Shown one piece after another: positions 1-64,000 of a stretch of 64,000 nucleotides of DNA (position 1 is its first letter; every line of letters begins with the position of its first letter). Origin of the DNA: Burkholderia sp. Bp8992. Its GTDB lineage: Bacteria; Pseudomonadota; Gammaproteobacteria; Burkholderiales; Burkholderiaceae. The position numbers and the translations under genes were made by a program. The notes beneath the pieces are model-generated. The model saw nothing but the letters and a program-made list of their open reading frames with translations. It was not told the origin of the DNA and made no database searches. Location of the stretch: positions 62,001 through 126,000 of the forward strand of contig NZ_QTQI01000007.1 in NCBI RefSeq assembly GCF_003853705.1, read 5' to 3'.

Positions 1-70
1 CGATGAGGGGTGCGACCTCGACTTCCTGGTCGGCACGCGCGGCGCGGACGTGCCGAGCCATTCGCATTGA
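1..70 (+). CDS. C-terminal end of L-arabonate dehydratase (IlvD/Edd family), 5' partial
   Basis: Only the last 23 or so codons are inside the window, read from base 2 and ending in TGA at 68-70. The tail contains GCDLDFLVG followed by a His-rich end, which resembles the C-terminus of IlvD/Edd-family sugar-acid dehydratases such as arabonate and xylonate dehydratases. The following genes supply every other step of the non-phosphorylative L-arabinose route, so the missing L-arabonate dehydratase is the natural product here. The call rests on this short tail and on context. Confidence 0.6.
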   Translation, partial: DEGCDLDFLVGTRGADVPSHSH

Positions 71-186
71 GCGGCGGGCGGCGCGACATGCGCCACCGCC
101 GGTTGCGGACCGTTCCGGTCCGCGCAACGTGAAACCGTGAACGCAAGACGGCCGGCCATTACCGAGGCCGGCGCAGGACGCGAAAC

Positions 187-2071
<1,885 letters not shown>

Positions 2072-2159
2072 ACGAGCGCGGACGCTTCGGCTCGACGCGC
2101 GCACGACGTATCAATTTCGGCACACGTCACGGCACCAGCCGACATAAAGGAGACACCGC

Positions 2160-3173
2160 ATGAACCGCACGACTCACACGATTCGCCGCCATACGTTGCG
2201 CGCGCTGCTGGCCGCGCTCTGCATCGCACCGCTCGGCATGCAGGGCGCCGCGCGCGCCGATGCGCCGCTGAAGATCGGCTTCCTCGTGAAGATGCCCGAG
2301 CAGGCATGGTTCATCAACGAGCAGAACGCGGCGTCCGCGCTCGGCCAGAAGGAGAATTTCTCGGTCGTGAAGATCGGCACGCCGGACGGCGAGAAGGTGC
2401 TGGCCGCGATCGACAACCTCGGTTCGCAGGGCGCGCAGGGCTTCGTGATCTGCGCGCCGGACGTGCGCCTCGGCCCGGCGATCGCCGCGCGCGCGAAGCG
2501 CTACAACATGAAGTTCGTGACGGTCGACGACCAGCTCGTCGATTCGACCGGCAAGCCGCTGACGAACGTGCCGCACCTCGGGATGTCGGCGACCAAGATC
2601 GGCAACCAGGTCGGCCAGGCGATCGCCGACGAGATGAAGCGGCGCGGCTGGAAGCCCGAGGAGGTCGGCGCGCTGCGGGTCACGAACTACGAGCTGCCGA
2701 CCGCGAAGCTGCGCACCGACGGCGCGACACAGGCGCTGCTCGCGAACGGCTTCCGCAAGGAGAACATCTTCGACGCGCCGCAGAAGACGACCGACGACGA
2801 AGGCGGCTTCAGCGCGGCCGCACCCGTGCTCGCGCGCCATCCGAACGTGAAGAAATGGGTGGTCTACGCGCTGAACGAGGAAACCGTGCTCGGCGCGGTG
2901 CGCGCGACCGAACAGCTGCACATCCCGGCGTCCGACGTGATCGGCGTCGGCATCAACGGCGCGGGCGAGGCGTTTGCCGAATTCCAGAAGAAGGAGCCGA
3001 CCGGCTTCTACGGGACGATTGCGGTCAGCTCGACGAACCACGGCAAGGACAGCACGCAGAACCTCGTCGACTGGATCCGCAACGGCAAGATGCCGCCGGC
3101 CGACACGCAGACGAGCGGCAAGCTGATGACGCGCGCGAACTGGCAGGCCGTGCGCACCGAGCTCGGTATCTGA
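2160..3173 (+). CDS. araF: L-arabinose ABC transporter periplasmic binding protein
   Basis: This 337-residue periplasmic sugar-binding protein starts with a cleavable signal peptide of about 30 residues, with a cut near GAARADA. The mature N-terminus [15 protein letters not shown], then [13 protein letters not shown] and GFVICAPD, match E. coli AraF closely by eye, as do [13 protein letters not shown] and [10 protein letters not shown]. It captures the sugar for the ATPase and permease encoded next. AAGGAGA lies just upstream of the start. The operon order (catabolic genes, then transporter, then lactonase) supports L-arabinose as the ligand. Confidence 0.88.
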
Positions 3174-3193
3174 GCGGACGAGGCGAGAACGCG

Positions 3194-4744
<1,551 letters not shown>

Positions 4745-4776
4745 CGGCGTGCTGCAACAACCGGAACGCATACGAC

Positions 4777-5796
4777 ATGAGCCAGGCCATGCAACCCCAA
4801 CGCACTTCCCCGTCACCCGATGCCGCCGCCGTGCCTGCACGCGCGCGCGGCGGCGTGTGGCAGCTGATCAACCGCTCCGGCATCGTGATGGTGTTTCTCG
4901 TGCTGTTCGCGACGCTGTCGCTGACGGTGCCGGACTTCCTCACGCCGCGCAACATCCAGGGCCTGCTGCTGTCGGTCACGCTGATCGGCTCGATCGCGGT
5001 GACGATGATGTTCGTGCTCGCGCTCGGCGAAGTCGACCTGTCGGTCGCGTCGATCGTCGCATTCGCGGGCGTCGTCGCATCGACGCTGATCACCGCGACG
5101 CACAGCGTCGTGCTCGGCATCGCGGCCGGCGTGCTCGCGGGCGGCGCGGTCGGCCTCGTGAACGGCGTGCTGATCGCGCGCTACCGGATCAATTCGCTGA
5201 TCGTCACGCTCGCGATGATGGAAGTCGTGCGCGGGCTCGCGTTCATCACGTCGAACGGCGACGCGGTGATGATCTCCGAGGAGCGCTTCTTCGATCTCGG
5301 CGGCGGCTCGTTCCTCGGCATTTCGTATCCGATCTGGAGCAACATCGTCGGCTTCGTCGTGTTCGGCTTCCTGCTGCGCAAGACGGTGTTCGGCAAGAAC
5401 GTGCTGGCCGTCGGCGGCAACGGCGAGGCCGCGCTGCTCGCGGGGCTGCCGGTGATGCGCATCAAGATCACGGTGTTCGTGCTGCAGGGGCTCGTGACGG
5501 GCTTCGCCGGCGTGATGCTCGCGTCGCGGATGAGCCTCGGCGACCCGAAGACGTCGGTCGGCCTCGAACTCGGCGTGATCTCCGCGTGCGTGCTCGGCGG
5601 CGTGTCGCTGACGGGCGGCGTCGCGACGATCTCTGGCGTGCTGGTGGGCGTGCTGATCATGGGCTCCGTGCAGGATGCGATGAGCCTGCTGAACGTGCCG
5701 ACCTTTTACCAATATCTGATACGCGGCGGAATTCTGTTGCTCGCGGTGCTGTTCGACCAGTATCGTCGCAACCAGCGGCGCGCGATGAAGATCTGA
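4777..5796 (+). CDS. araH: L-arabinose ABC transporter permease
   Basis: This 339-residue inner-membrane permease belongs to the BPD_transp_2 family, with about eight to ten hydrophobic segments. The family loop ALGEVDLSVASIVAFAG is near residue 85 and GGVSLTGGVATISGVLVGVL is near residue 270. It forms the transmembrane pore of the AraFGH sugar importer. It follows araG by 32 bases, and its start has only a weak ribosome binding site, suggesting translation helped by the upstream gene. Confidence 0.88.
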   Translation: MSQAMQPQRTSPSPDAAAVPARARGGVWQLINRSGIVMVFLVLFATLSLTVPDFLTPRNIQGLLLSVTLIGSIAVTMMFVLALGEVDLSVASIVAFAGVVASTLITATHSVVLGIAAGVLAGGAVGLVNGVLIARYRINSLIVTLAMMEVVRGLAFITSNGDAVMISEERFFDLGGGSFLGISYPIWSNIVGFVVFGFLLRKTVFGKNVLAVGGNGEAALLAGLPVMRIKITVFVLQGLVTGFAGVMLASRMSLGDPKTSVGLELGVISACVLGGVSLTGGVATISGVLVGVLIMGSVQDAMSLLNVPTFYQYLIRGGILLLAVLFDQYRRNQRRAMKI

Positions 5797-5846
5797 CTTC
5801 GACCACGCGCGGCCGCCTGCAAATACGACGAATATCGGGAGACGGC

Positions 5847-6749
5847 ATGCAACAGACTCAACCGGCCGCGTCGGCGACGCTGCTGGCCGACACCCGCAAC
5901 ACGCTCGGCGAAGGCGCGACGTGGTGCGACAAGGCGCACGCGCTGTACTGGGTGGACATCGAAGGCGCGCAGCTGTGGCGCTGCCGTGCGGACGGCGCCG
6001 GCCTGACGTCGTGGGCGATGCCCGAGCGGCTCGCGTGCTTCGCGCTGACCGGCGATCCGGACGTGCTGCTCGTCGGGCTCGCGACGCATCTCGCGTTTTT
6101 CGACCTGCGCAGCGGCGCGTTTACGCGAATCGTCGACGTCGAGCCCGAGTTGCCGACGCGGCTGAACGACGGGCGCTGTGACGGGGCTGGCGCATTCGTG
6201 TTCGGGATGAAGGACGAAGGCGGCGAGCCGCCGCGCGCGGTCGGCGGGTTCTATCGGCTCAATCCGGATCTCACGCTCGAACGGCTTGCGTTGCCGGCGG
6301 CGGCGATCGCGAACAGCATCGCGTTTTCGCCGGACGGCTCGAAGATGTATTTCTGCGATTCGCTGGTGCGCGAGATTTTCGTGTGCGACTACCACGCGGG
6401 CGGCGACGTCGCGAACGTGCGGCCGTTCGCGCGGCTGACGGACGTCGACGGCGACCCGGACGGCTCGACGACCGATCGCGACGGCGGCCTGTGGAACGCG
6501 CAGTGGGGCGGCCGGCGGGTCGTGCGCTACGGGCCGGACGGTGTCGAGACCGAACGCGTCGCCGTGCCGACCACGCAGCCGAGCTGCGTGGCGCTCGACG
6601 GTGAAGGGCGGTTGTATGTGACGAGTGCGCGCGTCGGGCTGAGCGACGCCGCGCTGGCGAGCGATGCCGATGCCGGCGGCGTGTTCGTGACCCGGACGCG
6701 CCATGCGGGGCTGCCGACCGCACGCTTTGCGGGCCGCGCCACGGCCTGA
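5847..6749 (+). CDS. L-arabinolactonase, SMP-30/gluconolactonase/LRE family
   Basis: This 300-residue six-bladed beta-propeller lactonase has the SMP-30 metal-site pattern: GEGATW (Glu22), IANSIAFSPDG (Asn) and VDGDPDGSTTDRDGGLW (Asp). It would hydrolyse L-arabino-gamma-lactone to L-arabonate, linking the 1-dehydrogenase to arabonate dehydratase. The frame is open far upstream, inside araH; the ATG preceded by GGGAGA gives a normal family length. It is the last gene of the arabinose operon, and no alpha-ketoglutaric semialdehyde dehydrogenase is visible downstream, so that enzyme must be encoded elsewhere or upstream. Confidence 0.85.
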   Translation: MQQTQPAASATLLADTRNTLGEGATWCDKAHALYWVDIEGAQLWRCRADGAGLTSWAMPERLACFALTGDPDVLLVGLATHLAFFDLRSGAFTRIVDVEPELPTRLNDGRCDGAGAFVFGMKDEGGEPPRAVGGFYRLNPDLTLERLALPAAAIANSIAFSPDGSKMYFCDSLVREIFVCDYHAGGDVANVRPFARLTDVDGDPDGSTTDRDGGLWNAQWGGRRVVRYGPDGVETERVAVPTTQPSCVALDGEGRLYVTSARVGLSDAALASDADAGGVFVTRTRHAGLPTARFAGRATA

Positions 6750-6757
6750 GTACGGCG

Positions 6758-6786
6758 GCGCGGCAGCGTACGGCCGACTGCCGCGC
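6758..6786. terminator. Possible bidirectional stem-loop between convergent genes
   Basis: GCGCGGCAG and CTGCCGCGC form a 9-bp perfect stem with an 11-base loop between the converging lactonase and amidohydrolase genes. There is no following T-run, so intrinsic termination is uncertain. Confidence 0.35.
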
Positions 6787-6819
6787 TGCGTTCACCGCGA
6801 TCGTCGCGCTTCCGGTTCC

Positions 6820-7728
6820 TCACGGCCCCGCATCGACGCGTGACGCCTGTTCCGCGTCGAGCCCCAGCAACGCCACCGCGTTGTCCTTCAGGATCAGCGG
6901 ATGCACGTCGGGCCGGAAGCCGGCGCCCTGGAAATCCTCCAGCCAGCGATCCGGCCGGATCAGCGGAAAATCCGATGCGAACAGGACCTTGTGCCGCAGC
7001 AGCGTGTTCGCATGCTTGACCAGCTCCGGCGAGAAATACTTCGGCGACCATCCCGACAGATCGATGTAGACGTTCGGCTTGTGCAGCGCGATCGACAGCG
7101 CCTGCTCCTGCCACGGCCACGATGGATGCGCGATCACGATCTTCATGTCGGGGAAATCCGCGGCGACGTCGTCGAGGTGAATCGGTTCGGAATACTTGAG
7201 ACGTAATCCGCCGCCGCCGCGCATGCCCGATCCCATGCCTGAATGGCCGCTGTGAAACACGGCCGGCAACCCGTATTCGGCGATGACTTCATAGATCGGA
7301 TAGGCGATCGGGTCGTTCGGATAGCACCCTTGCATCGTCGGGTGGAACTTGAAGCCCTTCACGCCGTGTTCTTCGATCAGGCGACGCGCCTCGCGCGCGC
7401 CGAAGCGGCCCTTGTGCGGATCGATGCTCGCGAACGCGATCATGATGTCGCGGTTCTCCTGCGCAAACCCGGCGATCTCCTCGTTCGGAATGCGGCGCCG
7501 GCCGATGTTCGTCTCGCAATCGACGGTGAACATCACGAAGCCGATGCGGCGCTCGCGGTAATACGCGATCGTTTCCGGAATCGTCGGCCGGCGGCCTTGC
7601 TTCAGCACCGTGCCGAAGTACTTGTCGGCCGCATCGTCGAATGCCTTTGCGAACAGGTCGGGCGGCTGGCAGCACGACACTTCGGCGTGCACGTGCGTGT
7701 CGATTGCAATCAGGTTCCGGATGTCCAA
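6820..7728 (-). CDS. Amidohydrolase_2 family hydrolase of the ferulate cluster
   Basis: This 302-residue TIM-barrel metal hydrolase belongs to the amidohydrolase_2 (ACMSD-like) family. It has the N-terminal metal motif DTHVHAE, then VKFKFHPTMQG-type lysine and histidine residues (seen as GVKGFKFHPTMQG), HSGHSG, IAHPSWPW and ASDFPL near the C-terminus. It is transcribed away from the feruloyl-CoA hydratase/lyase gene and shares its control region, including a MarR-type operator. Related proteins sit in hydroxycinnamate gene sets and have been proposed as beta-ketoacyl-CoA hydrolases of a non-retroaldol route or as ring-cleavage hydratases. The actual reaction cannot be read from sequence. Confidence 0.75.
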   Translation of the reverse strand: MDIRNLIAIDTHVHAEVSCCQPPDLFAKAFDDAADKYFGTVLKQGRRPTIPETIAYYRERRIGFVMFTVDCETNIGRRRIPNEEIAGFAQENRDIMIAFASIDPHKGRFGAREARRLIEEHGVKGFKFHPTMQGCYPNDPIAYPIYEVIAEYGLPAVFHSGHSGMGSGMRGGGGLRLKYSEPIHLDDVAADFPDMKIVIAHPSWPWQEQALSIALHKPNVYIDLSGWSPKYFSPELVKHANTLLRHKVLFASDFPLIRPDRWLEDFQGAGFRPDVHPLILKDNAVALLGLDAEQASRVDAGP

Positions 7729-7830
7729 GCGTGTCTCCTCATGTCGTGAGCCGTCGCCGCGGCGACGTGTTTTCCAGGCGTTTGCGCCCGATTAGGGGTT
7801 TCTCCCGAGCCGTTTCCATTCTACTTTACA

Positions 7831-7847
7831 TATCAGGCTACCTGATA
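7831..7847. promoter_or_regulatory. MarR-type operator in the amidohydrolase/ech divergent promoter
   Basis: TATCAGG-CTA-CCTGATA is a perfect 7-bp palindrome around a 3-base spacer. The same TCAGG-N3-CCTGA core occurs at three other control points of this cluster (near 15448, 16248 and 16341). It lies between the divergent amidohydrolase and hydratase/lyase genes. Confidence 0.7.
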
Positions 7848-7897
7848 GTAAATTGGCGGCGAGTCGCGTAGGGCGGCACTGTCATTGGAGAACGAAG

Positions 7898-8725
7898 ATG
7901 AGTTACGAAGGTCGCTGGAACACCGTGAAAGTCGCGGTCGAGGGCGGGATCGCATGGGTGACGCTGAACCGTCCGGAGAAGCGCAACGCGATGAGCCCGA
8001 CGCTGAATTCGGAGATGATCGACGTGCTGGAAACGATCGAGCTCGATCCGGAAGCGCAGGTGCTCGTGCTGTCCGGCGAAGGCGACGCGTGGACGGCGGG
8101 GATGGACCTGAAGGAGTACTTCCGGGAAATCGACGCGGGCCCGGAAATCCTGCAGGAAAAGATCCGCCGCGACGCGAGCCGCTGGCAGTGGCAATTGCTG
8201 CGCATGTACGCGAAGCCGACCATCGCGATGGTCAACGGCTGGTGCTTCGGCGGCGGCTTCTCGCCGCTCGTCGCGTGCGATCTCGCGATCGCGGCCGACG
8301 AAGCCGTGTTCGGCCTGTCGGAGATCAACTGGGGCATCCCGCCGGGCAACCTCGTCAGCAAGGCGATGGCGGACACGGTCGGCCATCGCCAGGCGCTGTA
8401 CTACATCATGACCGGCGATACTTTCACCGGGCAGCAGGCCGCGCAGATGGGGCTCGTCAACAAGAGCGTGCCGCGCGCGCAACTGCGCGACGAAGTGCTC
8501 GCGCTGGCCGCGAAGCTGCTCGACAAGAACCCGGTCGTGATCCGCAATGCGAAGCATGGCTTCAAGCGTTGCCGCGAGCTGACGTGGGAGCAGAACGAGG
8601 ACTACCTGTACGCGAAGCTCGACCAGGCGAACCATCGCGATCCGGAAGGCGGCCGTGAGCAGGGGCTCAAGCAGTTCCTCGACGACAAGAGCATCAAGCC
8701 GGGCCTGCAGGCGTACAAGCGCTGA
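7898..8725 (+). CDS. ech: Feruloyl-CoA (p-hydroxycinnamoyl-CoA) hydratase/lyase
   Basis: This 275-residue enoyl-CoA hydratase/isomerase-family protein matches the usual length of HCHL. It hydrates feruloyl-CoA and cleaves the product to vanillin and acetyl-CoA. The crotonase features are present: TAGMDLKEY, the oxyanion-hole loop WCFGGGFSP (Ser122), and GLSEINWGIPPG with Glu142, equivalent to the catalytic Glu143 of Pseudomonas HCHL. A tyrosine pair near 237-239 (EDYLYAK) is also retained. The frame opens at 7853, but the ATG after TTGGAG and the MSYEGRW N-terminus fit the family. It heads an ech-vdh-fcs operon. Confidence 0.9.
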   Translation: MSYEGRWNTVKVAVEGGIAWVTLNRPEKRNAMSPTLNSEMIDVLETIELDPEAQVLVLSGEGDAWTAGMDLKEYFREIDAGPEILQEKIRRDASRWQWQLLRMYAKPTIAMVNGWCFGGGFSPLVACDLAIAADEAVFGLSEINWGIPPGNLVSKAMADTVGHRQALYYIMTGDTFTGQQAAQMGLVNKSVPRAQLRDEVLALAAKLLDKNPVVIRNAKHGFKRCRELTWEQNEDYLYAKLDQANHRDPEGGREQGLKQFLDDKSIKPGLQAYKR

Positions 8726-8767
8726 CGCGCGAAGCGGCACGCAAACGGACTGAGGGGAGACAGCGAA

Positions 8768-10219
8768 ATGCATGAAGTGAGTTTGTTGATCGATGGCGTG
8801 TCGCGCGGCGCGTCGGACGGCGCCACGTTCGACCGGATCGATCCGGCGACGGGGCAGGTGGCCTCGCGCGCCGCGGCGGCGACGCTCGCCGATGCGGATG
8901 CCGCCGTCGCGGCGGCGGCGCGCGCGTTCCCGGCGTGGGCCGCGCTCGGGCCGACCGAGCGTCGCCGGCGGCTGCTGGCGGCGGCCGACCGGATGGACGC
9001 ACGCGCCGGCGAATTCATCGAGACCGGCCGGGCCGAAACCGGCGCGATGGCGAACTGGTACGGCTTCAACGTCATGCTCGCGGCGAACATGCTGCGCGAG
9101 GCCGCCGCGATGACGACGCAGATCGACGGCGCGGTGATTCCGTCCGACGTGCCCGGCAGCATCGCGATGGCCGTGCGCCAGCCGTGCGGCGTCGTGCTCG
9201 GGATCGCACCGTGGAACGCGCCGGTGATCCTCGCGACCCGCGCGCTCGCGATGCCGCTCGCCTGCGGCAACACGGTCGTGCTGAAGGCGTCGGAAGGCTG
9301 CCCCGGCGTGCACCGGCTGATCGGCAGCGTGCTGCACGAAGCGGGGCTCGGCGACGGCGTCGTCAACGTGATCACGCACGCGCCGCAGGACGCGCCCGCG
9401 ATCGTCGAGCGGTTGATCGCGAACCCGGCCGTGCGGCGCGTGAACTTCACCGGATCGACGCGCGTCGGCCGGATCGTCGCGACGCTCGCCGCGCAGCATC
9501 TGAAACCGGCGCTGCTCGAACTCGGCGGCAAGGCGCCGGTGCTCGTGCTCGACGACGCGGATCTCGATGCCGCGGTCGACGCGGTTGCATTCGGCGCATT
9601 CTTCAACCAGGGGCAGATCTGCATGTCGACCGAGCGCGTGATCGTCGACCGCAAGGTCGCGGACGCGTTCGTCGACAAGCTCGTCGCGAAAGCGCGTACG
9701 CTGAAGGCCGGCAACCCGGCCGCGCCGGGTGTCGTGCTCGGCACGCTCGAAAGCGCGGCGGCCGCGCAGCGCATCGCCGCGCTGGTCGCCGATGCGCGCA
9801 CGCACGGTGCGGCGTTGCCGCTCGGCTGCGAAGTCGACGGCGCGGTGATGCAGCCGACGATCGTCGACGACGTGACGCGCGACATGAAGCTCTACGCAGA
9901 CGAATCGTTCGGGCCGGTCGTGACCGTGCAGCGCGTCGACGGCGACGACGCAGCGCTCGCCGCCGCGAACGACAGCGAATACGGATTGTCGGCGGCGGTG
10001 TTCAGCCGCGACATCGCGCGCGCGATGCAGGTCGCGAAACGGATCGAGTCGGGCATCTGCCACGTCAACGGCCCGACCGTGCACGACGAGGCGCAGATGC
10101 CGTTCGGCGGCGTGAAGGCGAGCGGTTACGGCCGGTTCGGCAGCAAGGCGTCGATTGCCGAATTCACCGACCTGCGCTGGATCACCGTGCAGACCGGGCC
10201 CCGCCACTACCCGATCTGA
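8768..10219 (+). CDS. vdh: Vanillin dehydrogenase (aldehyde dehydrogenase family)
   Basis: This 483-residue NAD(P)-dependent aldehyde dehydrogenase has the family motifs NFTGSTRVGR, LELGGKAP (general base Glu251) and FFNQGQICMSTER (nucleophile Cys285). Next to the hydratase/lyase, its role would be to oxidise vanillin, and probably 4-hydroxybenzaldehyde, to the acid. It lies 42 bases downstream of ech with a GGGGAGA ribosome binding site, and upstream of the feruloyl-CoA synthase gene. Confidence 0.9.
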   Translation: MHEVSLLIDGVSRGASDGATFDRIDPATGQVASRAAAATLADADAAVAAAARAFPAWAALGPTERRRRLLAAADRMDARAGEFIETGRAETGAMANWYGFNVMLAANMLREAAAMTTQIDGAVIPSDVPGSIAMAVRQPCGVVLGIAPWNAPVILATRALAMPLACGNTVVLKASEGCPGVHRLIGSVLHEAGLGDGVVNVITHAPQDAPAIVERLIANPAVRRVNFTGSTRVGRIVATLAAQHLKPALLELGGKAPVLVLDDADLDAAVDAVAFGAFFNQGQICMSTERVIVDRKVADAFVDKLVAKARTLKAGNPAAPGVVLGTLESAAAAQRIAALVADARTHGAALPLGCEVDGAVMQPTIVDDVTRDMKLYADESFGPVVTVQRVDGDDAALAAANDSEYGLSAAVFSRDIARAMQVAKRIESGICHVNGPTVHDEAQMPFGGVKASGYGRFGSKASIAEFTDLRWITVQTGPRHYPI

Positions 10220-10316
10220 GCGGGCCGCCGCCTCGCGGCAAACACGACGACAACGACACAACGCAGTGTCCGCCGGCGCGGCCCAACGCGCCGGCGGAAC
10301 CGACTGGAGACAAACC

Positions 10317-12218
10317 TTGGATGCGGATCCGACTCCCCTGCGCGGCACGGCCGCCGTGCAGCCCGACCTCGCCGGTTACCGTCCCGTCGCGATCGGCGCG
10401 GCGCCGCCCGAGATCGCGCAGCGCGACGGCTGCTGGACCCTGCGCGCCTCGACCGCGCTCGGCGCGTATCCGCGCCGCCTGACCGACCGGCTCGTCAGCG
10501 GCGCGCAAGCGCACCCGGACCGCTGGCTCGTCGCGCAACGCGGCGCCGACGGCGCATGGGTCGGCATCAGCTATGCGCAAATGCTCGAACGGGCGCGTGC
10601 GATCGGCCAGGCGCTGCTCGATCGCGGGTTGTCGGCCGAGCGTCCGGTCGCGATCCTGTCCGGCAACGATCTCGAACATCTGCAGATCGCATTCGGCGCG
10701 ATGTGGGCCGGCATTCCGTACGCACCGCTGTCGCCCGCGTATTCGCTCGTCTCGAGCGATTACGGCAAGCTCCGCCATGCGCTGGCGCTGCTGACGCCGG
10801 GCCTGGTGTTTGCCGCCGACGGCGACGCGTTTCGCGCGGCGCTCGATGCGACGGTGCCGGACGACGTCGAGCGCGTGGTCGTGTCGGCGCCGGACGGGAT
10901 GCGCGGCGTCACGCGCTTCGCGGCGCTGCTCGACACGGCGCCGCACGGCGTGGACGCGGCGCACGACGCGATCACCGGCGACACGATCGCGAAATTCCTG
11001 TTCACGTCCGGATCGACGCGCATGCCGAAGGCCGTGCCGACCACCCACCGGATGCTGTGCAGCAACCAGCAGATGCTGCTCGAAACGTTTCCGCAATTCG
11101 GCATCGAGCCGCCGGTGCTCGTCGACTGGCTGCCGTGGAACCATACGTTCGGCGGCAGCCACAACGTCGGCATCGCGCTGTACAACGGCGGCACGCTATA
11201 CGTCGACGACGGCAGGCCGGTGGCGGGCAAGTTCGACGAGACGCTGCGCAACCTGCGCGAGATCGCGCCGACGGTGTATTTCAACGTGCCGAAAGGCTGG
11301 GAGGAACTGGCCGCCGCGCTCGAAACCGATGCCGCGCTGCGCGCGACCTTCTTCTCGCGCGTGAAGATGTATTTCTTCGCGGGCGCGGGGCTGTCGCAGG
11401 CCGCCTGGGACCGGCTCGAACGCGTGACGCTCGCGCACTGCGGCGAGCGCATCCGGATCATGGCGGGTCTCGGGATGACCGAAGCCGCGCCTTCCTGCAT
11501 GTTCACCACGGGGCCGATGTCGGGCGCCGGCTACATCGGGCTGCCCGCGCCCGGCTGCGATGCGAAGCTGGTGCCGGTCGACGGCAAGCTCGAAGCGCGT
11601 TTTCGCGGGCCGAACGTGATGGCCGGCTACTGGCGCGCGAGCGGCGACGACGCGCGGGAAGTCTTCGATGACGAAGGCTACTACCGCAGCGGCGACGCGG
11701 TGCGTTTCGTCGACGCGCAGCGCCCGGAGATCGGGCTGATGTTCGACGGCCGCATCGCCGAGGATTTCAAGCTGTCGTCGGGCACCTTCGTGAGCGTGGG
11801 GCCGATGCGCGCGCGGATCGTGTCGAACGGCGCGCCGTATGTGCAGGACGCGGTCGTGACCGGGATGAACCGGGACGACGTCGGCGTGATGATCTTCCCG
11901 CGTGTGGACGAGTGCCGCCGTCTCGCCGGCGCGGGGCCGGACGCCGACGTGCGTACCGTGCTGCAGGCGCCGCGCGTACGGGCGTTCTTTGCCGACCTGC
12001 TGGCGCGGCTGAACCGCGAGGCAACCGGCAGCGCGACGTTCATCGCGCGGCTGTGCCTGCTCGACACGCCGCCTTCGCTCGATCTCGGCGAGGTGACCGA
12101 CAAGGGTTCGATCAACCAGCGCGCGGTGCTCGCGCAGCGCGCGGCGCTCGTCGACGCGATGCATGCGGCCGACGCCGCCGACGTGGGCGTGCTCGTCGCC
12201 GGCCCGCGCGGCGCGTGA
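10317..12218 (+). CDS. fcs: Feruloyl-CoA synthase (acyl-adenylate-forming ligase)
   Basis: This AMP-binding ligase of about 633 residues activates ferulate to feruloyl-CoA with ATP. The phosphate-binding loop FTSGSTRMPKAVPTTHRM is near residue 230, the adenylation motif MAGLGMTEAAPS near 380, and the C-terminal catalytic-lysine region reads EVTDKGSINQRAVL. The start chosen is TTG: it lies 6 bases after GGAGA and begins LDADPTPLRG, while no ATG in this frame fits; a nearby ATG at 10320 is in another frame. It completes the ferulate to vanillate steps with vdh and ech. It is long compared with typical acyl-CoA ligases, as known for Fcs. Confidence 0.87.
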   Translation: MDADPTPLRGTAAVQPDLAGYRPVAIGAAPPEIAQRDGCWTLRASTALGAYPRRLTDRLVSGAQAHPDRWLVAQRGADGAWVGISYAQMLERARAIGQALLDRGLSAERPVAILSGNDLEHLQIAFGAMWAGIPYAPLSPAYSLVSSDYGKLRHALALLTPGLVFAADGDAFRAALDATVPDDVERVVVSAPDGMRGVTRFAALLDTAPHGVDAAHDAITGDTIAKFLFTSGSTRMPKAVPTTHRMLCSNQQMLLETFPQFGIEPPVLVDWLPWNHTFGGSHNVGIALYNGGTLYVDDGRPVAGKFDETLRNLREIAPTVYFNVPKGWEELAAALETDAALRATFFSRVKMYFFAGAGLSQAAWDRLERVTLAHCGERIRIMAGLGMTEAAPSCMFTTGPMSGAGYIGLPAPGCDAKLVPVDGKLEARFRGPNVMAGYWRASGDDAREVFDDEGYYRSGDAVRFVDAQRPEIGLMFDGRIAEDFKLSSGTFVSVGPMRARIVSNGAPYVQDAVVTGMNRDDVGVMIFPRVDECRRLAGAGPDADVRTVLQAPRVRAFFADLLARLNREATGSATFIARLCLLDTPPSLDLGEVTDKGSINQRAVLAQRAALVDAMHAADAADVGVLVAGPRGA

Positions 12219-12270
12219 CGCGCGCGAGATGAGCGGCCGGGCAGCCAGTATCGCGCGTTGAAGCGCGACA

Positions 12271-12295
12271 GGCCGTTCGTCATCGGCGAACGGCC
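12271..12295. terminator. Possible stem-loop between fcs and vanB
   Basis: GGCCGTTCG and CGAACGGCC form a 9-bp perfect stem with a 7-base loop in the gap between the convergent fcs and vanB genes. No T-run follows, so it is a weak terminator candidate. Confidence 0.35.
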
Positions 12296-12475
12296 CGGCG
12301 CGCTGGCGTTGCGGCGAACGAATTTGCCAGGCAGACGGCGCGTCTCACGCGTTGCACGTGCCCCGAAGGCGGTCCCGTCTAGGACGCCTGTCGACGCACG
12401 TTCGCAAGCTCGTCATCGACGTGAACGGGCACCGGGCCGCGTGCTTCGCGACCGGGCGCCGCTTCACGGACACCT

Positions 12476-13438
12476 TCACAGATCCAGCACCAGCATCGGC
12501 GTCACCGCACGCGAACAGCACGGCAGCATCTGGTCGTTGGCCGCGCGTTCGTCGTCGGTCAGGTAGACGTCGCGATGATCGGGCGTGCCGGACAGCACGC
12601 GCGTGAGACACGTGCCGCACACACCCTGTTCGCACGACACCGGCACGTCGATGCCGCAGCCGCGCAGCGCTTCGACGATCGATGTGCCGGCGGGCACGTC
12701 GACCACGCGTCCCGATTGCGCGAGCGATACCTGGAAAGCTGCGTCGCCGCCGCCGGAAGGCGCGGCATCCGCATCCGGGCCGACCGGGCCGAAGTGCTCC
12801 CGATGCAGGTTCGCCGCGTCCCAGCCCGCGTCGGCCGCCGCCGCCAGCGCGGCGCCGATGAAGCCGCCGGGGCCGCACACGTACAGATGCGTGCGGGGCG
12901 CGGGGTTCGCGAGCAGCTGCGCGAAATCGATGCGCCGGCCGGCCGGCGCGTCGTCGAACCAGAGCCGCGTGCGGGCCTTCAGCCCCGGCGTGTCGAGCCG
13001 GTCGAGAAAGGCGGCGCGCGCCGGCTCGCGCGCGCAGTAATGCAGTTCGAACGACTGTCCGGTCTCGATCAGGTGCGCGGCCATGCTGAGCAACGGCGTG
13101 ATGCCGATGCCGCCGGCCAGCAGCACGCTGTGCGCGGCATCGGGGGCGAGCGGGAAATGATTGCGCGGGGCGCTGACGTCGAGCGTCGCGCCGGGCTCGC
13201 ACGCGTGCATGGCGCGCGAACCGCCGCGCGACGCGGGCGCGTGCAGCACGCCGATCCGGTAGACGCCTGCTTCGGACGGGCTGTTGCACAGCGAGTACTG
13301 GCGGACGAAGCCGCCGACGTGAACGTCGATATGCGCGCCGGCCGTGAACGGCGGCAGCGCGGCGCCGTCGGCGGACGCCAGTTCGAACACGCAGATGTCG
13401 GTCGCGGCGGGAAGCTTGCGGGTGACTGTGACTTTCAT
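12476..13438 (-). CDS. vanB: Vanillate O-demethylase reductase subunit
   Basis: This 320-residue phthalate-dioxygenase-reductase-like protein has an N-terminal flavin-binding barrel (TAGAHIDVHV, QYSLCNSPSE), a nucleotide-binding domain (LLAGGIGITPLLSMA) and a C-terminal plant-type [2Fe-2S] domain with VSCEQGVCGTC plus a distal Cys in MLPCCSRA. It passes electrons from NAD(P)H to the VanA oxygenase. The frame can start at a GTG at 13465, but MKVTVTRKLP at 13438 resembles family N-termini. It follows vanA after 55 bases. Confidence 0.9.
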   Translation of the reverse strand: MKVTVTRKLPAATDICVFELASADGAALPPFTAGAHIDVHVGGFVRQYSLCNSPSEAGVYRIGVLHAPASRGGSRAMHACEPGATLDVSAPRNHFPLAPDAAHSVLLAGGIGITPLLSMAAHLIETGQSFELHYCAREPARAAFLDRLDTPGLKARTRLWFDDAPAGRRIDFAQLLANPAPRTHLYVCGPGGFIGAALAAAADAGWDAANLHREHFGPVGPDADAAPSGGGDAAFQVSLAQSGRVVDVPAGTSIVEALRGCGIDVPVSCEQGVCGTCLTRVLSGTPDHRDVYLTDDERAANDQMLPCCSRAVTPMLVLDL

Positions 13439-13493
13439 GGGAAGAAGGGAGTGAGCGACTCGCACCGCCGCGGCGCGACGGTGCGAGTCGCGG

Positions 13494-14537
13494 TCAGCAC
13501 GACAGCGCGGCGGCGCGCTCCTGGTCGATCAGCCGGTCGAGCACGCGCCGCGACTGCACGCCGCCCGCGTCGATGTTGAGCTTGAGGAGCGGCCGGTCGG
13601 GCCAGGTCAGCAGGTTGCGCTGCTGCGCTTCGAGCATGTCGAGATCCTCGGCGAAGATCGCGCCCTGTCCGTTGCGGATCGTCTCCGTCAGCGAGCGATC
13701 GTCGACCGCGAAGCTGCGCGCCATGCCCCAGAAGTACCAGATCGACGTTTCCGTCTCCGGCGTGATGAAGTCGACGACGATGCTCGACACCTTGTCGCGC
13801 GGGTCCGCGTCGTAACCGCCCTTGCCCGCATGCGCGACGCCGACCTCGATCATCACGTGGCTCGGCGGCGTGAAGTGGCAGATCTGCCAGCGGTCGCAGC
13901 GCACGTCGTCGGCCAGGCCGTTGCCGCGCAGTGCGGCCGCCCAGAACGGCGGCGGAACGATGCCTTCCATGAACCGGCTGGTCGTGACCGTGTCGCCGTT
14001 CACTTTCGTCGCGGGCGGCGCTTCCTCGATCTCCGGCTGCCCGATGCTCGACGCATGCACGTAGGTTTCATGCGTGAGGTCCATCAGGTTGTCGATCATC
14101 AGCCGGTAGTCGCAGCCGATGTGATACAGGCCGCCGCCGTAGGCCCAGCCCGGATCGTCGGCCCAGTCGAGGCGGTGGATCGCGGCCGGATCGGCCCGCT
14201 CGGGATCGCCGGGCCACACCCATACGAAGCCGTACCGCTCGACGGCCGGATAGGTGCGGATCGCGGGAATGCCGCCGACGCGCTGGCACGGCATGCTCGT
14301 GCACTTGCCGTTCGACGCCATCGTCAGCCCGTGATAGCCGCACACGAGCCGGCCGTCCCGGACGGTGCCGAGCGACAGTGGCGCACCGCGGTGCGGGCAG
14401 AAATCCTCGAGCGCGGCGACCGCGCCGTCCGCGTCGCGAAAGAACACCATCCGCTCGCCGCAGATCTGCCGGCCGAGCGGCTTGCCCGCGAATTCGTCGG
14501 GCGTGCACGCGACATACCACGCGTTTTTCAGGAACAT
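13494..14537 (-). CDS. vanA: Vanillate O-demethylase oxygenase subunit
   Basis: This 347-residue Rieske non-haem iron oxygenase converts vanillate to protocatechuate and formaldehyde. The Rieske centre is FCPHRGAP...VCGYHG (CxH and CxxH, about residues 47-69), and the mononuclear iron site is DNLMDLTHETYVH. The start MFLKNAWYVACTPDE is typical of VanA and has GGAGGAGA directly upstream, so the longer in-frame start at 14603 is not needed. It sits between vanR and vanB, all on the same strand. Confidence 0.92.
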   Translation of the reverse strand: MFLKNAWYVACTPDEFAGKPLGRQICGERMVFFRDADGAVAALEDFCPHRGAPLSLGTVRDGRLVCGYHGLTMASNGKCTSMPCQRVGGIPAIRTYPAVERYGFVWVWPGDPERADPAAIHRLDWADDPGWAYGGGLYHIGCDYRLMIDNLMDLTHETYVHASSIGQPEIEEAPPATKVNGDTVTTSRFMEGIVPPPFWAAALRGNGLADDVRCDRWQICHFTPPSHVMIEVGVAHAGKGGYDADPRDKVSSIVVDFITPETETSIWYFWGMARSFAVDDRSLTETIRNGQGAIFAEDLDMLEAQQRNLLTWPDRPLLKLNIDAGGVQSRRVLDRLIDQERAAALSC

Positions 14538-14630
14538 GCGTCTCCTCCATGGCGTGCGCGCACGCCAGGCGTCTCGTTGAATGAACGGTGCCTCATGCTT
14601 CATGCACCGTGCGAAGAGGCCGCGCGCCGG

Positions 14631-15398
14631 TCAGCCGGCGTCGCGGCGAATCAGGTTGCCGCCCTTGAGCCTCGTCATCGCGCGCTGGTTGTCGAGTACG
14701 CGCCGCAGGTTGCCGTGCGCGATCTGCGCGTGCTCCCGCATCAGCGCTTCCGCGCGCGCACCCTGGCGGCATTCGATCGCGTCGAGCACGGCGCGATGCT
14801 GGGCCTGCGCGACGATCAGCGTGTCCCGCGCGCGCGGATCGAGCGATTGCACGACGACGAATGCGCTGGCGGACGCGAACGGCAGCGTAGCGACCTTGTC
14901 GATCTGCCGCGCGACCACGTCGCTGCCGGCCGCGGCCGCGAGCAGCCGATGGAAACGGGCATTTGCGTCGACGTAGCGGGAGAACGTGTCGTCGGTCAGC
15001 GGGCCGGCGAGCAGCACGTCGATTTCGTCGGCGCACGCATGCAGGTCGCGCAGGATCGACGGCGGCACGCCGCGCTCGGCCGCGAATCGCGCGGCGAGCC
15101 CTTCTAGCGTGCCGCGCAGCTCGATCGCGTCGCCGATCTCGCGCGCCGAGAACGCACGCACCGCAAACCCGCCGGTTGCGATCGGCTCGATCAGCCCTTC
15201 CTCCTGCAGCCGGATCAGTGCCGCGCGCACCGGTGTGCGCGACACGCCGAGCCGCTCGACGACCCACAGTTCGGAAATGCGCGCGCCGGGCGCGAGTTCG
15301 CCGCCGACGATGAGCTCGCGCAGGCCGAGCAGCGTACGGACGGTTTGCGACGGGGAAGCGGTGCGAAGGTCGGAAGGCGAGGTGTCGAGGTCGGTCAT
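14631..15398 (-). CDS. vanR: GntR-family (FCD) regulator of vanillate genes
   Basis: This 255-residue FadR-subfamily GntR regulator has an N-terminal winged helix (ISELWVVERLGVSRTPVRAALIRLQEEGL) and a C-terminal FCD ligand domain with the metal-site histidines (RFHRLLAAA and EHAQIAHG). It is first in a vanR-vanA-vanB arrangement. In Acinetobacter, Caulobacter and Corynebacterium, VanR represses vanAB and is released by vanillate. Two TGTATACA palindromes in its upstream region match the known VanR operator type, so autoregulation is likely. Confidence 0.87.
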   Translation of the reverse strand: MTDLDTSPSDLRTASPSQTVRTLLGLRELIVGGELAPGARISELWVVERLGVSRTPVRAALIRLQEEGLIEPIATGGFAVRAFSAREIGDAIELRGTLEGLAARFAAERGVPPSILRDLHACADEIDVLLAGPLTDDTFSRYVDANARFHRLLAAAAGSDVVARQIDKVATLPFASASAFVVVQSLDPRARDTLIVAQAQHRAVLDAIECRQGARAEALMREHAQIAHGNLRRVLDNQRAMTRLKGGNLIRRDAG

Positions 15399-15447
15399 GG
15401 CGAGTAGCGCAGCGGTGCCGCAAAGTCTGCGTCGATGTGCGGTGTTG

Positions 15448-15460
15448 TCAGGTTGCCTGA
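15448..15460. promoter_or_regulatory. MarR-type operator in the vanR/marR divergent promoter
   Basis: TCAGG-TTG-CCTGA matches the operator core found before ech and before the transporter gene. It is 50 bases upstream of the vanR start codon. This suggests that the MarR protein also influences the van genes, its own gene, or both. Confidence 0.6.
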
Positions 15461-15464
15461 GAAA

Positions 15465-15475
15465 ATTGTATACAT
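15465..15475. promoter_or_regulatory. VanR operator, site 1
   Basis: ATTGTATACAT contains the 8-base palindrome TGTATACA and resembles the ATTGTATACAAT operators known for VanR. It lies 4 bases from the MarR-type site and about 67 bases upstream of vanR. Confidence 0.6.
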
Positions 15476-15550
15476 CGATGCTGCACGATCAAGCGAAATC
15501 GTGCGAATCCTCGGGTAAACGACGATCGAAACAGCCGGAAACCGGGTGTC

Positions 15551-15560
15551 ATGTATACAG
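15551..15560. promoter_or_regulatory. VanR operator, site 2
   Basis: ATGTATACAG repeats the TGTATACA palindrome, with its centre 85 bases from the centre of site 1 (about eight helical turns). It lies about 64 bases upstream of the marR start. Two sites spaced this way could allow looping; that is inference. Confidence 0.5.
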
Positions 15561-15623
15561 TGCGCCGGCCGCCGCGATCGGGCCCTCGCGCGCCTGTCCG
15601 CCGCGCGGGCCGCGTGAGGTAAG

Positions 15624-16148
15624 ATGGCCCGCGATATTCCTCCCGACACGTTCATGAGTTCGACTCCCGTCAAACCGGCCGGCGCGAAACGCGCTGCCCG
15701 CGCCACCGAAGCCAAATCGCCGATGCGTGCGCAGCAACGGCTGACTTACCTGATCGGCAATCTCGATCGGTTGCTGCGCCGCCAGATGAGCGATGCGCTC
15801 GCGCCGCTTGGCGTGACGCTCGCGCAATACACGGCGCTGTCGGTGCTGGAGGCGCGCGGCGCGCTGTCCAACGCGCAGCTCGCGGTGCGCTCGTTCATCA
15901 CGCCGCAATCCGCGAACGAGGTGATGGTGGCGATGGCCGCCCGCGGCTTCGTCACGCGCGAGGCCGATCCGAACCACGGCCGCGTGATCCTGCTGCGCCT
16001 GACCGACGAAGGCTCGGCGATCCTGCGCGACTGCGAACGGGTGCTGCGCCCGCTCGAGCGCCGGATGCTCGGCGACGACGTGACCACCGACGAAGTCGCA
16101 CAGGTTCAGCACACGCTCGAACTGTTCGTGCGCAACCTGCGCGACTGA
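15624..16148 (+). CDS. MarR-family regulator of hydroxycinnamate catabolism
   Basis: This 174-residue winged-helix protein has the MarR core LAQYTALSVLEARGALSNAQLAVRSFITPQSANEVMVAMAARGFVTRE and the wing DPNHGRVILLRLTDEG. It is divergent from vanR and lies 290 bases upstream of the transporter gene. Homologues such as CouR, FerC and HcaR repress hydroxycinnamate genes and respond to the CoA thioesters, so feruloyl-CoA is the probable inducer. The palindrome TCAGG-N3-CCTGA repeated in the cluster is its likely operator. This ATG has GAGG 5 to 9 bases upstream; an in-frame ATG at 15654 has none. Confidence 0.82.
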   Translation: MARDIPPDTFMSSTPVKPAGAKRAARATEAKSPMRAQQRLTYLIGNLDRLLRRQMSDALAPLGVTLAQYTALSVLEARGALSNAQLAVRSFITPQSANEVMVAMAARGFVTREADPNHGRVILLRLTDEGSAILRDCERVLRPLERRMLGDDVTTDEVAQVQHTLELFVRNLRD

Positions 16149-16247
16149 GCGTCCGTCCCTTTCGGCACATTGCGCGTTCCGCGCGGCCGTGTCAGGTGCG
16201 GTTTCCGCGCGCCTTGCGGGTTAACACCGGCGCTCCGCACACTTGAA

Positions 16248-16266
16248 ATATCAGGTTACCTGTTAT
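16248..16266. promoter_or_regulatory. MarR-type operator, distal site before the transporter gene
   Basis: ATATCAGG-TTA-CCTGTTAT keeps the left arm perfectly and has one mismatch in the right arm. It lies 93 bases from the next site, both upstream of the MFS-porin-esterase genes. Confidence 0.65.
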
Positions 16267-16340
16267 TAAATCGTCCCGTCCCGTGAAGGGATGACGATCC
16301 GCACGGCCCGTTGCCGAGCGGATTTTATTTCGGACACTGA

Positions 16341-16357
16341 ATCAGGTTGCCTGATAT
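16341..16357. promoter_or_regulatory. MarR-type operator, proximal site before the transporter gene
   Basis: ATCAGG-TTG-CCTGAT is a perfect 6-bp palindrome around a 3-base spacer, followed by an AT-rich stretch (ATTTTGTGG). It is 83 bases upstream of the chosen start of the transporter. Confidence 0.68.
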
Positions 16358-16439
16358 TTTGTGGTACGTGATCCGATCATGAAAAATGACCCCGCGCATG
16401 CATTCGGGCATGTCGCGCAAGTCAAGGCTTGGAGACGAA

Positions 16440-17645
16440 ATGGATACTACCGTTGCCGCAAGGCCGGCCGTCGCGACGACGCTCGGTCTGTGTTTCGCGA
16501 TCGCGCTGCTGGAGGGGCTCGACCTGCAGTCGGTGGGCGTGGCCGCGCCGCGCATGGCGCATGAATTCGGGTTGACGGTGTCCCAGATGGGGCTCGCGTT
16601 CAGCGCAGGCACGTTCGGCCTGCTGCCGGGCGCGATGCTCGGCGGCTGGCTCGCCGACCGCGTTGGCCGCAAACGGGTGCTGATCGCGTCGGTCTGCCTG
16701 TTCGGACTGCTGTCGATCGCGACCGCGCAGGTGTCGACCTTCGCGATGCTGGTCGTGGTGCGCGCGCTGACCGGACTCGGGCTCGGCGGCGCGATGCCCA
16801 ACCTGATCGCGCTGTCTTCCGAAGCCGTCGACGCACGCTCGCGCAGCAGCGCGGTGGCCGTGATGTATTGCGGCATTCCGTTCGGCGGCATGATCGCGTC
16901 GCTGATCGGCGTGCTGCTGGCCGGCGACACCGAATGGCGGCACATCTTCTACGTCGGCGGCGTCGGGCCGCTGCTGCTCGCTCCGCTGTTGCTCGTCCTG
17001 CTGCCGGAATCGCGCGCATTCCTCGACGTCAGCGCGTCGGGCGCCGCGCGTCCGGGCGTCGCGCACACGCTGTTCGGCGGCGCGCGCACGGGCACCACGC
17101 TCGCGCTGTGGCTCAGCTATTTCTGCACGCTGATCGTGCTGTATTTCCTGCTGAACTGGCTGCCGTCGCTGATGGCGGCGAAGGGGCTCGCGCGCAGCCA
17201 GGCCGGGATCGTGCAGATCTTCTTCAACATCGGCAGCGGCCTCGGCGTGCTCGGCATCGGCATGTCGATGGACCGGATGAAGCCGTCGCGGGTCGTCGTC
17301 GGGATGTATGCGGGGATCGTGCTGTCGCTTGCCGCGCTGGCGGTCGCGCCGGGGCTGGCCTGGCTGTCCGTCGCGGCATTCGCGGCAGGGATGTTCGTCG
17401 TCGGCGGCCAGTCGGTGCTGTATGCGCTTGCCGCGATGTATTACCCGACCGCGATGCGCGGCACCGGCGTCGGCTCCGCGGTCGCCGTCGGCCGGCTCGG
17501 CTCCGTCGTCGGGCCGCTCGCGGCCGCGACGCTGCTGGCCGCCGGGCGCAGTGCGCCGATGGTGATCGGCGCGAGCATTCCCGTCACGCTGGTCGCCGCC
17601 GTCGCCGCGCTGGTGCTGATCCGGCGGCCGCAGGCACACGACTGA
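16440..17645 (+). CDS. MFS aromatic-acid importer (AAHS family)
   Basis: This 401-residue major facilitator has about twelve membrane segments. It contains the AAHS hallmark LLEGLDLQSVGVAAP in the first helix, GGWLADRVGRKRVL between helices 2 and 3, and a central cytoplasmic loop around residue 205. PcaK, VanK and HcaT relatives take up aromatic acids by proton symport; ferulate or a related hydroxycinnamate is the probable substrate here. The chosen ATG is 4 bases after GGAGA; the longer frame from 16386 has no good binding site. It starts a transporter-porin-esterase run controlled by two MarR-type sites. Confidence 0.85.
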   Translation: MDTTVAARPAVATTLGLCFAIALLEGLDLQSVGVAAPRMAHEFGLTVSQMGLAFSAGTFGLLPGAMLGGWLADRVGRKRVLIASVCLFGLLSIATAQVSTFAMLVVVRALTGLGLGGAMPNLIALSSEAVDARSRSSAVAVMYCGIPFGGMIASLIGVLLAGDTEWRHIFYVGGVGPLLLAPLLLVLLPESRAFLDVSASGAARPGVAHTLFGGARTGTTLALWLSYFCTLIVLYFLLNWLPSLMAAKGLARSQAGIVQIFFNIGSGLGVLGIGMSMDRMKPSRVVVGMYAGIVLSLAALAVAPGLAWLSVAAFAAGMFVVGGQSVLYALAAMYYPTAMRGTGVGSAVAVGRLGSVVGPLAAATLLAAGRSAPMVIGASIPVTLVAAVAALVLIRRPQAHD

Positions 17646-17712
17646 GTTCCGTTTCTTTCATCCACGAGCGCCGACAGAGCGCGATATCGACACAGGTCTG
17701 GAGACACCCACC

Positions 17713-18852
17713 ATGAAGCACACCAAAGCCTTGCTGGCAGCCGGCGCATGCGCGCTGGCCGCGACCGGCGCGCATGCGCAATCGAGCGTGACGCTGTACG
17801 GGATCATCGACACGGGCGTCGAGTTCGTGTCGCACGCGAACGCGGCCGGCGACCACGTCGTGCGCATGCCGGCCGTGACGGGCGAACTGCCGTCGCGCTG
17901 GGGGCTGCGCGGCAGCGAGGATCTCGGCGGCGGCTATCAGGCGGTATTCACGCTGGAAAGCGGCTTCAACGTGCGCGGCGGCGATCTCGGCCAGGGCGGC
18001 CGGCTGTTCGGCCGGCAGGCATTCGTCGGGCTGAAGGGCGGTTTCGGCACGCTCGCGTTCGGCCGCCAGTACACGATGACCTACCTCGCGCTGCAGGGCG
18101 CGGACATCATCGGCCCCGACATCTACGGGCTCGGCTCGTTCGATGCGTACGTGCCGAACGGCCGCGCCGACAACGCGGTGACCTACCTCGGCACCTATCG
18201 CGGCGTGACGCTCGGCGCCGCGTATTCGTTCGGCCGCGACGGCGCGGGCACCGGCAACTCGCCGGGGCAGGGCACGTGCGCGGGGCAGGTGCCCGGCGAC
18301 GCGGTCCAATGCCGCAACTGGTCGGTGATGCTCAAGTACGACAGCGCGAACTTCGGCGCGGCTGCGTCGTATGAAGAGCAGCGCGGCGGCACGGGCGCGG
18401 CTGCGAACTTCTTCGACGGCGTCGCGCCGGTCGCGTTCACGAGCCACGCCGGCAAGGATGCGCGCGTGCACGTGAGCGCGTATGCGCAGGCGGCCGGCGC
18501 GAAGATCGGCGCGGGCTGGATCGGTCGGCGCGTGTCGACCGGGTCGCCGGCCGCGCCCGGCGCGCATTCCGACCTGTTCTTCGTCGGCGCGTCGTATGCG
18601 GTGAAGCCCGATTTCGTCGTCGACGGCGAAGGCTACCGGATCGTCAATACCGCGCACGACACGCGCGCGACGATGGCGACGCTGCGCGCGACCTATCTGC
18701 TGAGCAAGCGCACGGCCGTCTATGCGCAATCGTCGTATCTGTGGAACAGCGCGCATGCACGCTACGCGGTCAGCGGCGGCGGGCCCGGCACGACGCCCGG
18801 CGAAGGGATGGGGCAGCTCGGCGCGATGGTCGGCGTGCGGCACATGTTCTGA
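17713..18852 (+). CDS. Outer-membrane porin (Gram-negative porin_4 family)
   Basis: This 379-residue protein has a signal peptide cut after GAHAQ, then the beta-proteobacterial porin start SSVTLYGIIDTGVEF, internal GSEDLGGGYQAVFTLESGF and RQAFVGLKGGFGTLAFGRQ, and a terminal GVRHMF ending in the aromatic residue needed for outer-membrane insertion. It lies 67 bases after the importer and 33 before the esterase, so it probably gives passage to hydroxycinnamates or their esters. Specificity is inferred only from context. Confidence 0.88.
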   Translation: MKHTKALLAAGACALAATGAHAQSSVTLYGIIDTGVEFVSHANAAGDHVVRMPAVTGELPSRWGLRGSEDLGGGYQAVFTLESGFNVRGGDLGQGGRLFGRQAFVGLKGGFGTLAFGRQYTMTYLALQGADIIGPDIYGLGSFDAYVPNGRADNAVTYLGTYRGVTLGAAYSFGRDGAGTGNSPGQGTCAGQVPGDAVQCRNWSVMLKYDSANFGAAASYEEQRGGTGAAANFFDGVAPVAFTSHAGKDARVHVSAYAQAAGAKIGAGWIGRRVSTGSPAAPGAHSDLFFVGASYAVKPDFVVDGEGYRIVNTAHDTRATMATLRATYLLSKRTAVYAQSSYLWNSAHARYAVSGGGPGTTPGEGMGQLGAMVGVRHMF

Positions 18853-18885
18853 TTCACCGGCGTGACGAACCCAACGGGAGTTATC

Positions 18886-20610
18886 TTGAACAGGAAATCT
18901 GCATTCCTCTGTATCGCGCCGCTCTCCGCTGCGGCCGTGCTCGCCGGTTGCGGCGGCGACGATTCGGTCAGCTCCGCGCCGACGCACCTGAGCGCCGCGA
19001 CGCCGGCCGCGATGGCGCAGACCTGCGACGCGCTCGCCGCGAAACTCGCGTATGCGAACACGTCGTTCACGTCGGTGACGACCGCGGCCGCCGGCGCGCT
19101 GACGGTGGCCGGCAAGCCGGTCGCCGAGCACTGCGTGATCGCAGGGAAGATGAACGAGCGCGTGAGCGCGGTGGACGGCAACACCTATGCGATCGGCTTC
19201 GAGATGCGTTTGCCGAAAGCGTGGAACGGCCGCTTCTTCTACCAGGCGAACGGCGGGCTCGACGGCAGCGTCGTCACCGCAACCGGCGCGATCGGCGGCG
19301 GCGGGCCGCTGACCAATGCGCTGAACCAGGGCTTCGCGGTGATCAGCTCGGATTCCGGGCACAGCGCCGCGCAGAATCCGCTGTTCGGCCTCGACCCGCA
19401 GGCGCGGCTCGACTATGGCTACGGCGCGGTCGATGCGCTCACGCCGATGGCGAAGCAGGTGATCCGGCTCGCTTATGGCAAGGCGCCCGATCGCAGCTAT
19501 TTCGGCGGGTGCTCGAACGGCGGCCGTCACGCGATGGTCACGGCCGTGCGCAATCCGGCCGACTACGACGGCATCATCGCCGGCGATCCGGGTTTCCATC
19601 TGCCGAAGGCGGCGATCGGCGAGATGTACGGCGCGCAGCAGTTCGCGAAGATCGCGTCGGCCACCGGCTCGAACGGGCTGCCGGACATCCGCAGCGGCTT
19701 CAACGATGCGGAGCGGCAGTTCGTCGGCGCGAAGATCCTCGAGAAATGCGATGCGCTCGACGGCGCGGCCGACGGGATGGTGCAGGACGTCGCCGCATGC
19801 CAGGCGCATTTCAGCGTCGATGCCGATATCCCGACCTGCGCGAACGGCACGCGCACCGGCGCCTGCCTGACGCCTGCGCAGAAAACCGCGCTGGAGAACG
19901 TGTTCGCGGGGGCGCGCAACAGCGCGGGCACGGCGCTGTACGCGAGCTTTCCGTACGATCCGGGCGTGGCCGCCGGCGGCTGGGCTGCATGGAAGCAGTC
20001 GAACTCGGTCACGCTCGATCCGGCAGCGATGGCATTCACGTTCATGACGCCGCCGAAAACCGCCGCGACGCTCGCGAACCTCGCCGGCTTCGCGCTCGGC
20101 TTCGACATGGACAACGATGCGCCGGCGATCTTCGCGACGAACGGCACGTACACGCAATCGTCGTGGTCGTTCATGACGCCGCCCGACGAGACGAACCTGT
20201 CCGCGCTGAAGGCGCGCGGCGCGAAGCTGATCGCCTATCACGGCACGGGCGACCCGGTGTTTTCGTTCAACGATACGCGCGACTGGTACGCGAAGGTCGC
20301 GCAGGCGAACGGCGGCGATGCGTCGGATTTCGCGCGCTTCTATCCGGTGCCGGGGATGAACCATTGCTCGGGCGGGCCGGCGACCGACCAGTTCGACATG
20401 CTGACGCCGCTCGTCGCGTGGGTCGAGCAGGGGCAGGCGCCTGCCGCGATCGTGGCCGCCGCGCGCGACACGACCAATGCGGTGCCGAACGCGGACGTGC
20501 CCACGTCGTGGGGCGCCGGACGCACGCGGCCGCTGTGTCCGTATCCGCAGGTCGCGCGCTACAACGGCTCGGGCGACGTGAATTCGGCCGCGAGCTTCAG
20601 TTGTCGTTGA
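18886..20610 (+). CDS. Feruloyl esterase/tannase family lipoprotein
   Basis: This protein of about 574 residues belongs to the tannase/feruloyl esterase family. It has a lipoprotein signal with lipobox LAGC (Cys22), placing it on the cell surface or in the periplasm. The nucleophile motif GGCSNGG and the late motif MNHCSGG give the CS...HC pairing, with Ser and His beside a predicted disulfide, that defines the family. It would release ferulate from plant esters, feeding the import and degradation genes upstream. The start chosen is TTG, 5 bases after GGGAG, giving MNRKSAFLC; the GTG at 18862 would add residues before the signal peptide. Confidence 0.85.
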   Translation: MNRKSAFLCIAPLSAAAVLAGCGGDDSVSSAPTHLSAATPAAMAQTCDALAAKLAYANTSFTSVTTAAAGALTVAGKPVAEHCVIAGKMNERVSAVDGNTYAIGFEMRLPKAWNGRFFYQANGGLDGSVVTATGAIGGGGPLTNALNQGFAVISSDSGHSAAQNPLFGLDPQARLDYGYGAVDALTPMAKQVIRLAYGKAPDRSYFGGCSNGGRHAMVTAVRNPADYDGIIAGDPGFHLPKAAIGEMYGAQQFAKIASATGSNGLPDIRSGFNDAERQFVGAKILEKCDALDGAADGMVQDVAACQAHFSVDADIPTCANGTRTGACLTPAQKTALENVFAGARNSAGTALYASFPYDPGVAAGGWAAWKQSNSVTLDPAAMAFTFMTPPKTAATLANLAGFALGFDMDNDAPAIFATNGTYTQSSWSFMTPPDETNLSALKARGAKLIAYHGTGDPVFSFNDTRDWYAKVAQANGGDASDFARFYPVPGMNHCSGGPATDQFDMLTPLVAWVEQGQAPAAIVAAARDTTNAVPNADVPTSWGAGRTRPLCPYPQVARYNGSGDVNSAASFSCR

Positions 20611-20629
20611 CGTAGCCGTCGATGGGAAG

Positions 20630-20668
20630 CGGCCGGCGCGTGCGGTCTCGCGCCGGCCGTTTCATTTC
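20630..20668 (+). terminator. Rho-independent terminator after the feruloyl esterase gene
   Basis: CGGCCGGCGCG and CGCGCCGGCCG make an 11-bp perfect stem with an 8-base loop followed by TTTCATTTC. It separates the esterase gene from the oppositely oriented Lrp-type regulator. Confidence 0.7.
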
Positions 20669-20685
20669 TGCAAGCGGGCGCTCAC

Positions 20686-21162
20686 TCACTCGTCGGGATC
20701 GACCGGCACGTCGAGCCCGACCTTCACGCGGCTCATGCTCACGAGCGTCTTGAACCGTTTCACGTTGTTGTTCGAGAAGAACAGCTCGCGCGTGAGCGCG
20801 TTGTACTGATCCATGTTGCGCACTGCGAGGATCAGCACGAAATCCCATTCCCCCGTCACGTAGTAGCACTGCTGGATCTGCGGGCAGCGCTCGAACGCGC
20901 GCTTCATCGCGTCGAGCTGGTCGATCTGCTCGCTCTCGACTTCGACGTTCACGACGATCGTCAGCGGATGGTCGACCTTGTCCGGCGCGATCACGGCCGT
21001 GTAGCGCTCGATCACGCCGTCTTCCGCGAGACGCCGCAGGCGCCGGTTCACGGCGGCGGTCGACAGGTTGACGCGTGCGCCGAGTTCGGCCTGCGGCGTT
21101 TGCGCGTCGCGCTGGAGTTCCATCAGCAGCTTGCGGTCGAACGCATCGAGTGGGGTCGTCAT
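20686..21162 (-). CDS. Lrp/AsnC-family transcriptional regulator
   Basis: This 158-residue protein has an AsnC-type helix-turn-helix (QAELGARVNLSTAAVNRRLRRLAEDGVIERY) and a RAM effector domain (MKRAFERCPQIQQCYYVTGEWDFVLILAV). It is divergent from the diaminopropionate ammonia-lyase gene and probably controls it in response to an amino acid. The frame is open to 21300, but MTTPLDAFDRKLL is the standard N-terminus of the family. Confidence 0.85.
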   Translation of the reverse strand: MTTPLDAFDRKLLMELQRDAQTPQAELGARVNLSTAAVNRRLRRLAEDGVIERYTAVIAPDKVDHPLTIVVNVEVESEQIDQLDAMKRAFERCPQIQQCYYVTGEWDFVLILAVRNMDQYNALTRELFFSNNNVKRFKTLVSMSRVKVGLDVPVDPDE

Positions 21163-21344
21163 GATGGCGCGTGAAACCTCGAAAGAATGAGAAATTTTTG
21201 CGTTGAAGCCGTCGATTTGGCGATTTTGTTGACCGGCTTGCGCAATATTATTTTTCCATCCGACGACGAGCGCAACCGGCGCTTGCCCGATCCGACCCAC
21301 TCGACAGGCCGCCCGCGCGCGGTCCCGCTCAGGAACCTTCCGCC

Positions 21345-22577
21345 ATGCTGATTGCCAACCCGCGCGCGTCGCGCACCGCCTACCCGAACGCGCTGCGCCG
21401 CGTGATGAACATCGCCTCGGCCGACGAAAGCGGCGCGTGGCTGGCGCACTGGCCGCTCGTCGGCCACGCGCGCACGCCGCTGCGCACGCTGCCCGACCTC
21501 GCCGCGCGGCTCGGCGTCGCGAGCGTCAGCGTGAAGGACGAGTCGTGCCGCTCGCCGCTCGGCAGCTTCAAGGCGCTCGGCGCGCCGATCGCGCTGGTGC
21601 GGCTCGTGAAGCGGCTGCGCCGCACGCAGGATCTCGATCCGCAAGGGCTCGTCACCGGCGCCTATGCGTCGGCGCTGGCCGACCTGACGGTGATCAGCGC
21701 GACCGACGGCAACCACGGCCGCGCGCTGGCCGCCGCCGCGCGCGCGATCGGCTGCGGGTGTGTGATCGTGCTGCACGCGAACGTCGACGCCGAGCGCGAA
21801 CGCGCGATCTCGGCGTACGGCGCGCGGATCGTGCGTATCGCGGGGAACTACGACGAGTCGGTCGTCTGCGCCGCGCAGCTCGCGCAGGCGAACGGCTGGT
21901 ACGTCGTGTCGGATACGTCGTACGACGGCTACGAAGCGATTCCGCGCGATGTGATGCAGGGCTATGGCGTGATCGCCGCCGAAGCGGCCGCGCAGGCGGC
22001 AGAGGAGGACGGGCGGCCGTTCACGCACGTGTTCCTGCAGGGCGGCGTGGGCGGCCTCGCCGCGGGCGTCGCGAGCTATCTCTGGGAGCGCGACGGCGTG
22101 CAGCGGCCGCGCTTCGTCGTCGTCGAGCCGCGCCAGGCCGATTGCCTGTACCAGAGCGCGCTGGCGGGGCGCGCGACGAGGGCGACCGGCAGCGTCGATT
22201 CGGTGATGGCCGGGCTCGCGTGCGGCGAGGCGTCGCCGCTCGCGTGGGATTTCCTCGAGATGTGCATCGACCACTTCATGCTGATCGACGACGAAGACGC
22301 GGTGCACGCGATGCGCGGCCTCGCGGCCGGCAGCGAGCGCGACGTGCCGCTCGTCGCCGGCGAATCGGGCGCGGCCGGCGTCGCGGGGCTGGCGGTGCTG
22401 ATGCGCGACCCGGCGCTCGCGCGGCAGGTCGGGCTCGACGCGAACGCGCGCGTGCTGGCGATCAATACGGAAGGCGCGACGGCGCCGTCCGTGTACCGGA
22501 ACTGCGTCGGCGAGACGGCCGACGCGGTGCTCGCACGGCAGCGCGACTGGCTGAGCCGCGCGGCGGTGGCTGCCTGA
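21345..22577 (+). CDS. 2,3-diaminopropionate ammonia-lyase (PLP-dependent)
   Basis: This 410-residue fold-type II PLP enzyme resembles DpaL/YgeX, which converts 2,3-diaminopropionate to pyruvate and two ammonia. The PLP lysine lies in LGSFKALGAP (about residue 79), followed by ATDGNHGRALA and the phosphate loop QGGVGGLAAGV; the C-terminal portion keeps NTEGATAPSVY. The first residues YPNALRRVMNIASADESGAWLAHW are unlike threonine dehydratases. It lies 5 bases before the M20 gene, so the two are probably co-transcribed. Confidence 0.8.
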   Translation: MLIANPRASRTAYPNALRRVMNIASADESGAWLAHWPLVGHARTPLRTLPDLAARLGVASVSVKDESCRSPLGSFKALGAPIALVRLVKRLRRTQDLDPQGLVTGAYASALADLTVISATDGNHGRALAAAARAIGCGCVIVLHANVDAERERAISAYGARIVRIAGNYDESVVCAAQLAQANGWYVVSDTSYDGYEAIPRDVMQGYGVIAAEAAAQAAEEDGRPFTHVFLQGGVGGLAAGVASYLWERDGVQRPRFVVVEPRQADCLYQSALAGRATRATGSVDSVMAGLACGEASPLAWDFLEMCIDHFMLIDDEDAVHAMRGLAAGSERDVPLVAGESGAAGVAGLAVLMRDPALARQVGLDANARVLAINTEGATAPSVYRNCVGETADAVLARQRDWLSRAAVAA

Positions 22578-22582
22578 ACGAC

Positions 22583-23800
22583 ATGACGACCGACGAGGCG
22601 AATGCAATGGACCCAATGGACCCAACCGACGCAAGCGAAGAAAGCACGCTCCAGGGGCGACTGAAGACCTGGCGCCGCCATCTGCACCAGTATCCCGAGA
22701 CGGGTTTCGAAGAAGTGAACACGTCGGACTACGTCGCGCGCATCCTGACGACGCTCGGGCTCGACGTGCATCGCGGGATCGGCGGCACGGGGCTCGTCGC
22801 GAACCTGACGGCCGGCACCGGCGCGCGCGCGATCGGCATCCGTGCGGACATGGACGCGCTGAACATCGCCGAGCACGCGCCGGGCCGCGAACATGCATCG
22901 CGCACGCCGGGCAAGATGCATGCGTGCGGGCACGACGGCCACATGTCGATGGTGCTCGGCGCCGCGCAGCTGCTGGCCGAGCGCAAGGATTTCGACGGCA
23001 CGGTGCGCTTCATTTTCCAGCCGGCGGAAGAGCATGGCCGCGGCGCGAAGGCGATGATGGCCGACGGTTTGTTCGAGCGCTTTCCGGTCGATGCGATCTT
23101 CGGCGCGCACAACATGCCGGGCATGCGTGCAGGCACGTTCTCGACGCGCGCGGGCGGCATCATGGCGAGCGAGGACAATTTCGTAATCCGGATCAATGGG
23201 CGCGGCACGCATGCCGCGCGGCCGCACATGGGCATCGATCCGATCGTGATCGGCTCGCAGATCGTGCTCGCGCTGCAGACGATCGTGTCGCGCAATCTCG
23301 ACCCGGGCCAGCAGTCCGTGATCTCGTGCACGGAATTCATCACCGACGGGCTGCGCAACGTGCTGCCGTCGACCGTGACGATCAAGGGCGACACGCGCAG
23401 CTATTCGCGCGATGTGCAGGCGTTGCTGGAAACGCGGATGCGCGAGATCAGCGAAGGGATCTGCCGCACGCACGGCGCGACCTGCACGTTCGAGTACACG
23501 CACGAGTTCGCGCCGACGGTGAATTCGCCGGAATGGGTCGACACGGCTGTGCAGGCCGCCGCGCAGATTGCCGGCGCCGACGCGGTGAACGCCGACGTGC
23601 AGCCGATGATGATCTCGGAGGATTTCGGCGCGTTCCTGCAGGCGGTGCCGGGCAATTTCGTGTTCATCGGCAACGGCGAAGCGGCCGGGCAGGGCGGCGT
23701 GCCGCTGCACAACGCGACGTACGATTTCAACGACGCGATCTTGCCGGTCGGCGCGCGGTATTTCGCGGAAGTGGCGCGGCGCGCGTTGAAGGCGGACTAA
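22583..23800 (+). CDS. M20 peptidase-family amidohydrolase (hippurate hydrolase/N-acyl amino acid type)
   Basis: This 405-residue metal amidohydrolase of the M20D group has RRHLHQYPETGFEE, IRADMDALNI, MHACGHDGHMSM (metal Cys/His), PAEEHGRGAKAM and the late metal ligand in PLHNATYDFND. Enzymes of this family hydrolyse N-acyl amino acids, hippurate or amino-acid conjugates. It is next to the ammonia-lyase, which suggests that it releases a free amino acid such as diaminopropionate from an acylated form; that is inference. The N-terminus MTTDEANAMDPMDPTD is low in complexity and a start at 22607 is possible. Confidence 0.82.
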   Translation: MTTDEANAMDPMDPTDASEESTLQGRLKTWRRHLHQYPETGFEEVNTSDYVARILTTLGLDVHRGIGGTGLVANLTAGTGARAIGIRADMDALNIAEHAPGREHASRTPGKMHACGHDGHMSMVLGAAQLLAERKDFDGTVRFIFQPAEEHGRGAKAMMADGLFERFPVDAIFGAHNMPGMRAGTFSTRAGGIMASEDNFVIRINGRGTHAARPHMGIDPIVIGSQIVLALQTIVSRNLDPGQQSVISCTEFITDGLRNVLPSTVTIKGDTRSYSRDVQALLETRMREISEGICRTHGATCTFEYTHEFAPTVNSPEWVDTAVQAAAQIAGADAVNADVQPMMISEDFGAFLQAVPGNFVFIGNGEAAGQGGVPLHNATYDFNDAILPVGARYFAEVARRALKAD

Positions 23801-23852
23801 CGGAACCAACGGGCGAGGCGGTACGGCGCGCGCCGTACCGTGCGTCAGCCCC

Positions 23853-25211
23853 TCACACCAGTTCGCCGAGGCACGCGTCGAACTGCGCGACGAGCCGGTC
23901 GACATCGTCGGCCGTCGTCTGCGGACACACGAGCATCATGTTGTGGAACGGCGTGATCAGCACGCCGCGATTCAACAGGTACAGGTGCACGATGTGTTCG
24001 AGTTCGCTGTCGAGTTGCGCGCCGGCCAGCGTGCCGTTGCGCGGCGGCACGGGCGCGAACTGGAATTCGGTGCGCGCGCCGATGCGCGTCACGCACCACG
24101 GCAGCCCGTGTTTCGCGATCGCCTGTTCGAGCCCCGTCGCCAGCCGCGCGGCGAGTTCGAACATGTGCGCATACGCGGCGTCGGTCGCGACGTCGGCCAG
24201 CGTCGCGCGCATCGCATGCATCGCGAGCATGTTCGCGGTGAGCGTCGTGCCGATGCCCGAATGGCCGGGCGGTGCGTTCAGCTTCGCCTGCTTCGCGCGT
24301 TCGGCGAATTCGGCGCTGAAACCGTACACCGCGCACGGCACGCCGCCCGCGATCGGCTTGCCGACCACCAGCATGTCCGGTTCGAGATCGTGCGCGACCG
24401 CGTAGCCGCCGGGGCCGCTGCTGATCGTGTGCGTCTCGTCGATCACGAGCAGCGTGCCGTGGCGGCGCGTCAGTTCGCGAGCGGCCTCCCAGAAGCCCGG
24501 GTCGGGCAGCACCATCCCGATGTTCGTCATCGCGGGCTCGGCGAGCACGCACGCGACATCGCCATGTTTCAGCGCGGCTTCGAGTGCGGCCAGGTCGTTG
24601 AATTCGACGACGCGCGTGTTCGCGAGCAGGTCGTAGGACTGCCCGAGCAGGCTGTCGCGCTGCACCGGGCGGCAGTCGACGAGATCGACGAACACGTCGT
24701 CGACCGTGCCGTGATAGCAGCCGTTGAACACGACGATCGTATTGCGGCCGGTGGCCGCGCGCGCCCAGCGCAGCACGAAGCGGTTCGCGTCGCTGGCGCT
24801 CAATGCGAATTGCCAGACCGGCAGCCTGAAGCGGCGTGCGAGTTCGCGCGATACCCATGCGGCGTCCTCGCTCGGCAGCATCGTCGTGTAGCCGCGCGTG
24901 GCCTGCTCGACGAGCGCGCGGGCGACCGGTTCCGGCGCATGGCCGAACATCGCGCCGGTATCGCCGAGGCAGAAGTCGACGTAGCGGTGGCCGTCGACGT
25001 CGGTGAACGTCGCGCCGCGCGCCTCCTTCACGTACAGCGAGAACGGTGTCGACCAGTCCTGCATCCAGTGCAACGGCACGCCGAACAGCAGGTGCTCGGA
25101 CGCTTCCGCGGACAGCGCGCGGGAGACCGGCATGGCTTCGGTGAACGCTTGGCGCTCGCGATCGAACAGCGCGCGGGCGCGGATGAGGTCGACTCCGTGG
25201 CGGGAAGGCAA
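23853..25211 (-). CDS. Class III aminotransferase (glutamate-1-semialdehyde aminomutase-like)
   Basis: This 452-residue fold-type I PLP enzyme carries VDFCLGDTGAMFGHAP, the cofactor contacts LVIDETHTISSGPGG and the Schiff-base lysine in MLVVGKPIAGG. The overall form is like GSA aminomutase-related transaminases that act on amino acids other than glutamate semialdehyde. The start is TTG: AGGAG lies 7 bases upstream in the correct direction, and no ATG lies nearby. It converges on the M20 gene, so it is not in that operon, but it may act on a related amino acid. Substrate unknown. Confidence 0.78.
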   Translation of the reverse strand: MPSRHGVDLIRARALFDRERQAFTEAMPVSRALSAEASEHLLFGVPLHWMQDWSTPFSLYVKEARGATFTDVDGHRYVDFCLGDTGAMFGHAPEPVARALVEQATRGYTTMLPSEDAAWVSRELARRFRLPVWQFALSASDANRFVLRWARAATGRNTIVVFNGCYHGTVDDVFVDLVDCRPVQRDSLLGQSYDLLANTRVVEFNDLAALEAALKHGDVACVLAEPAMTNIGMVLPDPGFWEAARELTRRHGTLLVIDETHTISSGPGGYAVAHDLEPDMLVVGKPIAGGVPCAVYGFSAEFAERAKQAKLNAPPGHSGIGTTLTANMLAMHAMRATLADVATDAAYAHMFELAARLATGLEQAIAKHGLPWCVTRIGARTEFQFAPVPPRNGTLAGAQLDSELEHIVHLYLLNRGVLITPFHNMMLVCPQTTADDVDRLVAQFDACLGELV

Positions 25212-25347
25212 AGGCAGCTCCTGGGCTGTGAAGAAGGAGAAACGATAGCGCGGGCGGCAGGCGGCTGAACAGGGGCGGAATTACCGAGGCACGTCGGCGA
25301 GGGATTTTCCGGGCATGTCCTATTTGATTTCAAGATGGCACTGGTGA

Positions 25348-25380
25348 ATGGAAACCGCAATGAACCGTGAAGGTTTCCAT
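25348..25380. promoter_or_regulatory. Inverted repeat in the 25.2-25.6 kb intergenic region
   Basis: ATGGAAACC and GGTTTCCAT form a perfect 9-bp inverted repeat with a 15-base spacer. The gap from 25212 to 25649 otherwise has no convincing gene. The repeat lies about 137 bases upstream of the aminotransferase start and about 270 upstream of the pilin-like gene; which one it serves is unknown. Confidence 0.35.
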
Positions 25381-25649
25381 GGATGTCTAACGGATCTTTC
25401 GCGACCTATCGTTGTTGCATGCCGTGGCGCGACGGGTTCGCGCGAGCAGGCCGGTATTGGCCTGCGCGCGAATCCGGTACGTGGTTGCGATCGAATCCGG
25501 CTGACTCGATCGTGCGCGCATGCGGCAGGGCGCAGCGAAATCGACGGGGATATTGCGGGCTAATTTCGGGATAGTGGAATACCGGAATCGCCTGCAATGG
25601 GACGCGTTCGGGCGCCCGAATCCAACTCTCCAGAATGCGGGGCCGCACA

Positions 25650-26228
25650 ATGAAAATCCGAACCCATCTCGCCACGCTCGTCGCCTGCGGTGCATTGGCC
25701 GGCATCGCGCACGCCGGCCCGACGTCGCCGCAAGCTGTCGTCAAGACAATCACGCTGACCGCGCATATCGGTGACAGCTTGTTCGCATCGAAGCCGAACG
25801 ACACCGCGTACGACGTGGTCGAGCTGAATGCGATGGACGGCGCGCAGCAGACGTTCGCGGCGACGCTGCCGATCCGCATGCGCACGACGAATCCCGATAT
25901 CAACGTCACGGTGCTGCAGCCGCTGCGGCTGTCGAACGGCCGCGACGACATGGTCAACGCGAAGGTCGTGCTGATGATGGCGGGCGCGGGCACGGCGGAT
26001 ATCGTGCCCGGTGCCGCTTGCCCGCTCACGCTGGTGAGCCGCGGACACGACGGATTCGACGGCTACGACGAAACCCGCAACGTGAAGATCAGCGCGCAAG
26101 CGCCGGCCGCCGGTGACGCGGTGTCGCCGAACCGGCACTATCGCGGCGACCTCGTGCTGGTGTTCGAGGCGGCTGCTTCAGCAGGGCGCGAGCCGGCGAC
26201 GGGGGCCGTCGCGTCGGCTGGCGAGTAG
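25650..26228 (+). CDS. CS1/CFA/I-type fimbrial subunit-like secreted protein
   Basis: This 192-residue secreted protein has a signal peptide cut near GIAHA|GPTS. The mature form reads VKTITLTAHIGDSLF, then a middle section with RTTNPDINVTVLQPLRL, and ends with NRHYRGDLVLVFEA. The order and spacing echo the class 5 (CFA/I, CS1, cable pilus CblA) major pilins, which start ITVTASVD and end with a YSGVVSLVMT strand. No chaperone, usher or tip adhesin gene is adjacent, so it is an orphan. The upstream ATG at 25635 is also possible. The family call is by eye and tentative. Confidence 0.5.
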   Translation: MKIRTHLATLVACGALAGIAHAGPTSPQAVVKTITLTAHIGDSLFASKPNDTAYDVVELNAMDGAQQTFAATLPIRMRTTNPDINVTVLQPLRLSNGRDDMVNAKVVLMMAGAGTADIVPGAACPLTLVSRGHDGFDGYDETRNVKISAQAPAAGDAVSPNRHYRGDLVLVFEAAASAGREPATGAVASAGE

Positions 26229-26610
26229 GAAGTCGCCCCGGCGGAGAGCTTCCGCCGGGGATTTCTAGTTGAAGTTTTTGCGCATAAACATACGACAACA
26301 CATCTCTAGAGATGCGTTTTTCAAATGTGAGTGTGCGCACACGTTCGCGGCACTGAGACAGTAAAAACGGGGTGGACGGCAAATACGTGCCCTGTTTGAA
26401 TTGCGTCCAGACTGAGCGATGTAGTACGACGACGTATGAATAACCATCCGCCGTCCCGGCGCATCGATATCCCTACGCTGAAGGAATGCCTACCGCCGCC
26501 GTTCGTCTAAGTCCGTCCTGTCGCTCTCGTCGAAGCGGGTGTCGCGCCGTGCCTTCATCGGTCGGACCGGCGCATGATGCGGTGCGCCCGCGCCCACCCA
26601 TCGTGCAGAC

Positions 26611-26778
26611 CGTGATGAACCAGGTCGTGAAGGCGAGCAACGCGAGGCTGAACGGCGTGACCGCGTCGTGTGTCCAGGCGATCGTCGCGCAGGGGCCCAT
26701 TGCGTTCGACTGCAACGGCACGCTGCCGATCACGTCGCCGGGCAGGTGGTCAACACGACGATCACCGACAAGCGGTGA
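26611..26778 (+). pseudogene. Possible remnant of a parallel beta-helix (pectate-lyase-like) protein
   Basis: Within the 650-base gap after the pilin-like gene, one frame reads LNGVTASCVQAIVAQGPIAF then DCNGTLPIT. This resembles the strand GGTVTFNCGG...TIT that opens many right-handed beta-helix repeat proteins. After TSPG a one-base shift would continue as QVVNTTITDKR and a stop, echoing the typical NTTIDG step. There is no proper start, no downstream helix repeats and a probable frameshift, so it looks like decay. The remaining bases of this gap hold nothing that can be supported. Confidence 0.3.
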
Positions 26779-26882
26779 AGCAATGAGGTGCGGGAGGAAG
26801 GGTGTTCGCGTGCGGGGTGGCCGCTCGATGCACGCGAACGCGACGGCACAGGCAAAAGCAAAAGCGAGCGAACGTGAACGCG

Positions 26883-27392
26883 TTACGCGAGCGTCTTCAC
26901 CATGTGGTGCTCGTCGTAGAACTTGCCGTCGACGAACAGCGAGCGCGGCTCCGTGCCGAACCGCACGAATCCCTGCGACGCATACAGGCGCTCCGCGGTG
27001 CCGTTCGCTGCGTTTACGCACAGCATCAGCTGCTTGCAGGCCCACGCTTGCGCGGCATGCCCGGTCGCGCTTTCGAGCAGCGCCTGCGCGATGCCTCGCC
27101 CGCGATACGCGGGATCGACGAACACGCCCCAGATCGTCGCCTTGTGCGCGATCTTCACGCGTGCATCGCGGCGCACGCCGGTGATGCCGACGAGCGTGTC
27201 GCCGTCGAACGCGCCGAACACCGCGCGCTCGTGGGTCGGCGTGATGCGCGTTGCGAATTCGTCGACCGGCACCTGGGATTCCTCGTCGAGCGTCGGCAGG
27301 AAGGACGTGGGGGCGGTGTCGACCGCACGCAGGCGAACGGTCTGGAAACGGGCGGCGTCGGCCGCATCGAGCAGGCGGGTCGTGATCGTCAT
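26883..27392 (-). CDS. GNAT-family N-acetyltransferase
   Basis: This 169-residue GNAT protein has the acetyl-CoA motif WGVFVDPAYRGRGIAQALLESA (motif A, V/I-x-x-x-x-R-G-x-G) and the later LMLCVNAANGTAERLYASQGFVRFG, a typical motif B. The N-terminus begins ITTRLLDAADAARFQTVRLRAV. The acceptor substrate cannot be told from the sequence. It is a single gene with no obvious operon partners. Confidence 0.8.
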   Translation of the reverse strand: MTITTRLLDAADAARFQTVRLRAVDTAPTSFLPTLDEESQVPVDEFATRITPTHERAVFGAFDGDTLVGITGVRRDARVKIAHKATIWGVFVDPAYRGRGIAQALLESATGHAAQAWACKQLMLCVNAANGTAERLYASQGFVRFGTEPRSLFVDGKFYDEHHMVKTLA

Positions 27393-27621
27393 CGGCTGGA
27401 TTCCGGTTGAAGGTCGTGCATGCCGGCGCGCGCCGCTGCGGCCGCGCGATGCATCGCGCCTATCCTAATCGGAATCCGGATCACGCGTGGTCGCGTTCGG
27501 CGCGTGGCGCCGGCCTCAAGGAAGGGATGACGTGAAGCGCGCGACGTCGTGGCGAATCCGCGCACGACGTCGAACGTGCAGCGTGCGCGCGATCAGGTCA
27601 CGCGCACGCAACGGGCATCGA

Positions 27622-28257
27622 TCAATACCGCGACAGCTGATTGCCGTTGATCTGCACACGGTCGCCCGGACGCAGGTTGCCCGGCGACTGCACGTCGAAC
27701 GAGCGCATCGAGCCGTCGCTGACCTGCACGTCGATCCGGTAGCTGCTCGGGCCTTGCGCGGCGCCCATCTGCTGGCCGATCTGGTTGCCCGCGACCGCAC
27801 CGCCGAGCGCGCCGATCACGGTTGCCGCATCGCGGCCATGGCCGCGGCCGAACTGGTTGCCCACCAGGCCGCCGACCAGCGCACCGACGACGGTGCCGGC
27901 CACGCCCGACGGGCCGACCGAGCCGTTGACCGGCTGGATGTTCGACACGGTGCCGTACTGCGTGCCGTACGGGGTCGCGTATTGCTGTTGCTGATTGCCG
28001 TACTGGTCATACGGTTGCGATCCGTACTGCGGCTGGTTGCCGTATTGATCGTACGGCTGCGGCGCCTGATTCGGGTATGCGGGCTGCTGCTGCACGTAGC
28101 CCGGTTGCGAATACGCGGGCGTCGCGTATTGCTGCTGCTGCGGATAGCCCGGCTGCGCGCCGTAGTAGCCGGGCGCGACACAGGCGGTCAGCGGAAGCGC
28201 CGCCACGGCGACGAGCGAGGCGAACAGAACGGTCTTCGTGGAAGGCATGCGCATCAT
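27622..28257 (-). CDS. Glycine-zipper 2TM lipoprotein with Gln/Tyr/Pro-rich region
   Basis: This 211-residue lipoprotein has a signal peptide ending in the lipobox LTAC (Cys26). Residues 30-110 are a low-complexity Tyr/Gln/Pro/Gly stretch with repeated YDQYGNQ and PYDQYG units. A glycine-zipper region with Gly at every fourth position (VVGALVGGLVGNQFG and VIGALGGAVAGNQIG) follows at about 123-170. The C-terminus YRIDVQVSDGSMRSFDV with GDRVQINGNQL is a small beta domain seen in SlyB-like and related envelope lipoproteins. It probably sits in the outer membrane or periplasm. The first of the adjacent ATG codons follows AGGAA. Confidence 0.8.
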   Translation of the reverse strand: MMRMPSTKTVLFASLVAVAALPLTACVAPGYYGAQPGYPQQQQYATPAYSQPGYVQQQPAYPNQAPQPYDQYGNQPQYGSQPYDQYGNQQQQYATPYGTQYGTVSNIQPVNGSVGPSGVAGTVVGALVGGLVGNQFGRGHGRDAATVIGALGGAVAGNQIGQQMGAAQGPSSYRIDVQVSDGSMRSFDVQSPGNLRPGDRVQINGNQLSRY

Positions 28258-28722
28258 GGTATTTCCTGCATCGGCAACGTGTCCGCCGATGGATTCCCGT
28301 CAAGGGTGGCGAACTCGGCGTGAGTATAAGGAATGGCCGGATGCGCGTCCGGTGCGGCCGGGTAACAACGTGTAAAGTCTGTTGCCGCGTAAATCGCCGC
28401 GCGGACGGGCCGTTCCAGCCATGCCCGGCAAGGGCGCGCGGCGGTTGCCGGCCAGCCGTGTGACGGTGACGCGGCCCACGTGTTTCAGGCGGCATTGCCG
28501 TCCTCTCCCCGGCGATCGAGCCCCGTCGTCGCGCCAGGCCCGGCGGGCATGTGCGCCGCGCATCGCGAAATCGAATGCACGGCATCGCGACATTTAATTG
28601 GCCTCGGGCGGCAGCGTCCGATATCGTGGCCGGATTCCCTGCCAACGGTCGCGCCGCGCCGGCTGCGGTTCCTTCCCCTGTCCGCGCCGGCATCGCGCAG
28701 CGACTGCCCTACATGCCAAGCC
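28258..28722. other. Intergenic region without a supported gene
   Basis: This 465-base gap lies between the divergent glycine-zipper lipoprotein and the first amidohydrolase. Open frames exist in it but have arginine-rich out-of-frame composition and no family features. It should contain the promoters of both flanking genes; no clear operator or RNA gene was seen. Confidence 0.4.
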
Positions 28723-29922
28723 ATGACTGAACGACTCTTCATCAACGCCGTCGATGCCGGCGGCCAGCCCGTCCACCTCGTCGTCCGTGACGGCCGCTTC
28801 GCCGCGATCGGCGCCGATTGCGCAGCCGCGCCCGGCGCGCAGACGATCGACCTTGGCGGCCGTGTCGTGCTGCCCGGTTTCGTCGACGGCCACATCCACC
28901 TCGACAAGAGCTTCGTCGGCGATCGCTGGGTGCCGCACGAATCGGCAGGCTCGCTGCGCGAGCGGCTCGCGGTCGAGAAGCGCCAGCTCGCCGCCGCGCC
29001 GCCGATCGTCGAGCGTGCGAACGCGCTGATCGCGCAGGCCGCCGCGTTCGGCACGATCGCGATGCGCAGCCACGTCGACGTCGATGCGACGACGGGTTTG
29101 TCGAACCTGCAGGCCGTGATGGCCGCGCGCGAACAATGGCGCGGGATCGTCGACATCGAACTGGTCGCGTTTCCGCAGGCCGGCGTCGTGACGTGCCCGG
29201 GCACCGCCGAGATTCTCGATGCAGCCGTGCGCGAAGGCGCGGACGTGGTCGGCGGGATCGACCCGACGACGCTGGACGGCGATGCGGACGGCCAGCTCGA
29301 CATCGTGTTCGGCATCGCCGAGAAGCGCGGCGCGAAGATCGACATCCACCTGCACGAGCCGGGCGAAACCGGCATCGCGCAACTGCTGCGGATCGCGGCG
29401 CGCACGCGTGCGGCCGGGCTCGGCGGCCGTGTGAACGTGAGCCATGCGTATGCGCTCGGCCAGGTGAGCGATGACGACGTGCAGCGCACCGCGGCGGCAC
29501 TCGCCGAAGCCGGCGTGTCGATCCTGACGAATGCGCCGGGCGATTGCGCGTTCCCGCCGGTACGGCAACTGCGCGACGCGGGCGTGCACGTGTTCGCGGG
29601 CAACGACAACATTCGCGATGCATGGTGGCCGTACGGCAACGGCGACATGCTGCAGCGCGCGATGCTGGTCGGCTACCGGTCGGGCTTCTACACCGACGAA
29701 GCGCTCGCCATCGCCCTCGACATGGCGACGCATGCCGGCGCACGCGCGATCGGCAAGGAACGCTACGGCATCGCGGTCGGCTGCGACGCGAGCTTCGTCG
29801 CGGTGCGTGCGCCGAACGCGGCGGCTGCCGTCGCGGGCGTGCCGGCCGAGCGCTGGGTATTCCGTCGCGGCGAAAGCGATACGGGTGCGCCGTTCGCGCC
29901 GTCGCTGCGCTTCACGCGCTGA
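28723..29922 (+). CDS. Cytosine deaminase-like amidohydrolase, copy 1
   Basis: This 399-residue protein of the metal-dependent amidohydrolase superfamily (CodA/AtzC-like) has the first metal motif GHIHLDKSF (HxH), then SHVDVDATTGL, DIHLHEPGE with a metal histidine, VSHAYALGQ and the late metal Asp in FAGNDNIRDAWWPYGNGDML. Enzymes with the HLDK signature deaminate cytosine, isocytosine, creatinine or triazine derivatives. The frame is open from 28480, but MTERLFINAV is the sensible start. It is paralogous to the next gene and probably in one operon with it. Confidence 0.8.
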   Translation: MTERLFINAVDAGGQPVHLVVRDGRFAAIGADCAAAPGAQTIDLGGRVVLPGFVDGHIHLDKSFVGDRWVPHESAGSLRERLAVEKRQLAAAPPIVERANALIAQAAAFGTIAMRSHVDVDATTGLSNLQAVMAAREQWRGIVDIELVAFPQAGVVTCPGTAEILDAAVREGADVVGGIDPTTLDGDADGQLDIVFGIAEKRGAKIDIHLHEPGETGIAQLLRIAARTRAAGLGGRVNVSHAYALGQVSDDDVQRTAAALAEAGVSILTNAPGDCAFPPVRQLRDAGVHVFAGNDNIRDAWWPYGNGDMLQRAMLVGYRSGFYTDEALAIALDMATHAGARAIGKERYGIAVGCDASFVAVRAPNAAAAVAGVPAERWVFRRGESDTGAPFAPSLRFTR

Positions 29923-29988
29923 TCCACCGACCGGCGGCGCGGCATGCGCCGTGCGCGCTTCGCACTGACCGTCCCCATCGGAACCGAC

Positions 29989-31173
29989 ATGACGAACCTG
30001 CTGATCCGCAACGTCCGCACGAGCGCCGATACTGCGCTCGACCTCCTGATCGAAGGCGACCGCATCGCGCGTGTCGGCCCGTCGCTCGACGCGCCCGCCG
30101 GCTGCACGATCGAGGACGGCGCGGGCGCGCTTGCACTGCCTGGCCTCGTCGAAGGCCACACGCACCTCGACAAGACGCACTGGGGGATGCCGTGGTATCG
30201 CAACCAGGTCGGGCCGCGCCTCGTCGACCGCATCGAGAACGAGCGTCACTATCGCGCGACCAGCGGCCACGACGCGGGCGCCGCATCGCTCGCGCTCGCA
30301 CGCGCATTCCTCGCGGCCGGCACGACGCGCATCCGCACGCACGTCGACGTCGATACCGAAGCCGGGCTGCGCCATCTGCACGGCGTGCTCGCGACGCGCG
30401 AGACGCTGCGCGGGCAGGTCGAAATCCAGATCGTCGCGTTTCCGCAATCGGGCGTGCTCAAGCGGCCGGGCACCGATGCGCTGCTGTCCGACGCGCTCGG
30501 CGCGGGAGCCGACCTGCTCGGCGGGCTCGACCCGTGCGCGATCGAAGGCGATCCGGTCAAGGCGGTGGACGTGCTGTTCGCGATCGCCGAGCGCCACGGC
30601 TGCGGGCTCGACATCCACCTGCACGAGCGCGCGTCGATGGGCGCGTACTCGCTCGACCTGATCCTGCAGCGCACGGCCGCGCTCGGCATGCAGGGGAAGG
30701 TCACGATCAGCCACGGCTTCTGTCTCGGCGATATCGCCGAACGCGAGCGCGACGCGCTGCTCGCGCAGATGGCCGAACTCGGCGTGGCGATCGTCACGAC
30801 CGCGCCGGCGGCGGTGCCGGTGCCGCCGGTGGCAGCATGCCGCGCGGCCGGCGTGACCGTGATCGGCGGCAACGACGGCGTGCGCGATACGTGGACGCCG
30901 TACGGCTCGCCCGACATGCTCGAACGCGCGATGCTGATCGGCATGCGCAACGACTTCCGCCGCGACGATGCGCTCGAAGTCGCGCTCGACTGCGTGACCC
31001 ACAGCGCGGCGCGCGGTTGCGGTTTCACGGCTTACGGGCTGGAGCCGGGCAGCCGTGCGGACGTCGTGCTCGTCGATGCGCTGACCTTCGCCGAAGCCGT
31101 CGTCGCGCGGCCGGCGCGGCGTCTCGTCGTGTCGTCGGGGAGGATCGTCGCGCGCAACGGCGCACTGGTCTGA
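29989..31173 (+). CDS. Cytosine deaminase-like amidohydrolase, copy 2
   Basis: This 394-residue paralogue of the preceding protein has the same order of motifs: GHTHLDKTHWGMPWYRNQ, THVDVDTEAGLRHL, DIHLHERASM, ISHGFCLGD and GNDGVRDTWTPYGSPDML. The segment after HLDK differs from copy 1 (HWGMPWYRNQVGPR against FVGDRWVPHESAG), so the two probably accept different substrates or form a hetero-oligomer. The start MTNLLIRNV lies 66 bases after the first stop; no strong ribosome binding site is visible. Confidence 0.8.
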   Translation: MTNLLIRNVRTSADTALDLLIEGDRIARVGPSLDAPAGCTIEDGAGALALPGLVEGHTHLDKTHWGMPWYRNQVGPRLVDRIENERHYRATSGHDAGAASLALARAFLAAGTTRIRTHVDVDTEAGLRHLHGVLATRETLRGQVEIQIVAFPQSGVLKRPGTDALLSDALGAGADLLGGLDPCAIEGDPVKAVDVLFAIAERHGCGLDIHLHERASMGAYSLDLILQRTAALGMQGKVTISHGFCLGDIAERERDALLAQMAELGVAIVTTAPAAVPVPPVAACRAAGVTVIGGNDGVRDTWTPYGSPDMLERAMLIGMRNDFRRDDALEVALDCVTHSAARGCGFTAYGLEPGSRADVVLVDALTFAEAVVARPARRLVVSSGRIVARNGALV

Positions 31174-31229
31174 GCGCGGCATCGCCCCGGTATGATCCGG
31201 TTTTCAGCCGGATTTCCGGGGAGACGACG

Positions 31230-31703
31230 ATGCGACGCACGACAGCGGCACGGGCCGCACGATGGATGGCGACGGCCCTGTTCGCCGTGACGGCCGCGCA
31301 TGCGGTGGCGGCCGGCACGGCCGACACGCAGCAGGAAGCGAACCGGCGCGCGGTGCTCGCGTTCTACGAGAAAGGCCTGAACGAGAAGGACGCCGACGCC
31401 GCGCTCGCGTATGTCGGCGATCGCTACGTGCAGCACAACCCGAACGCGGCCGACGGCCGCGACGGCTTTCGCAAGTTCGTCGCCTTTCTGCGCGACAAAT
31501 ATCCGCAGTCGCACAGCGAGATCAAGCGCTCGTTCGTCGACGGCGACTACGTGATCCTGCACGTGCACGCGGTGCGTGAACCCGGCACACGCGGCAGCGC
31601 GATCATGGACATCTTCAAGCTGGAAAACGGCAAGATCGTCGAGCACTGGGACGTCAACCAGCCGGTGCCCGAGCAGGCCGCGAACGGCAACACGATGTTC
31701 TGA
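31230..31703 (+). CDS. Secreted NTF2/SnoaL-like protein
   Basis: This 157-residue protein has a signal peptide (MRRTTAARAARWMATALFAV, cut after AVAAG) and a SnoaL-like alpha+beta barrel: AVLAFYEKGLNEKDADAALAYVGDRYVQHNP, GRDGFRKFVAFL, VHAVREPGTRGSAIMDIFKLENGKIVEHWDVNQPV split over the second half. Close relatives are polyketide-cyclase-like proteins of unknown function found in the periplasm. GGGGAGA precedes the start. It follows the second amidohydrolase by 56 bases and may be co-transcribed. Confidence 0.78.
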   Translation: MRRTTAARAARWMATALFAVTAAHAVAAGTADTQQEANRRAVLAFYEKGLNEKDADAALAYVGDRYVQHNPNAADGRDGFRKFVAFLRDKYPQSHSEIKRSFVDGDYVILHVHAVREPGTRGSAIMDIFKLENGKIVEHWDVNQPVPEQAANGNTMF

Positions 31704-31776
31704 TGCGCGCGGGGCGCAGCACGCCTCGTTCCGTTCTCCGTTTCGTGCTGCCGAATGAAACCCGCTTCGCTGTTGC

Positions 31777-32640
31777 CTACTGACGCTCGAGCTCCAGCAT
31801 CGCCGCCAGCGTCTTCGTCAGCTCGCTGACCATCGGGTCGGCCGTCGGCCGGTGCAGGATCGCGATGTCCATGTGCTCGATCGGCGCGAAACCCTGCTTC
31901 GCGGTCAGCACGACGTGCTCGTCCGTGACCACGCGCGCGGGCAGCACGCTGATGCCGAGCCCGTCCGCGACGGCCGCCTGGATGCCGCTCAGGCTCGACG
32001 TCGTGAAGCTGATCCGCCAGCGGCGGCCGCGCTCCTCGATTGCCTTGATCATGTCGTCGCGGTAAAGCCCGCGCGGCGGAAACACGACGATCGGCACCGG
32101 GTCGAGATCGATCGACGGATGCTTCGCGCTGTCGATCCAGCGCAGTTTCTCGGGCCAGCGCGCGACGGCCTCGCGGCTGTCGCGCCGCTGCTTGATCAAG
32201 ACGAGATCGAGTTCGCCGCGATCGTAGGCGGCGCTGATGTCGCGGCTCAGCCCGCACGTCACTTCGAGCTTGACCTGCGGATGCTCGCGCTTGAATGCGG
32301 CGAGCGCATGCGTCGTGCGGCCCGCTGCGAAATCGTCGGGCACGCCGAGCCGGATCGTCAGCGCGACCGTCGCGCCCGACAGCGCTTCCAGCATTTCGTC
32401 GTTCAGCGCGAGCATGCGCCGCGCATAGCTGAGCACCGTCACGCCCGCGTCGGTCGGCCGGACGTCGCGCGTGCCGCGGTCGAGCAGGCGGTGGCCGGCG
32501 ATTTCCTCGAGCCGGCGCACCTTCTGGCTGACCGTCGACTGCGTCGAATGCAGGCGCGCGGAGGCCGTCGTGAAGCTGCCGCAGTCGGCGACCATCACGA
32601 GTGCACGCAACAGGTCGAGGTCGAACAGGGGTCTATTCAT
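31777..32640 (-). CDS. LysR-family transcriptional regulator
   Basis: This 287-residue LTTR has the N-terminal helix-turn-helix FDLDLLRALVMVADCGSFTTAS then HSTQSTVSQKVRRLEE, followed by a LysR substrate-binding domain (about 92-285). It converges on the amidohydrolase/NTF2 genes, so the usual divergent LTTR target is not obvious: the region upstream holds only an ankyrin remnant. It could still regulate the adjacent amidohydrolase genes. Confidence 0.85.
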   Translation of the reverse strand: MNRPLFDLDLLRALVMVADCGSFTTASARLHSTQSTVSQKVRRLEEIAGHRLLDRGTRDVRPTDAGVTVLSYARRMLALNDEMLEALSGATVALTIRLGVPDDFAAGRTTHALAAFKREHPQVKLEVTCGLSRDISAAYDRGELDLVLIKQRRDSREAVARWPEKLRWIDSAKHPSIDLDPVPIVVFPPRGLYRDDMIKAIEERGRRWRISFTTSSLSGIQAAVADGLGISVLPARVVTDEHVVLTAKQGFAPIEHMDIAILHRPTADPMVSELTKTLAAMLELERQ

Positions 32641-32805
32641 TTCTGCACTTTTGCGGATTCGAGCATTTTATTTTCAAATGCGTGCGACGACTTTTAACAT
32701 GACCGGAGGCTGCGAACAATCGCGGTTTCGCCGGACTGGGCGGGGCGTTTTCGCAGCGGCTTTGAAGCGTCTGACGCATCGTATTGACCGCGCATCGGCG
32801 AGCGT

Positions 32806-33102
32806 GGGCATGTCGATACGGCGCGCACGCTGATCGACGCGGGCGTGAACCTGCTCGGCTGGACCGCGCAGCTGGAGGCGATCAGGCTCGGCGACGGCAG
32901 CGAGCGTTATGTGCGGATCGTGAAGTTGCTCGTCGACGGGCACGCGAACGTCGATCTGCCCGATTCGAACGGTGTGACGCCGCTGCGGCATGCACAGCAG
33001 CGTGGGTGCGGCGCGATCGAGCGGGTGCTGGTGGCGGCGGTGGCGCGGTGGGGTTTAGCGGGGGCAGCAAGGCGCTGCGGTCAGACCCATACTTTCCGGT
33101 AG
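32806..33102 (+). pseudogene. Ankyrin-repeat protein remnant (5' truncated)
   Basis: Reading from 32806 the frame gives GHVDTARTLIDAGVNLLGWTAQLEAI and then YVRIVKLLVDGHANVDLPDSNGVTPLRHAQQRGCGAIE. These are two recognisable ankyrin repeats. There is no start or signal sequence upstream and the last codons run into the end of the opposite XRE gene. It is best read as the 3' remnant of a longer ankyrin protein. A GTG at 32845 could still permit expression of a short piece. Confidence 0.6.
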
Positions 33103-33560
33103 AGGTGCAGCGCCTGTGACCATGCGGCAAGGTTTTTCCAGATGGACCGCAGTGGGATGCCAGAGCGTTGCGCAGCTTCCTCGGCTGCCTGCACGACGAC
33201 GGGTAGCGGAACCTCGTCGAGCATGACGGCGAACTGCGATTCATATCCTGCCGGGATGTGCCCGGTGGCCAATGCGTCGACCAGTCGCAGCTCGGTCAAT
33301 TCACCTTTGTAGCTGACGTTCGCACTCACGACGGCTTTGTGGAGGCCCCTTTGAGCGGGCCGCGCACGGGTCACGAGGTCGATGCCGAGCAATGCGAGCA
33401 ACGGAATCAGCTTGTTGATGCCGAGATCGTTGAGCTTACCCGTTTCGAGCTGGTTGACGGTGAGGCGAGACAGCCCGGCGAGCCTGGCCAGTCGGGCCTG
33501 TGTGAGGTCAAGTTCGGCACGCCGTTTCGCGATGGCCTGACCGATTTCATAAAGTTGCAT
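33081..33560 (-). CDS. XRE-family (HipB-like) DNA-binding protein
   Basis: This 159-residue protein has an N-terminal Cro/CI helix-turn-helix (IGQAIAKRRAELDLTQARLARLAGLSRLTVNQLETG, residues 6-42) and a C-terminal region of about 90 residues with no recognised domain (EVPLPVVVQAAEEAAQRSG). Antitoxins of HipB type look like this, but no HipA-like kinase is adjacent. A perfect 18-base palindrome lies 35 bases upstream and is the probable autoregulatory operator. It is located between an ankyrin remnant and a VapBC pair. Confidence 0.75.
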   Translation of the reverse strand: MQLYEIGQAIAKRRAELDLTQARLARLAGLSRLTVNQLETGKLNDLGINKLIPLLALLGIDLVTRARPAQRGLHKAVVSANVSYKGELTELRLVDALATGHIPAGYESQFAVMLDEVPLPVVVQAAEEAAQRSGIPLRSIWKNLAAWSQALHLYRKVWV

Positions 33561-33594
33561 GAAGACCTTCCAACAATGGCCGAGGGTTCTCGAG

Positions 33595-33612
33595 TGTAAG
33601 ATATATCTTACA
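33595..33612. promoter_or_regulatory. Palindromic operator upstream of the XRE gene
   Basis: TGTAAGATATATCTTACA is a perfect 18-base palindrome in an AT-rich spot, 35 bases before the XRE start and 107 before vapB. It is a typical Cro/CI-type autoregulatory operator overlapping the promoter. Confidence 0.6.
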
Positions 33613-33681
33613 TTTCAGGGTGGGTTATCGCATGCCATCGGCAACGAGTTGCGTCGGCGGGGCGCCCTTGCTTTATCATTC

Positions 33682-33701
33682 TCCTTACCTTAAAGTAAGG
33701 A
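33682..33701. promoter_or_regulatory. Inverted repeat upstream of vapB
   Basis: TCCTTAC and GTAAGGA form a perfect 7-bp inverted repeat around CTTAAA, just before the AAGGAGG ribosome binding site of the AbrB-type antitoxin. It is a likely operator for VapBC autoregulation. Confidence 0.55.
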
Positions 33702-33718
33702 ATCAAGGAGGTGCCATC

Positions 33719-33964
33719 ATGACGGCAGCAACGATCACTTCGAAGGGCCAGGTCACGATCCCCGTGGACGTGCGCAATCAGCTTGGCTTGCAGTCTGGCG
33801 ACCGGATCGAATTCAGTTTCAACGAGACAACCGGCCGGTATGAAGTCATTCCGGCCACGCGCTCGCTTGCGTCGCTCAAGGGCATCGTGAAGAAGCCCCT
33901 GAAACCTGTGTCGATCGAGGACATGAATCGGGCCATCGCCGAGCAGGGAGCATCCGGGCGATGA
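33719..33964 (+). CDS. vapB: AbrB/MazE-fold antitoxin (VapB type)
   Basis: This 81-residue antitoxin has the swapped-hairpin AbrB DNA-binding fold in ATITSKGQVTIPVDVRNQLGLQSGDRIEF (residues 4-32) and a flexible C-terminal tail for toxin binding (SIEDMNRAIAEQG). It neutralises the VapC toxin encoded next; the reading frames overlap by four bases (ATGA). A strong AAGGAGG lies 8 bases upstream of the ATG. Autoregulation through the inverted repeat just upstream is likely. Confidence 0.85.
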   Translation: MTAATITSKGQVTIPVDVRNQLGLQSGDRIEFSFNETTGRYEVIPATRSLASLKGIVKKPLKPVSIEDMNRAIAEQGASGR

Positions 33965-34359
33965 TCGGACTGGATACGAATGTGCTGGTTCGCTATTTCG
34001 CTCAGGATGACGTCGTGCAATCGAAGAGGGCGACGGCGCTGATGGAGTCCCTGTCGGCCGAGCGGCCGGGGTATATTTCACAGGTGGCCCTGGTCGAGGT
34101 CGTGTGGGTGCTCGGGCGCTGCTACGGCGTCGAGCGCGAGCAGATGAAGGACATCATCGACTCGATGATCGGCACCAAGGAACTCGTGGTTGAAGGCGCC
34201 GATACGGTGCGAAAGGCGCTTCGTGTTTTCGCGGCATCCGCGAAGGCGGACTTCTCGGACTGCCTGATCGAGCGCTCGGGGTTTGCGGCCGAGTGCGAGT
34301 ACACAGCTACATTCGACGTGACGGCCTCGAAGGTCGCCGGGATGCGGTTGATCAAGTAG
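33961..34359 (+). CDS. vapC: PIN-domain ribonuclease toxin (VapC type)
   Basis: This 132-residue PIN-domain protein has the four-acidic metal site: Asp5 in GLDTNVLVRYF, Glu46 in VALVEVVWVL, Asp97/Asp100 in KADFSDCL and Asp119 in TATFDV. Such toxins cleave tRNA or rRNA when freed from VapB. Its ATG overlaps the vapB stop, giving translational coupling. No residue essential to the family is missing, so it should be active. Confidence 0.86.
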   Translation: MIGLDTNVLVRYFAQDDVVQSKRATALMESLSAERPGYISQVALVEVVWVLGRCYGVEREQMKDIIDSMIGTKELVVEGADTVRKALRVFAASAKADFSDCLIERSGFAAECEYTATFDVTASKVAGMRLIK

Positions 34360-34784
34360 TTATCGCCCTGGCCGAAAAGCCGCCACATGGGACGGCCGCG
34401 CGGAGCGATTCGCGATGCGGTATAGGTCGCAATGTCGATATCGCGCTGGGCGCACCTTCGCGCCGATCATCCGTACAAATATCGCCACTCCACGGAAATC
34501 CGAAAAAAGCCCTCTTTGGCGAGCGTGCTTCGTGCAGGGTAAACACCCCAAAACCCCCGCAGTAGTGCTATAGATCAAGCTCCGTCCCACCCCTCCGATA
34601 CCTCCTTACCCTCGGTTCACGCCACCCGGTGCGCTCCTGCTTGCGCTCGAAAATTAAGCAGTCTAGACTGCATCGCAGTTTCATCGAAGTCCCCCGTCTT
34701 TCGCGCCCCGCGCCGGCATCCCGGCGCGGCGCCTCCACCGGACGCCGGCGTCGCCCGCCGCGTCGAGACTTTCAAGGACACGCC
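34360..34784. other. Intergenic region after vapC
   Basis: This 425-base gap holds no supported gene. The only structured element seen is a 14-base palindrome at 34658-34671, described separately; the rest should include the promoter of the substrate-binding-protein gene. Confidence 0.4.
34658..34671. promoter_or_regulatory. HutC-type operator upstream of the substrate-binding protein
   Basis: GCAGTCTAGACTGC is a perfect 14-base palindrome with the core GTCTAGAC, which fits the operator pattern of HutC-subfamily GntR regulators (GT-M-TA-K-AC). A HutC-type regulator is encoded at 36551-37288, two genes away. The palindrome is 114 bases upstream of the start codon. Confidence 0.5.
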
Positions 34785-35588
34785 ATGAACCGCACTGCAA
34801 AGCTCCTCGTTTCCGCGCTGGCGTTCGCGCCGCTCGTGTCGTTCGCGCAGGACACGTCGACGATCCGCTGGGGTATCGACCCCACGTATCCGCCGTTCGA
34901 GGCGAAACAGCCCGACGGCTCGCTCGCCGGCTTCGACATCGACCTGCGCAATGCGATCTGCGAGCAGCTGCATGCGAAATGCGTGTGGGTCGAGCAGGGC
35001 TTCGACGGGATGATTCCGGCGCTGCGTGCGCGCAAGTTCGACGTGATCATGTCCGCGATGACGGCCACCGACGAGCGGCTCAAGCAGATCGACTTCTCGA
35101 ACAAGCTGTATGCGTCGCCGGGCGCGCTCGTCGCGCCGGCCGGCTCGAAACTGCTGCCGACCGCCGCGTCGCTCGCGGGCAAGCGCATCGGGATCGACCA
35201 GGGCACGACGCAGGAGGCCTACGCGAAGGCCGAATGGGCGACCAAGGGCGTGACGATCGTCTCGTACCAGAACCAGGACCAGGTGTACCAGGATCTCGTC
35301 AACGGCCGCCTCGACGCGACCTTCCAGGACAAGACACAGGCCGGCTACTCGTTCCTGAAGACGCCGCGCGGCAAGGACTATGCGTTCGCAGGCCCCGACG
35401 TGACCGACGTGCGGATCACCGGCTACGGCGTCGCGATGGGCGTGCGCAAGGGCGACGCCGACATGAAGAAGCGGCTGAACGACGCGATCGTCGCGATCCG
35501 CGCGAACGGCACGTACCAGAAGATCGCCGCGAAGTACTTCGACTTCGACATCTACGGCGCGAAGCAGCAGCTGACTTCTGCACCGTGA
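34785..35588 (+). CDS. Polar amino acid-type ABC transporter substrate-binding protein
   Basis: This 267-residue periplasmic protein of the SBP_bac_3 family has a signal peptide (MNRTAKLLVSALAFAPLVSFA) and the motifs IRWGIDPTYPPFEAKQPDGSLAGFDIDL, MIPALRARKFDVIMSAMTAT split along the N-lobe, then KRIGIDQGTTQEAYAK and GKDYAFAGPDVTD. It resembles lysine/arginine/ornithine and histidine binding proteins. The permease and ATPase are not next to it, so they must be elsewhere. It may share a transcript with the dioxygenase gene 39 bases downstream. Confidence 0.85.
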   Translation: MNRTAKLLVSALAFAPLVSFAQDTSTIRWGIDPTYPPFEAKQPDGSLAGFDIDLRNAICEQLHAKCVWVEQGFDGMIPALRARKFDVIMSAMTATDERLKQIDFSNKLYASPGALVAPAGSKLLPTAASLAGKRIGIDQGTTQEAYAKAEWATKGVTIVSYQNQDQVYQDLVNGRLDATFQDKTQAGYSFLKTPRGKDYAFAGPDVTDVRITGYGVAMGVRKGDADMKKRLNDAIVAIRANGTYQKIAAKYFDFDIYGAKQQLTSAP

Positions 35589-35627
35589 CTCCGTGATTCC
35601 GTGACTCATTCCATCGACAGGCACACC

Positions 35628-36476
35628 ATGACGAGTATCCAGGACCGCGTCGCGCAAGCCGTGACGCCCGAACTGATCGCCGCGTTCCGCGAAGAAGGGG
35701 CGGTCTGCATCAAGGGCATCTTTTCGCCCGACGAAGTGGCCGCGCTGCGGGCCGGCATCGACGCGAATCTCGCGCAGCCGAGCGAGCGCGCGAAAGTGGC
35801 GAGCCGGCCCGACGATCCCGGCTGGTTCTTCGAGGATTTCTGCAACTGGCAGCACAACGACGCGTATCGCGATTTCATCGTGCGCTCGCCGGCGCCGTCG
35901 GTCGCCGCCGCGCTGATGGGGACAGAGAGCGTGCGGCTGCATCACGACCACCTGCTCGTGAAGGAGCCCGGCACGCGGCAGCGCACGCCATGGCACCAAG
36001 ACCAGCCGTACTACAACATCGAAGGCGACGACAACGTCAGCATGTGGATTCCGGTCGACCCGGTGCCGCTCGAATCGACGCTGGAATTCGTCGCGGGCTC
36101 GCATCGCGGGCCGTGGCTGATGCCGCGTACGTTCATGGACAAGGAAGCGAAGTGGTTCCCGGAGGGCAGCCTGGCCGACCTGCCCGACATCGAAGCCGAC
36201 CGCGCGGCGTTCCCGATTCGCCACTGGGCGCTCGAGCCCGGCGACATGGTCTGCTTCCGAATGCTCACGCTGCATGCCTCGGGCGGCACGCAGAACCGCC
36301 GGCGCGCGTTCTCGATCCGCTTCGTCGGCGACGATATCCGCCACGCGCCGCGCCGCTGGAAGACGTCGCCCGAATTCCCCGGGCTCGCGGAGCAACTGGC
36401 CGACGGCGCGCCGCTCGACCACCCGCTGTTTCCGGTCGTATGGTCGCGTGGGGCGGGACAGGTTCGCGCGATCTGA
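35628..36476 (+). CDS. Phytanoyl-CoA dioxygenase (PhyH) family protein
   Basis: This 282-residue Fe(II)/2-oxoglutarate-dependent oxygenase has the metal triad HQD (in TPWHQDQPYYN) and a distal His in MLTLHASGGT, and the 2-oxoglutarate arginine in RRRAFSIRFVGDD. PhyH-family members hydroxylate acyl-CoAs, ectoine or other small amino-acid-like molecules. Placement next to an amino-acid-type binding protein and a HutC-type regulator points to an amino acid or amine as substrate, which is inference. Confidence 0.8.
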   Translation: MTSIQDRVAQAVTPELIAAFREEGAVCIKGIFSPDEVAALRAGIDANLAQPSERAKVASRPDDPGWFFEDFCNWQHNDAYRDFIVRSPAPSVAAALMGTESVRLHHDHLLVKEPGTRQRTPWHQDQPYYNIEGDDNVSMWIPVDPVPLESTLEFVAGSHRGPWLMPRTFMDKEAKWFPEGSLADLPDIEADRAAFPIRHWALEPGDMVCFRMLTLHASGGTQNRRRAFSIRFVGDDIRHAPRRWKTSPEFPGLAEQLADGAPLDHPLFPVVWSRGAGQVRAI

Positions 36477-36495
36477 ACCACGCAGGTCACGAACG

Positions 36496-36526
36496 CGGCG
36501 GCCGTTTCAGCACGAAACGGCCGCCG
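36496..36526. terminator. Bidirectional stem-loop between convergent genes
   Basis: CGGCGGCCGTTTC and GAAACGGCCGCCG form a 13-bp perfect stem with a 5-base loop, between the converging PhyH and GntR genes. T-runs are lacking, but the stem is strong and well placed. Confidence 0.55.
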
Positions 36527-36550
36527 TGCGCTTTGAGCGGGTGATAAAGG

Positions 36551-37288
36551 TCAGGTCGGGTGACGCCCCGCGCCCGGCTTGAAGCGCGAGCCGAGCCGGT
36601 AGCGGTTGCCCGGATGCAGGAAATGCACGAACGTGACCGGCAGCCCGTCCGTCCAGGTGCGGCGCGTGAGCGTGAGGCACGGCTCGTCGGCGCGCATGTC
36701 GAGCAGCCGCGCCTGCTCGACGGTCGGCAGCGACGCGTCGACGACGTGCTCGATTTCCAGTTCGTAGTGCGACACGTTGTTGAACAGGTATTCGGAGGGC
36801 GGCTCGGCCTGGAAATCCTGGTCGATGAAGCCGGGCGCGGCGGCCGGGTTCACGTAGCGGTCCTCGAGCTGGATCGGGCGGCCGTTCTCCTCGTGCACGC
36901 ACACCACGTGAAAGACCGGTGTATTGACCGGCAGCCCGAATGCGGCCGCGACGTCGAACGACGCGGGCTCGCTCGACCGGCTCAGCACGCGACAGCGATA
37001 TTCGTGCCCGCGTGCGCGGATTTCATCGCGGATATGCGCGATCATCAGCAGGTTCGACTGCGGCTTCACCTCGGCGACGAAGGTGCCGACGCCCGCGATG
37101 CGCTTCAGCACGCCTTCCTCGGTCAGCTCGCGCAGCGCGCGGTTGACCGTCATGCGCGCGACGCCGAACTGCGCGGCGAGATCGAGTTCCGACGGAATGC
37201 GGTCGCCGGGGCGCCAGTCGCCGGACTCGACGTTCTGGCGAACGAGCGTCTTGATCTGCTGGAACGGTGCGGTGGCCTTGGTGACCAT
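36551..37288 (-). CDS. HutC/FarR-subfamily GntR regulator
   Basis: This 245-residue protein has an N-terminal GntR winged helix (IPSELDLAAQFGVARMTVNRALRELTEEGVL) and a C-terminal UTRA ligand domain ending in FVHFLHPGNRYRLGSRF. It resembles the histidine-utilisation repressor HutC, but no hut genes are nearby. It converges on the PhyH gene. A palindrome fitting its subfamily's operator lies before the substrate-binding protein gene at 34.66 kb, suggesting that it controls those two genes. Confidence 0.82.
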   Translation of the reverse strand: MVTKATAPFQQIKTLVRQNVESGDWRPGDRIPSELDLAAQFGVARMTVNRALRELTEEGVLKRIAGVGTFVAEVKPQSNLLMIAHIRDEIRARGHEYRCRVLSRSSEPASFDVAAAFGLPVNTPVFHVVCVHEENGRPIQLEDRYVNPAAAPGFIDQDFQAEPPSEYLFNNVSHYELEIEHVVDASLPTVEQARLLDMRADEPCLTLTRRTWTDGLPVTFVHFLHPGNRYRLGSRFKPGAGRHPT

Positions 37289-37318
37289 CGGGGGTCCTTG
37301 CGCGAAGAAGTGACGAGG

Positions 37319-37861
37319 CTAGTCGTCGTGACTGACGATGACCAGGATCTCCGCCTGCGCGGCGCCGAGGCTGCGCGTGCGGTGCGGGATGAGTGCGTTG
37401 AAATAGACTGAATCGCCGGTCTTGAGTTGCACCGTCTCGTTCGGAAATTCGATTTCGACGCGCCCCTTGTGCACGAACAGGAATTCCTCGCCCTCGTGCT
37501 CGCGCAATGTCGACGCGACGAATTCGTGCGGCGGCTGCACGACGAACGGCAGCATCCTCTTCGGCGCGACGCCGGCCGCGATGCTTTCGAAGCGGTGCGC
37601 GTGGCGGTCGGCCGCCGCGCCCATCGCCGTGCGCTCGCCGGCGCGCGTGACCGTGATCAGCTCGCGGTTGTGGCTTTCCGAGAACAGCTGCTCGACGTCG
37701 ACGTTCAGCGCCTTCGACAGCTTCAGCGCGACCGCGATCGACGGCACGCTCAGGCCGCGCTCGACCTTCGACAGGTAGCTCTTGGTGAGGCCCGTCTCGT
37801 CGGCCAGCACATCGAGCGTCCAGCCCTTCTGTTTTCTGAGCAGCTTCAGGCGAATCGTCAT
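37319..37861 (-). CDS. XRE-cupin transcriptional regulator
   Basis: This 180-residue regulator has an N-terminal helix-turn-helix (LLRKQKGWTLDVLADETGLTKSYLSKVERG, residues 6-35) and a C-terminal cupin_2 domain (LREHEGEEFLFVHKGRVEIEF, about 118-138, and LKTGDSVYFNALIPHR). It follows the pattern of regulators that sense small molecules such as amino acids or polyamines. It is transcribed away from the class II aldolase-like gene and probably controls it. The start MTIRLKLLRKQ is chosen over the open frame to 37981. Confidence 0.84.
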   Translation of the reverse strand: MTIRLKLLRKQKGWTLDVLADETGLTKSYLSKVERGLSVPSIAVALKLSKALNVDVEQLFSESHNRELITVTRAGERTAMGAAADRHAHRFESIAAGVAPKRMLPFVVQPPHEFVASTLREHEGEEFLFVHKGRVEIEFPNETVQLKTGDSVYFNALIPHRTRSLGAAQAEILVIVSHDD

Positions 37862-37901
37862 GGGGCGCCAGGTGTCCGTCGAAAAACCGATTGTAACGCA
37901 T

Positions 37902-37914
37902 GACACAATGTGTC
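37902..37914. promoter_or_regulatory. Palindrome in the XRE-cupin/aldolase divergent promoter
   Basis: GACACA-A-TGTGTC is a near-perfect palindrome, and the half-site TGTGTC recurs 19 bases further on (37930-37935). It lies 40 bases upstream of the XRE-cupin start codon and 80 upstream of the aldolase start, so it is a likely operator. Confidence 0.5.
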
Positions 37915-37994
37915 CTAGGGTGTATCGTGTGTCACGTGATCCCGAAAAACGGCCGCGGACGGCGCGGCAGACCCGATTCATTCAGGAGGCGAAC

Positions 37995-38777
37995 ATGGCG
38001 GAAACGCTGAACTTGACGAAGGAAGCGCTGGTCGCGCTGGCGGAGCGGCGGCTCGAGAACGAGGTGGGCGACAGCGGCTGGACCGCGCGGCAGAAGCTCG
38101 CGCTCACGTGCAGGATCCTGTTCGATGCCGGCCACGACTCGGGGCTGGCCGGGCAGATCACCTGCCGCGCGGGCGACGCCGGCACGTATTACACGCAGCG
38201 GCTCGGGCTCGGGTTCGACGAGATTTCGGCCGCGAACCTGTTGCACGTCAACGAGGATCTCGACGTGGTCGACGGCGAGGGCATTCCGAATCCGGCCAAC
38301 CGGTTCCATACGTGGATCTATCGCGAGCGCCCGGATGTGAACTGCATCATCCATACGCATCCGGCGCATGTCGCGGCGCTGTCGATGCTCGAGCAGCCGC
38401 TCGTCGTGTCGCACATGGACACCTGCCCGCTGTACGACGATTGCGCGTTCCTGAAGGACTGGCCCGGCGTGCCGGTCGGCAACGAGGAGGGCGAGATCAT
38501 CTCGAAGGCGCTGGGCAGCAAGCGCGCGATCCTGCTGTCGCATCACGGCCAGCTCGTGGTCGGCAAGACGATCGAGGAAGCGTGCATCCTCGCGCTGCTG
38601 ATCGAGCGCGCCGCGAAGCTGCAACTGCTTGCGATGTCGGCCGGGGAGATCAAGCCGGTGCCGCCGGCGCTGGCGCGCGAAGCGCACGACTGGATCTCGA
38701 AGCCGAAGCGTGATGCGGTGACGTTCGACTATTACGCGCGCCGTGCGCTGCGTACGCATCGGGACTGCGTCGCCTGA
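37995..38777 (+). CDS. Class II aldolase/adducin family protein
   Basis: This 260-residue protein of the class II aldolase/adducin fold has the metal histidines in CIIHTHPAHVAAL and a third His in LLSHHGQLVVGKTIEEA. Family members include fuculose-phosphate aldolase and several decarboxylases or catabolic enzymes without aldolase activity. AGGAGG is 5 bases upstream of the start. It is controlled from a divergent promoter shared with an XRE-cupin regulator; the substrate is unknown. Confidence 0.82.
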   Translation: MAETLNLTKEALVALAERRLENEVGDSGWTARQKLALTCRILFDAGHDSGLAGQITCRAGDAGTYYTQRLGLGFDEISAANLLHVNEDLDVVDGEGIPNPANRFHTWIYRERPDVNCIIHTHPAHVAALSMLEQPLVVSHMDTCPLYDDCAFLKDWPGVPVGNEEGEIISKALGSKRAILLSHHGQLVVGKTIEEACILALLIERAAKLQLLAMSAGEIKPVPPALAREAHDWISKPKRDAVTFDYYARRALRTHRDCVA

Positions 38778-38914
38778 ACGCGCGTGTCGACCCGCGCGGT
38801 GCGCCGTGCCGCTGCTGCCGCCCGGCTGGCACAAGATGCCTGACAAGCGCCGGACGGAACGGCAGGTCGAAGGCTGGACGAAGCGGCTCGAAGGGTGACG
38901 GGCCGCGCCGCGGC

Positions 38915-39679
38915 TTACTGGGCCGGCAGGTTCCGCACGTCGGCGGTCGGCTCGGTGCCGAACGCGTCGCTCAGCGCATAGCCGATCAGTTGCCGTGCGG
39001 CTGCCGCGGGCGTCGCGAGCGCGCCGCTCGACTTCAACTCGTCGAACTTCTCGCGCATCGGGAAGTTGTCTTCGCTGGTCGAGCGGATCGTCGCCTGCAT
39101 GCCCGTGTCGACGACACCGGGCGCGACGCTGCAGATCCGCAGCGTGCCGTTCGCGTCCAGCGCGACTGCGCGTGCATGATGATCGAGCGCGGCCTTGGTC
39201 GCGCAGTAGATGCTCCAGCCCGCGTATGCGTTGCGTGCTGCGCCGCTCGACACGTGCAGGATCCGGCATTCGGTCGTGGCCGTTGCCGCCTGCGCGAGCG
39301 CGGCCGACAGCATCAGCGGCGCAGCGACGTTCAGGCCGACCGCGCGCGCGACGATCGCAGGGTCTTGCGTGGCGAGCGTGCCGATCGGATCGACGATGCC
39401 TGCGTTGTTGAACAGCAGCACGAGCGACGCGCCGTCGACGAAGCGGCGCAGCGTGTCGCCGGCCAGCCAGGTTGCGACGGCCGCGGAGTCGGACAGATCG
39501 ATCTCGACTTCGGAGAAGCGGTCGCCGGCTTGCGACGCGAGCGACGGATGACGGCTGCGCGACACGCCGAGCACGGCGACGCCTTCCAGCAACAGTTGTT
39601 CGGCGAGCGACGCGCCGAGGCCGCGCGTGTGTCCGGTGACGATGGCGCGTACGTGCGGCGCGGAAGAGGATGCAGTCAT
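38915..39679 (-). CDS. Short-chain dehydrogenase/reductase
   Basis: This 254-residue classical SDR has the nucleotide motif TGHTRGLGASLAEQLL, LFNNAGIVDP, the catalytic Ser in LHVSSGAARNA and Tyr/Lys in YCATKAA. It resembles benzil reductase/YueD-type SDRs. The start MTASSSAPHVRAIVTG is used; the frame runs to 39841 but the extension is arginine/histidine-rich and out of character. The substrate is unknown. Confidence 0.82.
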   Translation of the reverse strand: MTASSSAPHVRAIVTGHTRGLGASLAEQLLLEGVAVLGVSRSRHPSLASQAGDRFSEVEIDLSDSAAVATWLAGDTLRRFVDGASLVLLFNNAGIVDPIGTLATQDPAIVARAVGLNVAAPLMLSAALAQAATATTECRILHVSSGAARNAYAGWSIYCATKAALDHHARAVALDANGTLRICSVAPGVVDTGMQATIRSTSEDNFPMREKFDELKSSGALATPAAAARQLIGYALSDAFGTEPTADVRNLPAQ

Positions 39680-40062
39680 GACGGTGAACCGGTGAAGGGG
39701 TGAACGGTGTTGACGGGCGGCGTGCATGCGCGGCGGCAGCACGTTCAGGACGGGCGATGCGTGGCATCGGCGCGTGAAGACGGTCGCGCGCGGCGCCACG
39801 GATATCGGGGTGAACGCACATCGTAGCGCCAGCGTGCGCATCGCGCAAACGCCGGGGTATGCGCGTACGCGTCGCCGCGCGGCACTGCGCGGTATCGAGC
39901 GCGCCGACAGGTTGGACGAAAGCCCGCTGCGGCAAGTGCGCGCGCCGGCGCGGCGAGCGGTGCCGGGCTACCCGCCGCGAGCTATCATATGGCTCGCCCG
40001 TGCGCGATGCCGGACGGGCCGCGACCGTTTCCCTTCACCTGCTGCACGCTGCGAAGCTACTC

Positions 40063-40773
40063 ATGAACACCACGCCGGACATGCCCACGCCACGCGCCCT
40101 GCGCGAACTCACGCCCCTTGAGGCTCGCATTCTCGGGGTGCTCGTCGAGAAGCAGCACACGGTGCCGGATACTTACCCGCTGTCGCTGAATGCGCTGACC
40201 GCGGGCTGCAACCAGAAAACCGCGCGCGCGCCGGTGATGAACGTCAGCGAGGACGAAGTCACGACCGCGCTCGACGGGCTGAAGCACCTGAGCCTCGTGA
40301 TGGAGGGCAGCAGCAGCCGCGTGCCGCGTTTCGAGCACAACATGAACCGCGTGCTCGGCATCCCGAGCCAGGCGATCGCGCTGCTGACGATCCTGCTGCT
40401 GCGCGGCCCGCAGACGGCCGCCGAGTTGCGCCTGAACAGCGCACGCCTGCACGGCTTCGCGGATATCTCGTCGGTCGAGGCGTTCCTCGACGAGCTCGCG
40501 ACGCGCGCGCAGGCGCTCGTCGTCCGGCTGCCGCGTGCGCCGGGGGCCCGCGAGAACCGCTGGATGCACCTGATGTGCGGCGAAGTGAACATCGCCGACT
40601 TCGCAAGCGCGGAGGCCGGTGGCGGCGCGGATTCGGTGCCGCCTTCCGAGTTCGAGGCGCTGAAGGCCGAGCAGAAGCGTCTCGCGGATGAAGTGGCACG
40701 GCTGAGTGCGCTGGTTCAGCGGATGGCGAGCGAACTTGGCATCGACGCCGACGCGCCGGGCGAAGCGTCTTGA
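40063..40773 (+). CDS. YceH/UPF0502 (DUF480) family protein
   Basis: This 236-residue protein has two winged-helix-like domains typical of YceH: LTPLEARILGVLVEKQHTVPDTYPLSLNALTAGCNQKTARAPVM in the first, and ILLLRGPQTAAELRLNSARLHGF in the second. The C-terminal tail (LKAEQKRLADEVARLSALVQRMASELG) is a predicted coiled coil. The function is unknown. A transcription-related role is sometimes suggested from the fold. Confidence 0.85.
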   Translation: MNTTPDMPTPRALRELTPLEARILGVLVEKQHTVPDTYPLSLNALTAGCNQKTARAPVMNVSEDEVTTALDGLKHLSLVMEGSSSRVPRFEHNMNRVLGIPSQAIALLTILLLRGPQTAAELRLNSARLHGFADISSVEAFLDELATRAQALVVRLPRAPGARENRWMHLMCGEVNIADFASAEAGGGADSVPPSEFEALKAEQKRLADEVARLSALVQRMASELGIDADAPGEAS

Positions 40774-40805
40774 TGCCATGACGGCGGTGCATGCGCACCG
40801 CCGCG

Positions 40806-42071
40806 CTACTTCAGTTTCACACCCGGCACGAGATAGCGCGCACCACCCGATTTCAGGATCGGTGCGAGCGTCGCAAACGGCGCGTCGAGCTGCGGCCCGA
40901 GACAGGCGCCCGCCGCGTGGACGATCCCGGATACGACGAACGACAGCTTGCCGGGGGCATCGAGTTCAAACGCCAGATATTGAGGGAATACGTCGGCACA
41001 CGACAGCGAGTTGCCTTCGCCGTCGGTCGCCTGGTTGCGCGGGGCCGCCCCGTCGCGCAGCCGCGTGATGAAATTCACTAGCGCGGGGCTTGTTGCCGAT
41101 TCGCCGTCCTTGTCGGCCGTTGTCGTGTCGATCACGCGGTTCCAGTCGAGGTACGCGCCGCGCAGCAGGTCGAACGTGACCGGATCGTAGTGATTGTCCG
41201 GATACGCGCCGCCGCAGAACGTGCTGCCCGATTCCACGATGCTCAGCGCCGCGTTCGACAGCCACGTGACTGTCACTTGCTCGTCGTCGTAGCCGCCGAG
41301 TGTTCCTGCGGCCGGCCCGTCGTCGGTAAAGCGTGTCGACGCGCATTCAAGCGCCGCGAGATTCATCCGCCAGTGCCGCTGTTCGAGCAGATGGTTGACG
41401 CGTGCCATTACGGCCGGATCGGGGTGGCGGCTCAGCCGCGGATACGCGAACACCGTGCGCGAATCGCGCCACATCCGGTACGCGACCGTGCCATCGCCGA
41501 TTTCGCGACCGGCCGGCCGTGCGTGTCCGGCCAGCTTCAGCGTGGCATATGGCGCATGCTTCATGTCGATGGCCGCGCCGCGGGCGATGCCGCTGCCGAC
41601 CCCGCCCGCGGAGACCGCGGTAATCGCCTCGACCGGGCTGGGCGCGATTGCATCCGGATCGTATTCGGCCACGCGGCGCAACGTGAAGGTGCGCACCTTG
41701 CCCGAGCGGGCATCGGTCCAGCGGCCGCGATAACCATCCTTGTCCCGCGTGCCCTGCCAGGCTGCAGCGACATGATCGAAATCGGCGTGCTCGTGGAATG
41801 TCGATGAGTCGCGCGCATTGTCCGGCAATTGCGTACGCGCGAGCGGCTCAACCAGTTGCGCGGGTTTGCCGTGCAGTGGAATGTCGACGCCGAACTGTGC
41901 GTAGAAATAGCGGCCAGAGAGCGTGCCGTCCGCGGCCGGCAGCGTGTCGAGTTCCATCACGACGGTGCCAGCACCTTGCAACGTTCCTTCGTAGACCGTG
42001 CGCGGCGCGCCATCGGCGAAGCCCGCGTGCAGCGCGATCAGTACCACAGCCATCCGGATCGACGGGCGCAT
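40806..42071 (-). CDS. Secreted protein of unknown function with RsiV/DUF3298-like C-terminus
   Basis: This 421-residue protein has a signal peptide (MRPSIRMAVVLIALHAGFADG). The N-terminal half (RTVYEGTLQGAGTVVMELD, LSGRYFYAQFGVDIPL) is a beta-rich domain of unknown type. The C-terminal half has AYPRLSRHPDPAVMARVNHLLEQ and then STFCGGAYPDNHYDPVTFDLLRG, which looks like the DUF3298/RsiV fold, though this is by eye. Its ATG overlaps the TGA of the small secreted protein upstream by one base, so the two are translationally coupled. The frame could extend to MPLVM at 42083. Confidence 0.7.
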   Translation of the reverse strand: MRPSIRMAVVLIALHAGFADGAPRTVYEGTLQGAGTVVMELDTLPAADGTLSGRYFYAQFGVDIPLHGKPAQLVEPLARTQLPDNARDSSTFHEHADFDHVAAAWQGTRDKDGYRGRWTDARSGKVRTFTLRRVAEYDPDAIAPSPVEAITAVSAGGVGSGIARGAAIDMKHAPYATLKLAGHARPAGREIGDGTVAYRMWRDSRTVFAYPRLSRHPDPAVMARVNHLLEQRHWRMNLAALECASTRFTDDGPAAGTLGGYDDEQVTVTWLSNAALSIVESGSTFCGGAYPDNHYDPVTFDLLRGAYLDWNRVIDTTTADKDGESATSPALVNFITRLRDGAAPRNQATDGEGNSLSCADVFPQYLAFELDAPGKLSFVVSGIVHAAGACLGPQLDAPFATLAPILKSGGARYLVPGVKLK

Positions 42072-42493
42072 CACCAGCGGCACCCGGTTTGCTCGGACGC
42101 GTCGACATCCAGTGCGCGGCCGAACGAAGTCTTCTTGCCGGTGCGCGCGGAGGTGTAGGTCATCGAATAGATCATCGCGCCCTGGCTCGTCATTTCGTAC
42201 CGCCCGTTGATCCTGCCGTCCACCAGTTCGACCCAGGTGGTCGTGTACTGGTGTGGGCGATCTTTCGCGAGCACTTCGTCCTCTTCATGTTCGATCACCA
42301 GAGGGAGCGCCGTTTTCGCGTTCGCGTACCGGACCATGCCTCCCGACCATTTGACCACATCGTCGTAGTAGGTACGCATCTCGAAGCGCACGGGTTTGTC
42401 GCCATCCGACCTGAAGCAAAATACTTCGGTGGAAACCGTGGCGAGTGCCGGCAACGAGATGCATAGCAGCAGCGCGGCGAGGAGTTTTTTCAT
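42071..42493 (-). CDS. Small secreted protein of unknown function
   Basis: This 140-residue protein has a clear signal peptide (MKKLLAALLLCISLPALA) and a mature part with two cysteines (EVFCFRSDG and the terminal SEQTGCRW) that may form one disulfide. The central region MRTYYDDVVKWSGGMVRY has no family I recognise. It is coupled to the larger secreted protein downstream by an overlapping stop and start, so they probably act together in the periplasm or outside the cell. Confidence 0.7.
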   Translation of the reverse strand: MKKLLAALLLCISLPALATVSTEVFCFRSDGDKPVRFEMRTYYDDVVKWSGGMVRYANAKTALPLVIEHEEDEVLAKDRPHQYTTTWVELVDGRINGRYEMTSQGAMIYSMTYTSARTGKKTSFGRALDVDASEQTGCRW

Positions 42494-42520
42494 GAGGATA
42501 GTTACCGATGACGAGCGATA

Positions 42521-43075
42521 TTAACCGACACTGATCCGCGTCGCACCCGCATCGACGAGCCGGAACAGCAGATCCTCGACGGCCGTTTCGGGCGCGGAAC
42601 CGAGATCTGCGTTGACGCGCCACCCGTGCTCCGTGCGAACCGGTTCCGACAGGTAATGCACGATGCCGTGCAGCCCGTCTTCGGCCGGATCGTTCTCGTC
42701 GTCGACATCGAACCACGCGCGGAACCACGTCTTGAACGCATCGGCCGCAGCGCTTTCGTCGAGACCGTCGGCCTCGATCTCGGCCCAGTCCCACACGAAC
42801 GGGCGGATCGACACGGCCGCCGTTTCAAGGTCGAACTCGAGCGGGTCGAAATCCAGCTGCGTGGTCGAATCGATCATCTCGGGCTGGCCGGCCGCTTCGC
42901 CTTCGGCCGCGATGGTGTCGGCGCGGCACGGCAGCGCGAGCGGCCCTTCGGTGGCGAGTGTGCCGTCGGCCTGCCGGTAGGCCGGCTCGACGATCACCGA
43001 CGGTTGCGTGGCCGCATGCGCGAGCAGGTCGGCGTAGGGTTGGCGGATGGCGCGGAGCAGTTCGGATACGGTCAT
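42521..43075 (-). CDS. Conserved hypothetical protein
   Basis: This 184-residue acidic protein has no signal peptide or membrane segment. Recognisable pieces are LEFDLETAAVSIRPFVWDWAEIEADG, WFRAWFDVDDENDPAEDGLHGIVHYL and a terminal DLLFRLVDAGATRISVG. I do not recognise the family; it may be related to small cytoplasmic proteins encoded singly in Burkholderia genomes. It lies 27 bases upstream of the secreted pair and may share their transcript. Confidence 0.6.
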   Translation of the reverse strand: MTVSELLRAIRQPYADLLAHAATQPSVIVEPAYRQADGTLATEGPLALPCRADTIAAEGEAAGQPEMIDSTTQLDFDPLEFDLETAAVSIRPFVWDWAEIEADGLDESAAADAFKTWFRAWFDVDDENDPAEDGLHGIVHYLSEPVRTEHGWRVNADLGSAPETAVEDLLFRLVDAGATRISVG

Positions 43076-43313
43076 CGTGGCGTGTCGGTCGGGCAGGGAC
43101 GATCGGTTGCGGGCAAGCGGTGCACGGTGCGCCCGTGCGTCATGCGACGGGCCGCTTCGTTACCGGACAGCCGTGATCGTACGGTGCTTCGTCGGCTCGC
43201 GAACAGTCGGCCGAACGGCCGGTGCGTTCGCGTCGACCGGCAAGGGTTTTAGACGTTTACCTTCAAACAATCGAAAACCGGCATCGAACGCGTTCGCGCT
43301 GTGCTTCAATGAA

Positions 43314-43361
43314 ATCCGGTTTGTACTCCTACTAAAACTGCAGATTCAGAACAAACCGGAT
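43314..43361. promoter_or_regulatory. 11-bp inverted repeat upstream of the lipase gene
   Basis: ATCCGGTTTGT and ACAAACCGGAT form a perfect 11-bp inverted repeat with a 26-base spacer, ending 119 bases before the lipase start. The gap from 43076 to 43480 holds no supported gene. It could be an operator for a dimeric regulator or a leader hairpin. Confidence 0.5.
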
Positions 43362-43480
43362 CACTCATATACAGGAGACAGTCGATGGCACGGACGCACA
43401 TTTGATTCGGCAAGCGAGATGGTCTGCAATACCGCCGAACTTCCTTCGATGAAAGCAGGTTATCCCAAGGGCCCCCACCC

Positions 43481-44797
43481 ATGTCCTCCAGACGAGTCAT
43501 GACCGTCGCGGCCGCCGTGTGCGCCGCGCTGGCCATCATCGCACCGTCGGCCGGCACCGCCGCGCCGACCGTGCCCGATCCGTTCTATACGTACACCGGC
43601 ACCACGCCGCTGGCATCGATTCCACCGGGCACGGTGCTGAAGACGCGCAACGTCACCTATCACGTGGCCGGTATCCCGACGGCCGTGACCGCGCAGCAGT
43701 TGCTGTACCGCACCAACGACGCGCGGAACCAGCCCGTCGTCAACGTGACGTCGGTGATCCGCAGCCAGGTCAGCAACGGCCAGGCCATCTCGTACCAGTC
43801 GGCCTACGATTCGCTGAACCCGTACGACGAGCCGTCGCAGGTGATCGCCGGCGACCGCGACGTGACCAAGGTCATCAACATCGGCACGCTGCTCTACAGC
43901 GCGGAATCGGTTCCGCTGTCGACGCTGCTGCTGCTCGGCTACAACATCATCGTGCCCGATACGGAAGGCCAGACGGCCGACTTCGCGGCCGGCCCCGAAT
44001 ACGGGATGACGACGCTCGATTCGATCCGCGCGGCGCTCAATACGCCGTCGACCGGCCTGAATCCGTCGAGCAAGGTCGCGATGATCGGCTATTCCGGCGG
44101 CGCGATCGCGACGAACTGGGCCGCGCAGCTCGCGCCGAGCTATGCGCCCGACGTCAACAAGCAGCTCGTCGGCGCGGCGGAAGGCGGCGTGCTGGTGGAT
44201 CCCGCGCACAACCTGCGTTACGTCGACGGCAGCATCGTGTGGGGCGGCGTCGCGGCGGCCGCGCTGGCCGGCCTGTCGCGCGGCTACGACTTCGACCTGA
44301 CGCCGTATCTCAGCGAGACGGGCGTCGCCGTGTTCAAGGACATCCAGAGCCAGTCGCTCGCGTACATCCTGCCGAAGTACACGGGGCTGCACTGGGGCAC
44401 GCTGTTCAAGCCGCAATACGCGAACGACATCAACAGCATCCCGGCCTACGTGACGTATGCGAACAAGGTGAATGCGGGCCTGGCCGCGTCGCCGACGATT
44501 CCGATGTTCATCGGCCAGGGCACGGCCGGTGCGCTCGACGGAACCTTCAGCAGCCAGGTGGGCGACGGCGTGATGCTCGCGTACGACGTGCGTGCGCTCG
44601 CGCAGAAGTTCTGCGCCAGCGGCACGCCGGTCACGTACACCGAGTATCCGCTGGAGCATGCTGGCGCGATCGTGCCGTGGGTGGCCGGGATGCTGCCCTG
44701 GCTCTACGACCGCTTCAACGGGAAAGCCGCGCCGAGCAATTGCTGGCTGACGTCGCTGCTGCCGAGCAACTCGCTGGCGCCCGAGACGCTGCACTAG
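43481..44797 (+). CDS. Secreted lipase/esterase (alpha/beta hydrolase, LIP family)
   Basis: This 438-residue secreted protein has a signal peptide ending near GTAAPT, followed by PDPFYTYTGTTPLASIPPGTVLKTR, a stretch typical of the secretory-lipase family. The nucleophile elbow reads MIGYSGGAIA (about residue 206), and a late His lies in YPLEHAGAIVPW; a few cysteines near FCASG and NCWLT may be disulfide-bonded. It probably hydrolyses triacylglycerols or other esters outside the cell. A strong terminator follows. Confidence 0.82.
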   Translation: MSSRRVMTVAAAVCAALAIIAPSAGTAAPTVPDPFYTYTGTTPLASIPPGTVLKTRNVTYHVAGIPTAVTAQQLLYRTNDARNQPVVNVTSVIRSQVSNGQAISYQSAYDSLNPYDEPSQVIAGDRDVTKVINIGTLLYSAESVPLSTLLLLGYNIIVPDTEGQTADFAAGPEYGMTTLDSIRAALNTPSTGLNPSSKVAMIGYSGGAIATNWAAQLAPSYAPDVNKQLVGAAEGGVLVDPAHNLRYVDGSIVWGGVAAAALAGLSRGYDFDLTPYLSETGVAVFKDIQSQSLAYILPKYTGLHWGTLFKPQYANDINSIPAYVTYANKVNAGLAASPTIPMFIGQGTAGALDGTFSSQVGDGVMLAYDVRALAQKFCASGTPVTYTEYPLEHAGAIVPWVAGMLPWLYDRFNGKAAPSNCWLTSLLPSNSLAPETLH

Positions 44798-44827
44798 ACG
44801 CGAGGGCGTACGACTCGATGCATGGCC

Positions 44828-44859
44828 GGGCGACCCTTTTGCGGGTCGCCCTTCTTTTT
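44828..44859 (+). terminator. Rho-independent terminator after the lipase
   Basis: GGGCGACCC and GGGTCGCCC form a 9-bp perfect stem with a TTTTGC loop, followed by TTCTTTTT. It separates the lipase from the DAHP synthase gene. Confidence 0.8.
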
Positions 44860-44993
44860 GACGGCGATTCGACGTCGGTTGCGCGATCGCAGCCACCGCC
44901 ACCCGCGTTACGCCACCGTAACCTTCTGCCACCTTCTCCGGGTGCCATAATCGAGCCTGCCCATCATTCCAGACGTCCCCCCGGAGAATCACC

Positions 44994-46124
44994 ATGCAGA
45001 ACCTCGACAATCCTTCCCATGATCGCGAGGTAGGCAGCGCCGACGCGACGCAGGACACCACGCGCATCGACGACGTCCGCATCGGCGCCGTGCGCCCGCT
45101 GATTTCGCCGGCGCTGCTGCTGGACGAGCTGCCGGTGCCGGCCGGCACGCAGACACTCGTCGAGGATACGCGCCGCGCGATCGGCGACATCCTGCACGGC
45201 CGCGACGACCGGCTGCTGCTCGTCGTCGGCCCGTGCTCGATCCACGACCACGACCAGGCGCTCGACTACGCGCGCCGCCTGAAGGTCGCCGCCGATGCGC
45301 TGAAGGACGACCTGCTGATCACGATGCGCGTCTACTTCGAGAAGCCGCGCACGACGGTCGGCTGGAAGGGCTACATCAACGATCCGCGTCTCGACGGCAG
45401 CTTCCGCATCAACGAAGGGCTGCGTGCCGCGCGGCAACTGCTGCTCGACGTCAATGCGCTCGGCCTGCCGGCGTCGACCGAATTCCTCGACCTGCTGAGC
45501 CCGCAGTACATCGCCGACCTGATCGCGTGGGGCGCGATCGGCGCGCGCACGACCGAGAGCCAGAGCCATCGCCAGCTCGCGTCGGGCCTCAGCTGCCCGA
45601 TCGGCTTCAAGAACGGCACCGACGGCGGCGTGCAGGTCGCGGCGGACGCGATCGTGGCCGCGGCTGCGAGCCATGCGTTCATGGGGATGACGAAGATGGG
45701 GATGGCCGCGATCTTCGAGACGCGCGGCAACGACGACGCGCACGTGATCCTGCGCGGCGGCAAGACCGGCCCGAACTACGACGCCGAGCATGTCGACGCG
45801 TGTTGCGCGGTGCTGCGCAAGGCCGGGTTGCGCGAGCAGGTGATGGTCGACTGCTCGCACGCGAATTCCAACAAGTCGCATGAGCGGCAGATCGAGGTGG
45901 CGCAGGATCTCGCTCGGCAGCTGTCGCAGGGCGAGCAGCGGATCGTCGGCGTGATGGTCGAGAGCCATCTCGAGGCCGGGCGCCAGGACCTGAAGCCGGG
46001 CGTGCCGCTGAAGTACGGCGTGTCGATCACCGATGCGTGCCTGAGCTGGACGCAGACGGAGCCGGTGCTCGACGTGCTGGCGGAGGCCGTGCGGCAACGG
46101 CGTGCGCAGTCGCGCAACGCGTGA
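44994..46124 (+). CDS. aroG: 3-deoxy-7-phosphoheptulonate synthase (class I DAHP synthase)
   Basis: This 376-residue enzyme condenses phosphoenolpyruvate and erythrose 4-phosphate, the first step of the shikimate pathway. It has VVGPCSIHDHDQALDYARRLK, MRVYFEKPRTTVGWKGYIND split across residues 105-125, SQSHRQLASGLSCPIGFKNGTDG and VMVDCSHANSNK. The type I-alpha (AroF/G/H) architecture suggests feedback inhibition by an aromatic amino acid. It stands alone, between the lipase terminator and the PRC-barrel gene. Confidence 0.92.
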   Translation: MQNLDNPSHDREVGSADATQDTTRIDDVRIGAVRPLISPALLLDELPVPAGTQTLVEDTRRAIGDILHGRDDRLLLVVGPCSIHDHDQALDYARRLKVAADALKDDLLITMRVYFEKPRTTVGWKGYINDPRLDGSFRINEGLRAARQLLLDVNALGLPASTEFLDLLSPQYIADLIAWGAIGARTTESQSHRQLASGLSCPIGFKNGTDGGVQVAADAIVAAAASHAFMGMTKMGMAAIFETRGNDDAHVILRGGKTGPNYDAEHVDACCAVLRKAGLREQVMVDCSHANSNKSHERQIEVAQDLARQLSQGEQRIVGVMVESHLEAGRQDLKPGVPLKYGVSITDACLSWTQTEPVLDVLAEAVRQRRAQSRNA

Positions 46125-46339
46125 CGGCGTGTGCTGCCTGCGTGGATTCGCACAGGTTCGCGATTCGCTGCGTTGTCCGTAACGCAGCCATCGCGCGCAG
46201 GATGAGCGGGCTGCGTCATCGCGTCCGATGCAGCATTGTGCGAGTGGCGCTAACATGGGCCGGTGCGATGTGTCGCGCATACGGAGGCGGAGAGGCCGGC
46301 CGCCGATACCGACAACAATTCACCGGAGTGCATAACAGC

Positions 46340-46768
46340 ATGGCTTTCTACAAGACCCTCATCGCAGCAACCATCCTCGCCTCGAGCGTCAGCGCGCATG
46401 CGCAGATCGCGGGTGCGCAACCGATCAGCGTGACCGTCGAGCAATCGCAGGCGCTGCTCGAAGGCTGGAGCGTGAAGAAGAGCGTGCTCGGCAAGGCCGT
46501 GTACAACGACGACAACCAGAAGGTCGGCACCGTGCGCGACCTGATCGTCGCGCCGGACGGCTCGGTGTCGGCCGCGATCGTGTCGGCCGGCGGCTTCCTC
46601 GGCGTGGCCGCGCATGACGTCGCGGTGCCGATCGCGTCGCTCGACGTGCGCAAGGGCAACATCTACCTGCCGGGCGCGACGAAGGAAGCGCTGAAGGCGA
46701 CGCCGGCGTTCCAGTACGCGAAGGTGCCGTCGCCGCCGAAGCCGAAGAAGATCGACGAAAAGCAGTGA
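46340..46768 (+). CDS. Secreted PRC-barrel domain protein
   Basis: This 142-residue protein has a signal peptide (MAFYKTLIAATILASSVSAHA) and a PRC-barrel: GWSVKKSVLGKAVYNDDNQKVGTVRDLIVAPDGSVSAAIVSAGGF. The C-terminal KVPSPPKPKKIDEKQ tail is short and positively charged. PRC-barrel proteins bind RNA or act in envelope and photosynthesis-related assemblies; the secreted form here is of unknown role. Confidence 0.78.
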   Translation: MAFYKTLIAATILASSVSAHAQIAGAQPISVTVEQSQALLEGWSVKKSVLGKAVYNDDNQKVGTVRDLIVAPDGSVSAAIVSAGGFLGVAAHDVAVPIASLDVRKGNIYLPGATKEALKATPAFQYAKVPSPPKPKKIDEKQ

Positions 46769-46872
46769 TGCAGGTGGCCCGGCACGCCCTGTGTCGGGTC
46801 ATGCCGGCCGCGCGCCAGGGATCGCCGCGCGAGTCGGCATCCCGATTCCGTCCGCAGTACTCATGCCGGCGA

Positions 46873-47703
46873 TCAGCGTGCCGCAGCCTCCCCGGCCACC
46901 CACACCGCGCTGAATCCGAACGCAACCGGCCCGCTCAGGAACACGCTGCCCGCGCCGTCCCATTGAACGGTGACGTCGCCGCCGTCGCAGGTCACGCGTA
47001 CCGTCTCGTCGAGCAGCCCGCGCCTGATGCCGTTGACCACCGCGCCGCACGAACACGAGCCCGACCCGAGCGGCACGCCGCCGCCGCGCTCCCAGATGCG
47101 CAGGCGAACGTGCGAACGGTTGATGACCTGCACGACATGCACGTTGGTTTTCTGCGGAAACAGCGGATGCGTTTCGATTGCGGGGCCGAACGCTTCGAGG
47201 TCGACCGTATCGACATCGTCGACGAAGAACGTGCAGTGCGGATTGCCCATGCTGCATGCGGCCGGCGCGCCGGGCAGCGGCAGCGCGAGCGTGTCGACCG
47301 CTTCGGCGACGGGCACGTCCTGCCAGCCGAGCCGCGGCGCGCCCATCTCGACCTTGATTAACCCGTGCGCGTCGTGCGCACACAGCAGGCGCCCGCGATT
47401 CGTGCGCAGCACGACCGACGCCGCGCCGGTTTCCCGCATCAGCTTCCATGCGACGCCGCGCGTCGCGCTGCCGCAGGTATCGAGCGCGGAGCCGTCGGGA
47501 TTCCAGAACGCGACGCGCGCGGCCGCGTCGTCGCAGTCCGAGATCACCGCGAGCTGGTTGAAGCCGATACCGTTATGCCGGTCGCCCATCCGCCGCACGA
47601 GGTCGCGGTCGAGGCGCGGCACGTGATCCCGATCCTGACCGCGCAGGTCGACGATGACGAAGTCATCGCCGTTCGCATTCATCTTCTGAAATCCGATTGG
47701 CAT
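46873..47703 (-). CDS. Diaminopimelate epimerase-like protein with altered active site
   Basis: This 276-residue DapF-fold protein keeps the first catalytic Cys (Cys77 in ALDTCGSATRG), substrate-binding Asn residues in SMGNPHC and KTNVHV, and the Glu-Arg pair in RIWERGG. Two key places differ when aligned by eye with DapF: the usual HGLGNDF becomes NANGDDF, and the second catalytic motif ETQACGSGA becomes VPLGSGSCS, putting Ser at the expected Cys position with cysteines shifted by three and five residues. It may be an amino-acid racemase, epimerase or dehydratase for another substrate rather than the main lysine/peptidoglycan enzyme. Start MPIGFQKMNANG is used. Confidence 0.65.
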   Translation of the reverse strand: MPIGFQKMNANGDDFVIVDLRGQDRDHVPRLDRDLVRRMGDRHNGIGFNQLAVISDCDDAAARVAFWNPDGSALDTCGSATRGVAWKLMRETGAASVVLRTNRGRLLCAHDAHGLIKVEMGAPRLGWQDVPVAEAVDTLALPLPGAPAACSMGNPHCTFFVDDVDTVDLEAFGPAIETHPLFPQKTNVHVVQVINRSHVRLRIWERGGGVPLGSGSCSCGAVVNGIRRGLLDETVRVTCDGGDVTVQWDGAGSVFLSGPVAFGFSAVWVAGEAAAR

Positions 47704-47794
47704 GGCGGTTCCGGAATGGAGGCAGGCGAATACTGTACGTGGCTCGCCGTTCACGATCAATCGCACGGCGGACGATGCACGCGCAACCGGCATC

Positions 47795-47824
47795 TACGTA
47801 ATTCTACGTAGCTCCGCATACGTA
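47795..47824. promoter_or_regulatory. Three TACGTA boxes between the DapF-like gene and the transporter gene
   Basis: TACGTA occurs at 47795, 47805 and 47819, the first two exactly one helical turn apart and the second followed by G as in CTACGTAG. They lie 92-179 bases upstream of the CstA/BtsT-like gene and just upstream of the epimerase-like start, so they may be an operator or activator site for either. Confidence 0.4.
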
Positions 47825-47973
47825 GTTAACCGCTTGTAAGCCGCCCCCGTCACACGGAATACTACGGCCCATCGTCGCGGCCTTTGCGAGGCCGCGGCAC
47901 GACGCATCGACGTCACGCGGGTTCGGCGCCTCGCCGCATCCACTCAAAAACACATTGGAGACCAGGAGACGCC

Positions 47974-50052
47974 ATGAATCGGGCTTCCAGTACCCTGCTC
48001 TGGATCGCGGTCGCGCTGCTCGGCGCGTTCTCGTTCGGAACGATTGCACTCGCGCACGGCGAGCGCGTCAGTGCCCTCTGGATCGTGATCGCCGCAGTCT
48101 GCGTGTATCTGATCGCATATCGCTTCTACAGCCGTTTCATCGCCAGCAAGGTCATGCAGCTCGACGGGCTGCGGATGACGCCGGCCGTCAAGTACAACGA
48201 TGGCCTCGACTACGTGCCGACCAACAAGTACGTGCTGTTCGGCCATCACTTCGCCGCGATCGCCGGCGCCGGCCCGCTCGTCGGGCCCGTGCTCGCCGCG
48301 CAGATGGGCTACACGCCCGGCATGCTGTGGATCCTGGCCGGCGTCGTGTTCGCCGGCGCCGTGCAGGACTTCATCGTGCTGTTCATCTCGACGCGCCGCG
48401 ACGGCCGCTCGCTCGGCGACCTCGTCAAGATGGAGCTCGGCACGGTGCCCGGCGTGATCGCGCTGTTCGGCGCGTTCCTGATCATGGTGATCATCCTCGC
48501 GGTGCTCGCGCTGATCGTCGTGAAGGCGCTGACCAACTCGCCGTGGGGCACGTTCACCGTCGCCGCGACGATTCCGATCGCGCTGTTCATGGGCGTCTAC
48601 ACGCGCTACATCCGTCCGGGCCGCATCGGCGAAGTGTCGATCATCGGCTTCGTGCTGCTGATGGCGTCGATTGCGTTCGGCCAGCATGTGCACGATTCGC
48701 CGACGCTCGCTGCGTGGTTCACGTTCACCGGCACGCAGCTCACGTGGATCCTGATCGGCTACGGCTTCGTCGCCTCGGTGCTGCCAGTGTGGCTGCTGCT
48801 CGCGCCGCGCGACTATCTGTCGACGTTCCTGAAGATCGGCACGATCCTCGGCCTCGCGATCGGCATCCTGGTCGTCGCGCCGGAACTGAAGATGCCCGCG
48901 CTGACGAAGTTCGTCGACGGCACGGGCCCGGTGTGGTCGGGCAACCTGTTCCCGTTCCTGTTCATCACGATCGCGTGCGGCGCAGTGTCGGGCTTCCACG
49001 CGCTGATCTCGTCGGGCACGACGCCGAAGCTGATCGACAACGAAACCAACGCGCGCTTCATCGGTTACGGCGCGATGCTGATGGAGTCGTTCGTCGCGAT
49101 CATGGCGCTGGTCGCCGCCTGCGTGATCGAACCGGGCATCTACTTCGCGATGAACGCGCCGGCCGCCGTGCTCGGCTCGACGCCTGAGGCCGTCGCGAAC
49201 ACCGTCACGCAATGGGGCTTCGTGCTGACGCCCGACATGCTGACGCAGACCGCGAAGGCGGTCGGCGAAACGACGATCATCGCGCGTGCGGGCGGCGCGC
49301 CGACGCTGGCCGTCGGCATGGCGCACATCCTGCACCAGGTGATCGGCGGCGAAGCGATGATGGCGTTCTGGTATCACTTCGCGATCCTGTTCGAGGCGCT
49401 GTTCATCCTGACGGCCGTCGACGCCGGCACGCGTGCGGGCCGCTTCATGCTGCAGGACCTGCTCGGCACGTTCCACCCGGCGCTCAAGCGCACCGAGTCG
49501 CTGCCGGCGAACCTCGTCGCCACCGCACTGTGCGTGGCCGCGTGGGGCTACTTCCTGTATCAGGGCGTGGTCGATCCGCTCGGCGGCATCAACACGCTGT
49601 GGCCGCTGTTCGGCATCTCGAACCAGATGCTTGCCGCGATCGCGCTGGTGCTCGGCACCGTCGTGCTGTTCAAGATGAAGCGCGAACGCTATGCGTGGGT
49701 GACGATCGTGCCGACCGCGTGGCTGCTGATCTGCACGCTGACGGCCGGCTGGCAGAAGATTTTCGACGCGAACCCGAAGGTCAGCTTCCTCGCGCACGCC
49801 GCGAAGCTGCAGGCCGCGGTGGACGAAGGCAAGGTGCTCGCCCCGGCGAAGTCGATCGCGCAGATGAAGCGGATCATCTTCAACGACTACATCGACGCGG
49901 CGCTGGCCGGGCTGTTCATCTTCGTGGTCGTGGCAATCGCGGTGTACGGCGTGATCGCCGTGCTGCGCGCGCGCCGCGAGTCGAAGCCGACCGTGCGCGA
50001 GACGCCGTACGAAGCGATGCCGGCCGCGCAGGCGCTCGGCAGCGGACGTTAA
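47974..50052 (+). CDS. CstA/BtsT-family carbon starvation protein (pyruvate or peptide transporter)
   Basis: This 692-residue inner-membrane protein has about 16-18 hydrophobic segments and the CstA-family motifs GHHFAAIAGAGPLVGPVLAAQMG, AGAVQDFIVLFISTRRDGRSLG and GFHALISSGTTPKLIDNE split over the protein, with ALYRFLMLQDLLGTFHP-like residues towards the end. E. coli BtsT is a pyruvate/H+ symporter and CstA has been linked to peptide and pyruvate use. It is preceded by GGAGAC and an AGGAGA, and followed by its small YbdD partner, a conserved pair. Confidence 0.88.
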   Translation: MNRASSTLLWIAVALLGAFSFGTIALAHGERVSALWIVIAAVCVYLIAYRFYSRFIASKVMQLDGLRMTPAVKYNDGLDYVPTNKYVLFGHHFAAIAGAGPLVGPVLAAQMGYTPGMLWILAGVVFAGAVQDFIVLFISTRRDGRSLGDLVKMELGTVPGVIALFGAFLIMVIILAVLALIVVKALTNSPWGTFTVAATIPIALFMGVYTRYIRPGRIGEVSIIGFVLLMASIAFGQHVHDSPTLAAWFTFTGTQLTWILIGYGFVASVLPVWLLLAPRDYLSTFLKIGTILGLAIGILVVAPELKMPALTKFVDGTGPVWSGNLFPFLFITIACGAVSGFHALISSGTTPKLIDNETNARFIGYGAMLMESFVAIMALVAACVIEPGIYFAMNAPAAVLGSTPEAVANTVTQWGFVLTPDMLTQTAKAVGETTIIARAGGAPTLAVGMAHILHQVIGGEAMMAFWYHFAILFEALFILTAVDAGTRAGRFMLQDLLGTFHPALKRTESLPANLVATALCVAAWGYFLYQGVVDPLGGINTLWPLFGISNQMLAAIALVLGTVVLFKMKRERYAWVTIVPTAWLLICTLTAGWQKIFDANPKVSFLAHAAKLQAAVDEGKVLAPAKSIAQMKRIIFNDYIDAALAGLFIFVVVAIAVYGVIAVLRARRESKPTVRETPYEAMPAAQALGSGR

Positions 50053-50064
50053 GGGGAGGCCGCG

Positions 50065-50271
50065 ATGTTCAGCGATCTTGGCAGCGACCTGCGCAGCGCG
50101 GGGCGTTACCTCGGGCAGGCGTTGCGGCTGATGGTCGGCCTGCCCGACTACGACACCTACGTCGCGCACATGCGCGAAACCCATCCGGACCGCGAGCCGA
50201 TGACGTACGAGGAATTTTTCCGCGAACGCCAGAATGCGCGGTACGGGTCGGGTGCGGGGAAGTGCTGTTGA
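50065..50271 (+). CDS. YbdD/YjiX family small protein
   Basis: This 68-residue protein is conserved as the partner of CstA/BtsT. It reads [42 protein letters not shown], the typical DUF466 pattern, with a terminal CC. It starts 12 bases after the transporter stop, following GGGGAGG. It is required for efficient pyruvate transport in E. coli; the same role is inferred here. Confidence 0.88.
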
Positions 50272-50300
50272 GCGTGTGAAACGGCACGAACGAAGAAACG

Positions 50301-50335
50301 AGGCGTCATGGCGTGAAGGCCATGACGCCTTTTTT
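50301..50335 (+). terminator. Rho-independent terminator after the ybdD gene
   Basis: AGGCGTCATGGC and GCCATGACGCCT form a perfect 12-bp stem with a six-base loop followed by TTTTT. It closes the transporter/YbdD operon. Confidence 0.85.
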
Positions 50336-50407
50336 CATGGCGGCGCATGGCGATGGGGTCGCGCGACGCATCGTCTCACGGGCAGCCGTAGTCGGCCGTC
50401 GCGACGG

Positions 50408-51622
50408 TCAGTCGCTTTCGTGCCGGAGCGCAAGAACCGCTGCGGCCCCCGCGACGAGCGCGATGACGGTCAGTGCGACGGCAAAGCCGGTCGCGCCGGC
50501 CGTGAAGCCGATGCGATCGATCGCGTACCCGGTCATCACGGGCATCAGTCCCGCCGGAAGGTAGCCGCCGATGTTCATGACGGCGTTCGCCTCGGCGCGT
50601 CGTGCGTCCGATACGTGCAGGCCGATCAGCGTCAGGCCGCCGAGCTGCCCGAGGCCCTGCCCCGCACCCGCGAAGAGCGCCGCCGCGACGAGGACGGCGG
50701 CCGACGACGCATGCACGGCGATGCACAGCATCACCATCGACAGCGTGGTGGCGACCGTGCCGGCCACGAACGTCGTGCGGATCGATCCGCGCCGCGCGAC
50801 GAACTGGACTCCGGTGGCGGCGATGAACATCGCGCAGGCCATCCCGCCCGCGAGCAGCGGGCTGCGCACGTGAAGCAGGCGCGCCAGCAACGACGGACCC
50901 AGCGCCAGCACGAAGGAGGTCGCGGTGATGCCCGGCCCGAACACGGCGATGCCGCCGGCGACATGGCGCCGGTTGTGCGACGGTACGGACGGCAGGCGCA
51001 GCGGCGGCGTGTCGCCAGGCACTTGCGCGGGACGGTTGCGCGGCAGCCGCAGGGCGACGGCCAGCGCGCTCAGCAGGATCACGAATTCGACGCCGAAGAC
51101 GAGGGCGACCGGATGTGCGGCGGTTTGCGCGGCAATTCCGGCGAGCAACGGTCCGAGCCCCGCGCCGAGCACCATGGCCACGGACGCGAGCAGCGCGGCC
51201 TTGCGCCGCTCGGTGCCGGCGAGATCGATCACCGATGCCATGCCCGCCGACACGATGACGCCGACTGCGATGCCCGTCAGCAAGCGGGCGACCGCGAGCA
51301 TCGCGACGGACGACGCGGTCGCGAACAGCGCGCACGCGATCAGCGCCGCGGCGAGGCCGGGCAGCAGGACCGGCTTGCGCCCGTAACGGTCCGAAAGCTG
51401 GCCGGCGACGAGCAGCGTACCCAGCAGCCCGGCGATGTAGAGCGCGAAGATGACGGTCAGCGTGCCGGACGAGAAGCCGAGTGTGCGCTGCCAGGCAACG
51501 TACAGCGGTGTCGGCGAGTTGGACAGCATGAACACGGCGGTGACCATCCAGGCAGCATGTGCCATGCGGGGCACGCCGCGCGGAGCTGCGCGTTGCGATT
51601 GGGGAACGACGGTGTCGGACAT
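50408..51622 (-). CDS. MFS efflux transporter (DHA1/arabinose-efflux type)
   Basis: This 404-residue major facilitator has about 12 membrane segments, the motif GQLSDRYGRKPVLLPG between segments 2 and 3, and an arginine in ARLLTGIAVGVIV. It is divergent from an ArsR-family regulator with the start codons only 66 bases apart, across a 24-bp inverted repeat. AAGGAG of its ribosome binding site is inside one arm of that repeat. An export role for a small toxic compound is likely, with the ArsR protein as its repressor. Confidence 0.85.
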   Translation of the reverse strand: MSDTVVPQSQRAAPRGVPRMAHAAWMVTAVFMLSNSPTPLYVAWQRTLGFSSGTLTVIFALYIAGLLGTLLVAGQLSDRYGRKPVLLPGLAAALIACALFATASSVAMLAVARLLTGIAVGVIVSAGMASVIDLAGTERRKAALLASVAMVLGAGLGPLLAGIAAQTAAHPVALVFGVEFVILLSALAVALRLPRNRPAQVPGDTPPLRLPSVPSHNRRHVAGGIAVFGPGITATSFVLALGPSLLARLLHVRSPLLAGGMACAMFIAATGVQFVARRGSIRTTFVAGTVATTLSMVMLCIAVHASSAAVLVAAALFAGAGQGLGQLGGLTLIGLHVSDARRAEANAVMNIGGYLPAGLMPVMTGYAIDRIGFTAGATGFAVALTVIALVAGAAAVLALRHESD

Positions 51623-51631
51623 GAACGGACT

Positions 51632-51684
51632 CCTTGTACGAGTTTTTTCGAACTATAGCCTAGTTCGAAAAAACTCGTACAAGG
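51632..51684. promoter_or_regulatory. 24-bp perfect inverted repeat in the MFS/ArsR divergent promoter
   Basis: Arms of 24 bases (51632-51655 and 51661-51684) are exact reverse complements around the 5-base spacer TAGCC. Each arm contains GAGTTTTTTCGAACTA or its complement, and each arm's outer end is AAGG of the Shine-Dalgarno sequence of one gene. It is a very likely ArsR-family operator, with room for more than one dimer and the promoters of both genes inside it. Confidence 0.75.
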
Positions 51685-51688
51685 TGAT

Positions 51689-52087
51689 ATGCTGGCGGAC
51701 ATGAAACGAGTTCACCCTGAACGGGCGGCCGGCAGCGTGCCGGCACCTGCGGATTTGCCCGATCCGCTGCCGGAGCCGGCCGTCGCCGAGCTTCGCCTCG
51801 AAACCATTCTTGGCGCGCTGGCCGATCCGTTGCGACTGACGATCGTGCAGAGGCTGATGCTGGAATCCGAGGCATACGACCATCCTTGCGGCTGGTTCGG
51901 CTTCGATCGCCCGAAATCGTCGCTTACCCACCATTTCAAGGCGCTGCGTGACGCGGGCGTGCTGCGCCAGCGTCAATACGGGCTCGAGCGGCGCAGCCGC
52001 GTGCGCACGGAAGATATCGACCTGCGCTTTCCCGGCCTGCTGAAGCTCGTGGCCGAGTGGGCGCCGCTGGCCAGCCACGACGGTTGA
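51689..52087 (+). CDS. ArsR-like winged-helix regulator
   Basis: This 132-residue protein has an ArsR-type winged helix in ETILGALADPLRLTIVQRLML, then GWFGFDRPKSSLTHHFKALRDAGVLRQRQYGLERRSRVRTEDIDLRFPGLLKLV (recognition helix SSLTHHFKALRDAG). The arsenic-binding CxC motif of classical ArsR is absent, so it senses something else. It is divergent from an MFS exporter. ATG at 51689 follows AAGG; MKRVHPE at 51701 is an alternative start. Confidence 0.82.
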   Translation: MLADMKRVHPERAAGSVPAPADLPDPLPEPAVAELRLETILGALADPLRLTIVQRLMLESEAYDHPCGWFGFDRPKSSLTHHFKALRDAGVLRQRQYGLERRSRVRTEDIDLRFPGLLKLVAEWAPLASHDG

Positions 52088-52289
52088 TGGCGGTCATCCG
52101 GGATGGACGCGCGGCGACGGGCCGGGCTGGTCGCCATGCGGCGGCGAGCGTGACGCGCCGGGCAGGCCGCGCTGCGCAGCCGTCCTTGTGTCGAGCTTGA
52201 TCTACCCGCAACCCGGGCGCGTTTCCCGGCCGGTATCATGTGAGCTTGAGCCATTGGCTCCCGATAAACCCGCACAGGAGGATCCCGTC

Positions 52290-52910
52290 GTGCATGCCGG
52301 TGAGCGTTTCAACAGCATTACCCATCTCGTCGGCGCGGTGCTATCGGTAGCAGGGCTGGCAACACTGGTGACGATGGGCGCGCTCGAAGGCGACGCCTAC
52401 AAGGTGGTGAGTTTCAGCGTCTACGGCGCGATGCTCTGCGCGCTTTACGCAATCTCGACGCTGTATCACAGCGTGCGCAATCCGCGCCTGAAAGCGATCC
52501 TGCAGAAGTGCGACCACTCGGCGATCTACCTGCTGATCGCCGGCAGCTATACGCCGTTCACGCTCGTCACGCTGCGCGGCCCGTGGGGCTGGTCGCTGTT
52601 CGGCGTGAGCTGGGGGCTCGCCGTGTTCGGGATCGTGCAGGAGCTGACGCTCGGGCGCCGCACGCGCTTGCTGTCGATGATCCTGTACGTGCTGATGGGC
52701 TGGCTTGCGCTCGTCGCGGTGCGGCCGCTGATCCATGCGCTGCCGCCGATCGGCACCGCGTGGCTCGTGGCCGGCGGCCTGATCTACAGCGCCGGGATCT
52801 ATTTCTTCATCAACGACGAACGCATCCGTCACGGGCACGGCATCTGGCATCTGTTCGTGCTGGCAGGGAGCCTGTGCCAGTTCGTCAGTGTCGCGATGTA
52901 TGTCGCGTAA
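52290..52910 (+). CDS. Hemolysin III family membrane protein (PAQR-like)
   Basis: This 206-residue protein with seven predicted membrane segments has the Hly-III/PAQR metal-site pattern: LYHSVRNPRLKAILQKCDHSAIYLLIAGSYTPF and a late HGIWHLFVLAGS with HxxxH. The start is GTG (MHAGERFNSITHLVGAVLS), 8 bases after AGGAGG; the open frame from 52188 adds a non-conserved Pro-rich leader. It is a membrane hydrolase-like protein of unclear role. Confidence 0.85.
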   Translation: MHAGERFNSITHLVGAVLSVAGLATLVTMGALEGDAYKVVSFSVYGAMLCALYAISTLYHSVRNPRLKAILQKCDHSAIYLLIAGSYTPFTLVTLRGPWGWSLFGVSWGLAVFGIVQELTLGRRTRLLSMILYVLMGWLALVAVRPLIHALPPIGTAWLVAGGLIYSAGIYFFINDERIRHGHGIWHLFVLAGSLCQFVSVAMYVA

Positions 52911-52934
52911 GCGGCGCATCTGCCGCGGCATGCG

Positions 52935-54350
52935 CTAGCGGCGCGTGGCGGCCGGCTGCAACTGCGCGGCAGCTTCGCCGGCTGCCGGTGCCGGCCGCTT
53001 CGTGATCGTGATCCACCACGTTGCCGCGGCGAGCGCCGACAGCGCGATCGCCATGACCAGCGCCACCCGCATCGCCACCGGAAACGGCTGCAGCGTCGCG
53101 ATGCACGCACCGAAGATCGCCACGCCGAGCGCCGAACCGCACTGCCGCGCCGCGTTCAACGCCGCCGCCGCCACGCCGGCACGGCTGCGGTCGATCGTCC
53201 CGAGCGCCGGCGACGTCGCGGCCGGCGAGATGAATCCCGATGCGAAGCCGATCGCGAGCATGGGCGCGACGGCGAGCCATGCGGGCGTCGTCGTGCCGAT
53301 GGCCGTCATCCCGAGCGCGCCGGCCGCATAGAGCCCGAACGCCGCGCACATCGTGCCGCGCGCGCCGAAGCGCGCCACCAGCCGCCCCGAACCCAACCCG
53401 CCGAGCGCAACCATCGCGGTCATCGGCAGGAACGCGAGCCCCGTGTCGAGCGGGCTCGCGCCGCGCACCTGCCGATAAAAGAGGCTGAGCACGAACAGCA
53501 GGCCGTAGAACACGAACGCCGATGCCATCGACACGAACGTCGATCCCGCGAACAACCGGTTGCGGAAGAAGGCGAGCGGCAGCATCGGCTCGCGGCGCCG
53601 TGCTTCGATCGCGATGAACGCGATCCACGCGACGACACTCGTCACGGCACCGCCGACGATCGGCGCCGAGCGCCAGCCAAGCGACGGCCCTTCGATCAGC
53701 GTGCCGATCAGCGCGGAGATCGCGACGATGGCGGTGGCCTGGCCGGCCCAGTCGAACTGCCGCGACGTGTCGGCGGCGGCGCGCGCGACCGTGCGGCCGA
53801 GCCAGATGCCGGCGAGCCCGAACGGCAGGTTCACGAAGAACAGGCTGCGCCAGCCGAACAGATCGATCAGCAGCCCGCCGATCAGCGGACCCGACGCCAT
53901 CGCGATGCCGCCGCAACCCATCCACAGGCTGATCGCCGATGCGCGGGCGGCCGGTGCGGGGAAGGCGCGGTTGATCAGCGCGAGCGAGCAGGGCACCAGC
54001 ATCGCGCTGCCGACGCCTTGCAACGCGCGAGCGGCGGCGAGTGTCGGGAGGGTCGGCGCGAGGCCGCACAGTGCCGACGCGGCGACGAATACCGCGAGCC
54101 CCGCGACATAGACGGTGCGGTCGCCGAGCCGGTCGCCGAGCGTGCCGCCCGTCAGCAGCAGGCTCGCGAACGCGAGCGTGTAAGCGTTCACTATCCATTG
54201 CAGGCCGGCGACCTGGCTGCCGAACGTATGCGCGATGTCGGTGAGCGCGACGTTGACGATCGACGCGTCGAGCAGCACGAGCGTGTAGCTCACGCAGGTC
54301 GCGGCGAGCACGCGGCGCGCCGCAGCCCTGTTTGGTGCGGCGGCCGTCAT
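52935..54350 (-). CDS. MFS drug-efflux transporter (DHA2/EmrB type)
   Basis: This 471-residue protein has about 14 hydrophobic segments, LDASIVNVALTDIAHTFGS (first helix motif of DHA2), LTGGTLGDRLGDRTVYVAGL and QGVGSAMLVPCSLALINRAFP. It belongs to the EmrB/QacA exporter group. The chosen ATG (MTAAAPNRAAARRV) overlaps the TGA of the SnoaL-like gene upstream as ATGA, so the two are translationally coupled. The longer frame to 54401 lies inside the upstream gene. Confidence 0.85.
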   Translation of the reverse strand: MTAAAPNRAAARRVLAATCVSYTLVLLDASIVNVALTDIAHTFGSQVAGLQWIVNAYTLAFASLLLTGGTLGDRLGDRTVYVAGLAVFVAASALCGLAPTLPTLAAARALQGVGSAMLVPCSLALINRAFPAPAARASAISLWMGCGGIAMASGPLIGGLLIDLFGWRSLFFVNLPFGLAGIWLGRTVARAAADTSRQFDWAGQATAIVAISALIGTLIEGPSLGWRSAPIVGGAVTSVVAWIAFIAIEARRREPMLPLAFFRNRLFAGSTFVSMASAFVFYGLLFVLSLFYRQVRGASPLDTGLAFLPMTAMVALGGLGSGRLVARFGARGTMCAAFGLYAAGALGMTAIGTTTPAWLAVAPMLAIGFASGFISPAATSPALGTIDRSRAGVAAAALNAARQCGSALGVAIFGACIATLQPFPVAMRVALVMAIALSALAAATWWITITKRPAPAAGEAAAQLQPAATRR

Positions 54351-54784
54351 GCGTGGCCGCGCGACGGCGTGGCAGCCCGCAGCGCATTGAACCCGACCCA
54401 TCCCCAGTACACGCGATGATGCGCGATCAGCCCGTCGCGGAGATCCATCACTTCGACGAGATCGACCTGGTCGCCGTCCGGCGTGGCGCGCGGGTATTCC
54501 CAGACGAGCTGGCGACCGTTCGAGAAGAACAGCCCGGTCCGGTACCAGCGCCCGAGCTTGTTGTCCGGATTGCGCAGGCCGGCCGCGAAGAATGCGCCGA
54601 TCGCGGCCTTGCCGTGCAGCACGCCCGAGCCGTGTTCGGGCAGCGTGGCGACGACGAACGGCGTTTCGAGCACCGCGTCGTCGGCATACAGCGCCATCAG
54701 CGCGTCGAGGTCGCGCGCGACGACGGCGGCGTGCCAGTTTTCATGGATGCGCCGGGCGGCGGCGTCGGTCTCTGCGGGTGTCAT
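54347..54784 (-). CDS. SnoaL-like (NTF2-fold) protein
   Basis: This 145-residue protein has the SnoaL-like pattern IHENWHAAVVARDLDALMALYADDAVLETP, GKAAIGAFFAAGL and LVWEYPRATPDGDQVDLVEVMDLRDGLIAHHRVYWGW over residues 60-135. The fold binds or isomerises small hydrophobic molecules. Its stop overlaps the start of an EmrB-type exporter, hinting that it modifies or binds an exported compound. The start MTPAETDAAARR was chosen over the longer frame to 54820. Confidence 0.76.
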   Translation of the reverse strand: MTPAETDAAARRIHENWHAAVVARDLDALMALYADDAVLETPFVVATLPEHGSGVLHGKAAIGAFFAAGLRNPDNKLGRWYRTGLFFSNGRQLVWEYPRATPDGDQVDLVEVMDLRDGLIAHHRVYWGWVGFNALRAATPSRGHA

Positions 54785-54903
54785 GGCGGGTGTCCGGAAG
54801 CGTCGTTGACGGAAGCCCACTGTATGGGCGCACCGTCGCGTGACGTTTCACGTCGACCCGAAACGTGGATGCAGCGTCGGGCAGGTTGCGCCGTGGCCCG
54901 CCC

Positions 54904-55257
54904 TTATCCGGCCAGCGCGTCGAGATTCAGCGTATACGACTTGCCGATCCACACCGCGCAATCGCGATGGTCGCGCAGTTCGTCGTGCGTATTCGGATGC
55001 AGGAAGATGTCGAGCGCGCCGTGGTTCAGCACGAGCCACGGCACGATGTCGTCGAAGCGCGCGGCGTCGAACGCGATCTGGTACGACCACGCCGGATGCG
55101 GGCCGACGAGCCGTTCGTGAAAGCGCCCGAGTTCGATGACCGCGCCGAACTGCGCGTCGACGACCTGGCGAAACGCCCAGGCCGCGTCGCGGCTCGCCGC
55201 ATCGAAATAGACGTGCGCGTGCCAACTGTCGATGGCGGTAATGTCGAGGGCAGCCAT
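54904..55257 (-). CDS. DOPA 4,5-dioxygenase family protein
   Basis: This 117-residue protein matches the small DOPA 4,5-dioxygenase/DUF family: SWHAHVYFDAASRDAAWAFRQ, GPHPAWSYQIAF, LVLNHGALDIFLHPNTHDELRDH. The three to four histidines are at the metal-binding positions. Such enzymes open catechol rings, for example in DOPA or related compounds. The frame is 103 bases from the SnoaL-like gene and probably a separate unit. Confidence 0.82.
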   Translation of the reverse strand: MAALDITAIDSWHAHVYFDAASRDAAWAFRQVVDAQFGAVIELGRFHERLVGPHPAWSYQIAFDAARFDDIVPWLVLNHGALDIFLHPNTHDELRDHRDCAVWIGKSYTLNLDALAG

Positions 55258-55510
55258 GGAGAGACTCGATTAAAAATGAAGAATGCGTGAGAGGCCCTGC
55301 GAAACGGCCGATGCGTGATTATCGCGCGTCCTTGCATATTGAGTCGCGTCTCAATCCGGCACGCCGATGCGAGTGATTTGTCCTGCATCAGAAGAATCGG
55401 CTGATCCGACGAAATCGCTTCGGCGGCATCCGCGTGCGCGATATTGCGCCGAAAGCCTTGTGCGCAGGCGCGCCTGCCGAAATCGCACCGGCAACACGTC
55501 ATTTCGGAAA

Positions 55511-55534
55511 TTGAAAAAGCGGGGCGAGCGCCCC
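55511..55534 (-). terminator. Terminator-like hairpin on the minus strand
   Basis: On the minus strand GGGGCG-CT-CGCCCC is followed by GCTTTTTC, the pattern of a short intrinsic terminator. No minus-strand gene ends here, so an untranslated or small transcript from that strand would be its only use. Confidence 0.4.
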
Positions 55535-55701
55535 ACCGGATCGCCGGTAAAAATCCGATCAGATCGTTGAATGAAATAAAGAAATTCCATTTCGAAGGGA
55601 TCCGCGAATGACGCAACTCGAACGCCGAATGCGCGGCTGAAAATAACAATTGCGGATTCGGCTATTCAAGCGGCATACGGCCCGACATACGATGATTTCA
55701 A

Positions 55702-55724
55702 CGCATCGACGCTCGATCGATGCG
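55702..55724 (+). promoter_or_regulatory. Inverted repeat near the start of the DUF4148-like gene
   Basis: CGCATCGA and TCGATGCG form an 8-bp perfect inverted repeat around a 7-base loop, 23 bases before the ATG and before its ribosome binding site (CTGGAGG). It could be an operator or an RNA hairpin. Confidence 0.4.
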
Positions 55725-55747
55725 GGGACAACCATCTGGAGGCCATT

Positions 55748-56125
55748 ATGCGATCCCTCGTTCCCGTTGCCGTTCTTTCCTGCGCACTCGCTGCGCTGCC
55801 GGCCGTCAGCTTCGCGCAGTCGATCGGCGTCGCCGACGCCCCGAATGCCGCGCCGTTGACCTGGTCGGCGGCGCGTGCCGAAACCGATGCGCAGCTGATG
55901 CAGATGACGCGTGCCGGCTACCGCGCGACGACGGCCGGCAACCAGAACTATCCGCTCGCGATGCAGCGTGCGCTCGAGCGTGTGTACAACCCGGTGCCCG
56001 ACCGGTGGGCCGACGAGAAGGCCGCGATGGAGGCGCGGGCGGCCCGCGACGCGCAGAGCGGCCATCCGGTGAAGGCGTTCTTCGTGAAAACCGCGTACTA
56101 CCTGAAGGGCGAGAACACGTTTTGA
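55748..56125 (+). CDS. Small secreted DUF4148-like protein
   Basis: This 125-residue secreted protein has a signal peptide (MRSLVPVAVLSCALAALPAVSFA) followed by SIGVADAP and PLTWSAARAETDAQLMQMTRAGYRA. The end of that segment resembles the DUF4148 pattern of Burkholderiales secreted proteins (ARAELVQLEKAGY). It has no cysteines after the signal. Its function is unknown. Confidence 0.65.
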   Translation: MRSLVPVAVLSCALAALPAVSFAQSIGVADAPNAAPLTWSAARAETDAQLMQMTRAGYRATTAGNQNYPLAMQRALERVYNPVPDRWADEKAAMEARAARDAQSGHPVKAFFVKTAYYLKGENTF

Positions 56126-56139
56126 GGCAGGAGACGAAC

Positions 56140-56352
56140 ATGGCATGCCCGAACCGATTGCCCGGCGTGTCGCGTGCGTCGGCGATACGCAAGCTGCCGG
56201 AGGCGTGCGCGGCACGGCGGCGCGTCGATGTGCACGGCATGCGACGCCGGGCGAATACCCCGCGCGACGCGGGCCGCGGCGCCGCCGTGTGCCGCCGCGC
56301 GTGGCCGGGCGCGGCGGGGGATGACGCGTCCGCGAACGAGGTCGCATCATGA
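56140..56352 (+). CDS. Possible small Arg-rich protein coupled to the next gene
   Basis: This 70-residue frame starts at ATG after CAGGAGA, 14 bases after the preceding stop, and ends in TGA that overlaps the ATG of the next gene (ATGA). The composition is rich in Arg, Ala and Cys (CACPN-like start, CAARRRVDVHGMRRRAN), which is also what out-of-frame shadows in this GC-rich genome look like. The ribosome binding site and coupling are the only support. Confidence 0.3.
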   Translation: MACPNRLPGVSRASAIRKLPEACAARRRVDVHGMRRRANTPRDAGRGAAVCRRAWPGAAGDDASANEVAS

Positions 56353-56828
56353 AGGCTGCCCGCAAAGGCCGTCGCCATCCGCCGTTGACGCGCGAATGGC
56401 TGCTGCCGCTGCCGCCCGCGCATGCACGCGACATCTCGCTGAAATGCCACATGGCGCTGGTCGCGCTGCGCGGCGAGCACGGCAGCGAAACGCTGCTGAT
56501 GCGGCTGCGCACGAGCGTGTATCTGGTGTTCCTCGCGCTCGACGATGCGGTTTCTCCCGACGCGACCATCGACCTGTGCGTCGACGCGGAGCGCGTGCTG
56601 GACGCAAGCGTGGCGCGAGCCGCGCAAAGCGGTGCCTGGATGCTGCACGACGACGAATGTGCGGTGCTCGAACGCGTGCTCGCTGCCAACGACGCATGCG
56701 TGGCGACGCTCACGCGGCATCGGCTGGCCGAGCTGTGGCGTCATGTCTGCACGTTCGCTTCCGCCGAACAGCCGGGGATCGTCGCGCAGGCCGCGGAGAA
56801 GATGCGGGCGTCGGCCGTTCTGCATTGA
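56349..56828 (+). CDS. Conserved hypothetical protein
   Basis: This 159-residue protein starts MKAARKGRRHPPLTREWLLPLPPAHARDISLKCHMALVAL and is mostly alpha-helical with several His and Cys residues (LCVDAERVL, LHDDECAVL, NDACVATL). I do not recognise the family. It is last in a run of three small frames and may be coupled by an overlapping stop and start to the frame before it. Confidence 0.5.
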   Translation: MKAARKGRRHPPLTREWLLPLPPAHARDISLKCHMALVALRGEHGSETLLMRLRTSVYLVFLALDDAVSPDATIDLCVDAERVLDASVARAAQSGAWMLHDDECAVLERVLAANDACVATLTRHRLAELWRHVCTFASAEQPGIVAQAAEKMRASAVLH

Positions 56829-56997
56829 ATGGCAGGCCGCAGGACGTGTTTCATACGCGTCCGATTCCATCGCGCGGCCGCGCGCCGTCTAATGACTTGA
56901 CTGGAACCTGGCGTGGCCGGGTGACGAGGATCCATCCTCGCGTTTGCGACGGTCGTGCGTGTCGACGCGAACGCATTCGTTTTAGTCAGGAGGAGCG

Positions 56998-57258
56998 ATG
57001 GCGCTATACAGGAGCGGCGGCTACTTCACATGCGGAAGTGGCCGCGCATTCAGCGAGAATCTGCCGCCGGGCAGCAAGGTGACGATCGCGGGCATCTATC
57101 GATGCACCGTATGCGGCGACGAAATCGGCATCGCGAAATGGCAGGCATTGCCGTCCGAGGACGCGCATCGGCACGATCTCGATCCGCCGTCCGACCCGCT
57201 GCTCGATCCGGGGCCGACCGCGTGGCAACTGATCGCCGCGGCTGAGTCGCGAAGTTAG
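56998..57258 (+). CDS. Small zinc-ribbon-like protein
   Basis: This 86-residue protein has one CxxC (Cys36 and Cys39 in YRCTVCGDEIGIAKW) plus Cys12 and a histidine pair (AHRHD) further on. The segment GSKVTIAGIYRCTVCGDEI looks like the first half of a small zinc ribbon. AGGAGG precedes the ATG. The function is unknown; it may be a monomer that pairs in a dimer to complete a metal site. Confidence 0.55.
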   Translation: MALYRSGGYFTCGSGRAFSENLPPGSKVTIAGIYRCTVCGDEIGIAKWQALPSEDAHRHDLDPPSDPLLDPGPTAWQLIAAAESRS

Positions 57259-57328
57259 GCATCTGACGTTCGCCCCCGCGCGCAGGCGCGCAAGCGCTGC
57301 CCGTCACACGGCGTCCGTCAAAACAAAA

Positions 57329-57360
57329 AGCGCCACGGAGCGAACTCCGTGGCGCTTCTT
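57329..57360. terminator. Bidirectional terminator between the zinc-ribbon gene and hpnH
   Basis: AGCGCCACGGAG and CTCCGTGGCGCT form a perfect 12-bp stem with a four-base loop. It is flanked by A-rich sequence on one side and TCTT on the other, so it can end transcripts from both directions, especially that of hpnH. Confidence 0.75.
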
Positions 57361-57412
57361 CGATGCGTGGCCGCTGCGAAGGCGCAAACCTCCGCGCGGC
57401 GCAACGTGCTGC

Positions 57413-58573
57413 TTAAGCAGCCGTTGCCGGCTTCGCCGGTTTCTGCAGCTTGCCCTTGCCGGCGCGCTGGATTTCCTCGAGCTTGATCTCGACGTGGCGC
57501 GAGAACACGTACTCGGCCGGACGCTGCTTTGCGATCGAGATGTCCGGTGCGAACGGGCCGTCGGTCTTGATGCCCTTGCGGCTCACGCGCAGCGCCTTCA
57601 GCGGGTTCGAGATGGTGTCCATCACGGCCGTCGCCTCGAAGCCGCAGTGGACCATGCAGTCCGCGCACTTCTCGTAGTTGCCGACGCCGTAGTTGTCCCA
57701 CTCCGTCGTTTCCATCAGTTCCTTGAAGGTCTTCACGTAACCTTCGCCGACCAGGTAGCACGGCTTCTGCCAGCCGAACACCGTACGCGCCGGGTTGCCC
57801 CACGGCGTGCACTTGTACGTCTGGTTGCCGGCCAGGAAGTCGAGGAACAGCGACGACTGGCTGAACGACCAGCGCTTGCCGCCTTCGCCGCGCTTCAGGA
57901 TTTCGCGGAACAGGTTCTTCGTCTTGTCGCGGTTCAGGAAGTGCTGCTGATCCGGCGCGCGCTCATAGGCGTAACCCGGCGACACCGTGATGCCGTCGAC
58001 GCCGATCGGGCCCAGCGTGTCGAAGAACTTCGCGACGCGCTCCGGCACGGCATCGTTGAACAGCGTGCAGTTGATGTTCACGCGGAAGCCGCGGCGCTTC
58101 GCTTCCTTGATTGCCGCGACGGCCTTGTCGTACACGCCTTCCTGCGACACCGAGTGATCGTGCGCTTCCTTGTCGCCGTCGAGGTGGACCGACCAGACGA
58201 AATACGGGCTCGGCTCGTAGTCGTCCATCTTCTTTTCCATCAGCAGCGCGTTCGTGCACAGGTACACGAATTTCTTGCGCTTCATGATGCCCTTGACGAT
58301 TTCCGGCATCTCCTTGTGGAGCAGCGGCTCGCCGCCGGCGATCGACACGACGGGCGCGCCGCACTCGTCGACGGCCTGCAGGCATTCCTCGACGGACAGG
58401 CGCTGGTTCAGGATCGGATCCGGATAATCGATCTTGCCGCAGCCGTTGCACGCGAGGTTGCAGCGGAACAGCGGCTCGAGCATCAGCGCGAGCGGATAGC
58501 GTTTGTTGCCGGACAGGTGCTGGCGCACGATGTAGGCGCCGACACGGACTTGCTGGAGCAGCGGAATAGACAA
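57413..58573 (-). CDS. hpnH: Adenosyl-hopene transferase (radical SAM, hopanoid side chain)
   Basis: This 386-residue radical SAM protein has the cluster motif CNLACNGC with Cys38, Cys42 and Cys45 (CX3CX2C), then VSIAGGEPLLHKEMPE. It joins adenosine to diploptene, the first step of extended (bacteriohopanepolyol) side chains. A C-terminal region with CADCMVHCG is also conserved. It lies 12 bases downstream of ispH, so the two form an operon, and other hopanoid genes follow at the far end. Confidence 0.9.
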   Translation of the reverse strand: MSIPLLQQVRVGAYIVRQHLSGNKRYPLALMLEPLFRCNLACNGCGKIDYPDPILNQRLSVEECLQAVDECGAPVVSIAGGEPLLHKEMPEIVKGIMKRKKFVYLCTNALLMEKKMDDYEPSPYFVWSVHLDGDKEAHDHSVSQEGVYDKAVAAIKEAKRRGFRVNINCTLFNDAVPERVAKFFDTLGPIGVDGITVSPGYAYERAPDQQHFLNRDKTKNLFREILKRGEGGKRWSFSQSSLFLDFLAGNQTYKCTPWGNPARTVFGWQKPCYLVGEGYVKTFKELMETTEWDNYGVGNYEKCADCMVHCGFEATAVMDTISNPLKALRVSRKGIKTDGPFAPDISIAKQRPAEYVFSRHVEIKLEEIQRAGKGKLQKPAKPATAA

Positions 58574-58585
58574 GGGATGTCCTCC

Positions 58586-59527
58586 TTAAACTTCGCGGGC
58601 GACAGCTTGCGTGAGCTTCGCCGGCAGCTTGAATTCGACTTTTTCTTCACGGCCCGCCATCGTCGCGACATCGACGGGCCCCAGTGCGCGCAGCGCGCCA
58701 ATTACATCCTCGACCATCTCTTCGGGCGCCGACGCGCCGGCCGTCAGGCCGACCGTCTGCACACCCGTGAACCATTCGGCCTTCACTTCCGAGCCGTCCG
58801 CGACGAGATAGCTCGGCACACCGCTTTCGGTGCCGATCTCGCGCAGGCGGTTCGAGTTCGAGCTGTTCGTCGCACCGACGACGAGCAGCACGTCAACCTG
58901 TTCGCTCAGCTCGCGCACGGCGGCCTGGCGATTTTGCGTCGCGTAGCAGATGTCGCGCGTGTCCGGGCCGACGATGTCGGTGAACCGGCGCTGCAGCGCT
59001 TCGATGATGCCGCGCGTATCGTCGACCGACAGCGTGGTCTGCGTGATGTACGCAACCGGCGTGTCGACGGGCAGCGTCAGCGTATCGACTTCGGCCTCGC
59101 TCTGCACGAGGATTACCTCGGCCGGAATCTGGCCGATCGTACCCTCGACTTCCGGGTGGCCCGCGTGGCCGATCAGGATCAGCCGGCGGCCGGCCCCGAC
59201 ATACTGGCGGCCCTGCACGTGCACCTTCGTGACGAGCGGACAGGTCGCATCGAGCACGTCGAGCCCGCGCGTTTCCGCGTCGCGCTCCACCGTCTGGGCG
59301 ACACCGTGCGCGCTGAAGATCGCGACAGCGCCGTGCGGCACCTCGTCGAGCTCCTCAACGAATCGTGCCCCTTTATTACGCAGATTTTCTACGACGTGCC
59401 GGTTATGCACGATTTCATGGCGTACATAAACCGGCGCACCGTGCTGCTGCAGCGCGCGATCGACGATCTCGATCGCACGGACAACCCCCGCACAAAAGCC
59501 GCGGGGCTGGGCAAGGATGACTCGCAT
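58586..59527 (-). CDS. ispH: 4-hydroxy-3-methylbut-2-enyl diphosphate reductase (IspH/LytB)
   Basis: This 313-residue IspH has the three cluster cysteines at 12 (QPRGFCAGV), 96 (LDATCPLV) and 194 (DICYATQNR), as well as the catalytic region TTLSVDDT. It makes IPP and DMAPP in the MEP pathway. Adjacent to hpnH, it probably is the copy devoted to hopanoid supply; many Burkholderia genomes have a second isp[12 protein letters not shown] is a standard N-terminus; the frame continuing to 59701 is not typical. Confidence 0.92.
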
Positions 59528-59928
59528 AGGTGAGCGAACTCCGACGACAGACGCCGGGGTTCGAGAGCTGGCACTCGCTTGCTCGCCCCGGCTTGATGTT
59601 ATGAAGGCAGGAACGAACCGGCCGGCCAGGCCCCGGAACCCCGAATTAATCGCGCATTTTAACCCTATCGCGCCGTCCGTGCTTCGGTGCTGTGCCGGCA
59701 CTGTTGCAATTGCGGGAGAGCCGCGTCGGCGCTGGCGCGCGCGGAACCCGGTAAACTGCGCGGTTTCGCGGGCAGCCGCTCCGGCTGCCCGGCGTCGCGC
59801 TCATTTCAAGGCCATTCGATGACCGTCGATTCTTACGCGTATTGCCCGGCCGCCCCTGCGGTTTCGGGTGTTTTGTTCCAGACCCCAATTAAGCTCGGGC
59901 GAGTCGGCAACCGGCAGGAGGCATGCCG
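59528..59928. other. Divergent intergenic region between ispH and hpnB
   Basis: This 401-base gap carries the promoters of the leftward ispH-hpnH and the rightward glycosyltransferase gene. I saw no supported gene; a 37-residue frame at 59820 overlaps the hpnB start and is not convincing. No clear palindromic operator was noticed. Confidence 0.4.
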
Positions 59929-61116
59929 ATGATGCTGGTGATAGCTTTCCTGGTGTCCGGCCTGTCGCTGATGATCTGGCTCGTGCTGCTCGTCGCGCGC
60001 GGCGGCTTCTGGCGTGCGCAGCCCGCGCGGCCGCTGCCGCCCGAGGCGCGCGGGGCGGCGGCCGAGGCCGGCTGGCCGGCCGTCGTCGCGGTCGTGCCGG
60101 CGCGTAACGAAGCCGACGTGATCGCCCGCGCGGCGACTTCGCTGCTCGAGCAGGACTACGCGGGCGAATTTCATCTGATCATCGTCGACGACCACAGCGA
60201 CGACGGCACCGCCGATGCGGCCCGCGCGGCCGCGCTCGCGATCAACCGCGCCGACCGGCTGACGGTGCTGGGCGCGAAGCCGCTGCCGGCCGGCTGGTCG
60301 GGCAAGGTGTGGGCGCAGTCGCAGGGGATCGCCGCGGTGCAGACGCTCGGCCTGCCGGCCGACTACCTGCTGCTGACGGATGCCGACATCGGCCATCCGC
60401 CCGACGCCGTCGCGCAGCTGGTCACGCGCGCGCAGGCCGAGAACCGCGATCTCGTGTCGCTGATGGTGCGGCTGCGTTGCGATTCGTTCTGGGAAAAGGC
60501 GCTGATCCCGGCGTTCGTGTTCTTCTTCGCGAAGCTGTACCCGTTCTCGTGGATCAACAACCCGCGCAACCGCACGGCCGGCGCCGCCGGCGGCTGCATG
60601 CTCGTGAAGCGCACGGCGCTCGAGGAAGCGGGCGGCATCGAGTCGATCCGCGGCGCGCTAATCGACGATTGCAGCCTGGCCGCGCAGATCAAGCATCGCG
60701 GCAGCGGCCGCCATCCGATCCGGCTCGACCTCGCCGACCGCAGCGTGTCGCTGCGCCCGTACGACAGCTGGCACGACATCTGGAACATGATCGCGCGCAC
60801 CGCGTTCACGCAGCTGCACTATTCGCCGCTGCTGCTGGCCGGCACGCTGCTCGGGATGACGATCATCTACCTCGTGCCGCCCGTCGCGGCGCTCGCGTAC
60901 GGCGCGCGTGCATGGCCGGCCTGGCTCGCGTGGGCGTCGATGTGCGCCGCGTATGCGCCGATGCTGCGCTACTACCGCCGCTCGCCGCTGTGGGCGCCCG
61001 CGCTGCCGCTCGTCGCGCTGTTCTACGTGGGCGCGACGTTCGCGTCGGCGTGGCGCTACTGGCGCGGCAAGGGCGGCCAGTGGAAGGCGCGCGTGCAGGC
61101 GCCGGTGGATCGCTGA
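59929..61116 (+). CDS. hpnB: Hopene-associated glycosyltransferase
   Basis: This 395-residue membrane glycosyltransferase of family GT2 type has an N-terminal membrane segment, VVAVVPARNEADVIARAATSLLEQDY, the nucleotide-binding DDHSDDGTADAA, and VLTDADIGHPPDAV-like acidic residues (LLLTDADIGHP), and three to four C-terminal hydrophobic helices. It is the HpnB type associated with hopanoid clusters. Of three near starts, ATG at 59929 is 7 bases after AGGAGG; ATG at 59923 is only one base after it. Confidence 0.86.
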   Translation: MMLVIAFLVSGLSLMIWLVLLVARGGFWRAQPARPLPPEARGAAAEAGWPAVVAVVPARNEADVIARAATSLLEQDYAGEFHLIIVDDHSDDGTADAARAAALAINRADRLTVLGAKPLPAGWSGKVWAQSQGIAAVQTLGLPADYLLLTDADIGHPPDAVAQLVTRAQAENRDLVSLMVRLRCDSFWEKALIPAFVFFFAKLYPFSWINNPRNRTAGAAGGCMLVKRTALEEAGGIESIRGALIDDCSLAAQIKHRGSGRHPIRLDLADRSVSLRPYDSWHDIWNMIARTAFTQLHYSPLLLAGTLLGMTIIYLVPPVAALAYGARAWPAWLAWASMCAAYAPMLRYYRRSPLWAPALPLVALFYVGATFASAWRYWRGKGGQWKARVQAPVDR

Positions 61117-61161
61117 GTCTCGATTGCCCGGGAGGCATGTCTCCCGGCAGCGTGAAAGCAA

Positions 61162-61201
61162 ACAGCCCGAGCGGTGCGAACCGGTCGGGCTGTGTCGTTT
61201 T
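61162..61201 (+). terminator. Rho-independent terminator after hpnB
   Basis: ACAGCCCGA and TCGGGCTGT form a 9-bp stem with a 14-base inner portion that contains CGGT and ACCG, followed by GTCGTTTT. It separates hpnB from the convergent repeat-protein gene. Confidence 0.7.
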
Positions 61202-61228
61202 CGGCGGGGCCGCCGACGGTGCGCGTGC

Positions 61229-62629
61229 TTACCGCTGGGTCAGCATCATGTACATCTGGACCACGACGTCCGGCGAGAACGTGAACGGCACCCAGCCGTA
61301 GCCGGTGTGGCGCGCGACCAGCAGGCGGTCGCCGTTCGACTGCTTCTGCACGGCCATCATCGGGTTCTTCGTCGTCACGAAACGCCAGCCGGCCGGGATG
61401 CCGGGCGGCGGCTCCGGCTGCATCGACGCGCGTGCGTGCGCGAGCTCCTCGATCAGCTGGCCCAGTTGCTCCGGATGCAGCGTGATCGACTGGCCGTTGA
61501 CGGTCAGCGTGAGTTCGTTCTGGGACGGGCGCGCGACGTGCAGCGTCGCCTTGTCGGCCGGGGCGGGCGCGGCCTCGACGTCGACCGCGGGTTCGGCTTG
61601 CGCCGCCGGGACGATCGCAGTACCGGCTGCAGCCGCAGCGGAAACGTCGGCCGTTTCTGCCTCAAGCGTTGCAACTGCGCTCGCGACCGGTTCAGCCGCC
61701 GGCGTATCCGCCGGTGCCGCTTCGACGACTTCGGCCGCAACGGCCGGGGCGGCAACCGCGTGCGTCGCGGCTTCCTTGACGACGGCCTCGACCAGCGCCT
61801 CCGCGTCGGCGATGGCCTTCGCGTGGTGCTGCGCGGCCGCTTCGGCCTGCGCGATCGCTTCGGTATGGCGCTGCGTGACGGCCTCGGCTTCGGCGGTCGC
61901 CTGCGCGTGACGTTGCGCGGCGGCTTCGGCCTGCGCGATCGCTGCCGCGTGGCGCTGCGTGACGGCTTCGGCCTCGGCGGCCGCTTCGGCGTGACGCTGC
62001 GCGGCAGCCTCGGCTTCGGCGATCGCCTGCGCGTGACGCTGCGCGAGTGCTTCGGCCTCGGCGATCGCAGCCGTATGGCGTCGTGCGGCAGCTTCGGCCT
62101 CGGTCGTCGCTTCCGCGTGGCGCTTCGCGGCGGCTTCGGCTTCGACCGTCGCGGCCGCATGGCGTTGTGCGGCCGCATCGGCTTCGGTCGCGGCGGCGTG
62201 ATGACGCTGCGCGGCGGCCTCGGCTTCGGCGATCGCGGCCGCGTGGCGCTGCGACGCGGCTTCGGCATCCGCGTGACGCTGCGCGAGCGCTTCGGTCAGC
62301 GCGGTGGCTTCCGCATGGCGCTGCACGGCCGCCTCGGCTTGCGCGGCGGCATCGGTGTGACGTTGGGCGGCAGCTTCGGCGGTGGCGGTCGCGGCGGCGT
62401 GGCGTTGCTGCGCGGCTTCGGCGTCGGCAGCAGCGGCCGTGTGGCGCTGCGCGGCAGCCTGCGCCTCGGTTTCCGCGGCGGCGTGACGCTCGGCCGCGGC
62501 CTGGGCTTCCGCCGCGGCGGCGCGCGCGAAGGCTTCCGCGCTGCGTGCCGCCTGCTGGGCGGCGTGGTGATCGTGGAGGAGCTGATCGACGCCCGTGGCG
62601 AGCGAAGCGATCTGATCGTTCAGGTTCAT
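61229..62629 (-). CDS. Ala-rich coiled-coil protein with 14-residue tandem repeats
   Basis: This 466-residue cytoplasmic-looking protein has a short helical N-terminus (MNLNDQIASLATGVDQLL) and about 17 tandem copies of a 14-residue unit (consensus RHAAAIAEAEAAAQ) at residues 48-281. The unit equals two heptads and predicts a long coiled coil. An Ala/Pro/Glu-rich linker follows at about 282-355. The final 110 residues (ELTLTVNGQSITLHPEQLGQLIEELAHARASM then GWRFVTTKNPMMAVQKQSNGDRLLVARHTGYGWVPF) look like a small globular domain with a conserved core. No function is known. It lies between hpnB and hpnA. Confidence 0.75.
   Translation of the reverse strand: MNLNDQIASLATGVDQLLHDHHAAQQAARSAEAFARAAAAEAQAAAERHAAAETEAQAAAQRHTAAAADAEAAQQRHAAATATAEAAAQRHTDAAAQAEAAVQRHAEATALTEALAQRHADAEAASQRHAAAIAEAEAAAQRHHAAATEADAAAQRHAAATVEAEAAAKRHAEATTEAEAAARRHTAAIAEAEALAQRHAQAIAEAEAAAQRHAEAAAEAEAVTQRHAAAIAQAEAAAQRHAQATAEAEAVTQRHTEAIAQAEAAAQHHAKAIADAEALVEAVVKEAATHAVAAPAVAAEVVEAAPADTPAAEPVASAVATLEAETADVSAAAAAGTAIVPAAQAEPAVDVEAAPAPADKATLHVARPSQNELTLTVNGQSITLHPEQLGQLIEELAHARASMQPEPPPGIPAGWRFVTTKNPMMAVQKQSNGDRLLVARHTGYGWVPFTFSPDVVVQMYMMLTQR
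61787..62488 (-). repeat. 42-bp tandem repeat array within the coiled-coil gene
   Basis: About 17 near-identical 42-base units encode the 14-residue repeat; one unit is shorter (10 residues, RHADAEAASQ). The repeats are degenerate in sequence but keep the Arg-His pair at the unit start and Glu residues in the heptad. Array length may vary between strains. Confidence 0.75.
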
Positions 62630-62700
62630 GCGTGTCTTCTCTGCGTAAGACCCGCGATTTTAACCGCTGCGCCGGTGCCGGTCCGCGCGGGACGTGTAAC

Positions 62701-62734
62701 AAAATGCGCAAAGCGGCGCGAGGCGCGCCGCTTT
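62701..62734 (-). terminator. Rho-independent terminator after hpnA
   Basis: On the minus strand, AAAGCGGCGCG and CGCGCCGCTTT form an 11-bp stem with a three-base loop, followed by GCGCATTTT. It lies just after the hpnA stop and separates that gene from the repeat-protein gene. Confidence 0.7.
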
Positions 62735-62737
62735 GTG

Positions 62738-63745
62738 TTACTTCAGGTAGCCCGCCGAGCCGAACCAGTCGAGCGCATCGCGCAGCCCTTCGCGGTATGG
62801 ACGCGCACGGTAGCCGAGCTCGCGCTCGGCCTTCGCGGACGTGAAATACATCTTGTTCTTCGACATCCGCAGCCCGTCCACGGTGACGAACGGTTCCTTC
62901 TTCGTGAACTTCGCGACCGCTTCGGCGCCGACCGCGAGCGGGTACAGCGGCCAGCGCGGCAGCGCGATCGTCGGCGCCTTGCGGCCCGTCATCTGCGCGA
63001 TGTCGGCGAGCATCTGCTGCAGCGGCAGGTTCTCGCCGCCGAGGATGTAGCGCTCGCCGATCCGGCCGCGCTCGAGCGCGAGGAAGTGGCCGTGCGCGAC
63101 GTCGTCGACGTGCACGAGGTTGAGCCCCGTATCGACGAACGCGGGAATCTTGCCGAGCGCGGCTTCGACGATGATGCGGCCGGTCGGCGTCGGCTTCACG
63201 TCGCGCGGGCCGATCGGCGTCGACGGATTGACGATCACGGCCGGCAGCCCTTCGTCGGCGATCATCCGCTCGACCGCGCGCTCCGCGAGCACCTTGCTGC
63301 GCTTGTACACGCCGATCGCCTGCTCGGCCGTGAGCGGCCGGTTCTCGTCGGACGGGTCGCCGGCGCTTGTCACCTTCAGCGTCGCGACGCTGCTCGTGTA
63401 GACGATCCGCTCGACGCCCTCCGCGCGGGCCGCGCGCATCGTCGCGACGGCCCCCTCGAGGTTCGCGCGCTCGATTTCGTCGGGATCGGGCGCCCACAGC
63501 CGGTAGTCGGCCGCGACGTGCAGCAGGTAGCGCACGCCGCGCAGCGCGGCGCGCATCGACGCCTCGTCGCGCATGTCGCCGGTGACGATCTCGGCATCGA
63601 GATCCGCGACGTTCGTGCGCGGGCTGGTCGGGCGCACGAGCACGCGCACCGCATAGCCTTTCTGCTGCGCAATGCGTGCGACGGCCGAGCCGACGAAACC
63701 GGACGCGCCGGTGACGAGAACGAGATCGCGGGAGGTATCAGTCAT
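62738..63745 (-). CDS. hpnA: Hopanoid-associated sugar epimerase (NAD-dependent)
   Basis: This 335-residue extended SDR has the Rossmann motif VTGASGFVGSAVARIA, LHVAADYRLWAPDPDEIERANLEG, and the catalytic motif YKRSKVLAE (YxxxK) near residue 150. HpnA-type proteins are found in hopanoid gene clusters and may make the sugar for polar side chains. No nearby hpnB partner in this strand is present; hpnB is on the other strand 1.6 kb away. Confidence 0.9.
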   Translation of the reverse strand: MTDTSRDLVLVTGASGFVGSAVARIAQQKGYAVRVLVRPTSPRTNVADLDAEIVTGDMRDEASMRAALRGVRYLLHVAADYRLWAPDPDEIERANLEGAVATMRAARAEGVERIVYTSSVATLKVTSAGDPSDENRPLTAEQAIGVYKRSKVLAERAVERMIADEGLPAVIVNPSTPIGPRDVKPTPTGRIIVEAALGKIPAFVDTGLNLVHVDDVAHGHFLALERGRIGERYILGGENLPLQQMLADIAQMTGRKAPTIALPRWPLYPLAVGAEAVAKFTKKEPFVTVDGLRMSKNKMYFTSAKAERELGYRARPYREGLRDALDWFGSAGYLK

Positions 63746-63899
63746 GCGTTTCCTTCAGGGCCGCGCGCGGGCGGCGCGGCGGTTGGGCATCGGCGAGATT
63801 GTACGTGGTCGGCGCGCGCGGCGACGCCTGGCCGGCGCGTGTGCGAAGCGGCCGACGCGACTACAATGCCGGGCTTGAATGCAACGGGAGGGCGACGCG

Positions 63900-64000
63900 A
63901 TGAGCCGCAATGAACTGGACGAACGGATCGAGACCTACTACGTGCGGGTGCGCGGCGTCGTGCAGGGCGTCGGTTTCCGTCATGCGACGGTGCGCGAGGC
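63900..64000 (+). CDS. acyP: Acylphosphatase, 3' partial
   Basis: The first 33 codons are in the window: RIETYYVRVRGVVQGVGFRHATV, which is the acylphosphatase active-site region with the phosphate-binding loop (VQGVGFR, catalytic Arg). GGGAGG lies about 8 bases upstream of the start. The rest of this small enzyme, which hydrolyses acyl phosphates, is beyond the window. Confidence 0.88.
   Translation, partial: MSRNELDERIETYYVRVRGVVQGVGFRHATVRE

Follow-up and report, generated by a model that had tools for sequence, protein, structure and literature searches.

Genes and palindromes of the locus

The analysed DNA, a 64-kb stretch referred to here as the window, carries genes for hydroxycinnamate import and breakdown next to a vanillate demethylase gene set and a gene for a MarR-family regulator. 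Four palindromes, treated here as candidate operators 1 to 4 and scored out of 16 against a family consensus, lie among them. The features are as follows, with gene names taken from context where indicated and with no strand assigned to operator 2 and the two boxes.

6820..7728, minus strand: Amidohydro_2 protein (PF04909), divergent from ech and sharing the operator 1 region
7825..7854, plus strand: predicted sigma70-like ech promoter, TTTACA-18-TAAATT, with operator 1 as its spacer (one found against 0.1 expected; flanks conserved)
7830..7848, plus strand: operator 1, ATATCAGGCTACCTGATAG, upstream of the predicted ech-vdh-fcs operon (15/16)
7898..8725, plus strand: ech, p-hydroxycinnamoyl-CoA hydratase/lyase (NF006588, 504.6 bits, cut-off 276; PDB 2j5i, 3.2e-158)
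8768..10219, plus strand: aldehyde dehydrogenase (PF00171), probable vanillin dehydrogenase (vdh), named from context
10155..12218, plus strand: acyl-CoA synthetase (PF00501), probable feruloyl-CoA synthetase (fcs), named from context
12476..13465, minus strand: vanB-like reductase (Fer2 and reductase domains), named from context
13494..14603, minus strand: vanA-like Rieske oxygenase, vanillate demethylase (PF19112 VanA_C, PF00355)
14631..15398, minus strand: GntR/FCD regulator (PF00392, PF07729), probable VanR, first gene of vanRAB, named from context
15445..15463: operator 2, weak (12/16), at the predicted vanRAB transcription start point
15465..15492, minus strand: predicted vanR promoter, TTGATC-16-TACAAT (promoter scan)
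15467..15474: TGTATACA box 1, probable VanR site by inference (in 8/8 aligned gaps)
15552..15559: TGTATACA box 2, probable VanR site (in 8/8 aligned gaps), 85 bp from box 1
15624..16148, plus strand: HcaR-type MarR regulator (PF12802/PF01047 above cut-off; best PDB match HcaR, 3.8e-29)
16248..16266, plus strand: operator 3, ATATCAGGTTACCTGTTAT (15/16), between TTGAAA and TAAATC of the putative MFS promoter
16339..16357, plus strand: operator 4, GAATCAGGTTGCCTGATAT, auxiliary (14/16), 91 bp downstream of operator 3
16386..17645, plus strand: MFS transporter, MhpT-like (NF008586, 618.5 bits, cut-off 410)
17713..18852, plus strand: open reading frame for a probable porin, named by inspection of its sequence and by comparison with the porin that PMC9701309 describes in the corresponding cluster
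18862..20610, plus strand: tannase/feruloyl esterase family protein, MHETase-like (PF07519, 439.4 bits; PDB 8ekg, 1.3e-121)

Two of these reading frames may begin elsewhere: the fcs product reaches 698.4 bits with NF009232, under the cut-off of 777, and its true start is probably further in than listed, while the MFS transporter likely starts at 16440. All four palindromes of the type TCAGG-N3-CCTGA reported in the preliminary description are present where it had placed them, three as exact copies and the fourth with one mismatch: TATCAGG-CTA-CCTGATA starts at 7831, TCAGG-TTG-CCTGA occupies 15448-15460, ATATCAGG-TTA-CCTGTTAT occupies 16248-16266, and ATCAGG-TTG-CCTGAT starts at 16341. The fuller palindrome has 19 bases, ATATCAGG-N3-CCTGATAT. 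The site at 15448 fits the consensus most poorly (12/16, against 15, 15 and 14 for the others). The same description had every site separating a regulator from genes of catabolism or import, which is wrong for the site at 7831, located between the divergent amidohydrolase gene and ech. When up to one mismatch was allowed, TCAGG-N3-CCTGA had four matches in the whole 64 kb against a mean of 0.96 in dinucleotide shuffles, of which 1 in 100 reached four. Taken alone this count is suggestive; it is the comparative data that carry the case for an operator.

The MarR protein at 15624 has its nearest solved relative in HcaR of Acinetobacter baylyi ADP1 (PDB 3k0l, 4rgr, 4rgs, 4rgu, 4rgx, 5bmz), which among proteins with solved structures scored 104.8 bits, with Rv2887 next at 58.3 bits. 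The recognition helix is near-identical in the two proteins (TPQSANE here, KPQSANK in HcaR), although overall identity is about 42% and the gene order differs. A predicted model (mean pLDDT 79.7, pTM 0.65) matched MarR structures, supporting a MarR-family fold; by E-value the fold search placed HcaR at the top (1.7e-10), whereas by TM-score other MarR proteins stood above it (0.70 vs 0.60). MarR-family proteins bind as homodimers to palindromes of 16-20 bp, and the palindrome at the putative target promoters measures 19 bp.

The palindrome among relatives

Relatives were compared at 115 loci chosen through their MarR gene, independently of the motif. These derive from 118 MarR protein matches, of which three were set aside: a further match at the G251 locus and a pair interrupted by internal stops, one member of the pair being read later as L174. 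At the level of the class, a protein search found a match in 1 of 369 genomes, the centre genome itself (G001). A site scoring at least 14/16 occurs in 105 of the 115 loci and is lacking in the other ten; 200 shuffled half-sites gave a mean of 0.145 loci and a maximum of 7. Nearly all such sites (160/161) have ech, an MFS transporter gene or marR no more than 450 bp downstream, and among 22 hand-picked representatives the site halves are 93% conserved against 49-57% for the outer flanks. The terminator-like score of operator 4 would suit the view that the repeats are chance occurrences or RNA hairpins (terminators or attenuators) rather than DNA operators, but the shuffled half-sites fall far short of the real ones, the T-run behind operator 4 is lost in most relatives, and operators 1 and 3 precede the predicted transcription start, so that such a view appears exceedingly improbable.

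The preliminary description had proposed a genome-wide count of the motif, and the outcome in relatives depended on its length. The bare 13-mer proved unspecific: five Burkholderia genomes had 2 to 8 sites each, with the reversed pattern present 0 to 3 times, and it was dropped as a marker for being too common. The 17-mer TATCAGG-N3-CCTGATA used in its place is specific: 72 of 299 genomes carry it, in 1 to 3 copies each, and the reversed pattern was seen only in G015. Exact copies occur in 71 of 112 genomes with the MarR gene, leaving 41 without, and in 1 of 187 genomes lacking it (Fisher p 5e-38, a nominal value since the genomes are related). The MarR gene is present in 107 of 108 genomes with ech, and because the two are nearly always inherited together, presence cannot separate a motif that follows ech from one that follows marR. 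In four genomes marR and ech are on different contigs, yet each has three sites between ech and the MFS gene. Two genomes count against the tie: G276 has the module and two sites with no ortholog of the MarR protein (best match 38 bits), and G261 has a 15/16 site near an unrelated regulator and a dehydrogenase.

It might also be asked whether the palindrome belongs to the GntR-family VanR (14631-15398) instead of MarR. GntR proteins bind short palindromes, and the site at 15448 does lie within the vanR promoter. However, this GntR gene is found within the fetched stretch of just 10 of the 115 MarR loci, strong sites being present in 105, and the gap between vanR and marR holds two TGTATACA palindromes in 8/8 cases while the TCAGG site is absent in 2/8. 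Assignment to VanR is very unlikely. The palindrome ATATCAGG-N3-CCTGATAT is very probably the operator of an HcaR-type MarR repressor, encoded at 15624, that would control the ech and MFS promoters.

Promoter placement and a predicted circuit

In the window as in relatives, the palindrome forms the spacer of the predicted ech promoter, flanked by its -35 and -10 boxes, as expected for a repressor operator. With ech matches required to reach at least 70% identity and 150 bits (50% identity for the MFS rows), ech is present in 103 of the 115 loci, and in 101 of these a site of at least 13/16 lies within 350 bp upstream. The two misses are L067, where the site falls just past the locus edge and is visible in L185, and L134, where an ech fragment aligns over residues 73-172 only and a 16/16 site lies between the fragment and marR. 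Further upstream, beyond the ech -35 box, a TTTGTAC stretch is also fairly conserved.

Operator 3 has the same layout in close relatives, the flanking boxes TTGAAA and TAAATC being a by-eye reading that the promoter scan did not report. Operator 4 has no clear promoter boxes and is kept in relatives at variable spacing. Neighbouring sites upstream of the MFS gene show 25 distinct spacings from 27 to 286 bp, for which a Rayleigh test gives p of roughly 0.6 with a 10.0-bp period, 0.03 with 10.5 bp and 0.01 with 11.0 bp; as a post hoc result from related genomes, this is at most a hint of helical phasing. In Paraburkholderia aromaticivorans grown on ferulate rather than glucose, the MFS, porin, esterase, ech and vdh genes rose by log2 9.1-11.7, and some unrelated genes (nitrite reductase, a methyltransferase) were induced equally strongly (PMC9701309).

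What comparison shows is the motif, its position in promoters and its link to MarR; binding, repression, operon structure and ligand are what we infer. Without inducer, a MarR dimer on operator 1 would sit in the -35/-10 spacer and shut off the ech-vdh-fcs promoter, and a dimer on operator 3, aided by operator 4, would silence the MFS-porin-esterase promoter. Ferulate or a related hydroxycinnamate would then enter the cell and be activated, and an inducer, most likely the CoA thioester and possibly the free acid, would free the repressor, so that uptake, ester hydrolysis and side-chain removal would come on together. Release by feruloyl-CoA is suggested by analogy with characterised regulators. 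PMC10458429 lists FerR of Pseudomonas fluorescens as R/A, a precedent for the MarR protein acting at the palindrome as an activator or dual activator/repressor, with which the distance of operator 4 from promoter boxes and the conserved TTTGTAC stretch would agree. Since a dimer bound at operators 1 and 3, between -35 and -10, should block RNA polymerase, such a role for the MarR protein is unlikely. That this protein uses the site for side-chain removal, uptake and ester hydrolysis, as first proposed, is strongly supported by co-occurrence, promoter placement, the genomes with unlinked marR and kinship to HcaR.

The further suggestion that demethylation is perhaps included was the weakest limb, and holds for some lineages and not for others. 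Among eight aligned vanR-marR gaps, operator 2 is present in six, in four of them at 13/16, next to TGTATACA box 1 and where transcription is predicted to begin; both boxes are found in all eight, 85 bp apart in seven and 96 bp in L061. Operator 2 probably lets the MarR repressor also damp vanRAB, on top of VanR, in some Burkholderia. It is tentatively suggested, at somewhat short of an even chance, that some members of the Burkholderia cepacia group have gained a further site for the ferulate repressor, a second layer placed by the VanR box where vanRAB transcription starts, so that the demethylase would need both hydroxycinnamate and vanillate signals. If so, an AND-type gate would join the upper and middle pathway, and lineages without operator 2 or an adjacent vanRAB would have lost or never gained second-layer control. 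A non-functional remnant, with VanR alone controlling vanRAB, is a serious contender that likewise stops short of being probable. It would fit the low scores in the window (12/16) and in B. dolosa (11/16), the loss of the site in L062 and L067, and the response of P. aromaticivorans to ferulate, in which vanA rose by just log2 1.9 and vanB fell (PMC9701309, read from expression); against it stand the retention of the site in six gaps at this position and its score of 13/16 in four of them and also in B. multivorans.

Related systems and significance

The kind of circuit proposed is already known, and amounts to solid, fairly ordinary regulation of import and breakdown of the plant phenol ferulate. 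HcaR regulates the same hydroxycinnamate pathway (PMC5487221, PMC10458429). CouR of Rhodococcus jostii RHA1 is a MarR repressor of hydroxycinnamate genes with an operator over the -35 box, and is released by p-coumaroyl-CoA (PMC4737184); it is a weak match to the MarR protein at 15624 (5cyv, 9.6e-4; another chain named CouR, 6c28, 3.2e-6), and its operator differs in sequence, ATTGA-N5-TCAAT (PMC4737184). Ferulate genes are also under MarR-type control in Sphingobium SYK-6 (FerC) and Pseudomonas fluorescens BF13 (FerR), the effector being feruloyl-CoA (PMC10458429). The likeness noted here is one of described function, and FerR is listed as an activator as well (PMC10458429).

The palindrome as an operator was not found in the titles and abstract openings of the open-access literature, and searches for the operator strings themselves gave unrelated papers only, among the matches listed. 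The terms MarR, HcaR and ferul- are all absent from the searchable text of a betaproteobacterial regulon paper (PMC6449761). What is gained is a precise candidate operator for ferulate/coumarate catabolism in a large family of bacteria, lignin converters among them, with predicted regulon membership for transporter, porin and esterase genes and a promoter/operator pair that could be used in hydroxycinnamate sensors. The amidohydrolase would be tied to the same switch, and perhaps vanillate demethylation in some lineages.

Some members of the HcaR family may use a different operator. On an A. indicus plasmid, ech, vdh, fcs, an MhpT-like transporter, an HcaR ortholog, a GntR gene and vanAB occur together; the same operator was sought there and rejected, the two weak sites between ech and the MFS gene scoring at most 12/16 and, with 117 of 500 permuted half-sites doing equally well, not exceeding chance; no clear TCAGG-N3-CCTGA is present in these promoters. 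A pattern of another spacing, ATATCAG-N5-CTGATAT, has no site at 11/14 in a Neorhizobium locus. In a Rhodococcus opacus locus it has four sites of at least 12/14, all intergenic, a number reached by 1 of 500 permuted half-sites; coming from a post hoc search, this is a lead.

Proposed operators and promoters in the window

The preliminary description had proposed that one palindrome, TCAGG-N3-CCTGA, marks four control points of the ferulate module, an idea judged correct in substance. All four palindromes were confirmed in the window sequence (operators 1 to 4); they are the only matches with at most one mismatch in the 64 kb, where 0.96 would be expected and four were reached by 1 of 100 shuffles. 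The accompanying claim that each site lies beside a regulator fails for the site at 7831, which is flanked by the divergent amidohydrolase gene and ech. From left to right the gene order is amidohydrolase (minus), ech-vdh-fcs (plus), vanRAB (minus), marR (plus), and MFS-porin-esterase (plus); several of the gene names rest on context, and the operons on gene order.

6820-7728, minus strand: Amidohydro_2 protein, with which ech shares its upstream region
7830-7848: operator 1
7898-8725, plus strand: ech, p-hydroxycinnamoyl-CoA hydratase/lyase
15445-15463: operator 2
15624-16148, plus strand: marR, HcaR-type regulator
16248-16266: operator 3
16339-16357: operator 4

The ech product is a clear p-hydroxycinnamoyl-CoA hydratase/lyase (family-model match; PDB 2j5i), and the nearest relatives of the esterase are MHETase first and feruloyl esterases second. 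An Amidohydro_2 relative was found in 50 of 115 loci fetched from related genomes (48 of them 81-96% identical), the sole solved relative found being the uncharacterised BB4693.

A promoter scan returned one promoter upstream of ech, TTTACA-18-TAAATT (7825-7854), the spacer of which is the palindrome. The same layout was recognized by eye upstream of the MhpT-like transporter gene (MFS), where TTGAAA and TAAATC flank a palindrome, with an additional palindrome 91 bp beyond; this promoter is absent from the scan output. For vanR, the scan gave TTGATC-16-TACAAT on the minus strand (15492-15465), a predicted promoter whose start point would coincide with operator 2 and whose -10 would abut a TGTATACA box.

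The motif among relatives

A search of 299 genomes from the family to which B. cepacia LK29 belongs found the MarR protein in 112 (E <= 1e-20); 115 of the 118 matches were fetched as loci of up to 20 kb each. The consensus ATATCAGG-N3-CCTGATAT, at 14 or more of 16 positions, occurred in 105 of the 115 loci (161 sites), while 200 composition-preserving shuffles of the half-site reached a mean of 0.145 loci and a maximum of 7. All sites but one (160 of 161) are at most 450 bp upstream of one of three genes: ech (76), MFS (52) or marR (32). Ten loci had no such site (L079, L083, L090, L110, L124, L126, L127, L135, L149 and L164), six having none even at 12/16 and four having 12 or 13 matches. L110, L124, L126 and L127 come from genomes with ech and marR on separate contigs, and sites are present at that ech; L135 is a duplicate marR copy, the genome's other copy (L131) carrying sites; and L083 is on a contig of 11.5 kb from a genome (G139) whose search gave no ech match.

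In 101 of 103 loci, the 350 bp preceding ech contain a site of at least 13/16. Of the two misses, L067 is cut by the locus edge, its site being visible in L185, and L134 holds an ech fragment with a 16/16 site between it and marR. The most frequent flanks of the ech site are CTTGCA and CTTTACA on the left and TAAAT on the right. Across 22 representatives chosen by hand, conservation was 93% in the site halves, 72% in the -35 flank, 80% in the -10 flank, and 57% and 49% in the outer flanks; motif information is about 25 bits (83 distinct sites). In 75 of 98 loci MFS has its own site (at least 12/16, at a distance of up to 500 bp), and in all 23 others MFS lies on the ech strand, so that it may be read with the ech operon. 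Relatives also share, some 30 bp upstream of the -35 box of ech, a TTTGTAC stretch of moderate conservation that may be a second regulatory element.

Genome-wide, the exact 17-mer TATCAGG-N3-CCTGATA was found in 72 of the 299 genomes, and its reversed pattern in one (G015). Positive genomes numbered 71 among the 112 with the MarR protein and 1 among the 187 lacking it. This exception (G276) has the ferulate module and two operators (L168), and a search of its genome for an HcaR/MarR ortholog found none (best match 38 bits). Since 107 of the 108 genomes with ech (E <= 1e-100) also have the MarR protein, co-inheritance is near complete and presence alone cannot assign the site to ech or to the regulator; genomes with an unlinked regulator show that the site remains with the target genes. 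Among the exact matches listed, the one read in G261 (L169) is not close to ech. In this locus the 15/16 site (L169:9439-9457) has an NtrC-type regulator on one side and an aldehyde dehydrogenase plus a short-chain dehydrogenase on the other, families assigned by reading ORFs. B. cepacia LK29 has a second ech-vdh-fcs copy (L170) with its own site, TTATCAGGTCGCCTGATAT.

vanRAB and demethylation

The GntR gene (probable vanR) lay within the fetched stretch in 10 of 115 loci. Alignment of the vanR-marR gap from the window and seven relatives revealed two TGTATACA palindromes in all eight (15467-15474 and 15552-15559 in the window), spaced by 85 bp in seven and 96 bp in L061, that are probably VanR sites. 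The TCAGG site is present in six of the eight, with CTTGA as the right half in four. Among nine relatives with a MarR protein 90-95% identical, the five bearing vanRAB all have the site, and the four whose fetched stretch contains no vanRAB (L053, L057, L058 and L060) have no site at 12/16 in the place of operator 2. The counterpart matches at 13/16 in B. multivorans and at just 11/16 in B. dolosa. In some members of the genus, operator 2 thus accompanies vanRAB; no part of this analysis is less certain than its function. Upstream of marR in L053, which lacks vanRAB, a decayed box, TGCGTACA, stands at the position of the relatives' second TGTATACA, and the absence looks like a natural deletion.

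The regulator and the response to ferulate

The proposed circuit, control of hydroxycinnamate catabolism by a MarR/HcaR-type repressor, belongs to a known type. What is added here is the exact predicted operator for the family, its promoter geometry and close tie to the regulator, and its putative lineage-specific extension to vanRAB; the operator was not found in the open-access literature searched. Acinetobacter HcaR is the top sequence match of the MarR protein and heads a fold search with the predicted model when the hits are ranked by E-value, although other MarR proteins score a higher TM. In that model residues 94-106 are helical and are taken as the recognition helix; P94, Q95, A97, N98 and E99 are invariant in 27 aligned sequences. 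An A. indicus plasmid encodes an HcaR ortholog (1.3e-61 to HcaR) clustered with ech, vdh, fcs, an MhpT-like transporter, a GntR gene and vanAB; in the tree it falls among Burkholderiaceae proteins, but on a long branch and with unsure placement. According to two reviews, HcaR, CouR and FerC respond to CoA thioesters, and HcaR crystals also contain unesterified ligands (PMC5487221, PMC10458429), so the inducer here may be a CoA thioester or the free acid.

An expression study of Paraburkholderia aromaticivorans on ferulate versus glucose reports log2 changes of +11.7 for the MhpT-like transporter, +11.5 for the porin, +11.36 for the MHETase-like hydrolase, +9.6 for the hydratase/lyase and +9.1 for vanillin dehydrogenase, with the CoA ligase value printed as 89, probably a misprint (PMC9701309). 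Together with the ligase, these genes account for six of the seven locus tags from RS20005 to RS20035; induction just as strong was seen for some unrelated genes (PMC9701309). Compared gene by gene, the induced set agrees well with the regulon predicted from promoters of the window and its relatives. In the same source, vanA was up 1.9 and vanB down (PMC9701309), a weak response that agrees with a core regulon that, in this lineage, does not include demethylation. In the Rhodococcus opacus ferulate locus, sites resembling ATATCAG-N5-CTGATAT (L176:419-460 and 7891-7933) lie in intergenic gaps and are perhaps a related operator in Actinomycetota.
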